Source of the DNA: a virus
DNA length: 63,352 nt
IMG/VR virus record: IMGVR_UViG_3300025326_000032
Coordinates: 1-63,352 of that record
Reading direction: 5' to 3' (one strand)
The position numbers and the translations under genes are program-made. A model generated the notes under the pieces. That model saw only the letters and a program-made list of their open reading frames with translations, was not told the origin of the DNA and did no database searches. Every line of letters begins with the position of its first letter. The stretch's first letter is position 1. Below are positions 1-63,352 of the stretch, piece after piece.

Positions 1-181
1 GAGCGGGACAGGTATCGCGGGCTGCTGAACTTCCCCGACGCCGTGTTAGAAATCTTCCGTACCACGCCTGACTACGCCTACATCGCTTGGAACGCCGCCA
101 GCCAGCACACTCTAGATACAATGTGTAAAGCTCACGCTGAAGCAAAGATGGAGGCGCGAAACGCAAGACAGGAGCGCGACC
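1..181. repeat. Left copy of the 181-bp end repeat
   Basis: These bases recur at 63172-63352 with one difference (T at 55, A at 63226). The repeat lies inside one open frame that runs across the junction, so it is most simply the overlap of a circular assembly. A true terminal repeat cannot be excluded. Confidence 0.93.
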
Positions 182-288
182 AGCAGCGCGAGGACATCCG
201 GCGGCTGGTGGCGGAGCTAAATAGGCTCGCCGTCAGTGAATCTCTAGAGGCCCTCCTCGCTGAGATGAAGGAGCGATATGATGCCTGA
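1..288 (+). CDS. Coiled-coil protein, C-terminal part (gene spans the contig cut)
   Basis: This is codon 33 onward of a gene that starts at 63076 and crosses the cut; joined length is 127 aa. The protein is charged and helical, with heptad-like stretches (ARIAELEAEVARLTKERDR upstream, then MEARNARQERDQQREDIRR). No enzymatic motif is visible. Base composition is GC-rich, unlike the AT-rich genes from about 600 onward. The stop overlaps the start of the next gene. Function unknown; a scaffolding or DNA-associated role would be a guess. Confidence 0.7.
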   Translation, partial: ERDRYRGLLNFPDAVLEIFRTTPDYAYIAWNAASQHTLDTMCKAHAEAKMEARNARQERDQQREDIRRLVAELNRLAVSESLEALLAEMKERYDA

Positions 289-607
289 GATAAAGGAAGG
301 CTGGGCGAGGTGGTTGACGGAGACGGAGCGGGAGACCCTGCGGAGTTGGGCTACAGGCACGAGAGTCTGGAAGCTTGCCCGCACCCTCGCCGCCTTGTGG
401 GCGCTGGTGGAGAAGAAGGACAAGGCGCTGGAGGCTGTGTTGGGCGCTTGGCTCGGCTCTGCCACTCCGCAAGAGTTCTGGGAAAAGTTTAGCGATGAGA
501 ACGAAGGAGACGATTTATGGGGCGATGTCGCTGTAGCCTGTGCCCTCACAGCCCTTACGGAAGAGGATATACTAGGGCGACTGGGGATATATATAAATGA
601 AGACTGA
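278..607 (+). CDS. Hypothetical helical protein, 109 aa
   Basis: It starts with two adjacent ATGs (278 and 281) overlapping the previous stop, suggesting translational coupling. It is Trp-rich and helical (WARWLTETERETLRSWATG). GC-rich until about 580, then composition drops sharply to the AT-rich phage average. Its stop overlaps the start of the macro-domain gene. No family recognised. Confidence 0.6.
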   Translation: MMPEIKEGWARWLTETERETLRSWATGTRVWKLARTLAALWALVEKKDKALEAVLGAWLGSATPQEFWEKFSDENEGDDLWGDVAVACALTALTEEDILGRLGIYINED

Positions 608-1034
608 AACAGGTAACATATGGGATACTAAATACAGTACTATAGTAATACCTTCTAATATAGGTTGGACTAAGGCAGGCTATAATGTTATGGGTAGGGG
701 CGTAGCAAAACAAGCATCTGAGTTATATCCCAGTTTGGCTAAATGGTATGGGGATCAGTGTTTTCTATATCAACAGGATATGCCTTGTTTAAGATATGAC
801 AGATTAATTCTATTCCCTGTTAAAACACTGAATAGGCTTCATCCACATTTGTCTTGGCAAAGAAGTGCTAGTCTAACTCTTATTGAAAGAAGTACTAAGG
901 ATTTAGCAAGATTTCCTGATCAAGAAATAGCACTTCCTTTAGTTGGATGTGGTAACGGTAGATTGGCTGAATCTGATGTACTTCCTATATTAAATATGTA
1001 TTTAAATGATAGGTTTACATTAGTAATACAATGA
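597..1034 (+). CDS. Macro-domain (Appr-1''-p processing-like) protein
   Basis: A compact 145-aa single-domain protein with macro-domain signatures: VIPSNIGW near residue 18, the glycine-rich loop GYNVMGRGVAKQA (28-40) in place of the usual G-x-GVAxA segment, and IALPLVGCGNGRL (110-122) matching the LPxxGcGxGG strand and loop. Macro domains bind ADP-ribose, and some remove it from proteins or nucleic acids. The 3' end overlaps a DNA methyltransferase by 4 bases, followed by an ATP-grasp gene. Countering ADP-ribose-based host defence or reversing phage-made modifications are inferences from context. Confidence 0.72.
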   Translation: MKTETGNIWDTKYSTIVIPSNIGWTKAGYNVMGRGVAKQASELYPSLAKWYGDQCFLYQQDMPCLRYDRLILFPVKTLNRLHPHLSWQRSASLTLIERSTKDLARFPDQEIALPLVGCGNGRLAESDVLPILNMYLNDRFTLVIQ

Positions 1035-1765
1035 TTACTAAACAGCCTCACTTTATATCAATGGATTCTAGAATAAAGCTATATCATGGTAACAGCCATG
1101 AGTTAATATCAGAGTTAGAAGATGCTAGTATTAAGGCTATTTTAACAGATCCTCCATATGGTATTAATTGGAAATCTAATTGGGTTCCTAAACATGAACA
1201 AAAAGAGATACTGGCTGGTGATAAAGACTTAAGCTGGATGGGTGATTTTCTTATAGAATGTGAAAGATTACTAGAACCAAATGGAAGTCTTTACATCTTC
1301 TCTAGATGGGATAAAATAGGCTTTATTCAGGGTTTAGTTAGAAATCTTACTGAGCTGAATGTTAGAAATTGTATTGTGTGGGATAGGATTATACATGGCT
1401 TAGGTGATATAAGCAGCTTTGCCCCTGTATATGATCTAATACTATATGTTACTAAGGGTAAGCCGAAATTATTAAGTGATTATAGATATACTAATTTGTG
1501 GAGTGTGAACAGGGAGCGAGACAGAGAATCAAAGCATTCTACTAGTAAACCTGTAGCTCTGTTTGAGAAAATGATGATCTGCTCCACTAATCCTGGCGAT
1601 TTAGTTTTAGACCCATTTGTGGGTTCTGGTGCTAGTCTTGTAGCTGGTAATAAACTTAATAGAAAGATGATAGGCATAGAGATAGATGAAGCCTATTGTG
1701 ACATAGCTGCATCTAGGCTACAGCAACTACCTATGTTTATGGAGCAGGGTGAGATGACGATATGA
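1031..1765 (+). CDS. DNA methyltransferase, N6-adenine/N4-cytosine type
   Basis: 244 aa. The catalytic motif DPPY lies at residues 40-43 and the SAM-binding motif DPFVGSG at 194-200. The order catalytic-then-SAM is that of the beta group, as in small type II and orphan methylases. The target-recognition segment between them is short. ATGA-type overlaps join it to the macro gene before and the ATP-grasp gene after. No restriction endonuclease is adjacent, so protection of phage DNA from host restriction is the likely use. DPPY favours adenine-N6, but cytosine-N4 is possible. Confidence 0.9.
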   Translation: MITKQPHFISMDSRIKLYHGNSHELISELEDASIKAILTDPPYGINWKSNWVPKHEQKEILAGDKDLSWMGDFLIECERLLEPNGSLYIFSRWDKIGFIQGLVRNLTELNVRNCIVWDRIIHGLGDISSFAPVYDLILYVTKGKPKLLSDYRYTNLWSVNRERDRESKHSTSKPVALFEKMMICSTNPGDLVLDPFVGSGASLVAGNKLNRKMIGIEIDEAYCDIAASRLQQLPMFMEQGEMTI

Positions 1766-2505
1766 GAAATTTAAATAGTGCTCTTTACTGGTTTCCTAAA
1801 ATAGAACAGGTTGGCTTGAAGGTGCCTAAGACTGTTTTTGTTACATATAATCATAACGAGTGGTTAGATGCTGTAGAAAGTGAGAACGACTCTTACAAAT
1901 CTGTTATAGAAAAAACTATGTTAGAGATAGAAGCATCAGCACAAGAAATTGGCTACCCTGTATTTTTTCGTACCGATCAGACTAGTGCCAAGCATTCAGG
2001 TGCAGAAGCTTACTTGATAAAGAATAAAAACGATATACTTCGTGTCGTTTGGGCTACTGTAGAAGATAATGAGTTAAAGCTTTGGATGAGTCCAGACCAG
2101 CCACAAGCTTTTATGATACGAGAGTTTATTAATCTGGATGCTCCTTTTATCGCATTCGGTGGTCATCCTATAGCTAGAGAATGGCGATACTTCACTTATA
2201 ATAATGAAGTTCTATGTAAGCATTTCTATTGGCCTGAATCTGCTATCAAGTTCTATACTGAAGAGTATCATAGCGGAAGAGAACCTGATAATTGGAAACA
2301 GCTTTTAACTGATCTTAACACACCAATCCCTAATCTTGATCAGGAAGCTATTAGTACTGCACTTAGTTGTGATGATCATAACTTCTGGAGTATTGACTTC
2401 GCTCAAGACAAATCTGGTCAGTGGTGGCTTATTGATATGGCTCTAGGTGAAAAAAGTTGGCATCCAGAGTGTCAAATACTAGAAGATCTTAAGCGCCGCC
2501 TTTAA
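1762..2505 (+). CDS. ATP-grasp domain protein
   Basis: 247 aa. Features of the ATP-grasp fold: PVFFRTDQTSAKHSG (nucleotide-loop region, about 70-84), MIREFINL, AREWRYF (about 139-145), and the metal-binding strand WSIDFAQDKSGQWWLIDMALG near residues 212-232. ATP-grasp enzymes join a carboxylate to an amine or thiol through an acyl phosphate. Similar stand-alone proteins occur in phages and immunity clusters. The substrate is unknown. Tight overlap with a methyltransferase raises DNA base or protein modification as a possibility. Confidence 0.7.
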   Translation: MRNLNSALYWFPKIEQVGLKVPKTVFVTYNHNEWLDAVESENDSYKSVIEKTMLEIEASAQEIGYPVFFRTDQTSAKHSGAEAYLIKNKNDILRVVWATVEDNELKLWMSPDQPQAFMIREFINLDAPFIAFGGHPIAREWRYFTYNNEVLCKHFYWPESAIKFYTEEYHSGREPDNWKQLLTDLNTPIPNLDQEAISTALSCDDHNFWSIDFAQDKSGQWWLIDMALGEKSWHPECQILEDLKRRL

Positions 2506-2515
2506 ATATATATTA

Positions 2516-2629
2516 GGTGCAGTAGGCACACAAAACCTCAGATATTAATCTAATTCCTAACAGCAGATGAATTCTAGTAGTTCTTCGTGTATTCTAATAC
2601 TTGACAAACTCTCAGATGTGTGTTATGAT
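2516..2629 (+). promoter_or_regulatory. Sigma70-type promoter with upstream shared element
   Basis: -35 TTGACA at 2601-2606, 17-base spacer, -10 TATGAT at 2624-2629. The spacer begins AACTCTCAGAT. The element GGTGCAGTAGG at 2516-2526 lies 85 bases upstream and recurs 80 bases upstream of the promoter at 10584. It drives the operon starting at 2686. Confidence 0.75.
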
Positions 2630-2685
2630 ACTGATGGCCCTAAGAAAGTATAGTTAAATTCAGTAGAAAGGAGGTTTTATATAAA

Positions 2686-2781
2686 ATGGAAGGAGTTGTG
2701 AATGCTACAATAGAGTATGTTAAAACTACTGAAGAATTAATAGTTCTTCAGAGAGAACGATGTGTGTTATGTTCTAAATAA
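2686..2781 (+). CDS. 31-aa leader protein with CxxC
   Basis: Short frame of 31 aa (MEGVVNATIEYVKTTEEL...), ending CVLCSK. The ribosome-binding site AGAAAGGAGGT at 2665-2675 is one of the two strongest in the window and is correctly spaced. It is the first frame after the promoter at 2601-2629, so it may be a translated leader as much as a protein. Function unknown. Confidence 0.55.
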   Translation: MEGVVNATIEYVKTTEELIVLQRERCVLCSK

Positions 2782-2827
2782 GAACGTGATCTTCAAAGAC
2801 TTTCTAGATTAGAAAGGACAATATAAG

Positions 2828-3298
2828 ATGGCTACTAAAGATGAGATCAGTATTCTAAATGCTGAAGTTGTACGTGGTGTAAGACAGATAGCAAAAGGCA
2901 TAAAAGAGAGCCATAGGACAGCAGAGATAGTAATCCAAAGACTATATCTCATTCCTAAGTTATCAGAGGATGAGGCTCAGGAATTACGTACTGAGTTGAC
3001 TCTAAAGGAACAGGAACATAAAGTAATATCCAGTCAAGCTAGTAGTCTCTACAATGAAATTAGAAAGATTAAAGATAGATTAGCTAACAGAGTTTCATCT
3101 GAGGATTATACACGAGCAGCGTACATGGTACAATCTGTAAAAGAGTTTATATCTTCATGGCTATTAGAGCAAATACAATCAGGTAATAATGATATAGTGA
3201 CAGATACTTATGTTCATATAACAGAACAATTCATTGATGCATATATGAATGGCTGGCGTCCTGTGATTCGTGGTAAGCCTCAGAAGGAGACAAAGTAG
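2828..3298 (+). CDS. Coiled-coil protein, 156 aa
   Basis: Almost entirely helical and charged, with a predicted coiled coil over roughly residues 50-95 (LRTELTLKEQEHKVISSQ). It sits 7 bases before the AAA+ gene in the same operon, so it may be an accessory or adaptor of that ATPase. Not recognised as a family. Confidence 0.65.
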   Translation: MATKDEISILNAEVVRGVRQIAKGIKESHRTAEIVIQRLYLIPKLSEDEAQELRTELTLKEQEHKVISSQASSLYNEIRKIKDRLANRVSSEDYTRAAYMVQSVKEFISSWLLEQIQSGNNDIVTDTYVHITEQFIDAYMNGWRPVIRGKPQKETK

Positions 3299-3305
3299 GT
3301 AAATT

Positions 3306-4388
3306 ATGGATGATCAGTTCTGTCAATATTGTCAACAGGGGCCTTTCGAGTCAGTAATGATTCGTAAGATACATGAACAACAGTTCTGTCCTGATGCTCC
3401 AAAGACATCAGAACAAGTATCTGCACAAGCATGGGGAGAAGATCAGCCTAGCGTGTTTCAAGAGCAATTAGGACAATCTGGTTCCAGTATTAATGATGAG
3501 ATTAAAGAAGAGTGGTCTAAACAGACAGGACGAGTCACTAGACTCTTGTTTTATAATCCTGATCCTAACTTCTTAGTCTCATCTAGACTTCAGGCGAAAC
3601 TGGAGCGTATTAATGAAATGCGAAAGCGAGAACCACAGAAGATTTGGTTAGTAGGAGATGCAGGTACAGGAAAGACAAGCCTAGCCTTGCAGTTTGCAGC
3701 TAAGACTAAATCACCCTGTCTCAAGTGTCCTTGTCCTGCTATGACTGAAGTGAGTCAATGGATGGGACGTACTGAGTATCATCCTGAGCGTGGTACTCAT
3801 TATATTCCTAGTCTATTTATTGAAGCTGCAGAGACACCAGGAGCAGTTATCATTCTGAATGACATAACTCGTGTAGAGAATCCTAAAGTGCTGAATCCAC
3901 TTATGGATATAACTGATGAGACTGGCTCTACATGGTCAGATGAATTGGGACGGGAAGTTCGAGTTGCTGATGGTGTGGTCTTTATTGCAACTAGTAATGA
4001 AGGATGGGAGTATACGGGTGCAGATGATCCAGATGCAGCTCTTAAAGAACGGTTTGATGTCATTCATATGCCACTGCCTCCGAAGGCTCAACTGAAAGAA
4101 ATTGTTGCTCGTAAGGTTGGCAATTCACCTGAGATAGATTCTGCTGTAGAATTCTTCTTGCAGTGTTTGTCTAAGGGTATTCGTATGTCTCTTAGACATG
4201 TACTGCGTATGTGTAAGGATATTAAGTATGGTGCTTCTCTAGTAGATGCCGCTGTGCTTAGTGCAATAGGTGATATGGATAAAGACCATCAGCAAGAGGC
4301 ATTACAAATTCTTCAGGTTCAATCATCTAGTGTCTCAGGATTGGCTGAGCTAATTAATATGGATGAGTCATGGGGAGAATGGCAATAA
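3306..4388 (+). CDS. CobS/MoxR-like AAA+ ATPase
   Basis: 360 aa. The N-terminus has a CxxC...H...C finger (CQYCQQGPFES, then HEQQFC). The AAA core has Walker A GDAGTGKT (117-124), Walker B VIILND, sensor-1 ATSN, and the arginine-finger region ERFDV. This is the architecture of AAA_5/MoxR-type ATPases such as CobS. Such ATPases work with a von Willebrand A partner, and the HEAGH/vWA gene lies two small genes downstream. The pair could act as a metal-chelatase-like or remodelling motor. Fold confident; substrate inferred only. Confidence 0.85.
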   Translation: MDDQFCQYCQQGPFESVMIRKIHEQQFCPDAPKTSEQVSAQAWGEDQPSVFQEQLGQSGSSINDEIKEEWSKQTGRVTRLLFYNPDPNFLVSSRLQAKLERINEMRKREPQKIWLVGDAGTGKTSLALQFAAKTKSPCLKCPCPAMTEVSQWMGRTEYHPERGTHYIPSLFIEAAETPGAVIILNDITRVENPKVLNPLMDITDETGSTWSDELGREVRVADGVVFIATSNEGWEYTGADDPDAALKERFDVIHMPLPPKAQLKEIVARKVGNSPEIDSAVEFFLQCLSKGIRMSLRHVLRMCKDIKYGASLVDAAVLSAIGDMDKDHQQEALQILQVQSSSVSGLAELINMDESWGEWQ

Positions 4389-4389
4389 T

Positions 4390-4629
4390 ATGGAAGCTCA
4401 GAATAGTGGTATTGATTTTGTGGTAGATGGACAAGCAAAATGGGAAGAGCTTCAAGCACTAATAGTTTCTCTATCTAGAGAAGATGAGACTCCTGAACAG
4501 GAATTCTTGCAAGAGTTTCTAGTAGGTATTCAGAAGGTGCATAAGTTATCAGGTGAGTTACGTGATTTGATTCTTAGTAAGATTATGCAAGATGGTGAAC
4601 AGATAGATGATGACAGGGAATTAGTATGA
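4390..4629 (+). CDS. Small acidic helical protein, 79 aa
   Basis: The start at 4390 follows the AAA+ stop by one base. An in-frame ATG at 4363 also exists but would overlap that gene. Acidic and helical (SREDETPEQEFLQEFLVG). It lies between the AAA+ and vWA genes and may be part of the same complex. No family recognised. Confidence 0.55.
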   Translation: MEAQNSGIDFVVDGQAKWEELQALIVSLSREDETPEQEFLQEFLVGIQKVHKLSGELRDLILSKIMQDGEQIDDDRELV

Positions 4630-4835
4630 CTAGCCCAAATATAGAATATGCTTGTTCACTATGCAAGCATAAAGCTGAGGATGATGAACAGATGTTTATT
4701 GTTACCAGTGAACATGTAAAGTATACTGTAGGAACAGATATTAAAGATGCAGTTAAATTAATGATCACAGTTCTTATCTATTGCAGGATTTGTTATCGAT
4801 CATCATCTTATGGGTATTCATATGAGTCTAAGTGA
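4626..4835 (+). CDS. Small zinc-ribbon protein, 69 aa
   Basis: Cysteine pairs CSLC (residues 10-13) and CRIC (near 53-56) suggest a zinc ribbon. It overlaps both neighbours (4 bases upstream, 26 downstream), typical of translational coupling. Function unknown. Confidence 0.55.
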   Translation: MTSPNIEYACSLCKHKAEDDEQMFIVTSEHVKYTVGTDIKDAVKLMITVLIYCRICYRSSSYGYSYESK

Positions 4836-6834
4836 ATTCTGGAGAGTTAAGAAATCTTATGACCGTAATGTAGAAATGCGTTATCTTCTTGATGGCTTAC
4901 ATAGTTTCATAACTATGATGGCTGACCAAGGAGATATTAAGGTTATGTGGTCTAGGGATTCAGTTCATATGTCTGGAGCCACTCCAGAGATTAAACTGAG
5001 TTACTTGCCTATTAATAATGCAGAGGCTCCATTTGAAGGTGATAGAGTAGATGCTATAGTAGGATTTGCTGCACATGAGGCTGGTCATAGACTCAGATCT
5101 AAAGATAATATACCTATTAATAATCATACTAATCCTTTTAATACTGGTAATCCTCTGAATCCTCTGAGTATATATCCTGTTCAGCCTATGCCTGATAGTG
5201 TATTTAAGCTTATTTCTAATTTGTTAGAGGATGTCTATATAGATAAGTATATGTATAGATACTCTCCTGTTCTAGTTAAGTATATTAAGTCAGGTAGACA
5301 ATGGGATTTAACTAGACCAGAGTATCAGCAACGTTGGGATGAGTTATGCGATAAGGCTAAGACAGGTCAGCTTGATAAAGTTGATATGCTTAATCTCTGG
5401 ATTCAGTATGAGTTATACGATAAGAATACAGCAGAGATACTAAAAGACTTTCCTCAAGAAGCGTTAGAGAATCTATTAAAGCTTGCAGAGATTACACAGG
5501 ATTATTGTGAACGGGCTGGTCTTGTTGATATAGATAAGCTGTTTACTACTATTTGGGATGAATTAAGCAATTATCCTGATCCAGATCTGGAGGATAAGAG
5601 TCAGCAAGATGAGCGAGAGTCAGAGTTTAGTGATAGTACTCTAAGTGGTACACCAGCTAGTTTCGGTAAGTCTGATTCATGTGAGGATGACACTGATGAT
5701 GAAGATGCTTTATCTGACTCAGATAACGAAAACGAGTCTAGCGAGTCTAGTGATAAGCAAGAATCTGAATTGGGTGCATCAGATGATAAAGGTAAAGAGG
5801 ATAGTGAGCAAGATGAGCTTGGTTTAGATAATGGAGACGAGGAGGAAAAAGAAAAGAATAGTGATAGCAGCGATAGTAAAAATAAGGAGACTGATCCATA
5901 TGAGGACTTACTAACATGTGTGCAGTCTAGTGAGCATGAAATACCGGAGAGTGTCTTAGAAGAATTTAGACAGGCAGTATCTCTTGATCGTGAAGATATA
6001 ACTCAAGACTTAAGGGATGAGCTAACTCAACAGTACCAACTACCTCAGCAAACCCACTCTGGTATTATCATGGAGAAGGCTGCTGAGACTGTAGTATTTC
6101 CTAAACCTGACGAAATGTCTAAACTAGTAAATCAATTATTTGAGTTTAGGCGTAGGCGTCATTCCAGATGGTCTAGAGGTACAGAGGACGGTAGACTATC
6201 TCAGTCTAGGCTACATAGAGCAGCTTACGATACCAATCATATACACGAACGTAAGGAGATTAAGGATAGTCTGAATCTAGGTGTATGCTTACTTGTAGAT
6301 GCTTCTAGTTCTGTGACTAAAAGTTGGCCCATCATAGAGAGAATAGTCGAAGCTCTGGCTTTAGGACTAGAACATAAGAAAGGTATTAAGATATGTGCTA
6401 TTGCTTATCAGTCTGTTTATGATAGGAGTAGTGGAGTTGGCAATGTACAGCTAACTCGTTTATATGAATCTGGTAATACTACTATTGGCAAGCATAAGTC
6501 TGATGGTAATACACCAACTGTTTCTGCATTACTAGCTACTCCTATGATTATGAATCGTTTGTTAGGGCATCCTAAAGATAAATTGATTATTCATGTGACT
6601 GACGGTGCTGCTGGTGATGAAGAAAGTATGAAATGTACTGTTAAAGAGGCTGTAGATATTATTCGTAAGAAGTATGGATTAGATATATACTGTTTTGGTA
6701 TAGGTGGTAGCTCGTACTTTGGTAATAGCGAAAAGTTCAAAATAGATTATAATACTAGTTATACTAATCTAGATACGTATGAGCAACTACCAGAAGCTTT
6801 AAAGAATCTACTCAGAGATATATTGGTAAGATGA
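4810..6834 (+). CDS. CobT-like protein: HEAGH domain, acidic middle, von Willebrand A domain
   Basis: 674 aa in three parts. Residues 80-100 hold HEAGH (89-93), a zinc-metallopeptidase-like helix. About 260-370 is very acidic and Ser-rich. The C-terminal vWA domain has a complete metal-ion-dependent adhesion site: DASSS at 497-501, DGNTPT at 565-570, and TDG near 598. Bacterial CobT, partner of CobS in the cobaltochelatase, has the same order with an acidic middle and C-terminal vWA. Together with the upstream AAA+ gene this is a MoxR/vWA-type pair. ATG 4822 is an alternative start. Protease activity is unproven. Confidence 0.8.
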   Translation: MGIHMSLSEFWRVKKSYDRNVEMRYLLDGLHSFITMMADQGDIKVMWSRDSVHMSGATPEIKLSYLPINNAEAPFEGDRVDAIVGFAAHEAGHRLRSKDNIPINNHTNPFNTGNPLNPLSIYPVQPMPDSVFKLISNLLEDVYIDKYMYRYSPVLVKYIKSGRQWDLTRPEYQQRWDELCDKAKTGQLDKVDMLNLWIQYELYDKNTAEILKDFPQEALENLLKLAEITQDYCERAGLVDIDKLFTTIWDELSNYPDPDLEDKSQQDERESEFSDSTLSGTPASFGKSDSCEDDTDDEDALSDSDNENESSESSDKQESELGASDDKGKEDSEQDELGLDNGDEEEKEKNSDSSDSKNKETDPYEDLLTCVQSSEHEIPESVLEEFRQAVSLDREDITQDLRDELTQQYQLPQQTHSGIIMEKAAETVVFPKPDEMSKLVNQLFEFRRRRHSRWSRGTEDGRLSQSRLHRAAYDTNHIHERKEIKDSLNLGVCLLVDASSSVTKSWPIIERIVEALALGLEHKKGIKICAIAYQSVYDRSSGVGNVQLTRLYESGNTTIGKHKSDGNTPTVSALLATPMIMNRLLGHPKDKLIIHVTDGAAGDEESMKCTVKEAVDIIRKKYGLDIYCFGIGGSSYFGNSEKFKIDYNTSYTNLDTYEQLPEALKNLLRDILVR

Positions 6835-7230
6835 ATGAAGTATCTAGATATCAAGAATTACTATCAATGTGAATTCTCAGGGATGCCACATAAATTTAAG
6901 AACTATCCAGTATATAGATTTAATGGGACTTCTTATAGTAATGTTGTTATCTGTCAGAAATGCTTTGCAGCCTTTGTGTTTCCAGGTATCGACATTACCA
7001 GAGCGCAAAACCTACTAGACGAAATACCAATGAGGCAATATGAGCTAAAACCATTATCTAAAGTACTACAGCATCAGGCTGCTATGAAAAAGATTGCGGA
7101 CATAACTAGAACTATATTATCTGGAAAGTGGGTGCAGGAAAGCATAGAGTTTGCAGAGGAGGCAGCAAGGATATCCAAGCAGGAGCGTAAAAAGCATAAG
7201 AAACAAAATATATGGAGGATGGCTAAATGA
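6835..7230 (+). CDS. Hypothetical protein, 131 aa, possible zinc site
   Basis: The start directly abuts the previous stop. Cysteines at about 12, 40 and 43 (CQKC) may bind zinc in the N-terminal half. The C-terminal half is helical and ends in a lysine/arginine-rich tail (KQERKKHKKQNIW), suggesting nucleic-acid contact. No family recognised. Confidence 0.6.
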   Translation: MKYLDIKNYYQCEFSGMPHKFKNYPVYRFNGTSYSNVVICQKCFAAFVFPGIDITRAQNLLDEIPMRQYELKPLSKVLQHQAAMKKIADITRTILSGKWVQESIEFAEEAARISKQERKKHKKQNIWRMAK

Positions 7231-7505
7231 GTAATAAGATTCAGTCACCTGTAATGTCTAATTATGATAAGTCTAGGATAGGAGAAATCATAGCAGATAA
7301 GACAGGAGTAAAATATGATTGGTACGATGCTTGTCTAATTAGGCTAATAGCTAAAGCAGATGCTCCTAATTTAGCGATACTGGCGAGTGTTTATCCTGAG
7401 TATGTATCCAGTGTTAAAGCTTATCTGGAAGGGTATAGATATTGCGTTAAGTATCATAACTGGAGTCACATGAATAAGGAATGTGACTGTAATAATAAGA
7501 AGTAG
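7227..7505 (+). CDS. Hypothetical protein, 92 aa
   Basis: ATGA overlap with the previous gene. Helical with a His/Cys cluster at the C-terminus (NWSHMNKECDC). No recognisable domain. Confidence 0.55.
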   Translation: MSNKIQSPVMSNYDKSRIGEIIADKTGVKYDWYDACLIRLIAKADAPNLAILASVYPEYVSSVKAYLEGYRYCVKYHNWSHMNKECDCNNKK

Positions 7506-7520
7506 AAGGAGGATATTACT

Positions 7521-7727
7521 ATGGAGAACTTAAAGCTATATATAGAGTACGATGAGACACGAAGAAGTAGACCAGCTCTGATTAGAGAGCTAGATGATCT
7601 TCTAATAAATTATGCCGTACAGAGAGGATTAAGATATGTTAGACTTGGGATAGAAGATAAAATCAATTATGAATTTGGCTGGCGTATGGAGCCACAGAAG
7701 ATATCACGTAAAAAGGTCAAAGTATAA
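7521..7727 (+). CDS. Hypothetical protein, 68 aa
   Basis: Preceded by a good ribosome-binding site (GAAGGAGGATATT, about 7505-7517). Mixed alpha/beta with a basic C-terminus. Its stop is followed immediately by the next ATG. Function unknown. Confidence 0.55.
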   Translation: MENLKLYIEYDETRRSRPALIRELDDLLINYAVQRGLRYVRLGIEDKINYEFGWRMEPQKISRKKVKV

Positions 7728-7979
7728 ATGTCTGAGTATGCCGCTTGTTCATTTCAAGATATACCAGATAAAAGTTTAGAAACGATGAGGATACTATTAG
7801 GTAACTTATATTCCCATATGAGAACAGGTCATTTAAAGGCCAGAGTGTCTCTTAACGAAGCTGATGCTATGAAGCTGACTCTTGATATAATTGCCAATGA
7901 GCAAGCCGCGCGCGCCTTTGATCATGAGTGTTATCAGCCATCCGGCGAGAATGGCGAGGATAGGGCAAAGATGTGTTAG
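7728..7979 (+). CDS. Hypothetical protein, 83 aa
   Basis: Begins at the base after the preceding stop and is the last gene of this run before a 198-base gap. Helical, no motif recognised. Confidence 0.5.
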   Translation: MSEYAACSFQDIPDKSLETMRILLGNLYSHMRTGHLKARVSLNEADAMKLTLDIIANEQAARAFDHECYQPSGENGEDRAKMC

Positions 7980-8177
7980 CATGCGTTTCTACCCACCTTA
8001 TTGCTTAAAACCATAGGGAACCTAAGGTTAGTATAAATCTAGGCAAATCGTTTGTATCTAAGACTCATGCTAACACTCGTGAGCACGATTTGTATCTACA
8101 TTATGTAAAGATATGATATATAGTAGATATAGTAGTGTGTAGTAAAGATGTAAAGGAGTACAAAGGAGTACAGAAGA
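7980..8177. other. Gene-free gap with possible regulatory motifs
   Basis: It holds ATGCTAACAC at 8067-8076, which recurs twice at 47176-47275. The phrase TTTGTATCTA occurs twice (about 8050 and 8090). Near 8155-8170 there are two consecutive AAGGAGTAC ribosome-binding-like repeats before the 8178 start. No convincing promoter or terminator seen. Confidence 0.4.
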
Positions 8178-8465
8178 ATGGATAGAGGTATAAAAAGAGA
8201 ACTGGCTGAGCGATATGAAAAAGCTATGCATTCAATGCAAGCTGGTGTAGCTCTTCTGATGGGATATGATCCTTCTGAGACAAGTCCCAAGCATTTAAGA
8301 GTTGGAATAAATAGTGCTATGTTGGAGTCTAATGCTATGGGAGAGCTTCTTATTAAGAAAGGACTTATTACTGAAGAGGAATACATGATTGCAATAACTA
8401 AAGCTGCTGAAAAAGAGGCTAATAGGTATAAGGAATATCTTACTGATATTACTGGGCTAGCATAA
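8178..8465 (+). CDS. Hypothetical helical protein, 95 aa
   Basis: Start chosen for the duplicated AAGGAGTAC motif just upstream. All-helical (ELAERYEKAMHSMQAGVALL). No known domain. Confidence 0.6.
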   Translation: MDRGIKRELAERYEKAMHSMQAGVALLMGYDPSETSPKHLRVGINSAMLESNAMGELLIKKGLITEEEYMIAITKAAEKEANRYKEYLTDITGLA

Positions 8466-8487
8466 CCCTTATATAAAGGAGTACTAA

Positions 8488-8712
8488 ATGCCTGAACTAG
8501 AAAGAGCTGCTAGTAAGATTAAACCTTGTGATTGTAGGACAGAATATATAGGTGCAGGAGATAGTGAGATAACATATTGTATTGTTCATGAGAAAGCTGA
8601 GGATATGTATCAGTTACTACTAAAACTGAGTGCAGATGCTGGTAAGAATTCTAACAGTATTCTATATGCAGCAATTAAGATTATAGAAGAGATAGATAAA
8701 GAGTATGAGTAG
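8488..8712 (+). CDS. Hypothetical protein, 74 aa, CxC...H
   Basis: AAAGGAGTA precedes the start. N-terminal CDC and a later C-IVH suggest a small metal site; the rest is helical. It overlaps the next gene by 8 bases. Confidence 0.55.
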   Translation: MPELERAASKIKPCDCRTEYIGAGDSEITYCIVHEKAEDMYQLLLKLSADAGKNSNSILYAAIKIIEEIDKEYE

Positions 8713-8968
8713 TTTAGAAGTAATAGCTGATATACTCAAAGCTAAAGAATATGTAGATAAGGCTATACATGCAGGAACAGTTATCTTTGAACGGGATGAT
8801 TTAGAACATATGCTAGATGCTATAGAAGCTATGGAGTATACAGCCATAGACTTACAGTTTGAAGCATGGCGTCTTAAGATGACTCTATGGAGTGATATGG
8901 GTAAGATTGATCCAGCCTGGAAGCCTAGTCCTAGTTTCATGGGTACAAGGAGTATACCTGATGTTTAA
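8705..8968 (+). CDS. Hypothetical helical protein, 87 aa
   Basis: Overlaps both neighbours by 8 bases. Helical; no motif recognised. Confidence 0.55.
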   Translation: MSSLEVIADILKAKEYVDKAIHAGTVIFERDDLEHMLDAIEAMEYTAIDLQFEAWRLKMTLWSDMGKIDPAWKPSPSFMGTRSIPDV

Positions 8969-9161
8969 TAATGATTTAGATAAAGCATATGGGTATAATG
9001 TCTATGTTTATAGTAAGATATCTAATCTAGAAGAACTTATAGCTTTTGATATAGAAGCATTGGAGGCTGTATTAGACGATAAGGAGTTCGGGTATAATAT
9101 GGATTCTTATTATGATGAGTCTAACAGATTTGAGTTCTACTATTCTCAGAATATTAACTAA
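8961..9161 (+). CDS. Hypothetical acidic protein, 66 aa
   Basis: Start at 8961 overlaps the preceding stop by 8 bases; an upstream in-frame ATG at 8892 would overlap that gene by 77 bases and is less likely. Tyr/Asp-rich and acidic. Function unknown. Confidence 0.5.
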   Translation: MFNNDLDKAYGYNVYVYSKISNLEELIAFDIEALEAVLDDKEFGYNMDSYYDESNRFEFYYSQNIN

Positions 9162-9187
9162 TATAAGTTATATAAGTAATACTAGTA

Positions 9188-9634
9188 ATGCGCCAGAAGC
9201 CTAAGTATAAGTATCGTAGGGGCCAGAATCCTAACAGTCAAAAGAATCTCAAGATAGGACAGGCTATTGCTCATAAGAGTAATCGGACGCCTGCTATTTC
9301 AGGTGCAGCGGGTGATAATCTAGTTACTCTACCAGTAAATGTAGAGTTTGCACTTAGTCGTGCATGGCCTCAGTTATCAAGGCGTGAAAGACAAATATTG
9401 TACTTATATTTAATTAAGGGATTAACACGTTCAGAGTTATGTGAGATACTAATAGTAGCAGTGGGAACATTGAATTTCTATAGTCAGAGAATACGTGAAA
9501 AGCTTGGAGCTAGAACAGCTCCACAATCTTATGCTATTGCAGCTATTAGATATTATCAAGAACTACAGATTATAACTCAAGTGCTTACATCTATGGCTGT
9601 TTATCCTTACCCAGCTAGTCTAGCAGGAAGATAG
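9188..9634 (+). CDS. LuxR-type helix-turn-helix DNA-binding protein
   Basis: 148 aa. The N-terminus is basic. Residues about 64-125 are a LuxR/GerE-like HTH: LSRRERQILYLYLIKGLTRSE, then a recognition helix region and IREKLGA.TAPQSYAIA. There is no receiver or ligand-binding domain, so this is a stand-alone DNA-binding module, probably a phage transcription regulator. A sigma region 4-like role is the alternative. Confidence 0.75.
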   Translation: MRQKPKYKYRRGQNPNSQKNLKIGQAIAHKSNRTPAISGAAGDNLVTLPVNVEFALSRAWPQLSRRERQILYLYLIKGLTRSELCEILIVAVGTLNFYSQRIREKLGARTAPQSYAIAAIRYYQELQIITQVLTSMAVYPYPASLAGR

Positions 9635-9637
9635 AAC

Positions 9638-9787
9638 ATGAGTAATAATAATTCAAGAATGCCTGTTATACTTATAATAGTTATAGTAGCTATAGTGGTC
9701 TTTTTAGTACCTCTATATATACTAATACCTCTGTGCTTAGTAATCATTGTAGCGATCCTGTTACTTAACACTACTAAGAAGAAATAG
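9638..9787 (+). CDS. Small membrane protein, 49 aa
   Basis: Translation is almost all hydrophobic from residue 8 to 44 (VILIIVIVAIVVFLVPLYIL) with a TTKKK tail, enough for two short or one long membrane segment. It is 3 bases after the HTH gene. Function unknown; a host-membrane modulator is one option. Confidence 0.6.
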   Translation: MSNNNSRMPVILIIVIVAIVVFLVPLYILIPLCLVIIVAILLLNTTKKK

Positions 9788-9788
9788 A

Positions 9789-10103
9789 ATGGATAGTCTT
9801 CTTGTATGCACACTGATAACCGATATGGATGTAACTCCTATCCCTAGTTATAAAGATAGATGCGCTTCTTGTAAGTCTGAGATATGGGTTGCAGAATCTA
9901 CCAAAGAACTAGGCAAGTTAAATAAGATGTGTACTGACTGTTTTCTAGAGTCAGGCTTAGGTAGTATAGGTGAAGCCACTATGAGTAATGAACAGCGTAG
10001 AGAACTTAAAGAGATAATGGGATATACTGACAAAGAAATAGATAAGCTGTTGGCAAGATACAGTGATAGAATACGTCAGATATCTGGAACAAGTGATAAC
10101 TAG
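9789..10103 (+). CDS. Zinc-ribbon protein, 104 aa
   Basis: CASC (about 25-28) and CTDC (about 48-51) make a zinc ribbon, followed by a helical C-terminus. Only 1 base separates it from the membrane-protein gene. A start at the internal ATG of MDVTPIPSYKDRC is also possible. Confidence 0.6.
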   Translation: MDSLLVCTLITDMDVTPIPSYKDRCASCKSEIWVAESTKELGKLNKMCTDCFLESGLGSIGEATMSNEQRRELKEIMGYTDKEIDKLLARYSDRIRQISGTSDN

Positions 10104-10117
10104 CTGAGATCAGATAT

Positions 10118-10142
10118 GCCGAAGTGGTGGAATGGTAGACAC
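10118..10142 (+). pseudogene. 5' half of a tRNA-Leu gene (remnant)
   Basis: GCCGAAGTGGTGGAATGGTA (10118-10137) plus GACAC reproduces the acceptor 5' strand and D-arm of a bacterial tRNA-Leu. Then the sequence changes abruptly into protein-coding sequence. No matching 3' half is present before the next tRNA. Confidence 0.65.
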
Positions 10143-10287
10143 TGCAGTGATTAAAGTGTATGGCCCATATGTTAGAGAAGATGGAAGAAAGCATGTAATA
10201 CTTTATGATGGAACTCGACGGACAGAGTGTCATTTTGCAGTAGACATTGTGCAGGTAAAAGAAATGCGGGAGTGCTGGAATAGGTAG
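10132..10287 (+). pseudogene. N-terminal fragment of an HNH-type homing endonuclease, embedded in tRNA sequence
   Basis: A 51-aa frame. Residues 7-31 (IKVYGPYVREDGRKHVILYD then GTRRT) match the standard N-terminal segment of phage HNH homing endonucleases, where YGPY..KDGR leads into the HNH domain. The HNH part is missing. The start codon lies in the D-arm of the tRNA-Leu remnant, and the stop codon lies in the D-arm of the intact tRNA-Leu at 10266. Probably a decayed endonuclease left after insertion in a tRNA cluster. Confidence 0.6.
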
Positions 10288-10350
10288 ACAGGCTCGTCTT
10301 AAAAATGAGTGTCGAAAGACGTAAGGGTTCAAGTCCCTTCTCCCGCACCA
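10266..10350 (+). tRNA. tRNA-Leu (anticodon UAA)
   Basis: Acceptor GCGGGAG pairs with CTCCCGC. D-arm CTG...CAG. The anticodon stem CTCGT/ATGAG encloses loop CTTAAAA with anticodon TAA. The long variable arm TGTCGAAAGACG is typical of class II tRNAs. T-arm AAGGG TTCAAGT CCCTT. CCA is encoded. It reads UUA, which is common in this AT-rich genome. Confidence 0.93.
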
Positions 10351-10353
10351 AAT

Positions 10354-10428
10354 GCTGCTGTAGCTTAATGGTAGAGCAGATGCCTTTTAAGCATCCAGAT
10401 ATAGGTTCGACTCCTATCAGCAGTACCA
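10354..10428 (+). tRNA. tRNA-Lys (anticodon UUU)
   Basis: Acceptor GCTGCTG/CAGCAGT, D-arm GCTTAATGGTAGAGC, anticodon stem GATGC/GCATC with loop CTTTTAA (anticodon TTT), T-arm ATAGG TTCGACT CCTAT, and an encoded CCA. It is three bases from the tRNA-Leu and probably co-transcribed with it. Confidence 0.93.
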
Positions 10429-10503
10429 GTTTAACCTGAATTCTAAAATCGGTTCAAAGCGCTGATACTAAAATAGGCTGAAAACGGTTCAAGCGTCTGA
10501 ACG

Positions 10504-10612
10504 GGTGCAGTAGGTGCAGCTCAGATGATTCAGATTCGGGGCCGGCAAAGTTTCTCTCAGCCCGAAGATGCTCAAACTGATACTTGACAAACATTCAGAT
10601 CCGTGGTATAAT
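10504..10612 (+). promoter_or_regulatory. Strong sigma70-type promoter with shared upstream element
   Basis: TTGACA at 10584-10589, 17-base spacer, TATAAT at 10607-10612: consensus at both boxes. The spacer begins AACATTCAGAT, close to the promoter at 2601. GGTGCAGTAGG at 10504-10514 recurs at 2516. Extra TCAGAT copies lie at 10521 and 10530. It drives the small-protein operon 10654-14728. Confidence 0.85.
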
Positions 10613-10653
10613 AAACAGAGAAAAAAAAGAGACAAATAAGGAGAGTTCTCAGA

Positions 10654-10752
10654 GTGCAGTTCTTGAAAGGGGCAGCACATGAAGAAAAAGCAGCGTCACA
10701 TAGCGGCGCTTGTTGTGCTTCTAACGGTCGGTTTGTAGTAAAAGGAGATTAA
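10654..10752 (+). CDS. 32-aa leader protein (GTG start)
   Basis: GTG start with AAGGAG at 10638-10643, just downstream of the promoter. A competing frame at 10679-10738 (MKKKQRHIAALVVLLTVGL) is signal-peptide-like and preceded by GAAAGGGG, so either or both may be translated. Function unknown. Confidence 0.4.
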   Translation: MQFLKGAAHEEKAASHSGACCASNGRFVVKGD

Positions 10753-10758
10753 GTAGTT

Positions 10759-11088
10759 ATGGAGCGTATGTATCGAATCAGGATTATGGGTAGTTTCAAT
10801 CCATATAATCGAGGAGAATCAGAGACTTTAGAGCAACGAGCAATTAGCCAAATTGCTGATATGCTTAGATATGATTCAGGTGTTGTAGAGAGCATCGAAG
10901 TCAGTGGTGTACGAAATAATCAGCTAACAGCAGTCATAGCGTGTGCGGGATTCACCCCTAGACGATGGGAGAGTTTCGGATTTTACACAGAGGAAATCGA
11001 GAGCTGGAAAGTTAAGGAGACAGAATGGGGGATGTTTGCTAGAGAGGCTACACAAGCAGCCAAGAAGATTCTAGAAAGGAGCGACTAG
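10759..11088 (+). CDS. Hypothetical protein, 109 aa
   Basis: AAAGGAG lies 10-15 bases before the start. Alpha/beta with conserved-looking aromatic residues. First sizeable gene of the operon from promoter 10584. No family recognised. Confidence 0.6.
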   Translation: MERMYRIRIMGSFNPYNRGESETLEQRAISQIADMLRYDSGVVESIEVSGVRNNQLTAVIACAGFTPRRWESFGFYTEEIESWKVKETEWGMFAREATQAAKKILERSD

Positions 11089-11093
11089 GGGAA

Positions 11094-11276
11094 ATGGCAA
11101 GCACAGTTGTTGAAGTTACAAGCCTCCCCGCTTGTGACTTCTGTGATGATACGGCTCAGTTTGATGGAAGAACTAAGCATGGGTTCTGGGCCTATATGTG
11201 TGGACGATGTTTCAGTCACAATGGTATGAGTCTAGGGCTTGGCGTAGGCCAGAAGCTCACAGTTAAAGGAGCGTAA
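11094..11276 (+). CDS. Zinc-ribbon protein, 60 aa
   Basis: CDFC (14-17) and CGRC (36-39) with AQFDGRTKHGFWAYMC between and a Gly-rich tail. The pattern resembles small proteins common in phages of Gram-positive bacteria. Probably binds zinc; role unknown. Confidence 0.7.
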   Translation: MASTVVEVTSLPACDFCDDTAQFDGRTKHGFWAYMCGRCFSHNGMSLGLGVGQKLTVKGA

Positions 11277-11281
11277 CTGAA

Positions 11282-11611
11282 ATGCTTATCCAAGAGAACA
11301 TCAGACGTATGAAGCCCGTCCTAGTCCTAGTGCCACGTCAGCTAAAGGAGCGTAGCAAGATAGGCCATTACCACGAATGCTACTTTTGCGAGGATAAGAA
11401 AGTCAGATGCGTCGATACATTCTATGTCAGACGCACCGGACTAGGTGACTTCACTATCTGTCGTACTTGTGCCAAGCTAGATGACATGAAAGGGCTGTTT
11501 CCTAAGCTAACTGCAATGCTCAAGATACGCGATAATCACTCACATGATCCTTATGCAATGAAGGCATATAAGGAAATACTGAATGTGGGTGCAGCGAAAG
11601 GAGGAAAGTAA
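11282..11611 (+). CDS. Zinc-finger protein, 109 aa
   Basis: CYFC...C and CRTC (residues about 34-37, 44, 59-62) suggest a treble-clef or ribbon fold after a basic N-terminus. AAAGGAG precedes the start. Function unknown. Confidence 0.6.
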   Translation: MLIQENIRRMKPVLVLVPRQLKERSKIGHYHECYFCEDKKVRCVDTFYVRRTGLGDFTICRTCAKLDDMKGLFPKLTAMLKIRDNHSHDPYAMKAYKEILNVGAAKGGK

Positions 11612-11614
11612 ATA

Positions 11615-11815
11615 ATGAAGTTTCCACAATACCTATGGCGTATAGGCACTCGTGAAGGCGCGATACTTCTTAGGCGAGGTAATACACCAGATGAAGCTTT
11701 AGCTAAGTATTCAGTACCCTCTCGATTGCTACCCATAGGCATTGCAGATCATTGTGAACTCAGTGACAGGCAACGCTATGACTACGATCATCCTTGGGAC
11801 TGGATGAATAGCTAA
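11615..11815 (+). CDS. Hypothetical protein, 66 aa
   Basis: Preceded by GGAGGAAAG. Small alpha/beta protein ending in a Trp/Asp-rich segment (RYDYDHPWDWMNS). No family recognised. Confidence 0.55.
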   Translation: MKFPQYLWRIGTREGAILLRRGNTPDEALAKYSVPSRLLPIGIADHCELSDRQRYDYDHPWDWMNS

Positions 11816-11833
11816 TAAAGGAGAAAGATAGAA

Positions 11834-12013
11834 ATGGCACAAACAGAAGAGAACCGTCGTCTGGATGTAAAAGAGTTTCTGGATATGGCAATCTCGTATA
11901 TCCAGCAAGCAGACAGAAGTTGTGTCACACCGGAGGCTCATCATCTAGGATCAGCATTAAAGTTAATTACAATTGTTAGAGAAGCGGAAACATCAGATAT
12001 GAGGACAACCTGA
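11834..12013 (+). CDS. Hypothetical helical protein, 59 aa
   Basis: AAAGGAGAAAG precedes the ATG. Translation begins MAQTEENRRLDVKEFLDMAI; helical and charged. Spacing and coding character match the surrounding operon. Confidence 0.55.
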   Translation: MAQTEENRRLDVKEFLDMAISYIQQADRSCVTPEAHHLGSALKLITIVREAETSDMRTT

Positions 12014-12015
12014 AA

Positions 12016-12207
12016 ATGAGTGCAGTAATCTCAGAACAAGAACTACCGGAGCTAACAAGCGAGGAGCAGGCTTTAATATATGAAATAGAGAATAGTACTA
12101 GTATTAATAGTAATACTATTAGTAGATATCTGTTGTTCTTGCAGGAGCGTAGAAAGCTGACCGATGTGATTATCGACGCTAAGCTTAGAGTAGCGCAGGA
12201 GGCATAA
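12016..12207 (+). CDS. Hypothetical helical protein, 63 aa
   Basis: Two bases after the preceding stop. Helical, possibly a small coiled coil (YLLFLQERRKLTDVIID). No motif. Confidence 0.5.
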   Translation: MSAVISEQELPELTSEEQALIYEIENSTSINSNTISRYLLFLQERRKLTDVIIDAKLRVAQEA

Positions 12208-12208
12208 A

Positions 12209-12451
12209 ATGCTCTACATCGTTACAGTTGACTTAGGAAAGAGATTTGAGGTTATTAGCAAACATGATAGATTCCATAAGAAGCGAGGCCCTTGTCCTAT
12301 ACAGCCTTTAATAGAATGCACAGATATTACAGGGGCACATCATTCAGCAGTTGTAGAAGCTCGAAGCGAACAAGAAGCGAAAGACGTATTCTGTAACTGC
12401 AACACTACAAGAGTAGAAGTAGTTAATACTAATATCTGGAAGACTGAATAA
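12209..12451 (+). CDS. Hypothetical protein, 80 aa
   Basis: CAGGAGG precedes the start. Mainly beta with scattered Cys (CP, CT, CNC). Its stop abuts the next start. Function unknown. Confidence 0.5.
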   Translation: MLYIVTVDLGKRFEVISKHDRFHKKRGPCPIQPLIECTDITGAHHSAVVEARSEQEAKDVFCNCNTTRVEVVNTNIWKTE

Positions 12452-12802
12452 ATGCCTGATATAATCAGAGTCAAAGGTGAGATAGTAGCAATCAAGCCAC
12501 CTAGACGAGCTGACCGTTACGATCCAGATGCTATGGGTATAACAGTCAAACCATCAGGTTCTATGACAGCTTACTGGTTCCGTTGGAATCTAGAAACCAG
12601 AGGTATGCTCAGGAAGGGAGAGATTATAGATATACAGGCTGTTCAGTCCGGTAAGTCCGATGACGGTAAGATGGTATTCCTATCCAGAGTTAAAATAGAA
12701 GGAGATAAGATATGTACCCATAGTCTTATAGTGCGAGAAGGTAAGAAGTACATCTGTGAAGCCTGTGGTGTGGGTGCAGTTGTTTCAGTCAAGGAGGAAT
12801 AA
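12452..12802 (+). CDS. Possible OB-fold protein with C-terminal CxxC, 116 aa
   Basis: A run of beta strands (IIRVKGEIVAIK, MGITVKPSG, KGEIIDIQAV, MVFLSRVKIE) looks like an OB-fold or SH3-like barrel. The C-terminus holds C...H and CEAC, a possible zinc site. Nucleic-acid binding is plausible but not shown. Confidence 0.5.
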   Translation: MPDIIRVKGEIVAIKPPRRADRYDPDAMGITVKPSGSMTAYWFRWNLETRGMLRKGEIIDIQAVQSGKSDDGKMVFLSRVKIEGDKICTHSLIVREGKKYICEACGVGAVVSVKEE

Positions 12803-12805
12803 AAG

Positions 12806-13105
12806 ATGGCGTGTGAATGTGGGTATATAGGAAAGACATACTTAGTTAATATAGAAGTCTGTCAGGAATGTGAGCCAGATAGAACTAATGCTTTAGATGA
12901 GTTAGAGAAAGAGAATCCAGTTATCTCATTAAGAATAGATGATGCTGGCTCTATATGGATTGGTTTTCCTAGGACAAAGACAAGCCATCTGCAACCTAGT
13001 TCTTATAATCCAGTAATGCCTGTCAGTAGTCTAGCTTATGTGTTGTCTGATAGGTTTAACAAAGATATAACAGATACAGTGTTTGAGCTAAGAGAAAAGA
13101 TATAA
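12806..13105 (+). CDS. Small zinc-binding protein, 99 aa
   Basis: CECGYIG at 3-9 and CQEC at 18-21 form a likely zinc ribbon; a mixed alpha/beta domain follows. AAGGAGGAAT precedes the start. Not recognised. Confidence 0.55.
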   Translation: MACECGYIGKTYLVNIEVCQECEPDRTNALDELEKENPVISLRIDDAGSIWIGFPRTKTSHLQPSSYNPVMPVSSLAYVLSDRFNKDITDTVFELREKI

Positions 13106-13114
13106 GGAGTTAAT

Positions 13115-13192
13115 ATGACATCTAATGAGAAGATGAGCGCAGCTACACTACTAATAGGCACGTTCGTAATAGCAATACTGTATCACTTGTAA
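13115..13192 (+). CDS. 25-aa single-pass membrane peptide
   Basis: Reads MTSNEKMSAATLLIGTFVIA, then ILYHL: a short polar head and one membrane helix. TAAGGAG is correctly placed. Similar micro-proteins occur at 13734 and 62229. Confidence 0.5.
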   Translation: MTSNEKMSAATLLIGTFVIAILYHL

Positions 13193-13208
13193 AGGAGTGT
13201 GCAAAGGA

Positions 13209-13466
13209 ATGGTAGCACATATTCAGCATCCAGATTCGCATGTATATGGACTAATTGATAACTGTCCTAGATGTGCTGAACATGCAGAACATCCATTTGA
13301 CGGTCTGGATGATAGGAATTTAAAAACCCTTATTCTTAAAGTTCGTTTGGATGACGAACCAAGAAGTCAAAATGAAGCTGAGGCAATGTACCGTATAGGA
13401 AAGGCTATTCTTATATCTGATAAGATAAAGTCTCTTGAAGAAGAGATAGGTAAAAAGGAGGCGTAG
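13209..13466 (+). CDS. Hypothetical protein with His/Cys motif, 85 aa
   Basis: ATG 13209 is favoured (AAAGGAG 11 bases upstream); an in-frame GTG at 13197 is possible. The N-terminal H-x3-HP...CPRC...H pattern may bind metal. C-terminal half helical. Confidence 0.5.
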   Translation: MVAHIQHPDSHVYGLIDNCPRCAEHAEHPFDGLDDRNLKTLILKVRLDDEPRSQNEAEAMYRIGKAILISDKIKSLEEEIGKKEA

Positions 13467-13472
13467 GAGATA

Positions 13473-13727
13473 ATGATTAAAATATCCAGTGATGATATCA
13501 AAGCTATACAAGAATATGGCTTCTTTGGTCATTCTACTGGATGTTATTCTGAATGGGGTGCAGTGATAGGAGATAACGAGTATATCGTAATACTGGATGA
13601 TTTAGGAGATTCAATAGCTCATAGAAGTGAGTTTGATTTCAGTGATGTGTTTGTAAGAATACATCATCCAGAGAACATAACACCACTACCCGTATTTGAC
13701 GATATCTTTGAAGTAAAGGAGTTATAA
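13473..13727 (+). CDS. Hypothetical acidic protein, 84 aa
   Basis: AAAAGGAGGCG lies before the start. Acidic, beta-rich (YIVILDDLGDSIAHR). No family recognised. Confidence 0.5.
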   Translation: MIKISSDDIKAIQEYGFFGHSTGCYSEWGAVIGDNEYIVILDDLGDSIAHRSEFDFSDVFVRIHHPENITPLPVFDDIFEVKEL

Positions 13728-13733
13728 GTTATA

Positions 13734-13820
13734 ATGAAAGACTATCTCAATGCACTAGGATATCTACTTATAGTACTTATAGTACTTATAGTTATGTTAG
13801 GATATAAGGTGGTGACTTAA
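13734..13820 (+). CDS. 28-aa single-pass membrane peptide
   Basis: Hydrophobic stretch LGYLLIVLIVLIVMLGY with short polar ends. AAGGAG lies upstream at about 13716. Its stop abuts the next ATG. Confidence 0.5.
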   Translation: MKDYLNALGYLLIVLIVLIVMLGYKVVT

Positions 13821-14081
13821 ATGTCTAGTAACTATCCACCTGGAGTTACGGGTGCAGAGTTCCAGATAGCAGGGCCTGACTACGAAAAGGAATCTACAGT
13901 CCTATGCTCTAAGTGCAGAGGTCATACTACGGAGTTGGGTTTCAGAGGCGAGCGGTGGTTAGTATGTCAGCGTGAAGGCTGCAATGAGACTATGGACTTA
14001 GAGCCATCCCGCTTTGATGAACCAGATCCAGATAGAGCATATGACGAAGCTCGTGACCGCAAGATGTTCGGAGATGAGTAG
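13821..14081 (+). CDS. Zinc-ribbon protein, 86 aa
   Basis: CSKC (29-32) and C-x4-C (49-54) form a zinc ribbon. The C-terminus is acidic (EPDPDRAYDEARD). Overlaps the next gene by 8 bases. Confidence 0.6.
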   Translation: MSSNYPPGVTGAEFQIAGPDYEKESTVLCSKCRGHTTELGFRGERWLVCQREGCNETMDLEPSRFDEPDPDRAYDEARDRKMFGDE

Positions 14082-14256
14082 TATAGAATCAGTAACCGCT
14101 AATGTCAAAGGCTATTGCAAGAATCCAGGCTGTCAAAAGGATAACATACCAGTCTCAGGAGCCATATGTCTCATATGTTCTTCGGAAGATAGAGAGGCTT
14201 TCCATTGCCATAACCACATTAAATCTCACATGACTAAGTATCATAATAAGGAGTAG
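14074..14256 (+). CDS. Zinc-finger protein, 60 aa
   Basis: Start at 14074 fits the 8-base overlap; the upstream ATG at 14014 would overlap by 68 bases. C-x4-C, CLIC and H-x3-H patterns suggest two metal sites. Function unknown. Confidence 0.55.
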   Translation: MSSIESVTANVKGYCKNPGCQKDNIPVSGAICLICSSEDREAFHCHNHIKSHMTKYHNKE

Positions 14257-14263
14257 TATACTA

Positions 14264-14476
14264 ATGGAAAATCTTCCTGTATTTCAGATAGATAGAGCGG
14301 ATGATTTATCCTATAAGTTCACTGTTAATGATGATCCAGAAGGGAGAGAATGGATACTTCTTAGAATACAAGCACAGATAGGAGATTCACTTAATATAGC
14401 ATTCTCTTCTGAGGATGAAGTAATACGTTTTATATCTACCCTCTTGAGACATTATACCGATGATACGGTAGGATAA
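14264..14476 (+). CDS. Hypothetical protein, 70 aa
   Basis: AAGGAG at 14248-14253 precedes the start. Small acidic alpha/beta protein. No family recognised. Confidence 0.5.
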   Translation: MENLPVFQIDRADDLSYKFTVNDDPEGREWILLRIQAQIGDSLNIAFSSEDEVIRFISTLLRHYTDDTVG

Positions 14477-14518
14477 AGATATCATAATAAGCAGTACTAA
14501 GATTGAGGAGTGTTAGAT

Positions 14519-14728
14519 ATGAGCACGCAAAAGACAGAAAGTATGGAAACCTTCTTATCTGGTATCTCCAAAGCCTTGTTCGGTCATGCTAGAGACGAAG
14601 GAGTATGTGTTACCTGTGGCTCTGAGCGGGTGCAGGAGAACCAGTTTAGAGATGCACTCAGCCTAAGAGAATATCAGATATCTCGTATGTGTCAAGACTG
14701 TCAAGATCAAATATTTACAGAGTCCTAG
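14519..14728 (+). CDS. Zinc-ribbon protein, 69 aa
   Basis: GAGGAG at 14505-14510 supports ATG 14519 over GTG 14510. CVTC (about 32-35) and CQDC (about 61-64) form a zinc ribbon. Last gene of the operon from 10584. Confidence 0.6.
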   Translation: MSTQKTESMETFLSGISKALFGHARDEGVCVTCGSERVQENQFRDALSLREYQISRMCQDCQDQIFTES

Positions 14729-14821
14729 TCACACGAAACCCGAACATAAATCCTAGTCTAAAAGCGCCATTTCGTATCTAACTGGCGGTATAAATCGTTC
14801 TCAAGATGATGATGAAAAGCC

Positions 14822-14850
14822 TTGACAAGCAATTCAGTTTATGCTATTCT
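14822..14850 (+). promoter_or_regulatory. Sigma70-type promoter for the 14916 gene
   Basis: TTGACA 14822-14827, 17-base spacer containing TTCAG, -10 TATTCT 14845-14850. The spacer TCAG places it in the same promoter group as 2601, 10584 and 59347. Confidence 0.75.
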
Positions 14851-14915
14851 AGGAGCGTAGGAACGGGCATTTTATGGGCAAGGTTCGGCCCACAAGCATA
14901 GAGAGGAGAACCCAG

Positions 14916-15506
14916 ATGGCTACTCCAAGCGACAAGGTTCGGGAACTGGCAGAGCGCCTAGCAAAGCTTAGTCCTGAAGCTCAAGAGGAAGAGATAGCGC
15001 GGATAGACCGCAATGTCTCAAAGCGGGAAGCTAAGGCTCAGAAGGGAGTTCTAGAGGTACACAAAACAGAGATTGCCTCTGCATTCGTAGACACGCTGAA
15101 TCTCTACTGCCGTGAAAAAAAGATTGATGTTGCAACCGTATTGCCGCTGAATACACATATCGCAATGGCTGCAGACGGTAGTGGTATTACGGGCACAATC
15201 TCTGGTAAGCGTGGCAGTTCTGGTGGTGGAGGTGGGACTCGTTCGCCTAGTTTCTTCAAGCAGAAGGGCGTCAGTGCTATCAAGCTAAACGGTAAGTCCC
15301 TTGAGAAGGCTACTGAATCTGAGGTTCTGCGTGTTGCTCATGGTGTCAAGACAGCTAAGGAAGTCTATGGCACTGCATCCCCTCACGCCGTTGCATTACA
15401 GACCGAGAACCAAGAGAAGATTAAGAGTATGGGCTTCGTTGCTGTTCTTGAAGATGGCAGCGAGGTTCCGCTTATCAGTCTGTACAGTAACGGTAACGGT
15501 AGTTAA
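14916..15506 (+). CDS. Paralogue A of a two-copy phage protein family, 196 aa
   Basis: ATG 14916 has AGAGGAG upstream; the in-frame start at 14874 would be too close to the promoter. The N-terminal half is a charged coiled coil (VRELAERLAKLSPEAQEEE). The C-terminal half has the block SGKRG..GGGG..RSPS, then LNGK, then AKEVYGTASPHAV. The same block occurs in the 16128 protein. Monocistronic: own promoter and own strong terminator. The layout resembles nucleoid-protein-like organisation (oligomerisation helix plus a basic Gly-rich segment), but no known family is recognised. Probably abundant. Confidence 0.75.
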   Translation: MATPSDKVRELAERLAKLSPEAQEEEIARIDRNVSKREAKAQKGVLEVHKTEIASAFVDTLNLYCREKKIDVATVLPLNTHIAMAADGSGITGTISGKRGSSGGGGGTRSPSFFKQKGVSAIKLNGKSLEKATESEVLRVAHGVKTAKEVYGTASPHAVALQTENQEKIKSMGFVAVLEDGSEVPLISLYSNGNGS

Positions 15507-15540
15507 TCATCCAGCCATAGCCCGTTCCAGCTAGATAACA

Positions 15541-15579
15541 GAGACCCAGGGTTTTAGATAGCTCTGGGTCTCTTGTTTT
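15541..15579 (+). terminator. Rho-independent terminator
   Basis: GAGACCCAG and CTGGGTCTC form a 9-bp perfect stem with a 14-base loop, followed by TTGTTTT. It ends the single-gene transcript of the 14916 gene. Confidence 0.88.
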
Positions 15580-16048
15580 GCCCTTTAATCTGATATTAAC
15601 AGTTTTAGATTACTCAGCCTTATCAGTGGATTCAGATTCAGCCGAGGTTTAGGGCGTTCAGATATCAGATTGGGTGCAGATTTAAATTCAGATTTAGAAA
15701 TCTCAGTTAGAATTACCGTTTGTGAATTTTGTGTGAAGATTATAGGCTAACCTGAACACTGAAGCCCTTTAAATAGCTGCACCCAACTGAGAAATCTAAC
15801 CCTAATCTCACTACCTAAAAACATACCGAAGATATGATAAGGCGAACATGCGATTACATATTGTCCGTAGGACACTAACTCTGTTTAGAACATATGATTA
15901 TATCTAGATTTCGATATTGTGTACGCGCCTGAGCGCATAGCTTTTATGTTCTTTTTGAAGGCTAACCTCACTACAAAAGAGTCTAACTAGATAGTGTTTA
16001 GAACACCCTTCCGTAAAAAGATTCACGGAATAAACCGTCATTTAGGGA
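15580..16048. other. 470-base gene-free stretch with TCAGAT repeats
   Basis: No frame of note. TCAGAT occurs at 15632, 15658, 15665 and 15688, and GGGTGCAGATTT near 15673. The same words accompany the promoters at 2601 and 10584. CTGCACCC near 15777 is the reverse complement of GGGTGCAG. A regulatory or replication-related role is possible. Confidence 0.4.
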
Positions 16049-16076
16049 TTGACAAGTCTAGATATGCCCCTACAAT
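16049..16076 (+). promoter_or_regulatory. Sigma70-type promoter for the 16128 gene
   Basis: TTGACA 16049-16054, 16-base spacer, -10 TACAAT 16071-16076. The start codon follows about 50 bases later. Confidence 0.7.
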
Positions 16077-16127
16077 TAACAAGGATAGAGAACGGGGATA
16101 CCTAGCAGAGAAAGCGGGGACATAGAA

Positions 16128-16691
16128 ATGTCGAAAACCAAAATGGCGGCTAAGGGTAGCAAGGTATCCGCTACCACTACCGTCAACAAAATAGCCGAAC
16201 TGGAAGCGGCCCTACGCGCGGCCCGCAAAGTTGAGAGTGACAAGAGCGACGCGCAAGCCGTCCTCAAGGGCAAGGTAGCTAATGCCCTACACAAAGCTTT
16301 GCTTGTGTCAGCGGCCCGTCACCACGTAGACGCCATCGTTCTAGGAGCGTTTTGTGTGGACGCAAGCGGCACATCCTATGGCAAGCGCGGCAAGGGCGGC
16401 ACGAAGAGCCCTAGTGCCACTAAGACGCGCAACGTCATAGACTACGCCGTCACTCTGAACGGCAAAGAGATTCGCATTGGAAGCGGCCTAGTGAGCCGTC
16501 TCCTTATGTGGACGGCGATTAACATCGATGGTCGCAAGGGCATCGCCAAGCCGCAAGAAGTGTACGGCACAGACTCGCCCATCCGCTTCGCAACAAAGCC
16601 TAAGATGGCGGCAAGTCTTAGCAAGTGCAAAGCCGTCGCCATCGACATAGATGGCAAGCGCATCGCTCTGAGCGAGCTTTTCACGGCATAA
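16128..16691 (+). CDS. Paralogue B of a two-copy phage protein family, 187 aa
   Basis: Shares with the 14916 protein a helical N-terminus (IAELEAALRAARKVE) and the C-terminal block YGKRGKGGTKSPS, LNGK and PQEVYGTDSP. The protein is basic. It is GC-rich in DNA while paralogue A is not, so the copies either diverged under different codon pressure or arrived separately. Own promoter upstream. DNA binding is inferred from charge only. Function unknown. Confidence 0.75.
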   Translation: MSKTKMAAKGSKVSATTTVNKIAELEAALRAARKVESDKSDAQAVLKGKVANALHKALLVSAARHHVDAIVLGAFCVDASGTSYGKRGKGGTKSPSATKTRNVIDYAVTLNGKEIRIGSGLVSRLLMWTAINIDGRKGIAKPQEVYGTDSPIRFATKPKMAASLSKCKAVAIDIDGKRIALSELFTA

Positions 16692-16755
16692 CCACACCGC
16701 ATGATGTATTCCCGTTCTCTATCCAATCTAAACTCTAGTATAAGGAGATGCTAAG

Positions 16756-16851
16756 ATGATTTCGTTTAGTTGTTATCTGAAGAGACATAGTGAATGTCGG
16801 GGTGACAAGTGGGCGAAGCCTTACACTTGCTTATGTCATCATGGATGTTAA
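16756..16851 (+). CDS. 31-aa cysteine-rich peptide
   Basis: TAAGGAGATGCTAAG precedes the ATG. Reads SFSCYLKRHSEC...YTCLCHHGC: five cysteines and several histidines, like the small CxCxxC peptides common in phages of Gram-positive hosts. Probably metal-binding. Confidence 0.6.
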   Translation: MISFSCYLKRHSECRGDKWAKPYTCLCHHGC

Positions 16852-16941
16852 GCAACTCTCAGGTAAGCCCATGCTAATAAGCGCCCTTAGATATCTCAGC
16901 GGATCCAGATTAGTAGATTCTCAGATTTATGTCATATAGTG

Positions 16942-17020
16942 AAAAAGGCCAGGCTAACCCTCTCTAAAATACCTAACAAGTTTCTGAAATACCTAGTTTC
17001 TGGCCAGGCCTTTCTGTTTT
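16942..17020 (+). terminator. Long-looped hairpin, possible terminator
   Basis: AAAGGCC (16945-16951) pairs with GGCCTTT (17006-17012), with further AGG/CC pairing inside, then CTGTTTT. It would end transcripts from 16049 and may also stop the opposing minus-strand operon. Two of the AAATACCTA repeats lie in its loop. Confidence 0.5.
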
Positions 17021-17088
17021 AAATACCTATTCTTGCTCTTGAAAAAATATCTATTCTTGAACAATACCTATTCTTCGTAAAATACCTA
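16967..17088. repeat. Six iteron-like direct repeats (AAATACCTA)
   Basis: Copies start at 16967, 16987, 17021, 17045 (AAATATCTA), 17062 (CAATACCTA) and 17080. Three are followed by TTCTT. Spacing is 17-34 bases. They fill an AT-rich gap between convergent transcription units. They could be an origin or a regulator-binding array. Confidence 0.7.
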
Positions 17089-17168
17089 ACAGGTTTTCAC
17101 AAACTCAATCTCTGTTAGTCTTACTTACTAAGCTGTGCGCTACATGAGGCATGGGGCATAGGAGCTGT

Positions 17169-17588
17169 TTAGGCTATCTCGGCCTTTAGGCGCTTTCTAA
17201 GTCTTAAGGCTTCGACAGGGCTCATATCTTTATTGCCTCTGTAGGCTTGGCTGTAGCGTACAAGGCGTTCAAAGTCAGTCCTATGATTCATAATCAGATT
17301 ATCTAAATCAAATTTAGCATTTAGATAGGCTTCGTGATCTGTAATTGTATCAGCTGTCACTGCATAGGCTTCTGCTTTAACCCAGCGTCTATGTTTATCT
17401 CTTGTTTGGGTATATATCTCAAAACGGACAGCCTGATTTAGGTACGCCCTTGCATACTTGTTTATTCTAATATTGTTCGCTAGAAATCTAAGTATTATTA
17501 CATGAGCGACTTCATCAGGGTCATCTGTATTTTGCATTCTTGCTATTCTGACTAATACACGTTCAATGATATCAGCAAGAATGTTCAT
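17169..17588 (-). CDS. Sigma-70/ECF-like protein, 139 aa
   Basis: The N-terminal half DDPDEVAHVIILRFLANN and KYARAYLNQAVRFEIYTQTR has the pattern of ECF sigma region 2 (acidic D-x-E-V entry, then aromatic residues and R). The C-terminus MSPVEALRLRKRLKAEI resembles the last helix of region 4, but the region 4 HTH is shortened. It overlaps dcd by 4 bases. It could be a phage sigma factor, an anti-sigma mimic or a degenerate copy. Confidence 0.45.
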   Translation of the reverse strand: MNILADIIERVLVRIARMQNTDDPDEVAHVIILRFLANNIRINKYARAYLNQAVRFEIYTQTRDKHRRWVKAEAYAVTADTITDHEAYLNAKFDLDNLIMNHRTDFERLVRYSQAYRGNKDMSPVEALRLRKRLKAEIA

Positions 17589-18154
17589 ATACCTTTAGAT
17601 GCTTCTGGCTCCTTTTGGTTCTGATATTTAGAGCCTAATCCTGCATCTCCATATGTACGGTTAACTGGCGTAGACATATACTGAAATGATACTTGGCAGA
17701 TACGAGAATTAGGATATATAGCAATAGGTAGTGGTGACAGATTAGACAATTCTAATGTCAATGTACCTTTGAATCCTGGGTCTATATATCCTGCAGTAGC
17801 ATGTACCAATAATCCAAGTCTTCCTAAGCTTGATCTGCCTTCTATTCTACCTACTATGTTATCTGGTATACTCACGTACTCTAGTGTTGTACCTAGCGCA
17901 AACTGTCCAGGTTTTAGAACAAAATACTCGTCTAGTCCTATATCTATTAATCTAGTTAAATTAGAATCAATATTTTTAGTATCTATGAAACCATTAACTA
18001 CAGAAGTACTATTTCTAAAATTAAAAATCCTAAATTTATTCCCAAGTCTTAAATCCACAGAAGCAGGCTGAACATTATTAATCTCAAAGGGTTTAATCTT
18101 AATTCTTCCTGTATTAATCTCAGCTATAATACTTCTATCACTGAGTAAGCTCAT
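17585..18154 (-). CDS. dcd: dCTP deaminase
   Basis: 189 aa, usual length for Dcd. The core reads GRIEGRSSLGRLGLLVHATA (102-121), then GYIDPGFKGTLTLELSN. E135 lies where the catalytic glutamate is expected, and the C-terminal YGDAGLGSKYQNQ..P is the lid typical of the family. Dcd converts dCTP to dUTP; some versions also hydrolyse dUTP to dUMP. No separate dUTPase is seen in the window, so a bifunctional enzyme is possible. It supplies dTTP precursors alongside the phage class II ribonucleotide reductase. Confidence 0.93.
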   Translation of the reverse strand: MSLLSDRSIIAEINTGRIKIKPFEINNVQPASVDLRLGNKFRIFNFRNSTSVVNGFIDTKNIDSNLTRLIDIGLDEYFVLKPGQFALGTTLEYVSIPDNIVGRIEGRSSLGRLGLLVHATAGYIDPGFKGTLTLELSNLSPLPIAIYPNSRICQVSFQYMSTPVNRTYGDAGLGSKYQNQKEPEASKGI

Positions 18155-18351
18155 GGGATACCTTTTTTATGATTGATTGGGAAGACTAAGATACGGCTAG
18201 TCTCTGAGTGACAGTTTTTCAAATGTTCATCCATACTACCATATGAAATAGGTTGTTGACATCCCATACAGATAGTACAACAGTTAAGCTGGAATTGACT
18301 AGCACCAACTGGAAGATGCTCTAACTTAACACAAACATGTTCACAAGTCAT
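18151..18351 (-). CDS. Zinc-finger protein, 66 aa
   Basis: C-x2-H-x-C at the N-terminus, CTICMGC (26-32) and H-x4-C (43-48) are metal-binding patterns. First gene of the minus-strand operon, overlapping dcd by 4 bases. Function unknown. Confidence 0.55.
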   Translation of the reverse strand: MTCEHVCVKLEHLPVGASQFQLNCCTICMGCQQPISYGSMDEHLKNCHSETSRILVFPINHKKGIP

Positions 18352-18382
18352 AATTAGATAATAAACTGTGTCTGTATAAAAT

Positions 18383-18458
18383 GATAGAGGCTAGACTGTC
18401 GCCAAATCCAGCCTCTATCTCACCCATCCACAGTCTATCGCCTCAACAGATAGACTGT
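18383..18458 (-). promoter_or_regulatory. Two tandem perfect hairpins with competing pairing (leader switch candidate)
   Basis: Hairpin 1: GATAGAGGCT (18383-18392) with AGCCTCTATC (18410-18419). Hairpin 2: ACAGTCTATC (18430-18439) with GATAGACTGT (18449-18458). TAGACTGT at 18392-18399, mostly the loop of hairpin 1, can instead pair with ACAGTCTA of hairpin 2. Both lie in the 5' leader of the minus-strand operon if the promoter at 18494-18521 is used. Confidence 0.6.
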
Positions 18459-18477
18459 CCCAAGAAGGAGAACACCA

Positions 18478-18561
18478 ATGGCTCACCTATCTAAGCATAA
18501 CATACTTTCTATCTATGTCAAGGTTTTTAGATTTCCTCTTGACACATCGGCTATAATATGA
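18478..18561 (+). CDS. 27-aa frame, possible leader peptide
   Basis: AAGAAGGAG is well placed before ATG 18478; reads MAHLSKHNILSIYVKVFRF and onward, ending just before the terminase region. The frame overlaps divergent promoter sequence, so it may be fortuitous. Confidence 0.28.
   Translation: MAHLSKHNILSIYVKVFRFPLDTSAII
18494..18521 (-). promoter_or_regulatory. Minus-strand promoter for the dcd operon
   Basis: On the minus strand: TTGACA (18521-18516), 16-base spacer, TATGCT (18499-18494). The start codon at 18351 leaves a leader of about 135 bases containing both hairpins. Confidence 0.6.
18539..18557 (+). promoter_or_regulatory. Possible late promoter boxes
   Basis: TTGACA at 18539-18544 and TATAAT at 18552-18557 are only 7 bases apart, so they cannot form one standard promoter. 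TATAAT alone would start RNA near 18564, ten bases before the terminase ATG. This is the only plausible entry to the late operon seen nearby; a phage-specific promoter may be used. Confidence 0.35.
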
Positions 18562-18574
18562 TAAGAGTATAGAT

Positions 18575-19201
18575 ATGCTTAGCTTGCCATCCCAACTCGT
18601 TCAACCTCCAGGGTTATTCGATGAAGACTCTGGACGGTATATATGTGGTGAGGAAATACGTTCCGGTCTTCGGTGTAGAGGTATTCCTATATCTCCTAAC
18701 TGGAAATGTGAACGTCATGGCGGTAATCCTAACAGACCATCTATAGCTATTCAAGCTGGTCTCTATGCTAGACATCTAAAGAGCAACGGTCAGCTTAAAG
18801 CTTTACATGATGAGTTAGCTCGTGATCCAGATGCTCTTGAAGATCTATTTCGTACTGATGTTATGGATGAGTTAGCTGTAGGACGTATGCTTCTTATAGA
18901 GGCTCTTCAAGATAGAGCATCATTAAGTAATCGAAAGCAGTTAATTGAGATTCTAGGTCTAGTTACAAAAGTAGCTAAAATAGCCCAAGAGATTCGTGAT
19001 CGAGAAGAAGGTCTAATTAAGCGTGAGTTTATGGATACAGTTATCCAAGCAGTTACACAAGCCTTCACACGAGCTAATCAGCTTGTTCGGCCATCTGATC
19101 GTGCTCGTATTTTCATGTCAGAGTTTGCTAATGCTCTCCCAGGTAATGTAACTCTCAACGTTCCTGTCTCAGATGATATAGTGATAGAACATGAAGTCTA
19201 A
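18575..19201 (+). CDS. Putative small terminase subunit
   Basis: 208 aa directly before the large terminase gene, overlapping it by 11 bases. The N-terminal segment CGEEIRSGLRCRG...WKCERHGGNPNRPS has the C...C...C..HGG..P pattern frequent in phage small terminases. The middle is helical (DPDALEDLFRTDVMDELAVG). The subunit recognises packaging sites and regulates the large subunit. Assignment rests mainly on position and the HGG motif. Confidence 0.65.
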   Translation: MLSLPSQLVQPPGLFDEDSGRYICGEEIRSGLRCRGIPISPNWKCERHGGNPNRPSIAIQAGLYARHLKSNGQLKALHDELARDPDALEDLFRTDVMDELAVGRMLLIEALQDRASLSNRKQLIEILGLVTKVAKIAQEIRDREEGLIKREFMDTVIQAVTQAFTRANQLVRPSDRARIFMSEFANALPGNVTLNVPVSDDIVIEHEV

Positions 19202-20858
19202 TAGTTACGATTATCTAGTTCAACAGATGCAAGGCACTCTATCTGAGACTATAGAGTCTGAGACGGAGTTACTAGCTTGGACTAAGAAATATCGTCTAAT
19301 TAACGGCTTGCCTCCTGAACTACCCCCAAGCCAAGTAGCTATGTATCAGGACTTATCTCCTGAAGTGGTTGTTATGAAAGGTACACAGATTTTTATATCT
19401 GAGTATCTTATTAATCTATCACTTTGGGCTCTAGATACTAAGTTTGGTTCCAGGGGTAATATTCTCTATACTATGCCTACACAACTACAGATGGATGACT
19501 TTGCCCAGTCGCGGATAGATAAGGCAATAGAAGACTCTCCTTACTTGAGACGCCGATTTGAGAAAGCTTTTCTTGCTAAACAGGTCAACAGAACTAGACT
19601 AAAGCGCATAGGTGGCAGTTCTCTGCACTTAAGGGGTTCTGATTCTCTAAAACAACTAATCTCAGTAGATGCTGATATAGTAATCAATGATGAAGTGGAC
19701 TGGTTCACTGAAGATACAGTTGCATGGTCTAAAGAACGTCTAGGTTCTGCTAAACATCCCTTATTCCGCGCTGTTTCTAAGCCAACATATCCAGGCTACG
19801 GTATTCATTTAATGTATCAGAACTCGGATCAGCGACACTGGCAAATTAAGTGTGAGCACTGTAATCGTTGGCAGGTTCTTGATTGGGAACATAATATAGT
19901 ATTTGATGTAGATAACGAAACTAGTTCAGCTTATAATATCCAGTGTCTTTGTGCTCACTGTAAACAAACTCTAAATCGTCTTTCAGCTAATGGCGAGTGG
20001 GTAGCTGATTCTCCTGGTAGACAAGTTCACGGTTATCACTTACCTCGTCTTATTTCTCCTCTGGCCAATCTCAAAAAGATGGCTGAAGACTCTCTTAATA
20101 TAACCGATATTCCCAAGATTCAAAGCTTTTATAACTCAGGCTTAGGCTTAGCTTATGCCCCTAAAGGTGGACACTTAAGCGAATCTGAGCTTAGGTTTTC
20201 ATCTGAGCGCTTATTAGAACCAGCACTTTCAGGCTATGGTGGTGTGGACGTAGGACTCAAACTCCATGCTTGTGTTATCCAACATGATCCAGATGGGCTT
20301 TTAGTCTGTCAGGCAGACGAGTTTGATGACTTCAGTGAGCTAGACATCTGGTTTAAACGCAATAATATCCGTATGGCAGTTATAGATGCCAGAGGTGACC
20401 CTAGAGCTACATTAGAGTGGACTGCTAAGTACCCTGGTCGCGTCTATCGCTGGAGCCACATTGAGAACATGAATGATGTTCGTTACAGTGAGGAGACTCA
20501 GGAAGTCAAGTTGAATCGGACTGTCTTATTAGACAGTATGTATTCTAAGATACGTGATCAGTCTCTTATCTTTCCTGTTATGATTAGACAAATCCCAGGC
20601 TTTATCCCTCACATGAGAGCTTTGGTACGTGAACTAGTTAAAGATCAGCGACTAAATAAGCTTATTCCTAGATATATTGGAGCTGCTGCTGATCACTATG
20701 CTTTTGCATTAGCCTATGCTGTACTTGCTGCAGTGCATGATACAGCTTCACCTCCACCTAGATCAGTAAGTAAAGATGATTTAGTATATGCGGGACATCG
20801 ATTACCAACATCGTCATGGACTGGTGGTATAAGTTCCAGAGGATGGAGAAGGCGATGA
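19191..20858 (+). CDS. Large terminase subunit (GpA-like)
   Basis: 555 aa. ATPase: segment KGTQIFISE (63-71) stands where GpA-type terminases have their Walker A-like loop, and Walker B IVINDE is at 163-168. A zinc motif CEHC (221-224) and CxCxxC (252-257) is typical of GpA relatives. The nuclease has GVDVG (D353) and VIDARGD (D399, D403), then a late ADHYAFA segment. The glycine usual in the Walker A-like loop (KxxQxG) is F68 here. The motor cuts and packages DNA into proheads. Confidence 0.92.
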   Translation: MKSNSYDYLVQQMQGTLSETIESETELLAWTKKYRLINGLPPELPPSQVAMYQDLSPEVVVMKGTQIFISEYLINLSLWALDTKFGSRGNILYTMPTQLQMDDFAQSRIDKAIEDSPYLRRRFEKAFLAKQVNRTRLKRIGGSSLHLRGSDSLKQLISVDADIVINDEVDWFTEDTVAWSKERLGSAKHPLFRAVSKPTYPGYGIHLMYQNSDQRHWQIKCEHCNRWQVLDWEHNIVFDVDNETSSAYNIQCLCAHCKQTLNRLSANGEWVADSPGRQVHGYHLPRLISPLANLKKMAEDSLNITDIPKIQSFYNSGLGLAYAPKGGHLSESELRFSSERLLEPALSGYGGVDVGLKLHACVIQHDPDGLLVCQADEFDDFSELDIWFKRNNIRMAVIDARGDPRATLEWTAKYPGRVYRWSHIENMNDVRYSEETQEVKLNRTVLLDSMYSKIRDQSLIFPVMIRQIPGFIPHMRALVRELVKDQRLNKLIPRYIGAAADHYAFALAYAVLAAVHDTASPPPRSVSKDDLVYAGHRLPTSSWTGGISSRGWRRR

Positions 20859-21076
20859 GTGCTGGGACTAAAGAACAAGCAATCTTAGAGCTTAGACAGT
20901 TTATTGATGAGATAGAATCAGATCGATATGATCTTATCTCCATACAATCACAGACTCCATACAAGATAGAGCTATATAATAGTTGGCTAGAAGTGGTATC
21001 CAGACTAGGGTATCATATAGTCATTTCCGCACGAAGAACAGGCAGTACAGATAGATCAGTAGGTAATGTATTATAA
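20855..21076 (+). CDS. Hypothetical protein, 73 aa
   Basis: ATGA overlap with the terminase stop fixes the start at 20855. Helical; lies between terminase and portal, where small head-assembly genes are common. No motif. Confidence 0.55.
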   Translation: MSAGTKEQAILELRQFIDEIESDRYDLISIQSQTPYKIELYNSWLEVVSRLGYHIVISARRTGSTDRSVGNVL

Positions 21077-21090
21077 ATAGGTAATGTATT

Positions 21091-22593
21091 ATGGTTGATG
21101 ATACTGAAGATATCTCTAAAACTGAGTCAAGGCCACGGCTTCAGCCTCGCTTATCTAGTTCTGGGCTTAAAATCTGGGGAGGCCAAATTCAGGAGGATTA
21201 TCTTCCTGAGTTACAAGGTAAGCGGGCTATTGCTGTCTATGATGAAATGCGTAAAGGCAATTCTATTGTTGGTGGCTTTGTACGTGCTGTTGAAATGGCG
21301 TTTAGATCAGTTGTATGGGCTGATATTCCATATGATGACTCGCGTGAAGGTTTAGAGCGAGCAGCTTTACTAACCTCAGTACGAAATGATATGCGTCATG
21401 CCTGGACTGCTTTTACAGCTAATAGTATGACAATGCTTCCGTTTGGACATGCTCCGTTTGAAATGACGTTTAAAGTTAGAAGCGGCTATCCTAAATCTAA
21501 ATTCTCAGATGGTAAAGTAGGATTAGCTAATCTAGACTTGATTGCTCAAGATAGTATAGAGCGATGGGAAACTGAAACGCTAAGTAGCTGTGATATAGTT
21601 GCTATAACACAGCGAGTACCAATTACATCGCAAGAAATACGTATTCCGATAGATAAGGTTGTTAATTTTAGAATACGGCTGGAAAAGGATAATCCTGAAG
21701 GAGAAAGCTTATTCAGGCAAGCTTATCGTGATTGGTATTACATGAATAATTTGGAGGCAATAGAGGGAATCTCACTGGAACGTACTGGTGCAGGCATTCC
21801 CTGTATTACACTTCCAAAGGGTGCTTCTACCATAGATGATACAGGCGCTCTTTCTGATGAACAGGCTGCTATAGACATAGTAAAGCAAGTTCGTGTAGAT
21901 GAGCAAGGTGGTATAGTCCTTTTTAATGGATGGGAATTTAGATTGGCTAGACCAGAGGGTCGTGTTGATCCTGACCTGTTTGATTTAGCCATTAAGCGCC
22001 ACAGATCAAACATGCTTATCTCGGTTCTAGCTACCTTCCTAGAATTTGGCACATCACGAGTAGGCTCGTTTGCTTTAGCACAGCAGTCTCGTTCATTCTT
22101 TGAGGTAGCTTTAGAAGGCTATGTTAATATCTTTGAAGATACTTTTAATAAAACTGTTGTACCATTACTATTTGAACTTAATGGTATAACTGATGGTCGT
22201 TATCCATCACTATCACACACAACTGTAGGAGACCCTGAACTCAGTATTATAGCTAATTACATTGAGCGGCTTAGGAAAGTTGGTCTATTACAGGATGTTT
22301 CTCCTGTTCTTGAACAATATCTAAAGGACTTAGCGAAATTCCCTAGAGGCGCAACATTAATAGATCAACAAGATCATTCTTCTGATCGCTACGAGCGGGC
22401 GACGCCGGAAGGTCAAGATAATAACAGTAACAGTAATAATAGTGATAATAGCCAAAATCAACGTAATAAGCCCAATAATCCTGCTGTCGATTCTACTAAC
22501 GGTGATCGCCCTACCGATAATAACATTAATAGCATAGATCAGGAAGAGCAACTAGCACAAATGCGTCGTTTAGCACGAAAGGCATCTGATTAG
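21091..22593 (+). CDS. Portal protein
   Basis: 500 aa, right size and place after the terminase. Segments DEMRKGNSIVGGFVRAVEMA (N-terminal), RIRLEKDNPEGESLFRQAYR (about 190-209) and WYYMNNLEAIEGISLERTG resemble the Mu gp29/DUF935-like portal family. The C-terminal about 60 residues are Asn/Asp-rich and disordered. Forms the dodecameric DNA gate at one capsid vertex and docks the terminase. Confidence 0.85.
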   Translation: MVDDTEDISKTESRPRLQPRLSSSGLKIWGGQIQEDYLPELQGKRAIAVYDEMRKGNSIVGGFVRAVEMAFRSVVWADIPYDDSREGLERAALLTSVRNDMRHAWTAFTANSMTMLPFGHAPFEMTFKVRSGYPKSKFSDGKVGLANLDLIAQDSIERWETETLSSCDIVAITQRVPITSQEIRIPIDKVVNFRIRLEKDNPEGESLFRQAYRDWYYMNNLEAIEGISLERTGAGIPCITLPKGASTIDDTGALSDEQAAIDIVKQVRVDEQGGIVLFNGWEFRLARPEGRVDPDLFDLAIKRHRSNMLISVLATFLEFGTSRVGSFALAQQSRSFFEVALEGYVNIFEDTFNKTVVPLLFELNGITDGRYPSLSHTTVGDPELSIIANYIERLRKVGLLQDVSPVLEQYLKDLAKFPRGATLIDQQDHSSDRYERATPEGQDNNSNSNNSDNSQNQRNKPNNPAVDSTNGDRPTDNNINSIDQEEQLAQMRRLARKASD

Positions 22594-22880
22594 TGGTAAA
22601 GCCCAGAATAAAGCCTGGAAAGAATAAAGTCTTAGTATGTCTATATAATCTAACTAATCCATACATTCATTTGCCAGATGAATATAAGAAGCCTGCCCTA
22701 TCAGTAGCCGAAATCATAGATGGCAACGGCGCATTTATACAGGGCCAGAAGGTACTAGTTCCAACTAAGGCAGGACTAGATATCAGAGATGGGAAGAACA
22801 AACACAGGCTTATAAATATCAATGATATAGTAGCTAGTATTATCAATGAGGAGGGACAGAGTGGCAAATGCTCTGTATGA
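22593..22880 (+). CDS. Hypothetical protein, 95 aa
   Basis: GTG start overlapping the portal stop by one base. Beta-rich (KNKVLVCLYNLTNPYIHLP). Probably a small virion or assembly protein by position. No family recognised. Confidence 0.55.
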   Translation: MVKPRIKPGKNKVLVCLYNLTNPYIHLPDEYKKPALSVAEIIDGNGAFIQGQKVLVPTKAGLDIRDGKNKHRLININDIVASIINEEGQSGKCSV

Positions 22881-23268
22881 TTTTGGCCGACAGGGTTTCC
22901 TAGAAGGCACAATTGATTGGGATACAGACACCATCAAAATTATACTAATAGACGCTGCTGATTATACTAAAGATCTTGTAAACCATGATAACCTAAATGA
23001 TGTTCCGGTGGCAGCTCGTGTAGCGATATCAGCTGCTCTTGCAGGCAAGACAGTTGCAGCTGGCGTAGCTGATGCTAATAATGTTACTTGGTCTGCTGTT
23101 TCAGGAGACCAATCTGAACAAATCATAGGTTATAAGGATAGTGGCGTTGAATCTACAAGTCGTTTGATTTTCAACATTGATACAGCTACAGGTTTGCCGG
23201 TTACTCCTAATGGTGGCGACATAACTGTTCAATGGGATGATGGCGCTAATAAGATTTTTAAACTGTAA
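22861..23268 (+). CDS. Conserved phage structural protein, 135 aa
   Basis: GTG 22861 has GAGGAGGGA upstream. The sequence (MANALYDFGRQGFLEGTIDW, IILIDAADYT, ARVAISAALAGKTV, TGLPVTPNGGDITVQWDDG) matches a widespread phage virion-associated protein next to portal or fibre genes. Its exact role is not established to my knowledge. Confidence 0.7.
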   Translation: MANALYDFGRQGFLEGTIDWDTDTIKIILIDAADYTKDLVNHDNLNDVPVAARVAISAALAGKTVAAGVADANNVTWSAVSGDQSEQIIGYKDSGVESTSRLIFNIDTATGLPVTPNGGDITVQWDDGANKIFKL

Positions 23269-23630
23269 TGTCTAAGCAAGAACTAACAATACGGCAAGAA
23301 GGCACTCACGTATATTTGCTTGTTTCAGGGCAAGCCATAGCTGATATACCTTGGGATGCTGCTCTTGAGCTAGCCAAAGCTATTTTCATACAAGCTAAGA
23401 AAGCCGAAGAGTTAGCTAAAGCTCTGGACATAGTACAAGACCAAGCTATTCTAATTCGTTCTGGCTTCCCTGTGAGTCTTACAGCTAACCCTGACATTAA
23501 TGCTGAAGCTTTGAAAGAAGCCCAAACTAATAGAGATCTGAGACGCTATATACCGATACCTGGAATTCGCTCAGGTGAGAAGATGGGTATCCCGAATCTA
23601 ATTCAGTCTAGGCCAGAAGAAAGAGAGTAA
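23268..23630 (+). CDS. Hypothetical protein, 120 aa
   Basis: ATG shares a base with the previous stop. Beta-hairpin N-terminus (LTIRQEGTHVYLLVSGQAIA) followed by helices. Function unknown; in the late operon. Confidence 0.55.
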   Translation: MSKQELTIRQEGTHVYLLVSGQAIADIPWDAALELAKAIFIQAKKAEELAKALDIVQDQAILIRSGFPVSLTANPDINAEALKEAQTNRDLRRYIPIPGIRSGEKMGIPNLIQSRPEERE

Positions 23631-23631
23631 G

Positions 23632-23865
23632 ATGGATTATTCTAACATGACACTGGAGCAGCTTGAAAAGAAGCAACAGGGCTTAGGTGACAAACAGGGT
23701 GACATAAGAACCGAGAAGGCTGCAATTCAGGATGCTATTGATGCTAGAGTTGCTGAATCTGAGGCACAAGCTATTATTGAGCGATCTTCAGAGAAAGTCT
23801 TACAGGAGCTACGTCGGCAGCTTAGCCTTATGCCGTCTGATATTGAGAACACTGATATTCCTTAA
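23632..23865 (+). CDS. Small coiled-coil protein, 77 aa
   Basis: Continuous coiled coil (MTLEQLEKKQQGLGDKQGDI). Possibly a virion spacer or chaperone; no family recognised. Confidence 0.55.
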   Translation: MDYSNMTLEQLEKKQQGLGDKQGDIRTEKAAIQDAIDARVAESEAQAIIERSSEKVLQELRRQLSLMPSDIENTDIP

Positions 23866-23867
23866 AT

Positions 23868-24614
23868 ATGAGACGTATCTTCCTGAATCAAGACTTACGT
23901 GGGCAGACGCTTGATGCTAGTCTTGAGTTAGATAGCAATGCCCGTGAATCATTCTTTGCAGATTGCCTGACAGATATAAACACACGCTTTATCGGCGATT
24001 GGCGAGGTAGTGATTTTTTCCGTCTTTCTGGCCCTGCTGATTGGTCGCAGGCACAAGTCTATGCCTGTTACTGGCGAGGTAATACTAATCTTAAAGGCAG
24101 TTTCTGGCCTGCAGATATTGGCTGGTTACATCATGAACCTGTTAGTGCAATTTTGCAAGGTTCGCCTGTTGCTATAGTTAGGAACGTAGGTAATTTTGTT
24201 CTTACAGGTGGCTATCGTCTAGCTTCCTGGGATACGTCAAAAACTGGCTGGTGGGATAACGCCAGTCAGAATATAAAGAATAAACGCATAGCTAACTTTC
24301 GAGCAGCTTTTGCTCCTTACCCAATTTTAGCTAATCGGTTTGAGGAGTTATTAGTTGCACTCCAGAACGGCTATGAATTATTTACAGGAACCAGCGGGCA
24401 GATGGCTGTCACATGGGGTGATGGTGTTACTATCACTATTGATGCTGATAACTTACCAGTGTTAGCTGATACTTCTCGCTATGCTCTTGCTCGCTGGGTA
24501 GAGTTGCAAGCAGGCCCTAGTCATCCTTGCTTCATTTACAGTATTGACCCTCCCCGACCTAGAGCACTTGTTCAGCCTGATGACTGGTTTCAGTCACCTT
24601 GGGGAGGCTTCTAG
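23868..24614 (+). CDS. Putative pentapeptide-like structural protein, 248 aa
   Basis: Residues about 5-60 (NQDLRGQTLDASLELD, FFADCLTDINTRFIGDWRGS) hint at degenerate pentapeptide repeats forming a beta helix. The rest is Trp-rich. It lies directly before the large adhesin-like gene. A virion surface component is likely; not a recognised family. Confidence 0.45.
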   Translation: MRRIFLNQDLRGQTLDASLELDSNARESFFADCLTDINTRFIGDWRGSDFFRLSGPADWSQAQVYACYWRGNTNLKGSFWPADIGWLHHEPVSAILQGSPVAIVRNVGNFVLTGGYRLASWDTSKTGWWDNASQNIKNKRIANFRAAFAPYPILANRFEELLVALQNGYELFTGTSGQMAVTWGDGVTITIDADNLPVLADTSRYALARWVELQAGPSHPCFIYSIDPPRPRALVQPDDWFQSPWGGF

Positions 24615-24619
24615 AGTCA

Positions 24620-27184
24620 ATGACTAAAGAATGGGTCTTTCATTGTGGTTGGGAGCCTGGGAAGCTGCTTTTGGGTAATGTACTTTCTGAACAGCCATAT
24701 ACCTTTATAAATCAAGATTGTTGGAATCTAGGTGCGGGCTCACCAGCTATTCAAGATGCTGATGCAGGTGGGAATGTTCGCAGTGGCCGTTATGCTTGCG
24801 AGTGGCCTATTGCTGGGTTCGGTAAAGTAGCGTTTCAAAACCCTAATGCGGTGTTACCCAGAACTAAGAATTTTCTGTGGTACGTCCACGGCATCGATAT
24901 GCGGGGATCAAGTGGTGGTGGTACGCCCCAGGGCGGTGATCGTTATATTCTTGCTCGCTACTGTGATAGGAATAGTGGCTCTTCTCTGCCAGGTACGTAT
25001 TACTTTGGGTTAGAGATGGTCATTCAGGTTGTAGGGCCACCTAGACAAGTTAACTTTCGTATTGTCTATTTTAACAAGTCAACTGGAGCTTATGTAAATC
25101 CTACAGGCAGTACATCACCGAATTTTGTAGTGCCGACAGGTTGGTTATGGTTAGCTTTCCAGATTGACGTCACAAGTCAACAACATCGGTTATTTGTTAA
25201 TGACGTTGGGGTAGGCTCAGGGCCTACAGCTTTTCCTGGCAGCATGGTTACAGAAGGCTATATCCTGCCAGATAATAGTTTCCAGGCAGGTAAAGGTGGG
25301 GATATCGGCCCTAGGATACACTATGACGATTGGGGTTCTTGTCAGGGAGATGATGCTATAAACGATCGGCCTACTGCTTCGACTAAGATGATTCTTTATC
25401 AGCCTAACTGTGATGTTGATGGATTTAGTGATTGGACTGGTGCAGGTGAAACTACACATGGGAAAAAATATGGCAACTGGGATGATGTGAATGATGATAA
25501 CCCCGTTGACCCAGATTATAATGATCCTACGGCAGATGGGCAGAAGCAAGCAAGTAAGTTTGCTGATGAAGCTAGTGGGTTAGTCGAGGGAGCGCGCTTT
25601 CACTGGGATGATATCTATTCTGGCGTGACACCTGAAAATAAGCTAAGTGCTCGCTCAGATGCCGCAAGTTGGATAGAGCTTGCTAATCCGAGCAATGGGA
25701 TCTGGAGGGCAGTGGGCCGAGAATGGCATGGACGTCAGATGAAAGTAAATCCAGAGGGCAACGGTTGGACAACAGCCCGATTTAATAGTTTAGAGGGAAT
25801 GCTAGAGCAGATCCCAACAGGTGGTATAAATGTAGGAGAATTCTATGTTGTTGCTGTTGGTCAGAATCTTATTCGTCCAGCTAAGACTGTAACACCAGTA
25901 CCTGCTTGTCCTGTAGGAGCTTTAATAATATCACCCTCTGGCATTGTGTCAGTTGAAACTTTCGGTACTTGTACTCTGTTGCCAGGCGCTGTAAGTATCT
26001 TACCTACAGGAATGGCTAGTGTGGAAGCTTTCGGTACTCCTCTATTAAATTATATCTTATCATTGTTAGGTATTACATCATCTGAATCTTTTGGAACAGC
26101 AATTATCCAGCCTGGCAATGTAAATATTATTCCAGCTGGGATTATTAGCAATGAAGTATTTGGTACTCACATTTTGCTACCAGGTACTGTAAGTCTCCTG
26201 CCTATAAGTATTATTAGCGAAGAGCTATTTGGAACCGCAGTTTTAGCCTTATATCTCAATCCGCCAAGTATCACTGCAGAAGAAGCATTCGGGACAGCTG
26301 TACTAACATCTATAGTCTATATCAGTCCTACGGCTATAAGCTCTGCAGAAGCTTTTGGTAATGCTACTATCATATTATATCTACTGCCAGCAGGGATTTC
26401 ACCTGAGGAGCTTTTTGGCACACACCTGCTCAATCTTACTCTTCTGATATTGAGTATAACCTCAGAAGAAGCCTTTGGCTTATCAACACTTCACTTGATT
26501 CTATTCCCGACTGGGGTGGTAAGCTCTGAAGCATTTGGTACAGCAATTATTGTTCTTGGTCTATTTACTATCTTCCCAGATGCAATAGCTTCCCAAGAAA
26601 TCTTTGGAGCAATACAGCTTGTTCCAGGCTCTGTTATTATCTCTAATGCTGGTAATATTGCAAGTCAGGAAACTGTTAGCAATCCCCAGTTAAATCTATT
26701 TCTTACGCCAACTGGTATACTCACAAATGAAGCTTTTGGTGTAGTAGTAGTTCTAGTTACTTTACCTATCATATCACCTGCAGGCATTTCAACTGCTGAG
26801 GCATTTGGAGTTATAGTTATCGTAGGTGGTGTGTTAACTGCTCTGCCTTTAGATATAACTGTAGTTTTATATCCTGGTATCTTGACGGTTGGTCTCGAAA
26901 GGGCTATTATAGATATAACTACGCATTTAGGTGTTGGTGATATAATTAAGCATTTCGGTTCTGTGGATATAGCTAAATACTCAGGTGTTGCAGAGATAAC
27001 TAAGCATAAGCCTATTAGTATTATGGATATAACTAAATATTCAGGTATTATGGATGCCATAAGACAGTCTGGAAATACAGACATTGTTATGCACATAAGC
27101 ACTATAGACATAACTAAGCATTGGAACGCTTTAGATATAACCAAACTCTCAGATGTTAGTGATATAGTGATAGAGATTAATTAA
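24620..27184 (+). CDS. Large adhesin-like virion protein with repeats, 854 aa
   Basis: Start at 24620 (ATG after the upstream stop). Residues about 1-270 look like a jelly-roll or LamG-type binding domain (PTGWLWLAFQIDVTSQQHRL). Residues about 440-740 contain 14 repeats around ...GI.S.EAFGTA.L. About 755-854 are short repeats around DITKHSG. Repeat arrays of this kind occur in phage fibre and receptor-binding proteins. It lies upstream of the capsid genes, unusual for a tail fibre, so it may instead decorate the head or neck. Confidence 0.6.
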   Translation: MTKEWVFHCGWEPGKLLLGNVLSEQPYTFINQDCWNLGAGSPAIQDADAGGNVRSGRYACEWPIAGFGKVAFQNPNAVLPRTKNFLWYVHGIDMRGSSGGGTPQGGDRYILARYCDRNSGSSLPGTYYFGLEMVIQVVGPPRQVNFRIVYFNKSTGAYVNPTGSTSPNFVVPTGWLWLAFQIDVTSQQHRLFVNDVGVGSGPTAFPGSMVTEGYILPDNSFQAGKGGDIGPRIHYDDWGSCQGDDAINDRPTASTKMILYQPNCDVDGFSDWTGAGETTHGKKYGNWDDVNDDNPVDPDYNDPTADGQKQASKFADEASGLVEGARFHWDDIYSGVTPENKLSARSDAASWIELANPSNGIWRAVGREWHGRQMKVNPEGNGWTTARFNSLEGMLEQIPTGGINVGEFYVVAVGQNLIRPAKTVTPVPACPVGALIISPSGIVSVETFGTCTLLPGAVSILPTGMASVEAFGTPLLNYILSLLGITSSESFGTAIIQPGNVNIIPAGIISNEVFGTHILLPGTVSLLPISIISEELFGTAVLALYLNPPSITAEEAFGTAVLTSIVYISPTAISSAEAFGNATIILYLLPAGISPEELFGTHLLNLTLLILSITSEEAFGLSTLHLILFPTGVVSSEAFGTAIIVLGLFTIFPDAIASQEIFGAIQLVPGSVIISNAGNIASQETVSNPQLNLFLTPTGILTNEAFGVVVVLVTLPIISPAGISTAEAFGVIVIVGGVLTALPLDITVVLYPGILTVGLERAIIDITTHLGVGDIIKHFGSVDIAKYSGVAEITKHKPISIMDITKYSGIMDAIRQSGNTDIVMHISTIDITKHWNALDITKLSDVSDIVIEIN
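25935..26830 (+). repeat. 14 tandem EAFGT-type coding repeats
   Basis: About every 20-29 codons the protein reads S-x-E-(A/S/V/L)-F-G-(T/x). Examples are SVETFGT, SVEAFGT, SSESFGT, SEELFGT and TAEAFGV. DNA copies are diverged, so expansion is old or the repeats are under selection to vary. Confidence 0.8.
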
Positions 27185-27185
27185 T

Positions 27186-27515
27186 ATGCTTACATGGTTT
27201 AAAGACGACAGGCTCCCCAAATTTCAATTCACAGTTAAAGATGAAGATGGAGTTGTTGTAAATTTATCTAATCCTGATGCCACGGCTGCTGTATGCCTAA
27301 TACGAAAAGAAGATGCAGTAGCTGATGTGTTCTCAGGCGCAGGTACCAATGCTACGTTTATTGATAAAACAGTAGGCCGTGTAGATTATCTTATGCCTAC
27401 TGGCGGTATTGATGCGATAGGTATCTACTCTGGCCAGCTTAAATTTACGTTTGCTGATGGCTCTCAGCATACTGAGCGTTTTCAGTTTGAGGTTAAAGCA
27501 AGGTTAGGCGCGTAA
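27186..27515 (+). CDS. Ig-like/BppU N-terminal-like protein, 109 aa
   Basis: Beta-sandwich pattern: FQFTVKDEDGVVVNLSNPDA, IGIYSGQLKFTFADGSQHTE. This resembles the N-terminal domain of phage baseplate upper proteins (F.v.D..G..vdLs). Virion-associated by context. Confidence 0.55.
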   Translation: MLTWFKDDRLPKFQFTVKDEDGVVVNLSNPDATAAVCLIRKEDAVADVFSGAGTNATFIDKTVGRVDYLMPTGGIDAIGIYSGQLKFTFADGSQHTERFQFEVKARLGA

Positions 27516-28330
27516 TGCCTGTTAGCGAACGCCAGAGAAAACTTATGTGTGCTGTCTGTGGTGATAAAGTTAAGCTTAAGCCTGAACAGACTATACCTGA
27601 TAAGCCTACTGCTTGTGAGATGTGTAGAGCTGAGATTAAGAAAGTTAATCGACCAACTCGTGCTTACTTAATTAAATTAGCAGAGTTATTAAAGACACAT
27701 CTTCCGCCTTATGCTGTACGATTAGCAGTTAAACAAGCACGAAGTCATGCTGGAGGAAAGATGATGGGTCAGATTACTCGTGTTGCTCAACAAGGCCAGA
27801 TAACTAAAAAGGTGCTATCAAGTCAAGAACGTAAACAACTACCAAGAACTGCCTTTGCCATACCAGAACGTAGGGCTTATCCAATACATGATGAAGCTCA
27901 TGCTCGTAATGCTTTAAATCGTGTATCTCAGTTTGGTTCTGAGTCTGATAAAAAGCGTGTTATAGCAGCAGTAAGACGCCGTTATCCAAAAATAGATATT
28001 TCTAAAACTGAAGTTATCAAATCAACGGGAGATAAATTAGACAGAGATATTGTTGGCTACAGAGACGCATCTCTAGAAGAAAAACAGGGTGGGTTTACTT
28101 GTGTTACTTGTAACTTATTTCAGTTTGATGGGAATACAGGCTCTTGCTCAGTTGTCGAAGGCGATATTCAGTCAGATGATATTTGTGATCTATGGCGTCC
28201 TAGCGAATATTATACAGGCATAGTAACTCATATGATGAAGTCTCAGCCTGATATAGATGATATACATGTAGACGGCTTATTGAATATAGATGAACTCTGT
28301 AAGTTTGAATCTCCAGATGACTTAGAATAA
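27515..28330 (+). CDS. Phage head-region protein with DUF6582-like and Cys-rich domains, 271 aa
   Basis: N-terminal zinc finger CAVC...CEMC (11-14, 34-37). The central LPRTAFAIPERRAYPIHDEA, HARNALNRVSQF and AAVRRRYP match a domain common near phage capsid genes. The C-terminal FTCVTCNLFQFDGNTGSC with a later C resembles a small Cys-rich cluster-binding domain. It abuts the protease gene. Role unknown; perhaps in prohead assembly. Confidence 0.6.
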   Translation: MPVSERQRKLMCAVCGDKVKLKPEQTIPDKPTACEMCRAEIKKVNRPTRAYLIKLAELLKTHLPPYAVRLAVKQARSHAGGKMMGQITRVAQQGQITKKVLSSQERKQLPRTAFAIPERRAYPIHDEAHARNALNRVSQFGSESDKKRVIAAVRRRYPKIDISKTEVIKSTGDKLDRDIVGYRDASLEEKQGGFTCVTCNLFQFDGNTGSCSVVEGDIQSDDICDLWRPSEYYTGIVTHMMKSQPDIDDIHVDGLLNIDELCKFESPDDLE

Positions 28331-29196
28331 TGCTTCCAGTAAGACGATTTTATTTAGAACGCCATACTGATGAATCAGGTGTATCTGGTACTGGCAAGGT
28401 TGCTACTGGCTGTCAATTTCCGTCAGGTAAATGCTATCTTGAATGGCTTGTTTCTCCACGGTCAGCTACTATGCATGATAATATGGATGCAATGATGCAG
28501 GTTCATGGACATAATGGAGCGACAGAGTTAGTATGGATTGACCCCGCTCAAGAAATTATTAAAGGCGACTGGGAGAACAAACACATGCCGGAGAGAAACC
28601 GGACATATACAGCTATTTGGTCTGCTGTACGCTCTGGTAAGATTAAGCGTGGCAAGTGTCGTGTTTGTGGTGCTACTAAGACACAAGCACATCACTACGG
28701 TAACTATTCAGGTACTAAAGGTGTAGTGTGGCTTTGTGATAAGCATCACAGAGCAGCACATGTTAGACTTCGGAAGGCTCATAAAAATATCTCTAAGAAT
28801 GAAGTTATAAAAAGTGATAATTCTAAACATATAGTATATATGATAGCAGCGAAGCCCAATGAACTCGATACGGATTCTCAGTGGTGGCTTCCAGAAGATA
28901 TAGAGGTTCTAGCATGGAGGTTCTTGATAAATTATAGACTTCAGCAAGCTGATATATTTGAGGAACATACTCAGAAGCGACCTGATATATTTTTAGTTGA
29001 AAGTTATGTAGCTCCTACGTCTTTTATGATTACAGACTCAAAAGGTCAAGAACGTACTGTAACACAAGGAACATGGATAGTGGGATTTTGGATTCCAAGT
29101 GACGAAACATGGAATAAAGTTTTACAAGGTCAGATAAAGGGTGCTAGCCCGAGAGGCCCAGGTCAAATAGTATCTGGTGAACTACCGGCTAACTAG
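28330..29196 (+). CDS. XkdF-like prohead protease with inserted HNH-like zinc module
   Basis: 288 aa. The N-terminal FYLERHTDESGVSGTGKVAT and MMQVHGHNGATELVW form a domain often seen alone in phages. The middle CRVCGATKTQAHHYGNYSG, then CDKHH (about 110-140) looks like an HNH or zinc module. The C-terminal part (KHIVYMIAAKPNELDTD, FLINYR, VESYVAP, TQGTWIVGFWI) matches the XkdF putative serine protease. It precedes the scaffold and capsid genes as a maturation protease should. The fusion is unusual. Confidence 0.65.
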   Translation: MLPVRRFYLERHTDESGVSGTGKVATGCQFPSGKCYLEWLVSPRSATMHDNMDAMMQVHGHNGATELVWIDPAQEIIKGDWENKHMPERNRTYTAIWSAVRSGKIKRGKCRVCGATKTQAHHYGNYSGTKGVVWLCDKHHRAAHVRLRKAHKNISKNEVIKSDNSKHIVYMIAAKPNELDTDSQWWLPEDIEVLAWRFLINYRLQQADIFEEHTQKRPDIFLVESYVAPTSFMITDSKGQERTVTQGTWIVGFWIPSDETWNKVLQGQIKGASPRGPGQIVSGELPAN

Positions 29197-29389
29197 ACTG
29201 ATTCTTATATTTCTTATATATAGTAAATACCCGTTGTCTAGAAAGACTGATATCTTTTCGATTTCCTATACGTCCAAATGACCAACCATCATTTCTAAGT
29301 TGTACAATAAGTCTGTTGCGTTCTATCATCCAAGCTTCTTGGTGATCATTGTTGTGAAACTGTTGACATTTATCACAATCAGTAGTCAT
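29189..29389 (-). CDS. Small HTH-like protein on the minus strand, 66 aa
   Basis: Convergent with the protease gene, overlapping its end by 8 bases. CxxC near the N-terminus and an HTH-like C-terminus (GWSFGRIGNRKDISLSRQRV) resembling the N-terminus of the 60703 protein (DLNVSRQYV). A lone minus gene in the late operon may be a regulator. Moderate support only. Confidence 0.45.
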   Translation of the reverse strand: MTTDCDKCQQFHNNDHQEAWMIERNRLIVQLRNDGWSFGRIGNRKDISLSRQRVFTIYKKYKNQSS

Positions 29390-29536
29390 CTGTACAAACC
29401 TCAGCTCTCATATCCTATTATAGCGGCTTAAAAGGCCATCGTCAATAGGTAACTTACGTTAATTTAGACTAATCGGCTTTATGTCTCTTGACTTTCAATC
29501 AGATTTAAACGATGCTATAACTTAGGAACAACTCAT

Positions 29537-30409
29537 ATGGTAGATACTAATAACGTAATACAAGCTCTGCGAAGTAGGATTCGTATTCCTGGTCGTATCG
29601 AGAACGTCAATCCATTTGATCTAACCATTACAAGGATGCCTGCAAATAAGGAGGATATTCTAATGACTAAGACTGCAGAACCAGTGGTCTACGATTTCTC
29701 AAAGGCTACAGATGAAGCGAAGACTGCTTTAGCACTTTCTTATCAGGTAATTAAGTCAGCGCTTGATGTTATGCCTGACGAGATCAAGGATTTTTATGAG
29801 TCTGCCCAAAAAGAGCTAAACTTGGAAGCCATCATTAAATCAGCCCAAGATGCTGCTGATAAGGATAAGGATGGCGAGGATAGTGATAAGGACAATGACA
29901 ATAAGGAGTCAGAAGCCCTAGTCGAGATTGTTAAGTCTGCACTTCCTGGTGTTTTTGAGACTGTCATTGCTAAGACTACAGAACCTCTCTTAGCTGAGAT
30001 TAAGAAGTCTCAGGATCGTATCGATGAGCTAGAGTCTCAGCGGACTCGTGATGAGTTACGCCAGACTGCTCAAACACTTACTGCAGATGGTAGTCAGCCC
30101 TCAGATGGGTTTGTTACTCAACTTGCTCTTATTCAGAAGTCTATGACTCCTGAGCAGTTTAAGACATATCTTGAAGGACAGCGTTCTCAGATTGCGATGA
30201 TTCAGAAGTCGCAGTTATTTGAGCGTCAGTCTAGTCCTATCGCTACAGCTCCAGGCTCAGCTTATGAGGAGCTGGAGGTCATTGCTAAGAGTATTCTCGA
30301 AAAGTCTGAGGTTAAGGACTTCAGTGCTGCTTGGGAATCTGCTATTCACCAGAATCCTAACCTTTATGCGCGATATCAGACTGAACAAGCTAAGGCTGTT
30401 TCTGTATAA
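29537..30409 (+). CDS. Putative capsid scaffolding protein
   Basis: 290 aa, helical and acidic, placed between protease and capsid genes. N-terminus NPFDLTITRMPANKEDIL is typical of scaffold or protease-linked segments. About 105-130 is Lys/Asp-rich linker, then a coiled coil (LLAEIKKSQDRIDELESQRT). Scaffolds organise capsid assembly and are removed by the protease. TTGACT with TCAGAT at 29488-29504 upstream hints at a weak internal promoter. Confidence 0.65.
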   Translation: MVDTNNVIQALRSRIRIPGRIENVNPFDLTITRMPANKEDILMTKTAEPVVYDFSKATDEAKTALALSYQVIKSALDVMPDEIKDFYESAQKELNLEAIIKSAQDAADKDKDGEDSDKDNDNKESEALVEIVKSALPGVFETVIAKTTEPLLAEIKKSQDRIDELESQRTRDELRQTAQTLTADGSQPSDGFVTQLALIQKSMTPEQFKTYLEGQRSQIAMIQKSQLFERQSSPIATAPGSAYEELEVIAKSILEKSEVKDFSAAWESAIHQNPNLYARYQTEQAKAVSV

Positions 30410-30450
30410 ACTAATATAGGTTATAAGTTATAAGTCTGGAGGATTAACAA

Positions 30451-30843
30451 ATGCCAGGACAAGCAGGTGGAAATCTTATCACACTTCCTGCGTCTGCAGA
30501 TCTAAGCGCATCACAGTTTTGTGCTGTAAAAGTAGACTCCAATGGTCAGGTTGCTTTAGCTCAAGGTAATGCAGCTATCCCTGACCAAATTATTGGCATT
30601 TTACAGAACAAGCCTGCTGCTGCAGGACGACCTGCTGTTATTCAAACCAATGGCGTTTCTAAGGCAAAGGCAGGTGGTGCCTTAGCAACGATTGGTGTTA
30701 AGGTATCTTCTACTGCAGCGGGCGAGTTAGTTGCAGCAGTTACCACTGATATTATTGTTGGTGTGCTTTTAACTGCCGCAGGTGCTGATAATGATATTGT
30801 AGATGTTGTTATTCAAATTGGTGAAGTTACAGTAATGTCATAA
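30451..30843 (+). CDS. Capsid decoration/stabilisation protein (DUF2190-like)
   Basis: 130 aa, beta-rich and Ala/Gly/Val-rich (GNLITLPASADLSASQFCAV). Immediately upstream of the major capsid gene with a good GGAGG site. Matches small head-decoration proteins in length and position. Confidence 0.65.
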   Translation: MPGQAGGNLITLPASADLSASQFCAVKVDSNGQVALAQGNAAIPDQIIGILQNKPAAAGRPAVIQTNGVSKAKAGGALATIGVKVSSTAAGELVAAVTTDIIVGVLLTAAGADNDIVDVVIQIGEVTVMS

Positions 30844-30905
30844 TTGTTCTAACTATCTTAGTCTGATAGATATACAATTAAGTAAGTGAAGTGAGGTAGA
30901 GAAAA

Positions 30906-31859
30906 ATGCCAGGATATCAGCCAGATGTCGGAGATGTCCATGTTGATGCGCTTTTAACCAATATCTCAATTGGTTATCGCAACAAGCGTTATATCGCACA
31001 AGATATCTTTCCTATTGTTCCAGTAGGAAAGCAGTCAGATATCATTCCACGATTTGACAAAGATAAGTGGTTTAGAGAGCAGATGAAGGTACGTGGCCCA
31101 GGAGCACCTGTTGCCACCTCTGGTTACACAGTTGATAATACTCTTAAATTCTTCTGTGACAACTTTGCTCTCGGTAAGGAAATTCCTGACGAGGTTCGAC
31201 TAAATGCAGATCAACCTTATGACCTAGACCGTGATGCAACCATGTGGCTAACCGAGATGGTTCAGCTGCATTGGGAAAAGAAGTTTGCGGCTGATTTTTT
31301 TGCTACTGGCAAGTGGGGTACTGACTATGCAGAAATAGCAGCATGGGATAATTATGCATCTTCTGATCCTATCGTAGATATTCGTACTATGCGGGCTAAT
31401 GTTCTTGCTAAGTCAGGCCAGCCGGCAAACTTACTTGTTACAAATAACAAGGTTATTGATGTTCTTCTTGATCACCCCATTCTAGTTGAGCGTGTTAAGT
31501 ACACTGGCGGACAAGTTACTGAAGCTCTTATTGCTCAGCTTGCTAGATTAGAGAGAGTGCTGGTCGGTGATGCAATTGAGGCAACTGCACTAGAGGGTAA
31601 TGCTACTCAGACTTATGCGGCTATGTGGGGTAAGCACGCTCTTGTGTGCTATGTTCCGCCTTCTCCTGGCCTATTTACGCCAACAGGCGGCTACACATTT
31701 GTATGGCGTCCTCTTGTCGGTGGTGGAGCAGCTCCGTGGTTTATACGTCGTATTCGTGATGACAAGCTTCGTAAGGATACTATCGAAGTTCACACTTACT
31801 ATGACCAGAAGCAAGTTGATGCAGAGATGGGCCAGCTTGCTCTTAGCGTTATTAGCTAA
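30906..31859 (+). CDS. Major capsid protein
   Basis: 317 aa. VDALLTNISIGYRNKRYIAQ and DIFPIVPVGKQSD at the N-terminus, VVxxV-like spine region, and a C-terminal IRDDKLRKDTIEVHTYYDQK strand typical of HK97-fold phage capsid proteins. GTGAGGTAG lies upstream. Forms the icosahedral shell. Confidence 0.85.
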   Translation: MPGYQPDVGDVHVDALLTNISIGYRNKRYIAQDIFPIVPVGKQSDIIPRFDKDKWFREQMKVRGPGAPVATSGYTVDNTLKFFCDNFALGKEIPDEVRLNADQPYDLDRDATMWLTEMVQLHWEKKFAADFFATGKWGTDYAEIAAWDNYASSDPIVDIRTMRANVLAKSGQPANLLVTNNKVIDVLLDHPILVERVKYTGGQVTEALIAQLARLERVLVGDAIEATALEGNATQTYAAMWGKHALVCYVPPSPGLFTPTGGYTFVWRPLVGGGAAPWFIRRIRDDKLRKDTIEVHTYYDQKQVDAEMGQLALSVIS

Positions 31860-31883
31860 CAGATATATAACTAGGGGTTAGTT

Positions 31884-32237
31884 ATGTCAAGAGGGTATGC
31901 TGTCTTTCACGAAATGCACTACGACTACCGCAATTTAGAACGTGGTGAGTATGTAGAGTTAGAATTCGGCATACAGAAGAATGATAAGTCCCTCTTAAAT
32001 ATTGGCTATATTAAAGAACATGATGGTGATAACTTAGAATCCTGCCTTAGATGTGGAAAGAAGTTTGTGGATAGCTTTTTTCTCAGGCATCACGAGGAGA
32101 CCTGCCCAATGGTTGATATAGAAATTCCACAAGCGTCTGGGCAGGAATCTGAGCAAGAACCAGTTATAGTGACCTCTGGTGGACTTAGTATCGCAGAACG
32201 AGCTATGGCTGCTAGAGCTAACGAGAATGAGAGTTAA
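31884..32237 (+). CDS. Zinc-finger head protein, 117 aa
   Basis: Residues about 51-73 read CLRCGKKFVDSFFLRHHEET followed by C, a C2H2-like finger. Sits just after the capsid gene. Perhaps a minor head component; function unknown. Confidence 0.6.
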   Translation: MSRGYAVFHEMHYDYRNLERGEYVELEFGIQKNDKSLLNIGYIKEHDGDNLESCLRCGKKFVDSFFLRHHEETCPMVDIEIPQASGQESEQEPVIVTSGGLSIAERAMAARANENES

Positions 32238-32239
32238 TT

Positions 32240-32752
32240 ATGGCTGCTGGAGCTGCACATCCAAGTGGACGATCTAAGGGGGCGCAAGCGGCAGATGGTG
32301 GTTTTATCTCTAAAAATGGCATAGCTACTATATGTGAAGAAGTCACAATTGCTGAAACTACAGGAGCTGGTACATATTCAGGTTCAGTTGATATACCAGC
32401 TGGTGCAACTATTCTTGATGTTAAAATTAGGAATACTGCTGCATGGACTGCTACTACATCAGCAACACTAATTGCTGGTGATACCGAAGACCCTAATGGT
32501 TTCTACGATGCTATTAACCTTAAGGCTACTGATCTTGTTGTTGGTGAAGAATTAAACTTTGAGAATTTAGGTGGTAAGCCTGGAGTTTATCTTGTTGCAG
32601 CTACTGGACATCGTGATGTATATCGACCATCAGCAACTAAAGTTACAGTAGAAGTAATTACAGTTGGCGCTGCAGGAAATGCAGGTCGTACTCGTATGTT
32701 AGTCATATATGCAGCACCTGCAGCTATTGTTCGTGCAGCGACTAAAGTTTAA
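32240..32752 (+). CDS. Beta-rich structural protein, 170 aa
   Basis: Ala/Gly/Thr-rich beta protein (YSGSVDIPAGATILDVKIRN), like capsid-accessory or fibre-attached domains. Followed by tandem hairpins, so it may close a highly expressed capsid block. No family named. Confidence 0.6.
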   Translation: MAAGAAHPSGRSKGAQAADGGFISKNGIATICEEVTIAETTGAGTYSGSVDIPAGATILDVKIRNTAAWTATTSATLIAGDTEDPNGFYDAINLKATDLVVGEELNFENLGGKPGVYLVAATGHRDVYRPSATKVTVEVITVGAAGNAGRTRMLVIYAAPAAIVRAATKV

Positions 32753-32762
32753 AGAATAATAA

Positions 32763-32825
32763 GCGGCTATATGCCGCAAGTGGCAGTAATGCTGAACTAG
32801 CGGCTCGTGTTCTATGGGCCGCTAG
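32763..32825 (+). terminator. Two tandem GC-rich hairpins after the capsid block
   Basis: GCGGC/GCCGC (32763-32777, loop TATAT) and CTAGCGGC/GCCGCTAG (32797-32825, 13-base loop). No T-run follows, so they may act as partial terminators or RNA-stability elements separating capsid from connector genes. Confidence 0.55.
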
Positions 32826-32846
32826 TAGTTTAGAGAGAGAGATAGA

Positions 32847-33134
32847 ATGCTTGATGAAACTGAGTCTCAGTCAGAGGAAGTACAGCCTGATGAGGGACAG
32901 CCTGAAGTAGAGGCACTTGAAGAAGCTGTCTGGGAACCTACGGGCGGTGGCTGGTACGAGAATTCTATAACAGGTGAGCGAGTTAGAGGTAAAAAGAATA
33001 TTCCTTTTGGAACATTACTTACAACAAGTGCTTCTGAGTCTTCTGAAGAGACTCGTACTATGTGCAGCGTCTGTAACCGTGTTACACTACACATTAATAA
33101 GACTTGTCGAGTCTGCGGTGAGGTAAATGCCTAA
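32847..33134 (+). CDS. Acidic protein with C-terminal zinc ribbon, 95 aa
   Basis: Acidic N-terminus (DETESQSEEVQPDEGQPEVE), then CSVC and CRVC at the end forming a zinc ribbon. Overlaps the next gene by 8 bases. Function unknown. Confidence 0.55.
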   Translation: MLDETESQSEEVQPDEGQPEVEALEEAVWEPTGGGWYENSITGERVRGKKNIPFGTLLTTSASESSEETRTMCSVCNRVTLHINKTCRVCGEVNA

Positions 33135-33345
33135 AAAGCCAGAAGAGTCTAAATCAGTACCTGTAGGAATAGAAGCACATCACTGTTCACAGTGCAATCG
33201 TTCTAATGAGCATTTGCTGTTTGAACACCCTGACGGTTTTATAATGCAATGCTCTAGCTGTAGTTATCAATTTGTGGATGTACGAAATCAGGAATCAGAA
33301 TCAGTTTCCAAAGTAGAAGTAGAGAGTGAGTCTGATGCCAACTAA
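33127..33345 (+). CDS. Zinc-ribbon protein, 72 aa
   Basis: HHCSQC (18-23) and CSSC (42-45). Resembles transcript-processing-type ribbons in spacing. Overlaps both neighbours. Confidence 0.55.
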   Translation: MPKKPEESKSVPVGIEAHHCSQCNRSNEHLLFEHPDGFIMQCSSCSYQFVDVRNQESESVSKVEVESESDAN

Positions 33346-33742
33346 TCTTCTACATGGTAGTAAAGTAACAGTCTATGCTGGTGCGGCTCGAACGGCTACT
33401 CCTGCAGTAGCTGAATTTCTTGTTGCTGATCGTGCAATCCGTGGTATTATGATTGCAGTGAATGTTACAGCTAATGCTGCTACTCCTAGTGTTGTTCCCA
33501 CACTGAAAATAAAGGTAGATGGTACATGGGTAACACTAAAGGCTTTTACAGCTATTACTAATATAACAGGCAATGGCTTATATCTCTATATTATTTACCC
33601 AGGTATTTCTGATTTAGGGCTCTCAGGTATCGTTATTGATGAGGTAGTCGCATATCCTATTCCCACTAATTTTGAATTCTCTATGGTTCATGCTGATACG
33701 GATTCTATTACTTATGCAGTTAATCTTGAGTGTTTAAGATAA
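33335..33742 (+). CDS. Beta-rich virion protein, 135 aa
   Basis: ATG 33335 gives an 11-base overlap with the upstream gene; GTG 33326 is possible. Ala/Val/Thr-rich beta strands throughout (GIMIAVNVTANAATPSVVPT). Probably a head or neck component. No family named. Confidence 0.5.
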   Translation: MPTNLLHGSKVTVYAGAARTATPAVAEFLVADRAIRGIMIAVNVTANAATPSVVPTLKIKVDGTWVTLKAFTAITNITGNGLYLYIIYPGISDLGLSGIVIDEVVAYPIPTNFEFSMVHADTDSITYAVNLECLR

Positions 33743-33743
33743 C

Positions 33744-34277
33744 ATGGCTAACTTTGAGAAAGACTCAGGCGATATTCTCAGCATGGTCAGTATGCTTGAG
33801 AGGCATCTGATTCGTGATGGGTTTGATTCTACAAGTAAGCCTAGTATAGAACAAGTAGAAGAAGCACTTGAGACAACTGAGCAAGAAATCTTTATATGGC
33901 TTGCTGCTGAAGGATACTCAACAGATATAGCTGATTACTCAGCTTTAGCAAAGCAATTTATCTCTTGGTATGTATCATTAGGAGTAGCATATAGATTGGA
34001 ATTGTCTCAACCTGGAATTCAATCTAGTGCTCGTGGTAATAGTAGGTGGAGTGTTCTTTATCAACAGTACACTAGCCTAAAAGATATAATAGCAGGAGCA
34101 GCACTTACTCGTTTAGGTGTTATACAAACTGTGGCTGCTCGTTCTATTTTGACAGGTGTGAGTATAGCTGATAAAGCTACATTAACTGAAGATTCAGATG
34201 CTGTCCAACCTCAATTCACCCGCGAGTTAATGCGTAATCCTAATCGAGCTGGCTCAACGAATACTCCAACAATATAG
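33744..34277 (+). CDS. Head-tail connector protein
   Basis: 177 aa, mainly helical, located where gp6-like adaptor proteins sit between capsid and tail genes. SIEQVEEALETTEQEIFIWL and LAKQFISWYVSLGVAYRLEL fit the helical adaptor pattern. Assigned by order and fold impression. Confidence 0.6.
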   Translation: MANFEKDSGDILSMVSMLERHLIRDGFDSTSKPSIEQVEEALETTEQEIFIWLAAEGYSTDIADYSALAKQFISWYVSLGVAYRLELSQPGIQSSARGNSRWSVLYQQYTSLKDIIAGAALTRLGVIQTVAARSILTGVSIADKATLTEDSDAVQPQFTRELMRNPNRAGSTNTPTI

Positions 34278-34279
34278 TA

Positions 34280-34747
34280 ATGGCTGCAGCATTTAAAGAG
34301 GTTCTGGACGCTCTGTATGATCTATTAGATGCACAAACAGCATTTAAATCTAAGGTGGGTAAAAATGACTTTTCTAAAATATATGATACGGGTGATAGTT
34401 GTCTTATTCTGCGCCCTAGTAGTTTTACCTCTACAGATGATGCCTTCGGTGGTGTCTACGCTGTAGTATGGGATATCATCGTAGAGATATATGAACCGTA
34501 CAGATCAAACATTGGTGATGTATTAGCAAGTCTTATAGATAACAGAGATATTATTATAGACTTAATTCAACAAAAGATGTATTTAGGTAAAGGCCAGGGA
34601 AACTCTATTAAGATACAGGCAGCAAATGTCGTACAAGGTGGTGAACTAACAGCTATTCTTGCTGATGATGGCGAAATGATCACTCACTTAATGTTGTCTG
34701 TGTTGATTAGAGTAGATCAATTAAGAACTGTAGTATTAGAGACATAA
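34280..34747 (+). CDS. Tail terminator/neck protein
   Basis: 155 aa. N-terminal helix FKEVLDALYDLLDAQTAF then beta strands (YAVVWDIIVEIYEPY), as in tail-terminator proteins. Order (connector, this, HK97 gp10-like, tail tube) supports the call. Confidence 0.55.
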   Translation: MAAAFKEVLDALYDLLDAQTAFKSKVGKNDFSKIYDTGDSCLILRPSSFTSTDDAFGGVYAVVWDIIVEIYEPYRSNIGDVLASLIDNRDIIIDLIQQKMYLGKGQGNSIKIQAANVVQGGELTAILADDGEMITHLMLSVLIRVDQLRTVVLET

Positions 34748-34748
34748 G

Positions 34749-35249
34749 ATGACTATAGAAGTTCAAATATCTCTTACAGGCTTTGACAATGCTATGCGCC
34801 GTCTGCGCTTACTAGATAGACCAGAACGCTTAGTTCGTGGAGCTAAATTCTTTGCTCGTAAACGATTTGAAGATACGGGTGTTGAGCTTATTAGAAAGAA
34901 TGCTCCCTGGGATACAGGAGAATTAGCAAACAGTGCAAGGTTAACAGTTTTTGAAACGCCAGATAGTATAGAAGGTTCACTAGTTCTAGATGTTAAACAT
35001 GCTAGATGGGTTGTTCGTGGTACTGGCATATATGGGCCTCAGCAGCAACCTATTGTACCTACTCAAAGAAAGTTTATGGTTTTCTATTCTACTAAATTAG
35101 GCGGGGTTATACGTGCCAGGAGTGTTAAAGGGCAACGTCCTAATCCATTCTTGAAGAATGTAATGAGTATTCTTAGACAGAGACTAATGACTACACTTCC
35201 TATTGATATTCGTAAAGATATAGAAATTGCAGTGAAAGAGGGTGCCTAA
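34749..35249 (+). CDS. HK97 gp10-like tail completion protein
   Basis: 166 aa. NAPWDTGELANSARLTV with the following long beta segment and a basic mid-region is the HK97 gp10/minor tail signature (PvdTG.L..S). Joins head and tail. Shares one base with the next gene. Confidence 0.75.
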   Translation: MTIEVQISLTGFDNAMRRLRLLDRPERLVRGAKFFARKRFEDTGVELIRKNAPWDTGELANSARLTVFETPDSIEGSLVLDVKHARWVVRGTGIYGPQQQPIVPTQRKFMVFYSTKLGGVIRARSVKGQRPNPFLKNVMSILRQRLMTTLPIDIRKDIEIAVKEGA

Positions 35250-36034
35250 TGGCGTCTCCAAGAATTGCAGGCAAAAATGCAAGGTTATATGTAGCTGATG
35301 TTCCATTATATCTTGATGCATTTGAGGCTGAAGACCAGATAGAGTTAAACCTTGAAGATGGTACACCATTTGGTGCTGACTGGCGTGAGATGACTCTTAT
35401 TGATGGACAGATATCTTTTGCTGTTAATGCATTCATGGATACTAAACGACCTCCTGATTTTACTGCTGATTATGTAACTGATAGGGCTTATTGGGATACT
35501 GCAATAGATGGTTCAAATAATATTAAGGCTAATCCTAATGTTCCTGTGATATTTGTGCCTGGAGCTGCTGCTGCTAGAGGAGATCCCGCTAAATTCTTAA
35601 ATTCTATTCTTGGTTCTCTTGCTATAAATACTCCGAGGTCTGGTCTAGGTAAATTACGAGGTAGGTTTGCAGCATCAGGTCAATATGGTAATGGCTTTAT
35701 TATCGCACAAGTAGAACAGTCATTCCCTACTGGTGTGACTCTAATACCAGCATCAGGCGGTACTGATATAAAGGTTGCTGGTACAACAGGAGTAATGGCT
35801 GCTATATGTGTATATAAGAAATCAGCTGGAGCCACGTTTACTATCAAAGTACAGGATTCAACTACATCAGGTGGAGCATATGGAGATGCAATAACGTTTG
35901 ATGCAATTACTGCTGTTGCAGCGCAGTTTAAGAGAGACTTATCAGATGCGGGTAAACAATTCCACCGTGTCTCTGTAAATAATGCTGGTTCGGCTGAAAC
36001 ACTTGGTTTAATCATTGTTTCGACTAATATATAG
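35249..36034 (+). CDS. Major tail (tube) protein, long paralogue
   Basis: 261 aa. IELNLEDGTPFGADWREMTL then IDGQISFAVN near residues 30-60 is shared with the next gene, so the two are duplicates. The C-terminal half (about 165-261) is an added beta domain (FTIKVQDSTTSGGAYGDAIT), similar to domains appended to tail tubes. Builds the non-contractile tail. Confidence 0.7.
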   Translation: MASPRIAGKNARLYVADVPLYLDAFEAEDQIELNLEDGTPFGADWREMTLIDGQISFAVNAFMDTKRPPDFTADYVTDRAYWDTAIDGSNNIKANPNVPVIFVPGAAAARGDPAKFLNSILGSLAINTPRSGLGKLRGRFAASGQYGNGFIIAQVEQSFPTGVTLIPASGGTDIKVAGTTGVMAAICVYKKSAGATFTIKVQDSTTSGGAYGDAITFDAITAVAAQFKRDLSDAGKQFHRVSVNNAGSAETLGLIIVSTNI

Positions 36035-36053
36035 CTAGGAGGTAATATAAGAA

Positions 36054-36494
36054 ATGGCTAGTACACGTATTGTTGGTAAGGATGCAGTTTTCAAGGTTGC
36101 TGCTGATACAGGTGCAGTTGTAGATATCTCAGCAGATGGTAATGAGATAACTTTAAATCTAGAACTTAACAATGAGGATGGTACTGGCTTTGGTGTAAGC
36201 TGGAGAGAGTTTACACTAATCGATGGTACATTCTCTATTGATTATGCTTCTTGGTATGCCACGGGTACTGGTGTCATTGATGAAGTTCTAATGGGTGGGC
36301 CTACTATGGCTACACTGTTTGCTAAGAGACTATTTGAATTTCATCCTAATGGTGTAGGGCCATCTGCTACTAAGCCTAAATATTCTGGCTCTGTTTTCTT
36401 GGCATCTGCTCCCATCTCTGCGAATCGTAGTGGTATTACTACTATGCGAGCGCGCTTCAGCGGCGCGTCACAACTTGCAAGGGCGGTGGCCTAA
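36054..36494 (+). CDS. Major tail (tube) protein, short paralogue
   Basis: 146 aa. LNNEDGTGFGVSWREFTLID and the N-terminal STRIVGKDAVF match the 35249 protein. It has no C-terminal extension. AGGAGG precedes it, better than at its neighbour. One of the two may be the bulk tube subunit and the other a decorated variant. Confidence 0.65.
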   Translation: MASTRIVGKDAVFKVAADTGAVVDISADGNEITLNLELNNEDGTGFGVSWREFTLIDGTFSIDYASWYATGTGVIDEVLMGGPTMATLFAKRLFEFHPNGVGPSATKPKYSGSVFLASAPISANRSGITTMRARFSGASQLARAVA

Positions 36495-36495
36495 C

Positions 36496-36939
36496 ATGAC
36501 TCAGGAACCAGCTGAATATTTAGAAACAGAAGATACTGTATCTATGACTATAGATGGTATAGCATATATTCTTGCACGAGAGATAACTGGTGAGCAATAT
36601 TTGATCCTGCAGCAGAAATCCATTAAATCTGCTAATGGCGTACCTACTGAGTTTCAATCAGATGATAGACCATCCATTACAATAGATAGCGATCAGTATA
36701 ACCACTGGAATCTTATTCTCAGATTAATAGAACCTGATTTAACACCTGAGCAAGTTAAAGCTTTAAAACGCAAGATATATCATCCTTTGGCTCTTCTTGC
36801 AGCTCGATTAGATGCTGAGGAAGCGAGAAGCATTAGTGATTTTTTAGTCGCCAACTCACAATGCTTCCGAATGTCGGGATCGACCTTGGAACCCTTCTTA
36901 GACTCCCTTCAGGTTACATCAGAAGCCTCGGAAGAATAG
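36496..36939 (+). CDS. Tail assembly chaperone (G-like)
   Basis: 147 aa, acidic and helical, between tail tube and tape-measure genes. Start at 36496, just after the upstream stop. At 36840-36846 it contains T TTT TTA in frame, where ribosomes can slip by -1 to make a longer G-T product. Keeps the tape measure soluble and ready for tube assembly. Confidence 0.85.
   Translation: MTQEPAEYLETEDTVSMTIDGIAYILAREITGEQYLILQQKSIKSANGVPTEFQSDDRPSITIDSDQYNHWNLILRLIEPDLTPEQVKALKRKIYHPLALLAARLDAEEARSISDFLVANSQCFRMSGSTLEPFLDSLQVTSEASEE
36840..36846 (+). promoter_or_regulatory. Programmed -1 frameshift site T TTT TTA
   Basis: Codons GAT TTT TTA of the chaperone provide the canonical X XXY YYZ heptamer. 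The -1 frame is closed just upstream (TGA) and open downstream to 37025, as expected for a G/GT arrangement. Confidence 0.85.
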
Positions 36940-37025
36940 CAGCTCAACGCATTTCTGATGATTTATTCAGACAGTCTCTTAATGAGGCTGATTCTGATGT
37001 AGTTTCACGTTCTTGGGGTGGGTAA
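36846..37025 (+). CDS. Frameshift extension of the tail chaperone (T part)
   Basis: The -1 frame reads SRQLTMLPNVGIDLGTLLRL and on to SDVVSRSWGG, adding 59 residues after the slip at 36846 for a product of about 176 aa. It has no start signal of its own. It ends 55 bases before the tape-measure gene. Confidence 0.8.
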   Translation, partial: SRQLTMLPNVGIDLGTLLRLPSGYIRSLGRIAAQRISDDLFRQSLNEADSDVVSRSWGG

Positions 37026-37080
37026 TTCTTAATTCTCAGGATTTAAAGGCTCTTTAAGATTTAAGATTTAGGATAGTTAA

Positions 37081-39825
37081 ATGGTTCAATCAGCTGGTGG
37101 TGGTAATTTAGAGCAGGTTCAGATTAATCTGATTATTAATACTATTGCTCAAATGCAGCAGCTGCGTCTATTTACTACTGAATTAGAACGCTTGGGTGAA
37201 CGTGTCCAACAGAGAAATCCTCTAGGTCAATTTACAAAAACTACTCAAGAACAATTTAGCGAATTACAACGTTCAGGTCGTGACTTAAGCCAGACTTTGC
37301 AAGAAGGATTTGGCCCTCGATTTATTTCCAGTACAGGCCAAGCTAACTCAGCTCTTATCCGTATTGGTAGCACATTCGGGGTCTTTAGTGCTAAAGCACA
37401 GGCTGCTGGCCAGATTAGTAGTGCTCAAGCTGCTAACTTTCAACAATTATCAGGTCAAATAACTGGCATAGGTGTATCAGGTCAGGCTTCAGCAGCAACA
37501 CTTCAAGCTTTAGTAAGTAGACTCAGCCAGATATCAGCAACGAGCATGGTTGGTCGTTCTGCGATTAATGCCCTAAATGCTGAATTGATGGGATTACAAC
37601 AACAGATTCAGCGTGTTGGGATAGAGCGTAATCTAACTCAACCTCTTACTGGCGCTGCAGCTGCAGGCCAAGGCTTATTACTAAGCTTCTCTATTTCTCA
37701 AGCTATAGCTGGTAGACTATCAGCTGCGTTGTTTGGTCTTGGTTTTGCATTAATTTTCACTAAGACTGGCTTCTTAAATCTCACTACAGTTGCAGTAGCT
37801 CTTGCTGCATCTCTGGGCACATTAGTATTAGATAAATACGCAGGTAGTCTTTTCAAGAGTACATCAGAATCTGAGCGTCTTGCTGACAGTCTAACTAAAG
37901 CAAATGAGAGATTAGAAGAATTTAGAAATAAGTTAACAGCAGCTCAGGCTTTAGCTGATTTAGGTATATCTGATCCATTAGAGTTGTTAGGAGAAAGAGA
38001 TGTAGGAGATTTAGGGAATAAAACTCTAAAGGAAATTCGCGCGACTATAACTGCTAATGTAGTTGAAATAAGAGAATATAATAGAGGCATAATCGAATTA
38101 GCTCGTTCAGGAGAAGACATATCTCTGGTTTTTAGAAAAGAAGCTGAGGAGTTAAGAGAACTACAAGCAGAACTAAATAAGTCAGCTTCTTTTACGGATA
38201 ATTTTAAAACAGCATTAAAGGGTGTTATAGGATTAAAGTCACCATTTAAGTTTGAAAAACCTTCTACAGATGTTTTTGAGGACTTTGTTTCTCGTATCGA
38301 TGGTCTAATGGCAGAAGCTCGTATTGCTTATGAAGATGAAGTAGCTAACATCACTAGAGAATTTGAACAGGCTGATCAATTAAAGATAAAGCTAAAGCCA
38401 ATTAAGATAGAGCGTCAGAGACTAGAGACTACTTTTGACATCCAGACTGATGTAATTCAAAGAGAAGTAGAGCGACAAGCTAATATAGTTCGTGAAGTAA
38501 CAGAAGGTCAAGTTGATGCTCGTCGTCGTGCATTAGAGACTGAAACAGATATTATTCGTCAAAGTTATGATGATCAGACAGACACTATTCGTCAAAGATT
38601 AGAAGATCAGCTTAGTGCTTTAAGAGATGCTGATGATAAGCGTATTGATGTTATCCGTGATGCTCTAAATGAAGAGATAGAACTATTACGTGATCAATCT
38701 GAAATACGCATTGATACTATTAGTAAGAATGCTGAAGCTGAAATAGATGTTAATAAAGATCGTATTTCTAAGATTCGAGAACAGGAGCGTGAATTAACAA
38801 AAGTCTTATCTGATTTACGAAGTAAGCGTGAGGAAGTCCGTGCAGATATTATCGGCCAGGAGGCGATGCTTGCTGCTATAGAGCGAGATGCTAGAGCATC
38901 TGGTGTTATGGCTCTTGAAGAGCAAACATTAATCCGTGCTCGTATAGAAGGCCTTCAGGCTGAGGATAATGCACTTTCTAATACTATAGCTGGACGTGAA
39001 CAGGCTCTAAATGCAATTCAAAACCAGATTAATTCTATAGAAAACCTAATTAACAAAATAGAAGAAGCAAGGGATCAGGCTATTAAGGCTGCCCGTGATG
39101 AAGCTGAGGCTCGCCAGAAGGTAGTACAAAATGCAGCGGATAACGAAATTAAAGCAATACGTGATGTTGCAAATCAGCGAGAAAGGGATGCTCGAAGAGC
39201 TGCTGATACTCAGGTAGAACAAGTAAATCGTGCTCGTGATGCTACTATACGAGCTGCACAAGATTCTGCAAACGCTGACATTAAAGCGATACAGCAAGTT
39301 GGAAGTGCTCGTATTACCGCTGTGCGTAATTCTGGTCAAGTAATAGAGGGTATATTACGTAAACAGCAAGATATTCAGGGTGTAATTCTTGATCAACAAG
39401 AAGAGGAAATACGTAGAGCTGATAGATTAGCACAAGCAATTGACCCAATTGTGAGGGCTTATAGAGAGTTACTAAAGATTCGGGTTGTTACTTCTATTAT
39501 ACTTGGAATACCATTACCATCTCTTCCGTCTACTATTACAGATGTTCCTGGTACGTCATTTCTCCCAAGGTTACCTAGTCGTCAGCTGGGCGGTATAGTT
39601 CCTGGGCCTATAGGACAACCTAGACTTATTAAGGCTCATGGTGGGGAAGAGATACGTCGTCCTGATCAGCAGAATCTTTTGCCTGCAGGTAGTGTCTCAA
39701 TTATTATTGAAAATCTAAATGTTAATGACCCATCTGATCTTGACCGATTTGAGCGAGTTATTAATAATGCTATTGGTCGTAAAACTAAGCTAGCTATCCG
39801 TTCTAAGAAACATATGTCGAGGTAA
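37081..39825 (+). CDS. Tape measure protein
   Basis: 914 aa, the longest helical protein here. Gln/Ser-rich N-terminal helices, a hydrophobic segment about 198-250 (LLSFSISQAIAGRLSAALFG), and a long coiled coil over about 420-790 rich in repeated D.IRQ/D.ID..R patterns. Position after the tail chaperone supports the call. Sets tail length and helps DNA cross the membrane. Confidence 0.9.
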   Translation: MVQSAGGGNLEQVQINLIINTIAQMQQLRLFTTELERLGERVQQRNPLGQFTKTTQEQFSELQRSGRDLSQTLQEGFGPRFISSTGQANSALIRIGSTFGVFSAKAQAAGQISSAQAANFQQLSGQITGIGVSGQASAATLQALVSRLSQISATSMVGRSAINALNAELMGLQQQIQRVGIERNLTQPLTGAAAAGQGLLLSFSISQAIAGRLSAALFGLGFALIFTKTGFLNLTTVAVALAASLGTLVLDKYAGSLFKSTSESERLADSLTKANERLEEFRNKLTAAQALADLGISDPLELLGERDVGDLGNKTLKEIRATITANVVEIREYNRGIIELARSGEDISLVFRKEAEELRELQAELNKSASFTDNFKTALKGVIGLKSPFKFEKPSTDVFEDFVSRIDGLMAEARIAYEDEVANITREFEQADQLKIKLKPIKIERQRLETTFDIQTDVIQREVERQANIVREVTEGQVDARRRALETETDIIRQSYDDQTDTIRQRLEDQLSALRDADDKRIDVIRDALNEEIELLRDQSEIRIDTISKNAEAEIDVNKDRISKIREQERELTKVLSDLRSKREEVRADIIGQEAMLAAIERDARASGVMALEEQTLIRARIEGLQAEDNALSNTIAGREQALNAIQNQINSIENLINKIEEARDQAIKAARDEAEARQKVVQNAADNEIKAIRDVANQRERDARRAADTQVEQVNRARDATIRAAQDSANADIKAIQQVGSARITAVRNSGQVIEGILRKQQDIQGVILDQQEEEIRRADRLAQAIDPIVRAYRELLKIRVVTSIILGIPLPSLPSTITDVPGTSFLPRLPSRQLGGIVPGPIGQPRLIKAHGGEEIRRPDQQNLLPAGSVSIIIENLNVNDPSDLDRFERVINNAIGRKTKLAIRSKKHMSR

Positions 39826-39826
39826 A

Positions 39827-42592
39827 ATGACTGCTGTACTTAAAATTCAATCTGGGAATACTACTAATACTGATATAGTTGACTTTATCACATCAGGTAC
39901 GACTTATGTTCTGCTTGAGAATGGTGTTTCTATACCAATACCATCAGTAAAGCGTGCTATGTCTGCCAGTTCTGGCTTCAGAGGCGAACGTATACTAAGT
40001 AAACATTACTCTAACAGAGAAATAGAGATAAACTTTGATATTAGGGCCAATAGTCACGACCAGCTACTAGAATCAGTTAGGAAAATACAAAGGCTCATAG
40101 ATAGAGCTATTGAGAATACTCGAACTGGGCATGGCGAAAAGATATATTTAGAGTATAAACTGAACAATGCTACAAGCTCAGTGTATTTTGATATCCTTGA
40201 TGGTTCTCTTGCAATTGGTGATACTGCAGATGTTACTGTACATAGAGATAATAAGTTACGTGGTAACAAGCTAACTCTGATATGTGAGCCTTTTGCTCGT
40301 GGGGCTACGGCTCCTGTCAAACTAAGAAATCTGTTAGTGAATCCAGGTTTTGACTGGAATCCAGGTGAGTCAGCTCTGGATTCCAGTGGTCGTTATTTTA
40401 TAACAATAGATGACAATACTAAGTATCTGAGCCATGCAACGGCGAGTAACTTTAAGCCAACAGGTACTGCTCCTAACTTTTTAACTTGTGGTTGGTGGAT
40501 TAAGCGCGGTGCTACAGGTGGCGCAGGCGATGATGTCATAGCTATATGTGGTGATACAACTCCAGCCTGGAAGTTATGGATAGATGCAACTCATGCTCTT
40601 CGTTTCTCCTGGTGGGATACTGGTAGTACTGAGCATAATATAACAGGCTCAGGCGCTTTAGTATTAGGAAGTGGCCCTCATTTGGTAAGTGTCTGTATGT
40701 ACAGCACGAATGGTACTGATATTGTTGCTATACTGGTAGTTAATGGTAAAGTTGTAGGCTCTGATCGTGTTGCTAGTCCATTAGCGATGAGAACACCTTC
40801 TGGTGCTTACAAGGTTGGTCAGCAAAACTCAACTAACTGGTTCGAAGGTAATATTTATAGTGGTTTTGTGCTAGTAAATATGGCTGTCCTACCATTTCAA
40901 CTCACTGATATTTTTCTGTACGGACTAGATCATTTTACAGGCAATGGGCCATTTGGAGAGGCATATTGGGCACTTGATTCTGCTTATCTCAAGGGTCTAT
41001 GGATGATTGATCCGGCAGATGATGTGCTTGACCAATCTGGCAATGGCAATACTTTAATAGTTAATGGCTCGCCCGCTAGAACTTGGACAGAACGTAAGCC
41101 TAAAGGTTGGACGTTAGGAGCTGCTTTTCAAGCATCAATTTCATCTGGTCTAGTGTCAGTAGGCAGCAAGCATGGAGCGTATAGTATTTACTTTTGGGAG
41201 GCTACCGGCACAGCTACTATGACAGTGGAACAAACTGTTAATGTGCCAGTAGGAACTACTGAGTTAACTTTAGTTGTATGGCTTAAAAGAGTCCTGTTTG
41301 CAGGATGGGCGTCAAAGATAGAGATAGAATGGGAAGGCTCCACTGATACTATTGAACTGACTGGAGCCGCAGCCTGGCATCAATATTATAAAACCAAGGA
41401 ATCTGGGATTGGTACTTCAACGACTGTTAAGTTTAAATACACGATTGCGGCTTCTACTAGTATCCAAATAGATTCTATAATGATATTACCAGGCAAACCA
41501 TTCGGGTCAGCTCTGACCTGGACAGAGAAAACTGCGCCTTATCTACCTTATATTGGCTCGTCAAGGATGCGTAATACTTTTGATCTCACAGGTACTGATA
41601 TCAGAGTTCCAGTTCTTGAAGTAGCTGAGATACCTGGAGATATAGATGCCTCTTGCCGAGTTATTTTAGAAAACTCAGGTGCTGGGGTTAATTTAGGGCC
41701 AATACGAATAGGTTTCACAGGTGCAATATCTCAACCCTGGGCATCCAGATTTGAATGGCGCTTGAATTCGTTCGTGCCATTATGGGATAATGATACAGAT
41801 ATAGTAGCCATAGGTTCTGATCCTGTTGTGCGTTCTAGGGCTGAGACAATTCTTAAGGACAGAATTGCTATTCCATTAGGCAGATTATTCCCAGTGCCAC
41901 ATATACAATCAGGTTCTTATAAAGCTTTTATTTGCGTCCAAAGTGAACTAGATATGATATCACTCCTAAGACTGCAATCTCAGATGGCTAAGATACCCCT
42001 AACGTTTGATCCTATTAAAGATATCAATGCTGCCTCCAGCACATTACATTTAGTAGATGGTGGTATTCTAACATGGCCTCCCGATATAGGCGTTAGTTTA
42101 GCTCGAACTGGCTTTTTTACATCTGTACCTAGAAATGCTAAGAGTGCTCAGTATACGCCAAAATTACTAGTTTCTAACATAGCAGATGTTGAGATTGCAG
42201 CTCCTAATATTAGTTATGAATGGCTTATACTTATTCCTGTAGATGGGGGATTTGCGATAGCCCAGCCTGCTAATGCTAATCCTGAAAGTGCCTTATTGCC
42301 TAACGAAAGATTAGTTATTGATACTATAGATGAAGAGTCAACTCATGTAGGCTATCTATCTAAGAGAACGACTTATAATATTACGAAATATAATGAATTA
42401 CTGTCTACGGAAAGTTCTGACTTACCTATTTTTTCATCTGGCTTCTATCTACCTACTGGTGTAACAGGTGAAAGTATGTTCGTTGCTCATGTATCTACTC
42501 CAGGCAGTTCAGATGAGCCTTTCGGTTCCTTCATCCCTACTACGACATTTGATATGTGGCTAGAGTATATGCCTAGATATCTCTATGTCTAG
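39827..42592 (+). CDS. Distal tail (Dit-like) protein with LamG-like insertion
   Basis: 921 aa. Residues about 1-165 follow the Dit pattern (SGFRGERILSKHYSNREIEI, LLESVRKIQRLID). A concanavalin/LamG-type sugar-binding domain spans about 200-420 (SWWDTGSTEHNITGS). A second beta sandwich at about 440-570 includes WTLGAAFQASISSG and VEQTVNVPVGTTELTLVV. Follows the tape measure and overlaps the tail-tip gene by 8 bases. Binding host surface sugars is likely. Confidence 0.75.
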   Translation: MTAVLKIQSGNTTNTDIVDFITSGTTYVLLENGVSIPIPSVKRAMSASSGFRGERILSKHYSNREIEINFDIRANSHDQLLESVRKIQRLIDRAIENTRTGHGEKIYLEYKLNNATSSVYFDILDGSLAIGDTADVTVHRDNKLRGNKLTLICEPFARGATAPVKLRNLLVNPGFDWNPGESALDSSGRYFITIDDNTKYLSHATASNFKPTGTAPNFLTCGWWIKRGATGGAGDDVIAICGDTTPAWKLWIDATHALRFSWWDTGSTEHNITGSGALVLGSGPHLVSVCMYSTNGTDIVAILVVNGKVVGSDRVASPLAMRTPSGAYKVGQQNSTNWFEGNIYSGFVLVNMAVLPFQLTDIFLYGLDHFTGNGPFGEAYWALDSAYLKGLWMIDPADDVLDQSGNGNTLIVNGSPARTWTERKPKGWTLGAAFQASISSGLVSVGSKHGAYSIYFWEATGTATMTVEQTVNVPVGTTELTLVVWLKRVLFAGWASKIEIEWEGSTDTIELTGAAAWHQYYKTKESGIGTSTTVKFKYTIAASTSIQIDSIMILPGKPFGSALTWTEKTAPYLPYIGSSRMRNTFDLTGTDIRVPVLEVAEIPGDIDASCRVILENSGAGVNLGPIRIGFTGAISQPWASRFEWRLNSFVPLWDNDTDIVAIGSDPVVRSRAETILKDRIAIPLGRLFPVPHIQSGSYKAFICVQSELDMISLLRLQSQMAKIPLTFDPIKDINAASSTLHLVDGGILTWPPDIGVSLARTGFFTSVPRNAKSAQYTPKLLVSNIADVEIAAPNISYEWLILIPVDGGFAIAQPANANPESALLPNERLVIDTIDEESTHVGYLSKRTTYNITKYNELLSTESSDLPIFSSGFYLPTGVTGESMFVAHVSTPGSSDEPFGSFIPTTTFDMWLEYMPRYLYV

Positions 42593-44924
42593 TTTAATTA
42601 TTGTTCTAACTAACAAAGCTAACAGGAGTAAACAGATTACTCCTGTAATAGAAGATATTACTCGCAAGGTATCTAATGTTAGATTTGGCTCGTCTCTTGG
42701 GACTGGTTTCTCAGCCTGTGAACTTGATATTGCTATGCCATTTACTAAAACTAGAGAGTGGTATGAGCGATATTTGTTTTACGGTATTAACATTTATGAG
42801 GCTGATGAACCAGTATGGGAAGGCCGTATTGAAGCTATAAGGATAACTGATGAGGGTATAAGTCTTACCTGTAATGGTTATTGGTCAAATCTAGCTGATC
42901 AAAGACTGTATTCTTTCTGGGCTGATAACCGGATGGATGCGTGGAAAACTCCCATAGAAGGTGCGGGTAACATTTCTGATGAAATTGGGCTTACTAATCT
43001 GATCAATCGTAGGGGCTGGATTTCAGTTGAGCGTGCCCTATGGGGATTTGGTCATAAAAGAGGTCTGGATTATGCTGAAGGCGAAAGGGTGGCAATCTAC
43101 TATAGACTTCCACGTGTAGATAATCTATCAGATAAAAGGATTTTTCAGCCTAATACTATTCACTCTATACAATATCAATGGGATAGAAGTTCACCCATAC
43201 CATCAGGGTTTACACATAGAATTTGGACAGCTCCATATGATAAAAGTACATCATGGACTGAGAAGGACGCGACTAGTCCTGTTCTTGATTCTCCTGGTGT
43301 AAAAACTGTCAATTTGGCTGCTAATGGTGATGTAGTACAGGCAGTCGCATTCGGGTATCAAATAGTCTCCCCTGGTATTACAGACTATCCAAATGATGAT
43401 GGACATGAGCGTATGATATTCACTAATGTTACTATATGGGCAGAAAGAGATGCAGCTCGTGGTCAAGCCAATGAGAATACAGCCCGTAAGATTATTACAG
43501 ACTTGCTATTAGGCAATAGTAATGTCAGTGTTGATTCAAAAGGAAATCAGATATCGGATGACGCGCTAGATATCCAAGATAACGATGTAGAAGTTATTCC
43601 TGCTGTTTTTGCAGATGAATCATTACATGATATCATAAATAAACTAGTGGGTTATGGTATTGGTGTAGAGACTAACCTGGTTAATAATCCAAGTCTAGAA
43701 ATAGACACAGCAGGCTGGACAGACGAAGCTGGTGGTGCCATAACTCGTGATACTACTACGGCTATAAAAGGTTCAGCCTCAGCAAAAGTTGCTATAGCTA
43801 ATGCTGCTGGTGAAGGCTTTATTATTAAGAGGCGAGACACTACACGCATTCCAGTTACAGGAGATAGACATTATACTTTTTCATGCTGGGCCAAGTTGGA
43901 CGCTGGCATTGCTAAAGCTTTCTTGGTGACTATGCGTTGGTATACAAGTGGTGATGTAGAAATAAGTGCATCATCAACGATTGCAGCAATCCAGACTGGC
44001 ACTGTCTTTGGTAGAGATGTAAAGCTTATTAATTCAAAGTCACCATCGAATGCAGCTAAAGTACAACTTGAATTAGTAACACAATCAGCAGGTGGAGCAT
44101 ATAATTTATGGGCAGATGGTGTTATGTTTCAAGAGTCTGAGAGACTAGAGCCCTACATAGATGGGAATGAAATAGAAGGAATCTGGTCTGGCGACGCACA
44201 TAAGTCAACATCGTTAAAACTACTACCTGCTAATTATGGTGTATTTGGACGCAGGCGATTACATATAAAGCCACGAGATAGAGAGAACATAAGATGGGTT
44301 ATTCCTCTATCAGCTATAACAGATAATGGTTTAAGCTTAGAGCGTACAGTAGAAGAATTCTGGGTTCGTGTCTGGAGTAGATTTAACGAGTCCTTTACAG
44401 GCTTACCGTCTTATACCGATGTAGCTCAGAACATACTTAATCAACAATTAATCTCTGATGAACGTGACAGAACTTATGATGTAGGCTCAGCTCTTACTGA
44501 GTTTGCTGAAGCAATTAGCCGTATAGCTTTAACTGATTTCAGTATAACAAGACAAAGGGCTGAAATAGAAGTAAAAACCTATATTTTGAATATATTTGGA
44601 GTGCGAGAGCCTTTATGGCGTATCAGAGCAGGAGACTTAATGATAGTACCAGATCTGATTCCATTAGTAGTATATGGTCATAAAGACATAAATAAGAATG
44701 ACAAATACAACAGATTAGATAATGGGACTGTCTTTGTTGTCCGTGAAGTAGAATATGATAGTGAGAGTGACTCTGCTACTATATTACCTGACCTAGTATC
44801 ACAAGGTCTAGAATCTATTCTGGCACAAGCGACGCTATTGCCATCTCTGTCACCTAGGACTTCAACACCATCACCGATACCCTCTGGATCAGGTGGACTC
44901 AGTGGAGCTGGAGCCACATTTTAA
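42585..44924 (+). CDS. Tail-tip (Tal-like) protein with carbohydrate-binding module
   Basis: 779 aa. The N-terminal part (ITRKVSNVRFGSSLGTGFSA, EADEPVWEGRIEAIRITDEG) resembles the tail-hub domain of Tal/gp27-like proteins. About 364-530 is a CBM-like sandwich (NLVNNPSLEIDTAGWTD). The C-terminus is Pro/Ser/Gly-rich. No peptidase motif recognised. It probably forms the tip that contacts the cell surface. Confidence 0.7.
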   Translation: MSSLIIVLTNKANRSKQITPVIEDITRKVSNVRFGSSLGTGFSACELDIAMPFTKTREWYERYLFYGINIYEADEPVWEGRIEAIRITDEGISLTCNGYWSNLADQRLYSFWADNRMDAWKTPIEGAGNISDEIGLTNLINRRGWISVERALWGFGHKRGLDYAEGERVAIYYRLPRVDNLSDKRIFQPNTIHSIQYQWDRSSPIPSGFTHRIWTAPYDKSTSWTEKDATSPVLDSPGVKTVNLAANGDVVQAVAFGYQIVSPGITDYPNDDGHERMIFTNVTIWAERDAARGQANENTARKIITDLLLGNSNVSVDSKGNQISDDALDIQDNDVEVIPAVFADESLHDIINKLVGYGIGVETNLVNNPSLEIDTAGWTDEAGGAITRDTTTAIKGSASAKVAIANAAGEGFIIKRRDTTRIPVTGDRHYTFSCWAKLDAGIAKAFLVTMRWYTSGDVEISASSTIAAIQTGTVFGRDVKLINSKSPSNAAKVQLELVTQSAGGAYNLWADGVMFQESERLEPYIDGNEIEGIWSGDAHKSTSLKLLPANYGVFGRRRLHIKPRDRENIRWVIPLSAITDNGLSLERTVEEFWVRVWSRFNESFTGLPSYTDVAQNILNQQLISDERDRTYDVGSALTEFAEAISRIALTDFSITRQRAEIEVKTYILNIFGVREPLWRIRAGDLMIVPDLIPLVVYGHKDINKNDKYNRLDNGTVFVVREVEYDSESDSATILPDLVSQGLESILAQATLLPSLSPRTSTPSPIPSGSGGLSGAGATF

Positions 44925-44929
44925 CTCTG

Positions 44930-45103
44930 ATGAGTATTGATGACAGCCTTCACCAAAAAACACATACTGAGATTGAGATTCGTCTTAAAGCTATTGAGGG
45001 TGATATTAAGCTTGCTAAAATCGCTCTCCAGGTTGCGCGTTGGGCAGTTGGCATTGGTATTGCTACTGCTATTATTATCATAGTGGAGCGGTTATTTCAA
45101 TGA
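44930..45103 (+). CDS. XhlA-like membrane protein, 57 aa
   Basis: A helical N-terminus (EIEIRLKAIEGDIKLAKIAL) then one membrane helix (VGIGIATAIIIIVERLF), the layout of haemolysin XhlA-type lysis accessory proteins. ATGA overlap with the next membrane gene suggests they act together. Confidence 0.6.
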   Translation: MSIDDSLHQKTHTEIEIRLKAIEGDIKLAKIALQVARWAVGIGIATAIIIIVERLFQ

Positions 45104-45402
45104 GTGGTAATATCATTCTTGATATTGGAAGTCTATCCTTATTGTTCCTAGTTGGACTGACGCTTCGTGTCGTAGCAGGTATAAATGGTTGCAAGTCTCA
45201 CGGACAAGAAGCGTTAGTTGTCTCTGTTGGTGTTCTAATGACTATTCTACTTATACGTATATTTAGAGATAATCTTAATCTTATCTCTAGTGAACAGGCA
45301 ACTAAGATAGCTAGTATCGTTTACTTAACAGGAGTGATTATTCTAAGCCAACTTATATATATTCTTCATAAGGTAAATCATGTATCTAATCATTCTGATT
45401 AA
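45100..45402 (+). CDS. Putative holin, 100 aa
   Basis: Start at 45100 by ATGA overlap; the upstream in-frame start at 45040 would overlap far more. Three hydrophobic segments (IGSLSLLFLVGLTLRVVAG, VVSVGVLMTILLI, IVYLTGVIILSQLIYIL). Together with the preceding XhlA-like protein it may form membrane lesions. A second holin candidate is at 53383. Confidence 0.5.
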   Translation: MSGNIILDIGSLSLLFLVGLTLRVVAGINGCKSHGQEALVVSVGVLMTILLIRIFRDNLNLISSEQATKIASIVYLTGVIILSQLIYILHKVNHVSNHSD

Positions 45403-45766
45403 TAGCCTTATCAAATTTATATGGTTCGCCTAGACCTTCTATTACTTTTTCGGCAGAAGATAAATCAAATTGAAATTTGATATTTTCTTGTTCACAATCT
45501 TCAAAGAATTCTTGTGTTAAAATGTATACAGCGCGTAGATATTCTCTGATACCTTGGGCTTTAGCTTTAACAGTCCAAGAGTGTCTATATTGTGGCATAG
45601 CTCGCACAAGCCATTCATGTATATCAGATAAAGAGTCAAGCATAGCTATTTCAGGACTACGAGCAGTCCGTACCGTGTTTAATAAAAATCTAGAGTATCC
45701 TCTGTGTTTAATGCTTAACCTTCGGTCTGATTTTGGTTTCATTTCAATCTCTGTATTACTTGACAC
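45386..45766 (-). CDS. Minus-strand hypothetical protein, 126 aa
   Basis: Helical C-terminal two-thirds (YLRAVYILTQEFFEDCEQEN), basic N-terminus. It has its own promoter overlapping the divergent plus promoter. ATG at 45766 or an internal ATG could be used. A lone opposite-strand gene facing regulators is typical of a switch component; role unknown. Confidence 0.5.
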   Translation of the reverse strand: MSSNTEIEMKPKSDRRLSIKHRGYSRFLLNTVRTARSPEIAMLDSLSDIHEWLVRAMPQYRHSWTVKAKAQGIREYLRAVYILTQEFFEDCEQENIKFQFDLSSAEKVIEGLGEPYKFDKAINQND

Positions 45767-45788
45767 AACTGCTCATTACGTGTATTAT
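45760..45788 (+). promoter_or_regulatory. Plus promoter for the 45864 operon
   Basis: TTGACA 45760-45765, 17-base spacer, TATTAT 45783-45788. Shares its -10 with a minus-strand promoter. Confidence 0.75.
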
Positions 45789-45812
45789 ACCACATGTACA
45801 CATCTTTATAAA
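45784..45812 (-). promoter_or_regulatory. Overlapping minus promoter
   Basis: Minus-strand TATAAT is the complement of 45784-45789, with TTTATA 17 bases upstream (45812-45807). It overlaps the plus -10 almost completely, so only one polymerase can occupy the site. Confidence 0.55.
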
Positions 45813-45863
45813 GGCTCACCGTCTACTCGACATAATCCTCCTGCACTTTTTCTTGCTGGCCTC

Positions 45864-46058
45864 ATGCCTAAAACCTACTATCGCAAACTGCTTCGTATTG
45901 GCTCTAAGTATAAGAGTCTTGCTGTCTCTATTCCTAAAGAGATTCTAAATGAGGCTTTGTCTGAAGAAGTCTTACATACTATAGTTTCTATTAAGCTAAA
46001 TAATAGTTCTCCTGATACCGTGGACGTTACAGCACATCACACTTATAAGGAGAATTAA
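45864..46058 (+). CDS. Small AbrB/MazE-like DNA-binding protein, 64 aa
   Basis: KLLRIGSKYKSLAVSIPKEI (8-27) follows the swapped-hairpin AbrB pattern (+.i.+iG...sv.IPkei). In-frame sequence continues upstream but crosses the promoter, so ATG 45864 is chosen, though its ribosome-binding site is poor. Possibly a transition regulator or antitoxin. Confidence 0.45.
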   Translation: MPKTYYRKLLRIGSKYKSLAVSIPKEILNEALSEEVLHTIVSIKLNNSSPDTVDVTAHHTYKEN

Positions 46059-46059
46059 A

Positions 46060-47073
46060 TTGGCATTCAGACCTTTCTCTGTTGTTGACTACCTGGCTCT
46101 TAAATTTCCTCATAATGATATTATAGAAAAGGGAATTCTAACAACACAGAGCCGCATGATTATAGGTGGTCATCCAGGGATAGGAAAATCTATATTAGCG
46201 ACACAGCTAGGTATAGAAGTATCTCGTGGTGACTTAGTTACAGATAAATTTAAGAGTGTTAAAAAGCGTGTGTTATATGTTCAAGAGGAAATTGGCCCAC
46301 GAAGTTATCAACAACGTTTAGAGCAAGTTAGTAACTATTATAAGACTATAGATTCATTCTTTATTGTTAGCTCTGCAGGATTTTCATTTGATGATCCTGC
46401 ATTGGTACTTCAACTTAAGCAATATATACAAGCTTTGAAAATTGAGATATTGATTCTAGACCCGCTATATAAGATTCATGGTAGAAGAGAGAATGATGCT
46501 ACTGAGTTAGCACAGTTAGCACAGTTAGTTGATAGGCTAATAGTTGAGCTAGATATTGCAGTTATTCTAGTACACCATCTACGTAAACCTTTTACTACTA
46601 ATAAAGGTGAGACGTTAGCAATGAGTATGATGGATTTCAGAGGTTCAACAGTAATACCAGCATGGGCTGACACAATGCTTATGCTTGAAGCAACTGACGA
46701 AGAAGATAAAGTTCGCTTAGATTTTGTAAAGACTAGAAATGCTCCTGAGTATATCCAGTCTATATATCTAAGACTTGATAGACAAAATATGCGGTTTGCG
46801 TTAATAAGAGGAGATGGCTCTAGTCTCTTATCTATAGATGATGATATTATAGAAATGCTTAAAACTGGAGGCTCTATATCAGAAGGTCATATTCTCAGTG
46901 GTATTAAGAATCTTCATATGAATGTAAAGCTGAACATAGCACATATTAGAGATTCACTGAATAATTTAGTTATGTCGGGTAAACTGGAGCGTCAGCAAGG
47001 CATGGTTTGGATTAAACCTGATATAGTTTCTAGTGGTTCTGATTGGGAGCTGGACAACTCAAGTGAGGATTAG
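46060..47073 (+). CDS. RepA-like AAA ATPase (AAA_25), putative replicative helicase or loader
   Basis: 337 aa, TTG start with AAGGAG. Walker A GGHPGIGKS, Walker B IEILILDPLYKIHG, and AVILVHHLRKP with the conserved His pair: the pattern of RepA/RecA-like AAA_25 proteins such as plasmid helicase RepA. No polymerase or primase is nearby, so it probably recruits the host replisome. The C-terminal part looks like a winged helix (LKTGGSISEGHILSGIKNLH). Confidence 0.75.
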   Translation: MAFRPFSVVDYLALKFPHNDIIEKGILTTQSRMIIGGHPGIGKSILATQLGIEVSRGDLVTDKFKSVKKRVLYVQEEIGPRSYQQRLEQVSNYYKTIDSFFIVSSAGFSFDDPALVLQLKQYIQALKIEILILDPLYKIHGRRENDATELAQLAQLVDRLIVELDIAVILVHHLRKPFTTNKGETLAMSMMDFRGSTVIPAWADTMLMLEATDEEDKVRLDFVKTRNAPEYIQSIYLRLDRQNMRFALIRGDGSSLLSIDDDIIEMLKTGGSISEGHILSGIKNLHMNVKLNIAHIRDSLNNLVMSGKLERQQGMVWIKPDIVSSGSDWELDNSSED

Positions 47074-47076
47074 GAA

Positions 47077-47148
47077 GTGCCACCATTAAATATACCAATT
47101 TACTGTCATAAATGCTCACTAAGGTTTAATTCTGTAGTAAGAGCATGA
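47077..47148 (+). CDS. 23-aa CxxC peptide (GTG start)
   Basis: Reads PPLNIPIYCHKCSLRFNSVV. TAGGAAG lies close to the GTG. Could be a micro zinc-knuckle or fortuitous. Confidence 0.3.
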   Translation: MPPLNIPIYCHKCSLRFNSVVRA

Positions 47149-47344
47149 AAAGTCTATTTGAGCCAAGCAAACACTATGCTAACACTTTGCTAGATATGAA
47201 AATGGCGAGCGTCAAAGCGAGGATACCTATCCTATGGGTTGGCTTTGAAACCCCCGTGAATTTGGATGCTAACACGCGGTCGGCGCTTGAGTGGCACCCT
47301 TGAAACCGCACCGGATGGTCAAACGACCAAGAGCCCATGTAAAC
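47149..47344. other. Regulatory gap before the HTH gene, with ATGCTAACAC repeats
   Basis: ATGCTAACAC at 47176-47185 and 47266-47275 (third copy 8067-8076). Composition becomes GC-richer from about 47205. A 33-codon frame (MASVKARIPILWVGFETPVN...) crosses it but has no ribosome-binding site. Possibly operator sites for the HTH protein that follows. Confidence 0.4.
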
Positions 47345-47620
47345 ATGACGAATCGGATTAGATCTGTACGACAGGCGCAAACTAAAAAACTGAAACAAGC
47401 TGATGTTGCAAATAAGCTCTCAAACATAGTAGGCTTTCCTGTGTCACGGTCTACATATGCTTCTGTAGAATCAGGAACAGTTATGCCACATAAGATAATC
47501 TTAGATGGATTGACTAAGATATTTAACTGTAGAGATACAGACTTATTTGCTGGTGTTTATTTAGATATGATTCAGCTTGAAAGTTCTTGGAGCTACGATG
47601 ACTCAAACGAAGACTTGTAG
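47345..47620 (+). CDS. XRE/Cro-like HTH protein, 91 aa
   Basis: MTNRIRSVRQAQTKKLKQAD at the N-terminus, VANKLSN.....VSRSTYAS as the HTH, then VESGTVMPHKIILDGLTKIF: the classic Cro/CI layout. An in-frame start at 47291 exists but lies in the GC-rich leader. Probably an early-gene repressor, plausibly acting on nearby ATGCTAACAC sites. Confidence 0.75.
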   Translation: MTNRIRSVRQAQTKKLKQADVANKLSNIVGFPVSRSTYASVESGTVMPHKIILDGLTKIFNCRDTDLFAGVYLDMIQLESSWSYDDSNEDL

Positions 47621-47723
47621 ACATTGCTTAAAACCTATGCCTATATTAAGTATACTAACAACAAGTAATCAAATTATTACAGTTAGAGGATATTGTCCTT
47701 CTTGTAAAAGAGCTGGAGGCTAA
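47598..47723 (+). CDS. 41-aa zinc ribbon
   Basis: CRHC (7-10) and CPSC (33-36) with GYCPSCKRAGG at the end. Overlaps the HTH gene by 23 bases and sits 2 bases before the reductase start. Confidence 0.55.
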   Translation: MTQTKTCRHCLKPMPILSILTTSNQIITVRGYCPSCKRAGG

Positions 47724-47725
47724 CA

Positions 47726-49798
47726 GTGGCAACACTACCACATCCTATACCAGAATTAACTCAAGTAGGACGAGAGATATTTGACAGACGTTATCAATGG
47801 CAAGATGAAACACCATCTGGAATGCTGGAGCGTGTAGCAAAGCATATAGCATTAGCTGAGGAACCTGATAAGCGCCCAGAGTATAAAGAACGTTTCTATG
47901 AGCTGATGTCATCACTCAGATTCTTACCGAATAGTCCCACGTTGTTTAATGCTGGTACGGGACAGGGATTATTGAGTGCCTGTTTTACGTTTTATGTGGA
48001 TGACAGTTTAGTGTCTATAATGGAGTGTCATAGGCTTGCTGGCTTGGTTATGAAATATGGTGGTGGTGTAGGTTATGGTCTTAGTCGTGTTAGGCCAGCA
48101 GGTGAACAGATTAAGACTGTTCAAGGTAAAGCTTGCGGGCCTGTTAATCTATTACCTTATTATAATAGCATAGCTAATCTTATAACTCAGGGTGGGAAGC
48201 GTTCAGGTGCCCAGATGGGCATACTATCTATAGATCATCCTGATATTAGAGATTTTATACACTTCAAAGATAAGAATCCAGATAGCCTACACACATTCAA
48301 TATCTCAGTCTCAGTGACTAATGAGTTTATGCGCCGATATAAGACTGGTAATAAAGAGGCTACAGAGTTATTTAGAGAGATTGCTGAGTCAGCATGGACA
48401 ACGGGCGATCCAGGTGTTTGGTTTGTAGATACTATAAATGCGACTAATCCGACACCGTGGTTAGGAAAATTGGAGAGTTGCAATCCTTGCGGAGAGGTAC
48501 AGCTTTATCATGCTGAGGCATGTAACCTAGGTAGTCTTAATTTAGGAAAATACATTATTGATTATGGATCAGAGCCTATCATATTGTGGGATAAGCTAAA
48601 GTCTGATATTAGACTAGCTGTTAGATTACTAGACAATGTAATAGATGTAAATGATTTTCCTGATCCTATAATTACTGAAGCTGTTAATAAGACACGTAAG
48701 ATAGGATTAGGTGTTATGGGATGGGCTGACTTACTTGCTTTGTCCGACATTCCATATGACTCAGATGCAGCTGTTATGCTTGCTGATGAGATTATGGAAT
48801 TTATCTCTAAAGAGGCTGACAGAGCAAGTTACGAGCTAGGTCAAGAGCGAGGTATCGCACCAGCATATGAGCATCCAAATGCTCCAGCTCAGTTAGGATT
48901 TGCAGCTAGAAATACTACTAGGACTTGCATTGCACCAACAGGCTCTATATCGCAACTTGCTGGTTGTTCTTCAGGAATAGAGCCACATTATGAGTTAGAA
49001 TATACCAGAATCATGATGGATAGAGGCCAACCAGTTGAGCTTCATGTTAAAGAGCCTGTTCTAGATATTCTGCAAGAGTACGGTATAAATCTACCTAAAA
49101 CGGCACACGAAATTGCACCCGAATGGCATATAAATCATCAAGCAGCATTCCAACAGCATACTAATTTATCCGTTTCCAAGACGATAAATCTACCTGAAAC
49201 TGCCACAGTTAATGATGTTGAGACTAGCCTTGTTCGCCTTTGGGAGACTGGGTGTAATGGCGGGACGATTTATCGTGATAAGAGCCGTGATACCCAAGTC
49301 TTAGGTGAGAATCGTGGCAAAGTAGAAGATAGACAGAATGAGCGTCGTAGATTGCCTGATGAAAGACAGTCTATAACACATAAATTTAAAGTGGCTGACC
49401 AAGAAGGCTATCTTACTATTGGATTATACGAAGATGGTAGTCCTGGCGAGGTCTTTATTAAGATAGCTAAAGAAGGTTCGACTGTTGCAGGCACTTATGA
49501 TGTAACAGGTATCTTAATGTCTTTGGCTCTTCAATATGGTGTTCCTTTAGAAAGTATTGTTAGTAAACTTACTAATATGCGATTTGAGCCAGCCGGTCTA
49601 ACAGGTAATCCTGCTATTCCTTACGCGATGTCTATACCGGATTATATATCTAGATATCTACATAATAAATTTAGTAATGGGAATGAATTGTCTAATGTAA
49701 CAGGTTTGTTTTGTTCTGATTGTCAGAGTGAGTTAATTGCTCAAGAAGGTTGTTTAAAATGTTCAAGTCCTGTATGTGGATACGTGAGATGCGGTTAG
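47726..49798 (+). CDS. nrdJ: Class II (B12-dependent) ribonucleoside reductase
   Basis: 690 aa, GTG start after GGAGG. FLPNSPTLFNAGT (67-79), C86, GGGVGYGLSRVRP, and the catalytic NPCGE (252-256) with C265 in EACNLGS are the NrdJ signature. A late FEPAG and C-terminal cysteines (CSDC, CLKC, VCGYVRC) serve redox cycling. The enzyme makes dNTPs with adenosylcobalamin and needs no oxygen or second subunit, suiting anaerobic or variable habitats. Supplies the phage nucleotide pool along with Dcd. Confidence 0.95.
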   Translation: MATLPHPIPELTQVGREIFDRRYQWQDETPSGMLERVAKHIALAEEPDKRPEYKERFYELMSSLRFLPNSPTLFNAGTGQGLLSACFTFYVDDSLVSIMECHRLAGLVMKYGGGVGYGLSRVRPAGEQIKTVQGKACGPVNLLPYYNSIANLITQGGKRSGAQMGILSIDHPDIRDFIHFKDKNPDSLHTFNISVSVTNEFMRRYKTGNKEATELFREIAESAWTTGDPGVWFVDTINATNPTPWLGKLESCNPCGEVQLYHAEACNLGSLNLGKYIIDYGSEPIILWDKLKSDIRLAVRLLDNVIDVNDFPDPIITEAVNKTRKIGLGVMGWADLLALSDIPYDSDAAVMLADEIMEFISKEADRASYELGQERGIAPAYEHPNAPAQLGFAARNTTRTCIAPTGSISQLAGCSSGIEPHYELEYTRIMMDRGQPVELHVKEPVLDILQEYGINLPKTAHEIAPEWHINHQAAFQQHTNLSVSKTINLPETATVNDVETSLVRLWETGCNGGTIYRDKSRDTQVLGENRGKVEDRQNERRRLPDERQSITHKFKVADQEGYLTIGLYEDGSPGEVFIKIAKEGSTVAGTYDVTGILMSLALQYGVPLESIVSKLTNMRFEPAGLTGNPAIPYAMSIPDYISRYLHNKFSNGNELSNVTGLFCSDCQSELIAQEGCLKCSSPVCGYVRCG

Positions 49799-49881
49799 CT
49801 ATTTGCTCAGTCGAAATCTGTACTAGGCCAGTCGTTTTAACTGGACAGAATATAAGATTCACGAAGACTGGTATGTGAGAT

Positions 49882-50055
49882 GTGGCTAAACCTAAATCAG
49901 ACACCGTACAAGAACAAGAATTAAAGACTTTGACGAAACAGGTAATAGATTTACAAGATAGAACAGCTAAGTGGTATGGTGTGTTTTGTGCAGAGACTAA
50001 TGGATTTCTTATTGAGATAAACAGATTAATTAGACAAGTTAATAAGAAGGTTTAA
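49882..50055 (+). CDS. Coiled-coil protein, 57 aa (GTG start)
   Basis: Reads AKPKSDTVQEQELKTLTKQV and on through a Trp/Cys segment to a basic end. Ends 5 bases before structured RNA 50060-50180. No family. Confidence 0.5.
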   Translation: MAKPKSDTVQEQELKTLTKQVIDLQDRTAKWYGVFCAETNGFLIEINRLIRQVNKKV

Positions 50056-50059
50056 TTCT

Positions 50060-50180
50060 TCTATGCAGGACAGAAGAAAGGAATAGGCTAGATACTTCGT
50101 GGTGGATACTAAGATGAGTAAGGTCTGTTTGGATATGTTGCCGCACCCCCGATAACATATATATATCTGTCCTGCATAGA
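50060..50180 (+). ncRNA. Structured RNA candidate 1 (15-bp closing helix)
   Basis: TCTATGCAGGACAGA (50060-50074) pairs perfectly with TCTGTCCTGCATAGA (50166-50180). Inside, ATATGTT/AACATAT (50133-50160) forms a 7-bp hairpin with a C-rich 14-base loop. The remaining 58 bases contain TAGATACTTCG and GGATACTAAGATG. No frame spans it and no T-run follows, so this is not a simple terminator. Confidence 0.6.
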
Positions 50181-50191
50181 GTGATTAAGCT

Positions 50192-50362
50192 ATGAAAATA
50201 GACTGGCATGATGATAGTCTTTTTCTACCTATAGATATTTGGCAATTGTTATTAGATTGGCTTAGGAAAGGAACAGTAGAATTTCCTATTCGCTGTGCTG
50301 AGTGTGGAAGTAAGACAAAAGGTAACAGAATTATAGGCTACAGGATGGGATGCAATCACTAA
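50192..50362 (+). CDS. Small zinc-site protein, 56 aa
   Basis: MKIDWHDDSLFLPIDIWQLL then CAEC (35-38) and a final C-x-H. Overlaps the methyltransferase start by one base (TAATG). Function unknown. Confidence 0.55.
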   Translation: MKIDWHDDSLFLPIDIWQLLLDWLRKGTVEFPIRCAECGSKTKGNRIIGYRMGCNH

Positions 50363-51468
50363 TGGCTGATTGGATTAATCCAGATGGTAAAGTTAAACTC
50401 TTGCATGGTGACTGTATGATTAGAATGCAAGAGATACCATCTAATTCTGTAGATGCTATAGTTACCGATCCTCCTTATGGCCTTTGTTTTATGAACAGAG
50501 AATGGGATGATATCAGTAAGATTAAACTGTTTCATCACAAATGGGCAATTGAAGCTCTTAGAGTCTTAAAACCTGGAGGACATTTATTATCTTGCAGTGG
50601 TACTAGGACATATCATCGAATGGTCTGTGCCATAGAGGATGTAGGGTTTGAAATACGTGATGCTATTCTCTGGGTTTATGGTAGCGGCTTCCCAAAATCA
50701 CAAAATATAGCAAAGGCTATAGACAAGAAACTCGGAGTTAAGTCAGAAGTTATAGGTACACAAACTCTACCTGACCATCGTGGCGACAACTATAAACAGG
50801 GCCATAGAGATTATGAATATATAGAGCATGAAGTTACTAGAGCTACAAGTAAGCAGGCTAAAGAGTGGGAGGGTTGGGGAACAGCTTTAAAGCCAGCAGT
50901 AGAACCAGTGTGTCTTGCACGTAAACCGATAGCTGAAAAGACTATAGCTGCTAATGTTATGGTTTATGGAACAGGTGGTTTGAATATAGATGCTAGTCGT
51001 ATCTATAGCTCAGAGGAAGATGCTTATGGACGTTATCCCAGTAATCTATTATTAGATGAAGAGGCTGCGCAAATATTAGACGAAGGTTCTGAGGTTACTA
51101 AATCCTCAAGAGCTAGTCTGACCAGCAAGCCTGGAAAGATATATGGTGGTGGAGATGGCCTGCCTAGTTATACTGGTTTATATGGCTTTAATGATTCAGG
51201 TGGGCCTAGTAGGTTTTTCTTTGTAGCTAAGGCTAGCTCTAGTGAGCGTAAGGGCTCAGAACATCCTACTATAAAACCAGTTACTCTTATGAAATATCTT
51301 GTAAGGCTTATAACTCCTCCTGATGGAACTGTTCTTGATCCTTTTGCTGGCTCTGGTACTACACTAGAGGCTGCTTATCAATTAGGATTCAATGCTATTG
51401 GAATAGAATTAGATATTGAGAATCTAGAGACGATGATTAAGCGTATGCAGCAGGGAGTACTATTATGA
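50362..51468 (+). CDS. DNA methyltransferase (second), N4/N6 type
   Basis: 368 aa; start chosen at the TAATG overlap, 12 bases inside a longer frame. DPPYG at 36-40 and DPFAGSG at 326-332, beta-group order. The middle (ILWVYGSGFPKSQNIAKAID, KPAVEPVCLARKPI) is typical of phage orphan methylases. The target domain is larger than in the 1031 gene, so specificity probably differs. Probable self-protection from restriction. Confidence 0.9.
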   Translation: MADWINPDGKVKLLHGDCMIRMQEIPSNSVDAIVTDPPYGLCFMNREWDDISKIKLFHHKWAIEALRVLKPGGHLLSCSGTRTYHRMVCAIEDVGFEIRDAILWVYGSGFPKSQNIAKAIDKKLGVKSEVIGTQTLPDHRGDNYKQGHRDYEYIEHEVTRATSKQAKEWEGWGTALKPAVEPVCLARKPIAEKTIAANVMVYGTGGLNIDASRIYSSEEDAYGRYPSNLLLDEEAAQILDEGSEVTKSSRASLTSKPGKIYGGGDGLPSYTGLYGFNDSGGPSRFFFVAKASSSERKGSEHPTIKPVTLMKYLVRLITPPDGTVLDPFAGSGTTLEAAYQLGFNAIGIELDIENLETMIKRMQQGVLL

Positions 51469-51575
51469 CAATTAGCAGAAATCACCCTCATAAACGTTGC
51501 TTCAGATGTCATATTAGAAAGCGTATTTGTAAAGGCTACAACACTTGTTACATGTGTAGGAAAAAGAATGCCTAA
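51465..51575 (+). CDS. 36-aa cysteine/basic peptide
   Basis: HKRCFRCHIRKRICKGYNTC then YMCRKKNA: six cysteines, very basic. ATGA overlap with the methyltransferase and 8-base overlap with the next frame. Likely a zinc knuckle that may bind nucleic acid. Confidence 0.55.
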   Translation: MTISRNHPHKRCFRCHIRKRICKGYNTCYMCRKKNA

Positions 51576-51711
51576 ATTACCTAGAAATCTAAAAAAGACT
51601 AATAGTACTGAAGTAGTAAAGGCTGCAGACTATCCTCACACATGCCATTTTTCAGGATATCCTAAAGAAAAAACTAGATGTAAATATTGCGGCAAAAGGA
51701 AGGATGAATGA
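51568..51711 (+). CDS. 47-aa zinc-knuckle peptide
   Basis: C-x-F...C and CKYCGKRKDE at the C-terminus. Overlaps both neighbours (8 and 4 bases). Function unknown. Confidence 0.5.
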   Translation: MPKLPRNLKKTNSTEVVKAADYPHTCHFSGYPKEKTRCKYCGKRKDE

Positions 51712-51818
51712 GTTGTACTTTATGTAAGGCAGGGTTTAAATTACCACATGGTCATATATATAGCCTAGAAGAATTTCAAGATATCCTGAAGCGTATTGTA
51801 CAAGAAAATAAGAAGTAA
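51708..51818 (+). CDS. 36-aa CxxC peptide
   Basis: MSCTLCKAGFKLPHGHIYSL then a short helix. Third member of an overlapping micro-gene string ending 12 bases before structured RNA 51830. Confidence 0.5.
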   Translation: MSCTLCKAGFKLPHGHIYSLEEFQDILKRIVQENKK

Positions 51819-51829
51819 AACTTGAGTGT

Positions 51830-51983
51830 CTTAGAGTGCAGAGAGGCTGCACTTGGGAGTGACAGGAAGTAACCTGTTGCTGCAAGAGCACAGAGAGAAC
51901 AACAAAATAGTCTTCATGGGCGCGAAGTATATAACAGTAACAGCTCCAACTCCAATTAAGGGTGATCCTCTCTGTGCTCTAAG
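51830..51983 (+). ncRNA. Structured RNA candidate 2 with two alternative folds
   Basis: CTTAGAGTGCAGAGAGG (51830-51846) pairs over 17 bp (two wobbles) with CCTCTCTGTGCTCTAAG (51967-51983). A second copy, AGAGCACAGAGAG (51885-51897), is a perfect 13-bp partner for the same 3' arm. If that forms, the first arm can fold locally as AGTGCAG/CTGCACT (51835-51853). ACAGG/CCTGT forms another hairpin near 51862-51877. The competing arms suggest a switch or a processed RNA. Confidence 0.6.
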
Positions 51984-52004
51984 ATATTCGAGTAACTGAC
52001 ATAG

Positions 52005-52033
52005 TTGACAAATATAGGATATTAGTTTAAAAT
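52005..52033 (+). promoter_or_regulatory. Promoter for the lysis genes
   Basis: TTGACA 52005-52010, 17-base spacer, TAAAAT 52028-52033. The endolysin ATG is 53 bases downstream. Confidence 0.75.
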
Positions 52034-52085
52034 AATGTTCAATGTATGTTACACATCCAGAATAGCTTAAGTGATAGGTAGACTT

Positions 52086-53060
52086 ATGAAGGGTCTTGAT
52101 CTCAGCTTCGCTTGTCCTCCTCTTGACTGGTGGCAACGTCGTCGGTCTGATGGATTTGAGGTCGTGTTCCAGTGCCTGTGGACGGGTGGCTTCGCGGGCA
52201 ACGACGGCATCAAGGCTGCGGCTGAGACGAACCTACGCAATGCCAGGATGACGGGGTTCAGAACGGTGGGCGGGTACGCCAACGCCAGTCCACCGTCTTG
52301 GTGGCCGCTGGATGTCCAAATGCGAGAGATCAGGGCTAACGCCGGTGGCGAGTGGACGATCCTCAAACGAGTCGCCGTCGATCTAGAAATCCCAGGCCTC
52401 ACGCTCGCACGGGCCGAGGAACTGGCAGATGCTCTGAAGCGTGAAGGCAAGAACGTTGAGATAGTAGACATTGGCTACACTGCCCGCTGGTTCTGGGTAG
52501 GTCACATGGGAAACAGCCTTAACCCACGTTGGCTAAGGTTCAAGTTGTGGAACGCTAACTATGACTGGAACCCCGACATCGATTTCGGCGCGGCTCCCTA
52601 CGGGCCGTGGAAAATGACTGACCTTGTGGGCGAGCAGTATCAGGGCACCACGCAACTGGATGGCTATGCCGTTGACCTCAACACCTTCATAGACAGCGCC
52701 TTTGCGCCGTCAGTACCAACACCAGTTCCTACACCAGAGGAGGTTCTCATGGGCAAGATAGCAGATGATTTCGCAGCGCTGGGACGCACCGTCGAGGCTG
52801 AGGTTGAAGCGGCCAAGGCATTGCCAGCACCAATTCCAGGGCCAGTGGGGCCTACAGGCCCAGCAGGCCCAGCGGGCGGCACTGTGCCCGCGCCTTCCGG
52901 AGCGCGCTACGACACGCTGCTCGCAGCGGACGGCCACTTCACCGGCTTCTGTGCGCGCAACGGGATTACAGTAGAGCAGGGCAAGGCGCTGAATCCAAAT
53001 GGCCCGCCATCCGGTAATTGGAACATCGTCCACGCTGGCGAGGTCTACAGGGTAGCCTGA
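52086..53060 (+). CDS. Endolysin: GH25-like lysozyme, collagen-like linker, LysM-like C-terminus
   Basis: 324 aa from ATG 52086 (a GTG at 52071 gives five more residues). Catalytic fold: GLDLSF (D5), GFRTVGGYANA, VAVDLEI (D99, E101), LWNANYDW, and EQYQG....GYAVDLNTF (D197), the order seen in GH25 muramidases. Linker about 208-270 has PVPTPEE and GPVGPTGPAGPAGG. The end, 275-324, resembles LysM (YDTLLAADGHFTGFCARNGI). GC-rich DNA in an AT-rich genome implies transfer from a host or another phage. Confidence 0.8.
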   Translation: MKGLDLSFACPPLDWWQRRRSDGFEVVFQCLWTGGFAGNDGIKAAAETNLRNARMTGFRTVGGYANASPPSWWPLDVQMREIRANAGGEWTILKRVAVDLEIPGLTLARAEELADALKREGKNVEIVDIGYTARWFWVGHMGNSLNPRWLRFKLWNANYDWNPDIDFGAAPYGPWKMTDLVGEQYQGTTQLDGYAVDLNTFIDSAFAPSVPTPVPTPEEVLMGKIADDFAALGRTVEAEVEAAKALPAPIPGPVGPTGPAGPAGGTVPAPSGARYDTLLAADGHFTGFCARNGITVEQGKALNPNGPPSGNWNIVHAGEVYRVA

Positions 53061-53065
53061 CATGG

Positions 53066-53083
53066 AAGCGCAGAGCTGCGCTT
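53066..53083 (+). terminator. GC-rich hairpin after endolysin
   Basis: AAGCGCA and TGCGCTT around GAGC form a 7-bp stem starting 6 bases after the stop. No T-run, so termination is uncertain; it may stabilise mRNA. Confidence 0.4.
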
Positions 53084-53171
53084 GATCCCGTCAGAGGCTG
53101 ACATGAACGGGGGGCATACCAATTCCAGCGCTATGGCCCATGCGGGAAGGGTCACATAAAGCCGGTAGGAG

Positions 53172-53354
53172 ATGACTGTCCCCGATGCGCTTATTGGCTT
53201 CGCCGCGATAGTCATCATGTTCTTGGGAAGCTACTACGTCTTATTCAGCGCCGAAGCGGAGATAAAAAGAAGAAAGGAAAAACTAGAAAGTGACAAAGAG
53301 AGGAGAAGAACAAAAAGAAAATCATTTCTTAAAAATAGACGTATCATTAAATAA
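53172..53354 (+). CDS. Small membrane protein with basic tail, 60 aa
   Basis: One membrane helix (LIGFAAIVIMFLGSYYVLF) then a highly charged coiled tail (AEAEIKRRKEKLESDKERRR). AGGAG precedes the ATG. In the lysis cassette; could be an i-spanin-like or holin-regulator protein. Confidence 0.55.
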   Translation: MTVPDALIGFAAIVIMFLGSYYVLFSAEAEIKRRKEKLESDKERRRTKRKSFLKNRRIIK

Positions 53355-53382
53355 TATAATTAGTTTTATAAGGAAAGGTACA

Positions 53383-53577
53383 ATGACTGAATTATTTAAC
53401 CAGTTAGGCGGACGAAAATTTACACTTGGCATAGGGAACTTTGTTGCTTTGATGCTTACAACAACAGGAACAATAGATGCGGGAACTGAAGTCCAAGTAG
53501 CCAATGCTATCGGTATGGCTATCTCTGTCATTATGATTGGTCTTGTTGATATTGTTAAAGCTACGAAGAGTAAGTAA
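53383..53577 (+). CDS. Putative holin, 64 aa
   Basis: ATG 53383 with AAGGAAAGG; an upstream in-frame ATG is unlikely. Two hydrophobic segments (FTLGIGNFVALMLTTTG and AIGMAISVIMIGLVDIV) with a basic end: a typical small phage holin downstream of endolysin. Confidence 0.65.
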   Translation: MTELFNQLGGRKFTLGIGNFVALMLTTTGTIDAGTEVQVANAIGMAISVIMIGLVDIVKATKSK

Positions 53578-53783
53578 TGTCAAAACAGTATCTGGTTAAT
53601 TCCGATACTAAAGAAATACATGACTTAAACGCACAAGATTCTCGTTGTAATATTCCTACAGCTCGTGAAGATGATAGCAATCTTAAACGTATCTGCGTTA
53701 AGGAATTTATGCTTCTTATACGAGAAGGCTTCGATACCTGTGGCTGGTGTTTCGCGGATGAGTCTGATTTAGAGTCTGTATAA
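53577..53783 (+). CDS. Hypothetical protein, 68 aa
   Basis: TAATG overlap with the holin gene. Contains DTCGWCFAD (CxxC) near the end. No family. Confidence 0.5.
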   Translation: MSKQYLVNSDTKEIHDLNAQDSRCNIPTAREDDSNLKRICVKEFMLLIREGFDTCGWCFADESDLESV

Positions 53784-53794
53784 CGCTATCTATT

Positions 53795-53938
53795 ATGATA
53801 TTGCGTAAATGGCAGCGTCGAGACAAAAGACGCAAACAGGATAGTCGTATTCGACTGCGTAATCTGCGTAATCATAATGTGCCAATTACTGGTACTAGCA
53901 TTATTCGTCGTAGCAAGCGAGATAACGGCAATAGATAA
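53795..53938 (+). CDS. Highly basic 47-aa protein
   Basis: MILRKWQRRDKRRKQDSRIR and so on: about one third Arg/Lys. Could bind nucleic acid. A minus-strand frame covers the same stretch but looks less natural. No good ribosome-binding site. Confidence 0.4.
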   Translation: MILRKWQRRDKRRKQDSRIRLRNLRNHNVPITGTSIIRRSKRDNGNR

Positions 53939-53994
53939 AGAAGCTGAACATGCGGCAATAGGAACTTTCGGGAACTCCCAACAGAATCGGGGGG

Positions 53995-54009
53995 GCGGGC
54001 GTAGCCCGC
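53995..54009. terminator. Hairpin GCGGGC-GTA-GCCCGC
   Basis: Perfect 6-bp stem with a 3-base loop after a G-run, in an unusually GC-rich 30-base patch just before the HNH gene. No T-run. Possibly a terminator-like insulator or an insertion scar. Confidence 0.4.
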
Positions 54010-54018
54010 AACTTACAT

Positions 54019-54378
54019 ATGTTTGAAACAACAAGGGGTTATGGATACATAGAATTTACACGCTGGATTAAAAGAAGTGTTAATTACAGATGTTCAATTT
54101 GTCTTTGGAGAGCTAAAGGTCATGAACTGAAGTTAGATATAGTTCTTCATCATAAAGATTCTAATCCTTATAATAATAAAGCAACAAATCTTATTGTTGT
54201 ATGTTGTGACTGTCATGATGAATTACATGGTAGAGAAATATCTAGGAGAAGACGAGCAGTTGTAGTCAAACGCCGTCGGACTCAGAGACATGATAAGCAA
54301 GGCTGGCCACTGGTTGATTCGTACTTACATAATACAGCAATAAGATATCGGCTTAAGGAAGCGCGTAAATGTGAGTGA
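54019..54378 (+). CDS. HNH endonuclease
   Basis: 119 aa. CSIC at 25-28, HH at 44-45 with HKDSNPYNNKATNLIVVC, N57 and CH at 65-66 give the full HNH/treble-clef site. The C-terminus is very basic (RRRRAVVVKRRRTQRHD). Likely a free-standing homing endonuclease; no ribosome-binding site of note, and it follows a hairpin, fitting a mobile insert. Confidence 0.85.
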   Translation: MFETTRGYGYIEFTRWIKRSVNYRCSICLWRAKGHELKLDIVLHHKDSNPYNNKATNLIVVCCDCHDELHGREISRRRRAVVVKRRRTQRHDKQGWPLVDSYLHNTAIRYRLKEARKCE

Positions 54379-54434
54379 GGCGGCGAGAGTGGCAAGAAAG
54401 TCTACTCTAATTCTCTTTTTAGGATCAAATAATT

Positions 54435-54761
54435 ATGAGAGTTTATATTGCAGGCCCATATACTCAGGGTGACGTAGCTGAAAACATCAGACAAGTTATA
54501 TATGCTGCAGAGCAGGTGCGAGAAGCTGGTCATGTTCCTTTTGTTCCTCATTTATATCATTTATGGCATCTGATATCTCCTCAGCTACCAGAATATTGGA
54601 GAAAACTAGATATTGATTGGCTAGTTATATGTCATGCTTTTATCAAACTAGATGGTGATTCCAAGGGAGCTGATTTAGAGGAAGATCTGTGTAGTGAGAT
54701 TAATATTCCTATTTATTATACAGTGAAAGAATTTTTAAATACTGTATTGCTTGACAAGTAA
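54435..54761 (+). CDS. Nucleoside 2-deoxyribosyltransferase-like (DUF4406) protein
   Basis: 108 aa. RVYIAGPYTQGDVAENIRQV then AAEQVREAGHVPFVPH and ADLEEDLC.E...PIYY match the deoxyribosyltransferase-like fold. Such phage proteins are thought to act on nucleotides or their conjugates. Would fit with the phage's own nucleotide enzymes. Confidence 0.75.
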   Translation: MRVYIAGPYTQGDVAENIRQVIYAAEQVREAGHVPFVPHLYHLWHLISPQLPEYWRKLDIDWLVICHAFIKLDGDSKGADLEEDLCSEINIPIYYTVKEFLNTVLLDK

Positions 54762-54779
54762 TTAGAATTGTGTCATAAT
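54751..54779 (+). promoter_or_regulatory. Promoter positioned for a leaderless mRNA
   Basis: TTGACA 54751-54756, 17-base spacer, CATAAT 54774-54779. RNA would start at about 54786, exactly the ATG of the next gene. Confidence 0.6.
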
Positions 54780-54785
54780 TATAGT

Positions 54786-55010
54786 ATGAATAGTCTATTA
54801 TCTTGTCAACATCCTAAGTTAGCTTGCAGATGGCAAGTTAAGACTGAGCAGCGTGATGCTGCTTTAGTTTCATGTAAGTCATGTGGCTTCAGTATAGAAA
54901 TTATTGCCAGTAATTGCGATGAGGCTTTAACTGAAGCTAGTATTATTACTGAGTTTAATGCTGCAGCTGATCGTTACAGACGTGGCAAAGTGATAATTGC
55001 CTTAAATTAA
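54786..55010 (+). CDS. Zinc-site protein, 74 aa, probably leaderless
   Basis: ATG 54786 lies 7 bases after the -10 box, with no room for a ribosome-binding site. C...H and CKSCGFSIEI pattern. Helical C-terminus. Function unknown. Confidence 0.55.
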   Translation: MNSLLSCQHPKLACRWQVKTEQRDAALVSCKSCGFSIEIIASNCDEALTEASIITEFNAAADRYRRGKVIIALN

Positions 55011-55079
55011 TAAACGAAGTGCAGCTTTCTTAATTGCCTTAGTTCCAATCTTCACTAATGAGATTATGTCAACTTTTAA

Positions 55080-55151
55080 TTGACACCGTAGCATTTTGGG
55101 GATTTAATGCTAAAGGCTATTGACAAGGAATGCATTTTTGCGATAAAATGC
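55080..55151 (+). promoter_or_regulatory. Tandem promoters each with the same dyad operator
   Basis: Promoter 1: TTGACA 55080-55085, 17 bases, TTTAAT 55103-55108. Promoter 2: TTGACA 55120-55125, 16 bases, GATAAA 55142-55147. Dyads GCATT/AATGC (55091-55110) and GCATTTT-6-AAAATGC (55132-55151) sit at the same place in each, over the -10. Looks like a duplicated repressor-controlled promoter. Confidence 0.7.
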
Positions 55152-55258
55152 TATGGGGTTTAAATGGATTTGTATCTATACAAGTCCGAAAGCACTTTCA
55201 TTACAACCTATGGTTAGTTATAGGTAGCCGATCCCCCATAGTCAAACAAGTTTTGGAA

Positions 55259-55771
55259 ATGCAGAGATTACCGAAGAGGATAGAAAATTTACGGCAGAAG
55301 TCTATGAGGTCGCCTACACTCCGACAACGTTATCTTAAGTATACAGAAGGTTATTTAAGAGGACAGACTGATGCGGAGAGTATATATCGTCCAGATATAT
55401 CTTTTAGGAAAATTGCGGAGCTGATACAGTCACAAGGGAAAGTAACTCTGAGACGTAAGAGTTATCCTATGGTGATTATTAGGCTGTCGCTTAAAGATAC
55501 TGATATATACTACATAAGGCCTATATATGAAAAGATACCGTGGACTAGGTTCCTGTCATGGGCTTCTAACCGTCCAGAATTATATTTTGTTTGGGAGGGA
55601 TACAATGCCCAAATCTTATTGTCTAAATGTAAACAATATTTGCCTGATGATTTAATGTCTGTGATCAAAAAAGCCTTAAGGTGGATTCCGATGAAAGGAG
55701 TAGAGATACCTGAAAATGAAATGAGAGAATTGCTGAATGATAATCCTGCTTATCCAGTATCTAATTTATAA
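55259..55771 (+). CDS. LAGLIDADG-like protein, probably degenerate
   Basis: 170 aa from ATG 55259. The frame is open from 55130, but that part lies in promoter sequence. IAELIQSQGKVTLRR and YPMVIIRLSLKDTDIYYIR, then YFVWEGYNAQILLSKCKQYL resemble one LAGLIDADG homing-endonuclease unit, but the acidic catalytic residue of the motif is replaced (QSQG for DGEG). Start and upstream frame uncertain. A DNA-binding relic or repressor-like maturase is possible. Confidence 0.4.
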   Translation: MQRLPKRIENLRQKSMRSPTLRQRYLKYTEGYLRGQTDAESIYRPDISFRKIAELIQSQGKVTLRRKSYPMVIIRLSLKDTDIYYIRPIYEKIPWTRFLSWASNRPELYFVWEGYNAQILLSKCKQYLPDDLMSVIKKALRWIPMKGVEIPENEMRELLNDNPAYPVSNL

Positions 55772-55783
55772 GGGAGAACTATA

Positions 55784-56560
55784 ATGGCTGATAATGATGC
55801 ATGGGAGTTAGAAGAGCTAACCCCAATAAATAATGCTGAGGTTACAATTGCTGATTCTTATTTTGAAGAAGGTAAATATGGCACACAGTTAACATTAGTA
55901 TGTAATATAGATATACCTATTGATCCTGTAGATATTTCCTTCTCTACTTTTAGTATCTGGTATGGAGTGGGTAAAGGTTGGCAGATTCTAGAGAATGGTG
56001 GGCGTATAGTTAAGCCAGATACTGATCCTGCTAAGCCAGTTAAGATTCACGCTTCGAGTCGCTTAGGTAAGCTTATTGCGCGGGTTATTAAGGACTTGAA
56101 GTTTGATATGCAACCAAGAGGACTTCCGACTGAAGCCAAAGTTTGGAAAGGTCTTAAAATGCATATGCTTCGTGAGCTAGTGCATTATGAAGGTATAGTA
56201 GATGAGGTAAGTGGCGAAGCAAAGACTATTGATTCGAGTATCCTGCTTCCTACAGCTGTTTCAATTGGGCAATTAACTCCACCAACTGTTGCTGGATCAG
56301 TTCCTCAAGCAAGTTATCAACCTACTACTACAGCTAATGAGCCAGTTTCAGCTAATGGTTTAAGTGATACTGATAAGCATATATTAAGTCTTGCTGTTGG
56401 TAAGGCATCATTAGCAGAGGCTAAAGCAGCTATTGTTCGTGATCCTGTTATTGCAAATGATAATGCTGCATCTTCTAGGGTTTTAGAGCATGGCTTACTA
56501 GAACAGTGGATGGCTTCAGGTATTTTACAGTCTGTTGATGGTAGGCTTATAGCAGTGTAG
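55784..56560 (+). CDS. SSB-like/recombination-associated protein, 258 aa
   Basis: N-terminal beta domain (NAEVTIADSYFEEGKYGTQL, TLVCNIDIP, FSTFSIWYGVG) reminiscent of phage single-strand DNA-binding folds. Pro/Thr-rich linker about 170-195. C-terminal winged-helix-like part (LSDTDKHILSLAVGKASLAE). Precedes Cas4-like and Sak4-like genes, the usual company of phage recombination SSBs. Function inferred from this context. Confidence 0.55.
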   Translation: MADNDAWELEELTPINNAEVTIADSYFEEGKYGTQLTLVCNIDIPIDPVDISFSTFSIWYGVGKGWQILENGGRIVKPDTDPAKPVKIHASSRLGKLIARVIKDLKFDMQPRGLPTEAKVWKGLKMHMLRELVHYEGIVDEVSGEAKTIDSSILLPTAVSIGQLTPPTVAGSVPQASYQPTTTANEPVSANGLSDTDKHILSLAVGKASLAEAKAAIVRDPVIANDNAASSRVLEHGLLEQWMASGILQSVDGRLIAV

Positions 56561-56629
56561 AGATAACTACTTATTTTATATGGATTGTATGAGTAATTGC
56601 AAATATAGTATTAGAAAGGAGGTGACAAA

Positions 56630-56770
56630 ATGGATTATGAGCGAGAGCGACCAAATGGTCAAGAAGAGGTAACTACTCCAGAGCCAGAACCAGAATCTGA
56701 TGTTGAGGAATCATCTGCTGAGGAATCAGCAGCTCCTGATGAATCTGAGTCTTCGGCTAAATCAGAGTAG
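56630..56770 (+). CDS. 46-aa acidic protein with an exceptional ribosome-binding site
   Basis: AGAAAGGAGGTGA at 56613-56625 is fully complementary to a 16S 3' end of UCACCUCCUUUCU. Translation MDYERERPNGQEEVTTPEPE and on is almost all Glu/Ser/Asp/Pro, thus disordered and DNA-mimic-like. High expression is expected. May be an inhibitor of a DNA-binding host protein (inference). Confidence 0.6.
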   Translation: MDYERERPNGQEEVTTPEPEPESDVEESSAEESAAPDESESSAKSE

Positions 56771-56885
56771 TCAGTATTTAGGACAGCGACACACACTTGT
56801 GGGGAATCCTCGATAGAGTCTTGGGACTGAGGACATAGGAAACAGATGGGGCTTAGGTTTCCTAATAGATAACAAGGAGATATCA

Positions 56886-57242
56886 ATGCCGATGTATATC
56901 AGGGGCGTGGATTTAGTTAGACGAATGAAAGAGCGTTCTCTCTTATTAAAAGAGAATGCTCGAACTATTCGGTTGGAGGCCAAGCAGACAGTAGATGGTA
57001 TAAATGCTGCAATACCAGCATCTATGAGAGCTGGTATGGCTCAAGCTGATGCTCAAGCTATGTCTATGGTTGAAGGAGCAGCCTTAAGAAATGAGACTAT
57101 GGCTGATGATTTAGAATGGCTTGCTGCTGTTATAGTAGAAGATAAGACTCATATTATTAATGCTTCTGAGTTAGAATGTCTTGGAGTAATTAAGACACCT
57201 ATTGGGAGAATAATGGGTATGGATATTTCCAGTGAAGATTAA
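56886..57242 (+). CDS. Hypothetical helical protein, 118 aa
   Basis: AAGGAGATATCA precedes the start. Helical, Ala/Met-rich (AAIPASMRAGMAQADAQAMS). No family. Overlaps the next gene by 11 bases. Confidence 0.55.
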   Translation: MPMYIRGVDLVRRMKERSLLLKENARTIRLEAKQTVDGINAAIPASMRAGMAQADAQAMSMVEGAALRNETMADDLEWLAAVIVEDKTHIINASELECLGVIKTPIGRIMGMDISSED

Positions 57243-57519
57243 TACTGAAGAAGTGGTTATAGAGTTTGACTGGCCTATTAATGTAGCTAGTCTTTGTGTA
57301 GATGATGATATAGAAGTATGGATGGCTTGGTGTGCTAAAAGCTCTGGTGATTCTAAATGTATATGTTATCCTAATACACCAGTAGCATTTGGGGATACGC
57401 GGGAAGAAGTCTTAGAATTCTGGCATAACCAACATTTTCCAATAATTGCTTATAAGATGCGTGATGAACAAGGTGAGACAGTTGGAGTTGACCTTAGTGG
57501 ATTTGGATTACCACTGTAA
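57232..57519 (+). CDS. Hypothetical protein, 95 aa (GTG start)
   Basis: Trp-rich alpha/beta protein (VIEFDWPINVASLCVDDDIE). Overlaps both neighbours. Function unknown. Confidence 0.5.
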   Translation: MKINTEEVVIEFDWPINVASLCVDDDIEVWMAWCAKSSGDSKCICYPNTPVAFGDTREEVLEFWHNQHFPIIAYKMRDEQGETVGVDLSGFGLPL

Positions 57520-57773
57520 TGAGTATTTGGAGAGACGGTAAGTGGTTTTGTGATGTAGGTATATGGCGATATATTCCTGCTGGTACATATAATCCCGCAG
57601 TTAGAATTGAAAATGATCAGATTGTACATAGTTTAGAACCGCGTGAAGTTGATCAACTTGTAGATGCACTTCAAGAAGCTCATTGGATAAAACCTAAAAT
57701 AGATGAACGAGTAAGAGAAGAAGATATTAAAATAATCCATCGCTTACTTGATATCATTGAGAATAGAGAATAA
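57519..57773 (+). CDS. Hypothetical protein, 84 aa
   Basis: TAATG overlap. Begins IWRDGKWFCDVGIWRYIPAG, C-terminal helical and acidic. No family. Confidence 0.5.
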   Translation: MSIWRDGKWFCDVGIWRYIPAGTYNPAVRIENDQIVHSLEPREVDQLVDALQEAHWIKPKIDERVREEDIKIIHRLLDIIENRE

Positions 57774-57865
57774 TGTTCTTTTAGAAGCCTTGGAGGAGGC
57801 CCTAGATTTATCACAGTACCTCATGCAGATGTGGTTGGAGAGAGAAAATGAAGTCATCAAAGGAA

Positions 57866-58055
57866 GTTCTTATGGGTAAGATAGCAGATCAGTGTCATGT
57901 GCGAGACCGATAGATACTGGATTGGCGTCTATCAACGCATTCTGCGAGAGCATCTGGCTTGCCACCGGCGCGGCCCCCTCGAAAGAATCCGCTGATGGTT
58001 GATGGTGAGAAGAGAACGCCGTGCGGTGGCCGAGCGCTTCAAAGACCTGAAGTAG
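57866..58055 (+). pseudogene. GC-rich remnant including a copy of the endolysin linker
   Basis: 57866-57889 matches endolysin linker DNA 52743-52766 at 22 of 24 bases (encodes VLMGKIAD). It then becomes GC-rich: a frame from 57897 (CETDRYWIGVYQRILREH) is broken by TGA at 57993 and continues to TAG at 58055. No intact gene is present in 57774-58104, so this is probably debris from recombination. Confidence 0.5.
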
Positions 58056-58104
58056 CGGCCCTATAATCAACACATGGCTAGTCAGTAGTATTTGGAGGAA
58101 TGTA

Positions 58105-58341
58105 ATGGCACTTAGCTCAGATGAAGCCTATGGTCTAATTGGTCAGATAGAAGAAGTTCGACGTGAAATGGCTCTTTCTCAGGCTGCTCTAATTGCTTTT
58201 GCCCGTGGTAAACTAGGTCAGCCTGGGCAACCAAACACAATTGATGTTTTGCGTATCTCTGCAGCTGCAGCGCTTGCATCTCAGGCTGCTCAGCGCTTAG
58301 TTCAAGAAGCTAATGATATAGGTGGAGCCTTTGGAGGCTAA
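58105..58341 (+). CDS. Hypothetical helical protein, 78 aa
   Basis: GGAGG precedes the start. Helical, Ala-rich (MALSQAALIAFARGKLGQPG). Just upstream of the Cas4-like gene. No family. Confidence 0.55.
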   Translation: MALSSDEAYGLIGQIEEVRREMALSQAALIAFARGKLGQPGQPNTIDVLRISAAAALASQAAQRLVQEANDIGGAFGG

Positions 58342-58388
58342 AGAAAACTAGGATGAGGATGATAAGTTAAGAGAGGATACGCTTCAGA

Positions 58389-59327
58389 GTGGTATTTGAT
58401 AATTCTACAGTAACATCTTTTATTCCTCCTGAATGGCCTGGATATTGGACATCATCACAGCTTGGCTGCTGGCGATGTATGTATCTTGTGTCTCAAGGTA
58501 TAGAAGGTGATTTCGTAGTTGATTCACCAGTTTTTGAAGAAGGTCGTTTACATGAGGATGATATTTTAGCTAAACTAGCCGTCAAAGGCATCCGTGTATA
58601 TGATAGGCAGGTAGAACTGTCACATCCTCTATTGCCGTTTAAGGGCCATCCTGATGCATGGGCTGATATGGATACAGAAAATCAATGCATTACCCGTATA
58701 GTTGATGTAAAGTCAATGGATAGGTCTTATTGGTATAAGGCAGTTACTGACTTTATACTTAACTTCAGACATCTGTATTTACAAGTTCAATCCTATTCTC
58801 TAATGTCTAGACAAGAACCTATTTATATACCTGTTAAGAATAGAGCAACAGGCCAAATACATGAGTTATACTTTGAACCTGATCCTGTGGCGTTTGCTGA
58901 AATAGAAGCAGGCGTAGCTCTTCTTGGAGCTGCTGTAGAAGATAAGTTATTTGATTATTTAACATTAACTTGTCCTCCTGAAGATTCTATTAAAGCTAAA
59001 TGGTGTCCTTATAGAAAGCGTGGTTTGTGTGAACATCAGACTAATATACCTGATGTTACTGAATCTGAGGTAGTACAAGCTATTTCCAGTTATGATGAAG
59101 GACGTGTTCTTACTAGGCAAGGTGATAAGCTAAAGGCTGAAGCTCGTAAGATTATTGTTACTTATCTTAAAGGTCATGGTTTAAAGAAGATTAAGGTTAT
59201 GGGTAAAACTCCTAGTCTTATAGATATGTCTAGACGTAACTGTGATTTTGAGAGATTACTTGAATTAGATAAGGCCATATATGATGAAGTAGTCTCTGAG
59301 ACTAATTATGAGAAGTTTGATGTTTAA
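58389..59327 (+). CDS. Cas4/RecB-like PD-(D/E)XK exonuclease
   Basis: 312 aa, GTG start. LGCWRC near residue 25, EEGRLHEDDI, then FKGHPDAW (catalytic D) and IVDVKSMD (D-x-K motif), and WCPYRKRGLCE supplying later cysteines for an iron-sulphur site: the Cas4/PDDEXK_1 layout. Such phage nucleases make single-strand DNA for recombination, working with the ATPase and SSB-like proteins encoded nearby. Confidence 0.82.
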   Translation: MVFDNSTVTSFIPPEWPGYWTSSQLGCWRCMYLVSQGIEGDFVVDSPVFEEGRLHEDDILAKLAVKGIRVYDRQVELSHPLLPFKGHPDAWADMDTENQCITRIVDVKSMDRSYWYKAVTDFILNFRHLYLQVQSYSLMSRQEPIYIPVKNRATGQIHELYFEPDPVAFAEIEAGVALLGAAVEDKLFDYLTLTCPPEDSIKAKWCPYRKRGLCEHQTNIPDVTESEVVQAISSYDEGRVLTRQGDKLKAEARKIIVTYLKGHGLKKIKVMGKTPSLIDMSRRNCDFERLLELDKAIYDEVVSETNYEKFDV

Positions 59328-59346
59328 TGCTTAATCTCTGACTTAC

Positions 59347-59375
59347 TTGACATTCATTCAGTCATGTGTTATAGT
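59347..59375 (+). promoter_or_regulatory. Promoter for the Sak4-like gene
   Basis: TTGACA 59347-59352, 17-base spacer containing ATTCAG, TATAGT 59370-59375. Same TCAG spacer element as 2601, 10584 and 14822. Confidence 0.8.
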
Positions 59376-59404
59376 TAGTGTAAAGGTAATATAAGGAGCG
59401 TAAT

Positions 59405-60235
59405 TTGGCACCACGAGAGCGTGTTCTAATAGGTGGAGAGTCAGGCTCAGGGAAAACATATGCTTGGCTATCTATTGCACGTTATAATCCTCAGTCTCAA
59501 TTCTATGTGGCAGAAGCTGATGATGGTGTTACTAAAGTTCTATCTTTAGAATATCCTGATGTATTAGCCAATGGTAATGTACATGGAGTTAGAAACGAGA
59601 ATGGTATCTGGCAACCTCCTGACTTAATTCAAGAATGGGTTGACTTTAGGCACTTCGTAGAAACCCTTAAAGAATTCAAAGAATCTGGTCAGCTCCAAGA
59701 ATCTGACTGGATTATTGTTGAGGGTATAGACTTAATTAAGAATACTATTACTTATAACTATATAGATAAAGTATATAAGATAGATCGTAAGACTAAACGA
59801 GCTATTACAGATCCTTGGGATGCTATTATAGCTCAACGTTCTAGAGGTTCACCAATACTTGATCCTTCTGATCGTGATGCTATTAACTCTGAGTATGAGG
59901 CACAGTTAACTTGGCCTGCATATATATCTCAGTGTAATCTAGTAGGTACAGCTGCCATATCTCGTATCAATTTTGATTCTGATTATGCTGATAAAGGTGT
60001 TAAAGAGTATTATGCTTCTCTAGGTACACCACTAAGGATAGATGGACACAAACGTAGCCCTAGAATGTTTGATACTCTAATATATCTTTTTGCAGGCAAT
60101 ACATACCAGATGCAGATTCTTAAGGATAGAGGCATAGGTCGTCAGATATCCCTAGTGGATACTGGTGAGTTTTATCTCTCTTTGGAAAAGTTTAGAACTA
60201 CTACTATGTCAGCTAGAAGTCTAGGAGTATCTTAA
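59405..60235 (+). CDS. Sak4-like/AAA_24 ATPase (recombinase)
   Basis: 276 aa, TTG start with TAAGGAG. Walker A GGESGSGKTY (9-18), Walker B DWIIVEGIDLI, and the RecA-like core typical of phage AAA_24/Sak4 single-strand annealing or strand-exchange proteins. With the Cas4-like nuclease and SSB-like protein it forms a recombination module. Confidence 0.8.
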   Translation: MAPRERVLIGGESGSGKTYAWLSIARYNPQSQFYVAEADDGVTKVLSLEYPDVLANGNVHGVRNENGIWQPPDLIQEWVDFRHFVETLKEFKESGQLQESDWIIVEGIDLIKNTITYNYIDKVYKIDRKTKRAITDPWDAIIAQRSRGSPILDPSDRDAINSEYEAQLTWPAYISQCNLVGTAAISRINFDSDYADKGVKEYYASLGTPLRIDGHKRSPRMFDTLIYLFAGNTYQMQILKDRGIGRQISLVDTGEFYLSLEKFRTTTMSARSLGVS

Positions 60236-60394
60236 GTGACTAAATGTGTATTTTCTAAAGCATGGGCAAAACTTAAAATTGGTTTAGAGGATAAGACTTC
60301 ATGGGGAAAGACCGAACTCAAAAATCTTATGTTTATATGTTTAGAAAATGCAGCACTAGAAGACGACAATGAAAGGCATGGGAATGATGACTAA
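60236..60394 (+). CDS. Small protein, 52 aa (GTG start)
   Basis: Directly abuts the previous stop. Reads TKCVFSKAWAKLKIGLEDKT and on, acidic end. Stops 2 bases before structured RNA 60397. No family. Confidence 0.5.
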   Translation: MTKCVFSKAWAKLKIGLEDKTSWGKTELKNLMFICLENAALEDDNERHGNDD

Positions 60395-60396
60395 TT

Positions 60397-60676
60397 AAAA
60401 CTATTATAGAGTCTACTCAGAACGGTAGATCAGGATGCGCTGTCTGAATATTATGTTTTTCCTCGCTTTCTCCTGTATTTAGGCAGCAATATTACGCTCA
60501 CCGTCTCCTGTGCGCCTGAGCAGTCTAGGTCTTTTGCTGGATACTAGGCTTGACTGATGAGATTACTAATTAAATTCTTATTAGTCAGTAATGGAGGGTC
60601 TAGGAATTGTCCTCCCACAGTTTCTAGCAGCGAAATTAGTAATAGCTGAATTCTGGGTAGACTCTACGATAGTTTT
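60397..60676 (+). ncRNA. Structured RNA candidate 3: 26-bp closing helix, five hairpins, pseudoknot
   Basis: 60397-60422 pairs with 60651-60676 over 25 of 26 positions (two wobbles, one A-C mismatch). Inside, in order: GCTGTCTGAA/TTTAGGCAGC (60439-60487), GCTCA/TGAGC (60496-60521), GTCTAG/CTAGGC (60523-60549), TTGACTGATGAG/CTTATTAGTCAG (60550-60588) and GGAGG/CCTCC (60593-60615). The loop of the fourth, ATTACTAATT (60562-60571), pairs with AATTAGTAAT (60634-60643), making a pseudoknot. No coding frame explains it. Not a known RNA family I can name. Confidence 0.72.
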
Positions 60677-60702
60677 ATTTAAGCTGAGTTTGGAATGTAA
60701 GA

Positions 60703-61071
60703 ATGGGATTAGTAAGAACAAAGATATTAGCATTACCTAGACCATTAGAACAAACACTAACAGATATCGCAAAGGATTTAAATGTCAGTAGACAGTATGT
60801 TCATCAGATAGTAACTACTGAAAGAATATCTCAATATAGGCGTAAACGACCGTTATGTAAAGGTTGTGGAAAGAATGAAGCTAACGGATATAAAAGACGA
60901 TATTGCCCTGACTGTATAAGTCAGGATTTGCATAATAAGAACAAACGGACTGGTAAAGAATTTAAGTGCTATAGGTGTGGTATAATGGTTTATAGAAAGC
61001 CTTCTCACATTAAACGTATGAAACCAAATGGTAAATCTTATTGCTATGACTGTTATATGTTTAATCGCTAG
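60703..61071 (+). CDS. HTH and zinc-finger protein, 122 aa
   Basis: Residues about 15-40 (LEQTLTDIAKDLNVSRQYVH) form a sigma region 4-like HTH. Then three CxxC pairs (CKGC, CPDC, CYRC) and a last C-x2-C. A DNA-binding regulator. The structured RNA lies just upstream and may control it. Confidence 0.65.
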   Translation: MGLVRTKILALPRPLEQTLTDIAKDLNVSRQYVHQIVTTERISQYRRKRPLCKGCGKNEANGYKRRYCPDCISQDLHNKNKRTGKEFKCYRCGIMVYRKPSHIKRMKPNGKSYCYDCYMFNR

Positions 61072-61074
61072 ATA

Positions 61075-61758
61075 ATGGATATTCTAATCTCTCCAACTGA
61101 GCCCTACGAAATAAAGTCAGACTTTGGTGAATATGGTATATCTGCTCCTCACTTACCATCAGATTATGGTTGGTATGTAAAGGGTAAACGAAGTCTGGTT
61201 CAACGTAAGCATATTCCAGGTGATATGTTAGCTTCAATACAAGATGGACGATTTCAGCGAGATATGCAGATCCTACTTGAGAATATAGAACAAGGCGGTA
61301 GGAGTTATCTACTGCAAGAAGGTCATTGGTCTTGTGATAAACAGGGTATGATTCTTAATCCTACAAGACCGTCAGGATGGAGTTATGAAAAGATATCAGA
61401 ACTACTATCTACTGTACAAGAAATGGGTATAGAATTACTTATAAGTCCTGATATTAGTATGACTGCATTAGTTATTATCAGTCAAGTTAGATGGGAGCTT
61501 AAAGAAGATCATTCAAGCCTTTCACGCAGACCAGGATTAGTAGCCGAATGGGGTAAGCCTAGTTATGCTTCTTATACTATATGGTCTTACCAAGGTATTC
61601 CAGGTGTAGGTGCAGATATAGCTGAGATACTATTTAAGTCAGCTCCTACATGGGAGAAGCTAGTAGATATGAATATAGCTGAATTTCAGGAGCTAAAGCA
61701 TTTCGGGAAAAAGCGAGCAGAGCGTGTATATAACTTTATACATAAGGGGAAGTTATGA
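61075..61758 (+). CDS. ERCC4/XPF-type nuclease with helix-hairpin-helix
   Basis: 227 aa. YVKGKRSLVQRKHIPGDMLA and SIQDGRFQRDMQILLE match the ERCC4 nuclease domain (V.RK...D...SI.DGR). The C-terminal IPGVGADIAEILF...ELKHFGKKRAERVY is a double HhH DNA-binding region. Cuts branched DNA; likely a phage recombination or packaging resolvase. Confidence 0.8.
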   Translation: MDILISPTEPYEIKSDFGEYGISAPHLPSDYGWYVKGKRSLVQRKHIPGDMLASIQDGRFQRDMQILLENIEQGGRSYLLQEGHWSCDKQGMILNPTRPSGWSYEKISELLSTVQEMGIELLISPDISMTALVIISQVRWELKEDHSSLSRRPGLVAEWGKPSYASYTIWSYQGIPGVGADIAEILFKSAPTWEKLVDMNIAEFQELKHFGKKRAERVYNFIHKGKL

Positions 61759-62033
61759 ATTGGAATAATCGTATATGTGAATCTAAAGGTGTAGATGGTG
61801 TCACTTCTATTTATGCTGTACATGAAGTATATTATGATAATGAAACAGGTGAAATTACAGGATGGACTGCAGAACCAATAAAGCTAGGTGGTTTTGATTC
61901 TATTCAAGACTTAGTTGATTTAGTAAGTAAAATATATTATGATGCTGAGTATACTTTAAAGAATCCTAGCTTGTTACCAGTTTTAAACTTGTCTGAAATA
62001 GAGAGTAAAATTGGAGATAAATCTAGTACCTAA
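61755..62033 (+). CDS. Hypothetical protein, 92 aa
   Basis: ATGA overlap with the nuclease. Alpha/beta (ITGWTAEPIKLGGFDSIQDL). No family recognised. Confidence 0.55.
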   Translation: MNWNNRICESKGVDGVTSIYAVHEVYYDNETGEITGWTAEPIKLGGFDSIQDLVDLVSKIYYDAEYTLKNPSLLPVLNLSEIESKIGDKSST

Positions 62034-62232
62034 ATCAGAAATGCCTATAGGTATTAAAATTCAGATAACAGGTACAAGACGGACAGATAAACATCATTTG
62101 AGTGATGTCGGTAAAATAGGATATATACTAGATTGGATAGAAGTGAAAGAGTTTGATTGTTGGATTCCTGTTATAGAATTAGAAGATGGGACTAAGTGTT
62201 ATGGTTCTAATGTTTGGTGGTTTAAAGTATGA
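62011..62232 (+). CDS. Hypothetical protein, 73 aa
   Basis: TTG 62011 or ATG 62041 could start it; the latter avoids most of the overlap. Beta-rich SH3-like pattern (IGYILDWIEVKEFDCWIPVI). No family. Confidence 0.5.
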   Translation: MEINLVPKSEMPIGIKIQITGTRRTDKHHLSDVGKIGYILDWIEVKEFDCWIPVIELEDGTKCYGSNVWWFKV

Positions 62233-62315
62233 AGGATTTTCTAATGGCATTAGTAGTCTTTATAGGTATAATGATAATTGGTATTAGTATACTTATATTA
62301 GTAAAGGGAGGATAG
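62229..62315 (+). CDS. 28-aa membrane peptide
   Basis: ATGA overlap; reads MKDFLMALVVFIGIMIIGIS then ILILVKGG. One membrane helix. Similar micro-proteins at 13115 and 13734. Confidence 0.5.
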   Translation: MKDFLMALVVFIGIMIIGISILILVKGG

Positions 62316-62384
62316 TAATATGTCTATGTATCAACTAGCACAAATTGGAGTGGTAGGATAAAATGGCAGTTACCGTTTCTGCTT

Positions 62385-62933
62385 TTGTTGTGTGCGGTGG
62401 TAGTATGGTGGGCAGAAACGGCTATTGCTATTAATGAAGGAAACAATGAACGATCTAGTATTCGTAGCCTTCCTCTTGGGCCTGACGCTGTTCTCCGCTC
62501 TCTGGGCGGCGCAGTGGCTCTCGGCCCGCCGGCATCGGAGGCGGATGGAGCTGCGGCTGAGGGAGCTACGGAGCACGTACAGCCTGACGTATCCGAACAT
62601 CCCCAAGCCGTACCAGTGGAAGGTGCGGTAGCTGATGCTGTCCCCCTCACGTTCTATGTCTGCGTGGGCGCTCCTGCAGGATTCCAGGACGGCTACTGTG
62701 GACGAATGGCGTCTGGTGCAGGAGTTTATCGCGGAGCAGCGGCTTGTGGCTATGTTTGGCCTCTGGGTACTAGATTCACAATTGAGGGAGACTCAGCGGG
62801 GCTTGTCTACACTTGCGAAGATAGAGGGCTTGGCTCTGCACAATGGGTGGACATCTGGTTCTATGACTACGCGAGCGGTCAAGCGTGGCGGAATCAGCTT
62901 CCTATCTATGTTACTGTGAGGATACTACCATGA
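62385..62933 (+). CDS. Secreted double-psi beta-barrel (3D/RlpA-like) protein
   Basis: Signal-peptide-like start (LCAVVVWWAETAIA), then a low-complexity linker to about residue 82. The C-terminal domain TFYVCVGAPAGFQDGYCGRM, AACGYVWPLGTRFTI, VYTCEDRGLGSAQWVDIWFY and AWRNQLPIYVTVRI is a double-psi-barrel fold seen in cell-wall proteins. No good start codon exists; ATG 62363 is one base out of frame. GC-rich. It may help wall lysis, or be a captured host gene. Confidence 0.65.
   Translation: MLCAVVVWWAETAIAINEGNNERSSIRSLPLGPDAVLRSLGGAVALGPPASEADGAAAEGATEHVQPDVSEHPQAVPVEGAVADAVPLTFYVCVGAPAGFQDGYCGRMASGAGVYRGAAACGYVWPLGTRFTIEGDSAGLVYTCEDRGLGSAQWVDIWFYDYASGQAWRNQLPIYVTVRILP
62446..62631 (+). CDS. 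Overlapping membrane protein, 61 aa, in another frame
   Basis: AAGGAAACAATG gives a fair ribosome-binding site. Reads NDLVFVAFLLGLTLFSALWA then SARRHRRRMELRLREL: one membrane helix plus a basic helix, looking more natural than the linker of the 62385 frame that it overlaps. Both may be genes, as in nested lysis genes, or one may be a shadow. Confidence 0.5.
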   Translation: MNDLVFVAFLLGLTLFSALWAAQWLSARRHRRRMELRLRELRSTYSLTYPNIPKPYQWKVR

Positions 62934-63075
62934 CATACCTACCCCAGTATTAACACAGTAGGGAGTGTGCCACTTTGTTTTTATATCTAATATCAGAGAG
63001 TGCTAGATATGTTTGTGTCGTTGTATCCACATATATTATAAAAGGACTTTGACACAGAGGGAAAATGGAGGATAA

Positions 63076-63352
63076 ATGATGAGCGATGTCCTCTGGCCTA
63101 CTGAATGGAATTTACAAAGGGCTGAGGCCCGCATCGCGGAACTGGAGGCTGAAGTCGCACGGCTCACGAAGGAGCGGGACAGGTATCGCGGGCTGCTGAA
63201 CTTCCCCGACGCCGTGTTAGAAATCATCCGTACCACGCCTGACTACGCCTACATCGCTTGGAACGCCGCCAGCCAGCACACTCTAGATACAATGTGTAAA
63301 GCTCACGCTGAAGCAAAGATGGAGGCGCGAAACGCAAGACAGGAGCGCGACC
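63076..63352 (+). CDS. Coiled-coil protein, N-terminal part (continues at position 1)
   Basis: Two adjacent ATGs (63076, 63079) after GGAGGATAA. Reads SDVLWPTEWNLQRAEARIAE and continues in frame past the window end. In the circle it finishes at 288, total 127 aa. The 181 bases after 63171 duplicate the left end. Confidence 0.75.
   Translation, partial: MMSDVLWPTEWNLQRAEARIAELEAEVARLTKERDRYRGLLNFPDAVLEIIRTTPDYAYIAWNAASQHTLDTMCKAHAEAKMEARNARQERD
63172..63352. repeat. Right copy of the 181-bp end repeat
   Basis: Matches 1-181 with a single difference. Counting it once gives a genome of about 63,171 bp. Confidence 0.93.

Follow-up and report, generated by a model that had tools for sequence, protein, structure and literature searches.

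A conserved clamped RNA with a kissing-loop contact upstream of an HTH/zinc-ribbon gene in environmental bacteriophages, and two companion RNAs of similar design

Genes and features at the locus

The window, a stretch of viral DNA 63,352 nucleotides long (positions 1 to 63,352 of IMG/VR record IMGVR_UViG_3300025326_000032), carries on its + strand a structured RNA, here called RNA-1, in the gap between a small ORF and an HTH/zinc-ribbon gene; a Sak4-like gene lies upstream and a helix-hairpin-helix gene follows downstream (Table 1). The annotations of these neighbouring proteins are partly based on weak profile matches, and the HTH protein could not be identified from its AlphaFold model, which is too poor (pLDDT 66.5) and has no PDB match at E ≤ 0.001. 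A retron ncRNA finds no support in the adjoining genes (Sak4-like, small ORF, HTH/zinc and HhH/ERCC4-like), none of which is a reverse transcriptase. Consensus scans of the + strand from the Sak4 promoter to the start of the HTH gene predicted no promoter-like or terminator-like site, and on that basis RNA-1 is probably embedded in an operon transcript. Similar promoter hexamers are found upstream of Sak4 in two related phage contigs, L002 and L008.

Table 1. Features of the RNA-1 locus and companion RNAs, in window coordinates
Feature	Position	Strand	Evidence or remark
RNA-2	50049-50191	+	26-position closing helix; z −6.5; no Rfam match; first flagged by a weak model match
RNA-3	51820-51993	+	27-position clamp; 51800-52080 folds at z −5.3
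Sigma-70-like promoter TTGACA-17-TATAGT, 5′ of Sak4-like gene	59347-59375	+	Prediction from consensus scan
Sak4-like/AAA ATPase gene	59405-60235	+	PHROG 124 at E 0.0022 only; Pfam AAA_24 under cut-off
Small ORF	60236-60394	+	Stop codon overlaps first bases of the RNA clamp
RNA-1, entire, with full closing helix	60392-60681	+	Inverted repeat scan; fold z −6.8 for 60397-60676; covariance-model match
P1 5′ strand (closing helix)	60392-60422	+	Two-sided changes in 16/26 aligned pairs, four members
P1 3′ strand (closing helix)	60651-60681	+	Pairs with 60392-60422
P2 5′ strand ACGGT	60422-60426	+	Partner 60500-60504 (ACCGT); near-invariant sequence
PK-A 5′ strand TCAGG (candidate pseudoknot)	60430-60434	+	Partner 60515-60519 (CCTGA)
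P2b, variable hairpin within P2 loop	60435-60499	+	~25-65 nt depending on member
P3 5′ strand CTCC	60505-60508	+	Partner 60593-60596 (GGAG); four-pair helix around P4 and P5
Strongly conserved stretch TGTGCGCCTGAGCAG; family form TGTGYRCCTGRGCAG	60509-60523	+	
Hairpin P4	60523-60549	+	Two-sided changes in 5/10 pairs
Hairpin P5, loop with kissing strand 60562-60571	60550-60588	+	Two-sided changes in 5/13 pairs
Kissing-loop strand 1 ATTACTAATT, P5 loop	60562-60571	+	
Conserved GTAATGGAG	60588-60596	+	Last four bases are the P3 strand
Hairpin P6 (CTAGGAA/TTTCTAG)	60600-60627	+	Two-sided changes in 3/4 counted pairs
Hairpin P7 (CAGC/GCTG, 60628-60631/60645-60648), loop with kissing strand 2	60628-60648	+	
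Kissing-loop strand 2 AATTAGTAAT, P7 loop	60634-60643	+	
HTH/zinc-ribbon gene	60703-61071	+	Next after the RNA in 4/4 phages; weak AlphaFold model
Helix-hairpin-helix gene, borderline ERCC4 nuclease	61075-61758	+	HHH_5 above cut-off; ERCC4 23.7 bits vs cut-off 24

Fold of RNA-1

RNAfold assigned the + strand of 60397-60676 a free energy of −103.5 kcal/mol (z −6.79), which none of 200 dinucleotide shuffles equalled or bettered, as expected from the claim in a preliminary description of this DNA that chance would not build such a fold; the opposite strand of the same interval folds more weakly (z −4.0). The closing helix that had been drawn there at 60397-60422/60651-60676 exists, but its true extent is greater, P1 in the window spanning 31 positions with two mismatches. 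The hairpins fall where that description had placed them, while P3 and PK-A had escaped it, as had two more similar RNAs 9-10 kb upstream. In the junction, the segments ACGGUANAYCAGG, UGUGYRCCUGRGCAG and GUAAUGGAG are conserved with near-invariant bases. Two further helices proposed by RNAalifold (alignment A9, described below, columns 46-50/108-112 and 124-126/133-135) were dropped as weak or clashing with PK-A, and a small ORF beginning in GTAATGGAG was set aside because it is not conserved, with at most 6 codons in two members, about 20 in the third and about 58 in the fourth.

Homologues and comparison with known RNAs

Searched at the protein level, the HTH/zinc ORF led to a single viral contig, L002, whose genes follow the same order and whose small ORF and HTH gene flank a homologous RNA (L002:4701-5000, z −4.8). 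L005 and L008 were then recovered with profiles of the Sak4-like and HhH/ERCC4-like proteins, and in each the RNA lies immediately 5′ of the HTH gene (L008:4339-4570 folds at z −6.9). RNA-1 thus has four members, all 230-290 bases long, intergenic, and carried by bacteriophages known solely from environmental DNA, and the location before an HTH/zinc gene, already recorded for the window, is the same in every one. Even in L005, where Sak4 and the RNA are about 2.4 kb apart with unrelated ORFs in between, the RNA and the HTH gene are adjacent. A covariance model matched the window at 60388-60689 with 230.6 bits.

Scanning 2.9 million viral contigs, in collections that exclude the window record itself, with two looser DNA patterns yielded nothing beyond L002, L005 and L008. 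Among 84,980 prokaryote species genomes a pattern scan picked out four loci (L016-L019), none with a covariance-model match, and 50,697 records of isolated phages, searched at both nucleotide and protein level, contained no match to the RNA or to the Sak4-like or HhH/ERCC4-like protein. Also rejected were L003, a chance match to the pattern CACCGTCTCCTGTGCGCC inside an integrase-like gene, and L014 and L015, which matched the HTH profile and are without the RNA. In L002, the small ORF 5′ of the RNA (L002:4418-4692) has an apparent frameshift relative to L008, with its CxxC...LIYRC segment going on in another frame, and the Cas4-like gene (L002:1729-3498) encodes 589 aa, where relatives have 312-320 aa, and contains an intein-like insertion. 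Nearby, at 5388-5741 and 6473-6961, are HNH-type ORFs.

Rfam 15, searched at gathering and relaxed (E up to 5) thresholds, contains no family to which the window copy or either of two homologues can be assigned; the best matches, a snoRNA (E 2) and Yfr20 (E 0.53), are at chance level and far under the gathering score. The group I and group II intron models were likewise unmatched, in keeping with the first reading of this sequence, which had recognised neither a known family nor a group I intron. In the cobalamin riboswitch (RF00174) a helix encloses hairpins and an inner hairpin loop kisses the last hairpin. The topology of RNA-1 is similar on paper and the phage encodes a class II-like ribonucleotide reductase, but the conserved sequences of RF00174 are unlike those of RNA-1, for which the relaxed Rfam search gave no such match.

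Known structured phage RNAs are few, and most are without known function. GOLLD and ROOL, encoded by phages and prophages, are ornate RNAs of this kind whose folds include kissing loops and pseudoknots (PMC12286853). RNA-1 is likewise phage-encoded and pseudoknotted with a kissing loop, but GOLLD and ROOL are larger (GOLLD often >800 nt), often lie by tRNA islands and form multimers (PMC12286853), and their Rfam models do not match RNA-1. The manA and wcaG motifs are also structured RNAs found in phages near protein genes, but these come mostly from marine metagenomes and T4-like cyanophages and lie near metabolic genes (PMC2864571), whereas RNA-1 is without an Rfam match. RNA-1 was not described in the open-access literature that we searched. 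It is a new, uncatalogued family within a known kind, the structured phage RNAs of unknown function.

Covariation and strand

We measured covariation as counts of pairs changed on both sides, with shuffled and slid controls, in two alignments: A5, a MAFFT alignment made from sequence only with its RNAalifold structure, and A9, a model alignment into which the two pseudoknots were written. In A9, 35 of 77 pairs show a two-sided change in some member and 98.0% of cells are paired, as compared with 1-5 such pairs in the slid controls. Because A9 favours the structure, the A5 figures are reported alongside: 33 of 76 pairs with two-sided changes and 98.3% of cells paired, falling to 2-5 pairs and about 40% paired when partners were slid by 1-3 columns. 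The covarying pairs in A9 are distributed over P1 (16), P4 (5), P5 (5), P6 (3) and P7 (1), and two-sided changes also occur in the kissing loop and in one PK-A pair. P2 and P3 are nearly invariant, and their support therefore comes only from folding and consensus placement.

Since pairs are kept through base changes in relatives, the shape has been preserved by evolution, and the conserved, non-random structure of RNA-1 is well supported. Neither a folding energy at the level of shuffled sequence nor homologues lacking covariation, the two outcomes named beforehand as counting against the structure, was found. In the alignment the RNAalifold helices comprise 256 Watson-Crick, 40 G-U and 2 A-C cells. 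The excess of G-U over A-C bears out the suggestion that the wobbles mark an RNA, and identifies the + strand RNA, rather than a DNA palindrome, as the constrained molecule.

Loop-loop contact and a second possible pseudoknot

The 10-bp pairing of 60562-60571 with 60634-60643 that had been proposed earlier is exact, but what was then called a downstream strand is the loop of hairpin P7, so the pairing is a kissing-loop contact. The P5 and P7 loops pair in all four members with different sequences: TTACTAATT/AATTAGTAA in the window, TTCATCTT/AAGATGGA in L002, ATTCATTC/GGATGAAT in L008 and CTGTA/TACAG in L005. None of 20,000 loop shuffles attained the summed kissing score. In A9, four of the six column pairs of the contact covary and 82.6% of cells are paired, an underestimate because the window copy is offset by one gap column in that alignment. 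PK-A (60430-60434, UCAGG, with 60515-60519, CCUGA) is moderately supported as a second possible pseudoknot, by a single compensatory change from U-A to C-G in L005.

Companion clamped RNAs

Inverted repeats scoring at least 15 in the 63-kb window are exactly three, RNA-1, RNA-2 and RNA-3 (scores 19.3-23.0), and the top score in eight block-shuffled copies of the window was 16.1. The arms of the three are mutually unrelated in sequence. RNA-2 comes after the class II-like ribonucleotide reductase region and before a methyltransferase-like gene, and equivalents follow the reductase gene in all three relatives (L040:475-585, L041:187-318 and L042:181-303), where the arms differ yet pair and a C-rich GCYGCACCCC-like loop is held in common. 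The gene downstream of RNA-2 varies between phages, so at the least RNA-2 is not bound to one downstream gene. RNA-3 is placed between a small ORF and an ORF at 52071; L051:76-226 (z −6.3) may be a relative of it, a hairpin being common to both (GACAGG/CCTGTT versus GATAGG/CCTATC).

The clamps are of similar length: 28-31 positions in the four copies of RNA-1, 26-28 in RNA-2 of four phages and 27 in RNA-3. In nine of nine cases the clamp starts between −9 and +4 nt from the preceding stop codon, and in eight of the nine the next ORF lies 1-35 nt past the clamp end. Since the clamp ends lie close to the stop and mostly to the next start, these RNAs occupy intercistronic gaps.

A proposed mechanism and its alternatives

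We propose the following for RNA-1. A transcript would begin 5′ of the Sak4-like gene and span the small ORF, RNA-1 and the HTH/zinc gene. Within it RNA-1 would fold into a closed domain comprising the P1 clamp, a core of P2, P3 and probably PK-A, and hairpins P4-P7 joined by the P5-P7 kissing contact. The P1 clamp would then be cleaved by a host nuclease specific for double strands, with RNase III the likeliest candidate, parting the upstream from the downstream message and freeing RNA-1. Once free, RNA-1 would work in trans, its conserved junction most likely serving to bind a protein or a second RNA. We rate this reading, an operon-embedded RNA released by RNase III and acting in trans, at about even odds.

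Two features of the RNAs bear on the cleavage step. First, the sequence of P1 has been replaced while pairing persists, as for a duplex recognised by its shape. Second, because clamp pairing and length (26-31) persist as sequences drift, and because unrelated RNAs share the design, a double-strand nuclease such as RNase III would be the simplest common cause. RNase III favours duplexes of about two helical turns, and in the early mRNA of phage T7 its intercistronic processing sites are long duplexes between genes of a polycistronic transcript. The T7 sites are simple hairpins, whereas the RNA-1 duplex closes a conserved domain of about 170-230 nt and its cleavage is putative. The conserved core and kissing loop point to a rigid RNA with some binding partner.

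The main alternative is that RNA-1 might act in cis as the leader of the HTH/zinc gene, its core bound either by that gene's own product, which is of a nucleic-acid-binding type, or by another ligand, so that translation or stability of the message is controlled. The adjacency of RNA and HTH gene is strict in all four phages, the RNA ends 15-35 nt from the HTH start codon, and both are retained together in L005 despite the broken Sak4 link, a pattern that cis control accounts for no less well than trans action does. However, a closing helix of 28-31 positions would be hard to switch, no alternative pairing appears in the folds that would sequester the ribosome-binding site, and RNA-2, of similar design, has no constant downstream gene. 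We regard cis control as possible but doubtful. A new class of metabolite riboswitch or self-cleaving ribozyme, with the junction as pocket or active site, is improbable: the near-invariant junction bases and the compact, pseudoknotted architecture would suit it, but the Rfam riboswitch and ribozyme families are unmatched, the prediction scan shows no terminator-like expression platform and the downstream genes are non-metabolic. A DNA element, whether a miniature inverted-repeat transposon (MITE) or a cruciform where replication or recombination takes place, is very improbable even with a long inverted repeat adjoining recombination-type genes, since DNA-level repeats would lack the strand-biased wobbles on which we rejected the palindrome and MITE readings, the arms are compensated rather than decayed and unrelated among the three RNAs, and the loop-loop covariation has no explanation at the DNA level.

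Extending the proposed release of RNA-1 by RNase III to its companions, we tentatively suggest that these phages carry several different noncoding RNAs, with clamps of ~25-31 bp and stop-to-start placement, all excised by one nuclease; we hold this wider scheme to be unlikely rather than probable. If true, it would be a modular means for a phage to ship multiple trans-acting RNAs within its operons, and if the clamps are processing signals, a long inverted repeat beginning at a stop codon would be a rule by which to find more phage RNAs. With four members, a supported fold that includes a loop-loop contact, a fixed neighbour and companion RNAs in the same genomes, RNA-1 is directly testable.

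Other structured stretches

Structured stretches elsewhere in the window were surveyed by a regression scan and an intergenic scan. Two intergenic stretches on the minus strand, 15487-15736 and 18330-18560, beat shuffled sequence with z −5.5 and −4.5, respectively. Contig L051 (IMGVR_UViG_3300025119_000015) carries a long inverted repeat at 257-363, 3′ of a methyltransferase-like gene, with 27-position arms and a score of 20.3.
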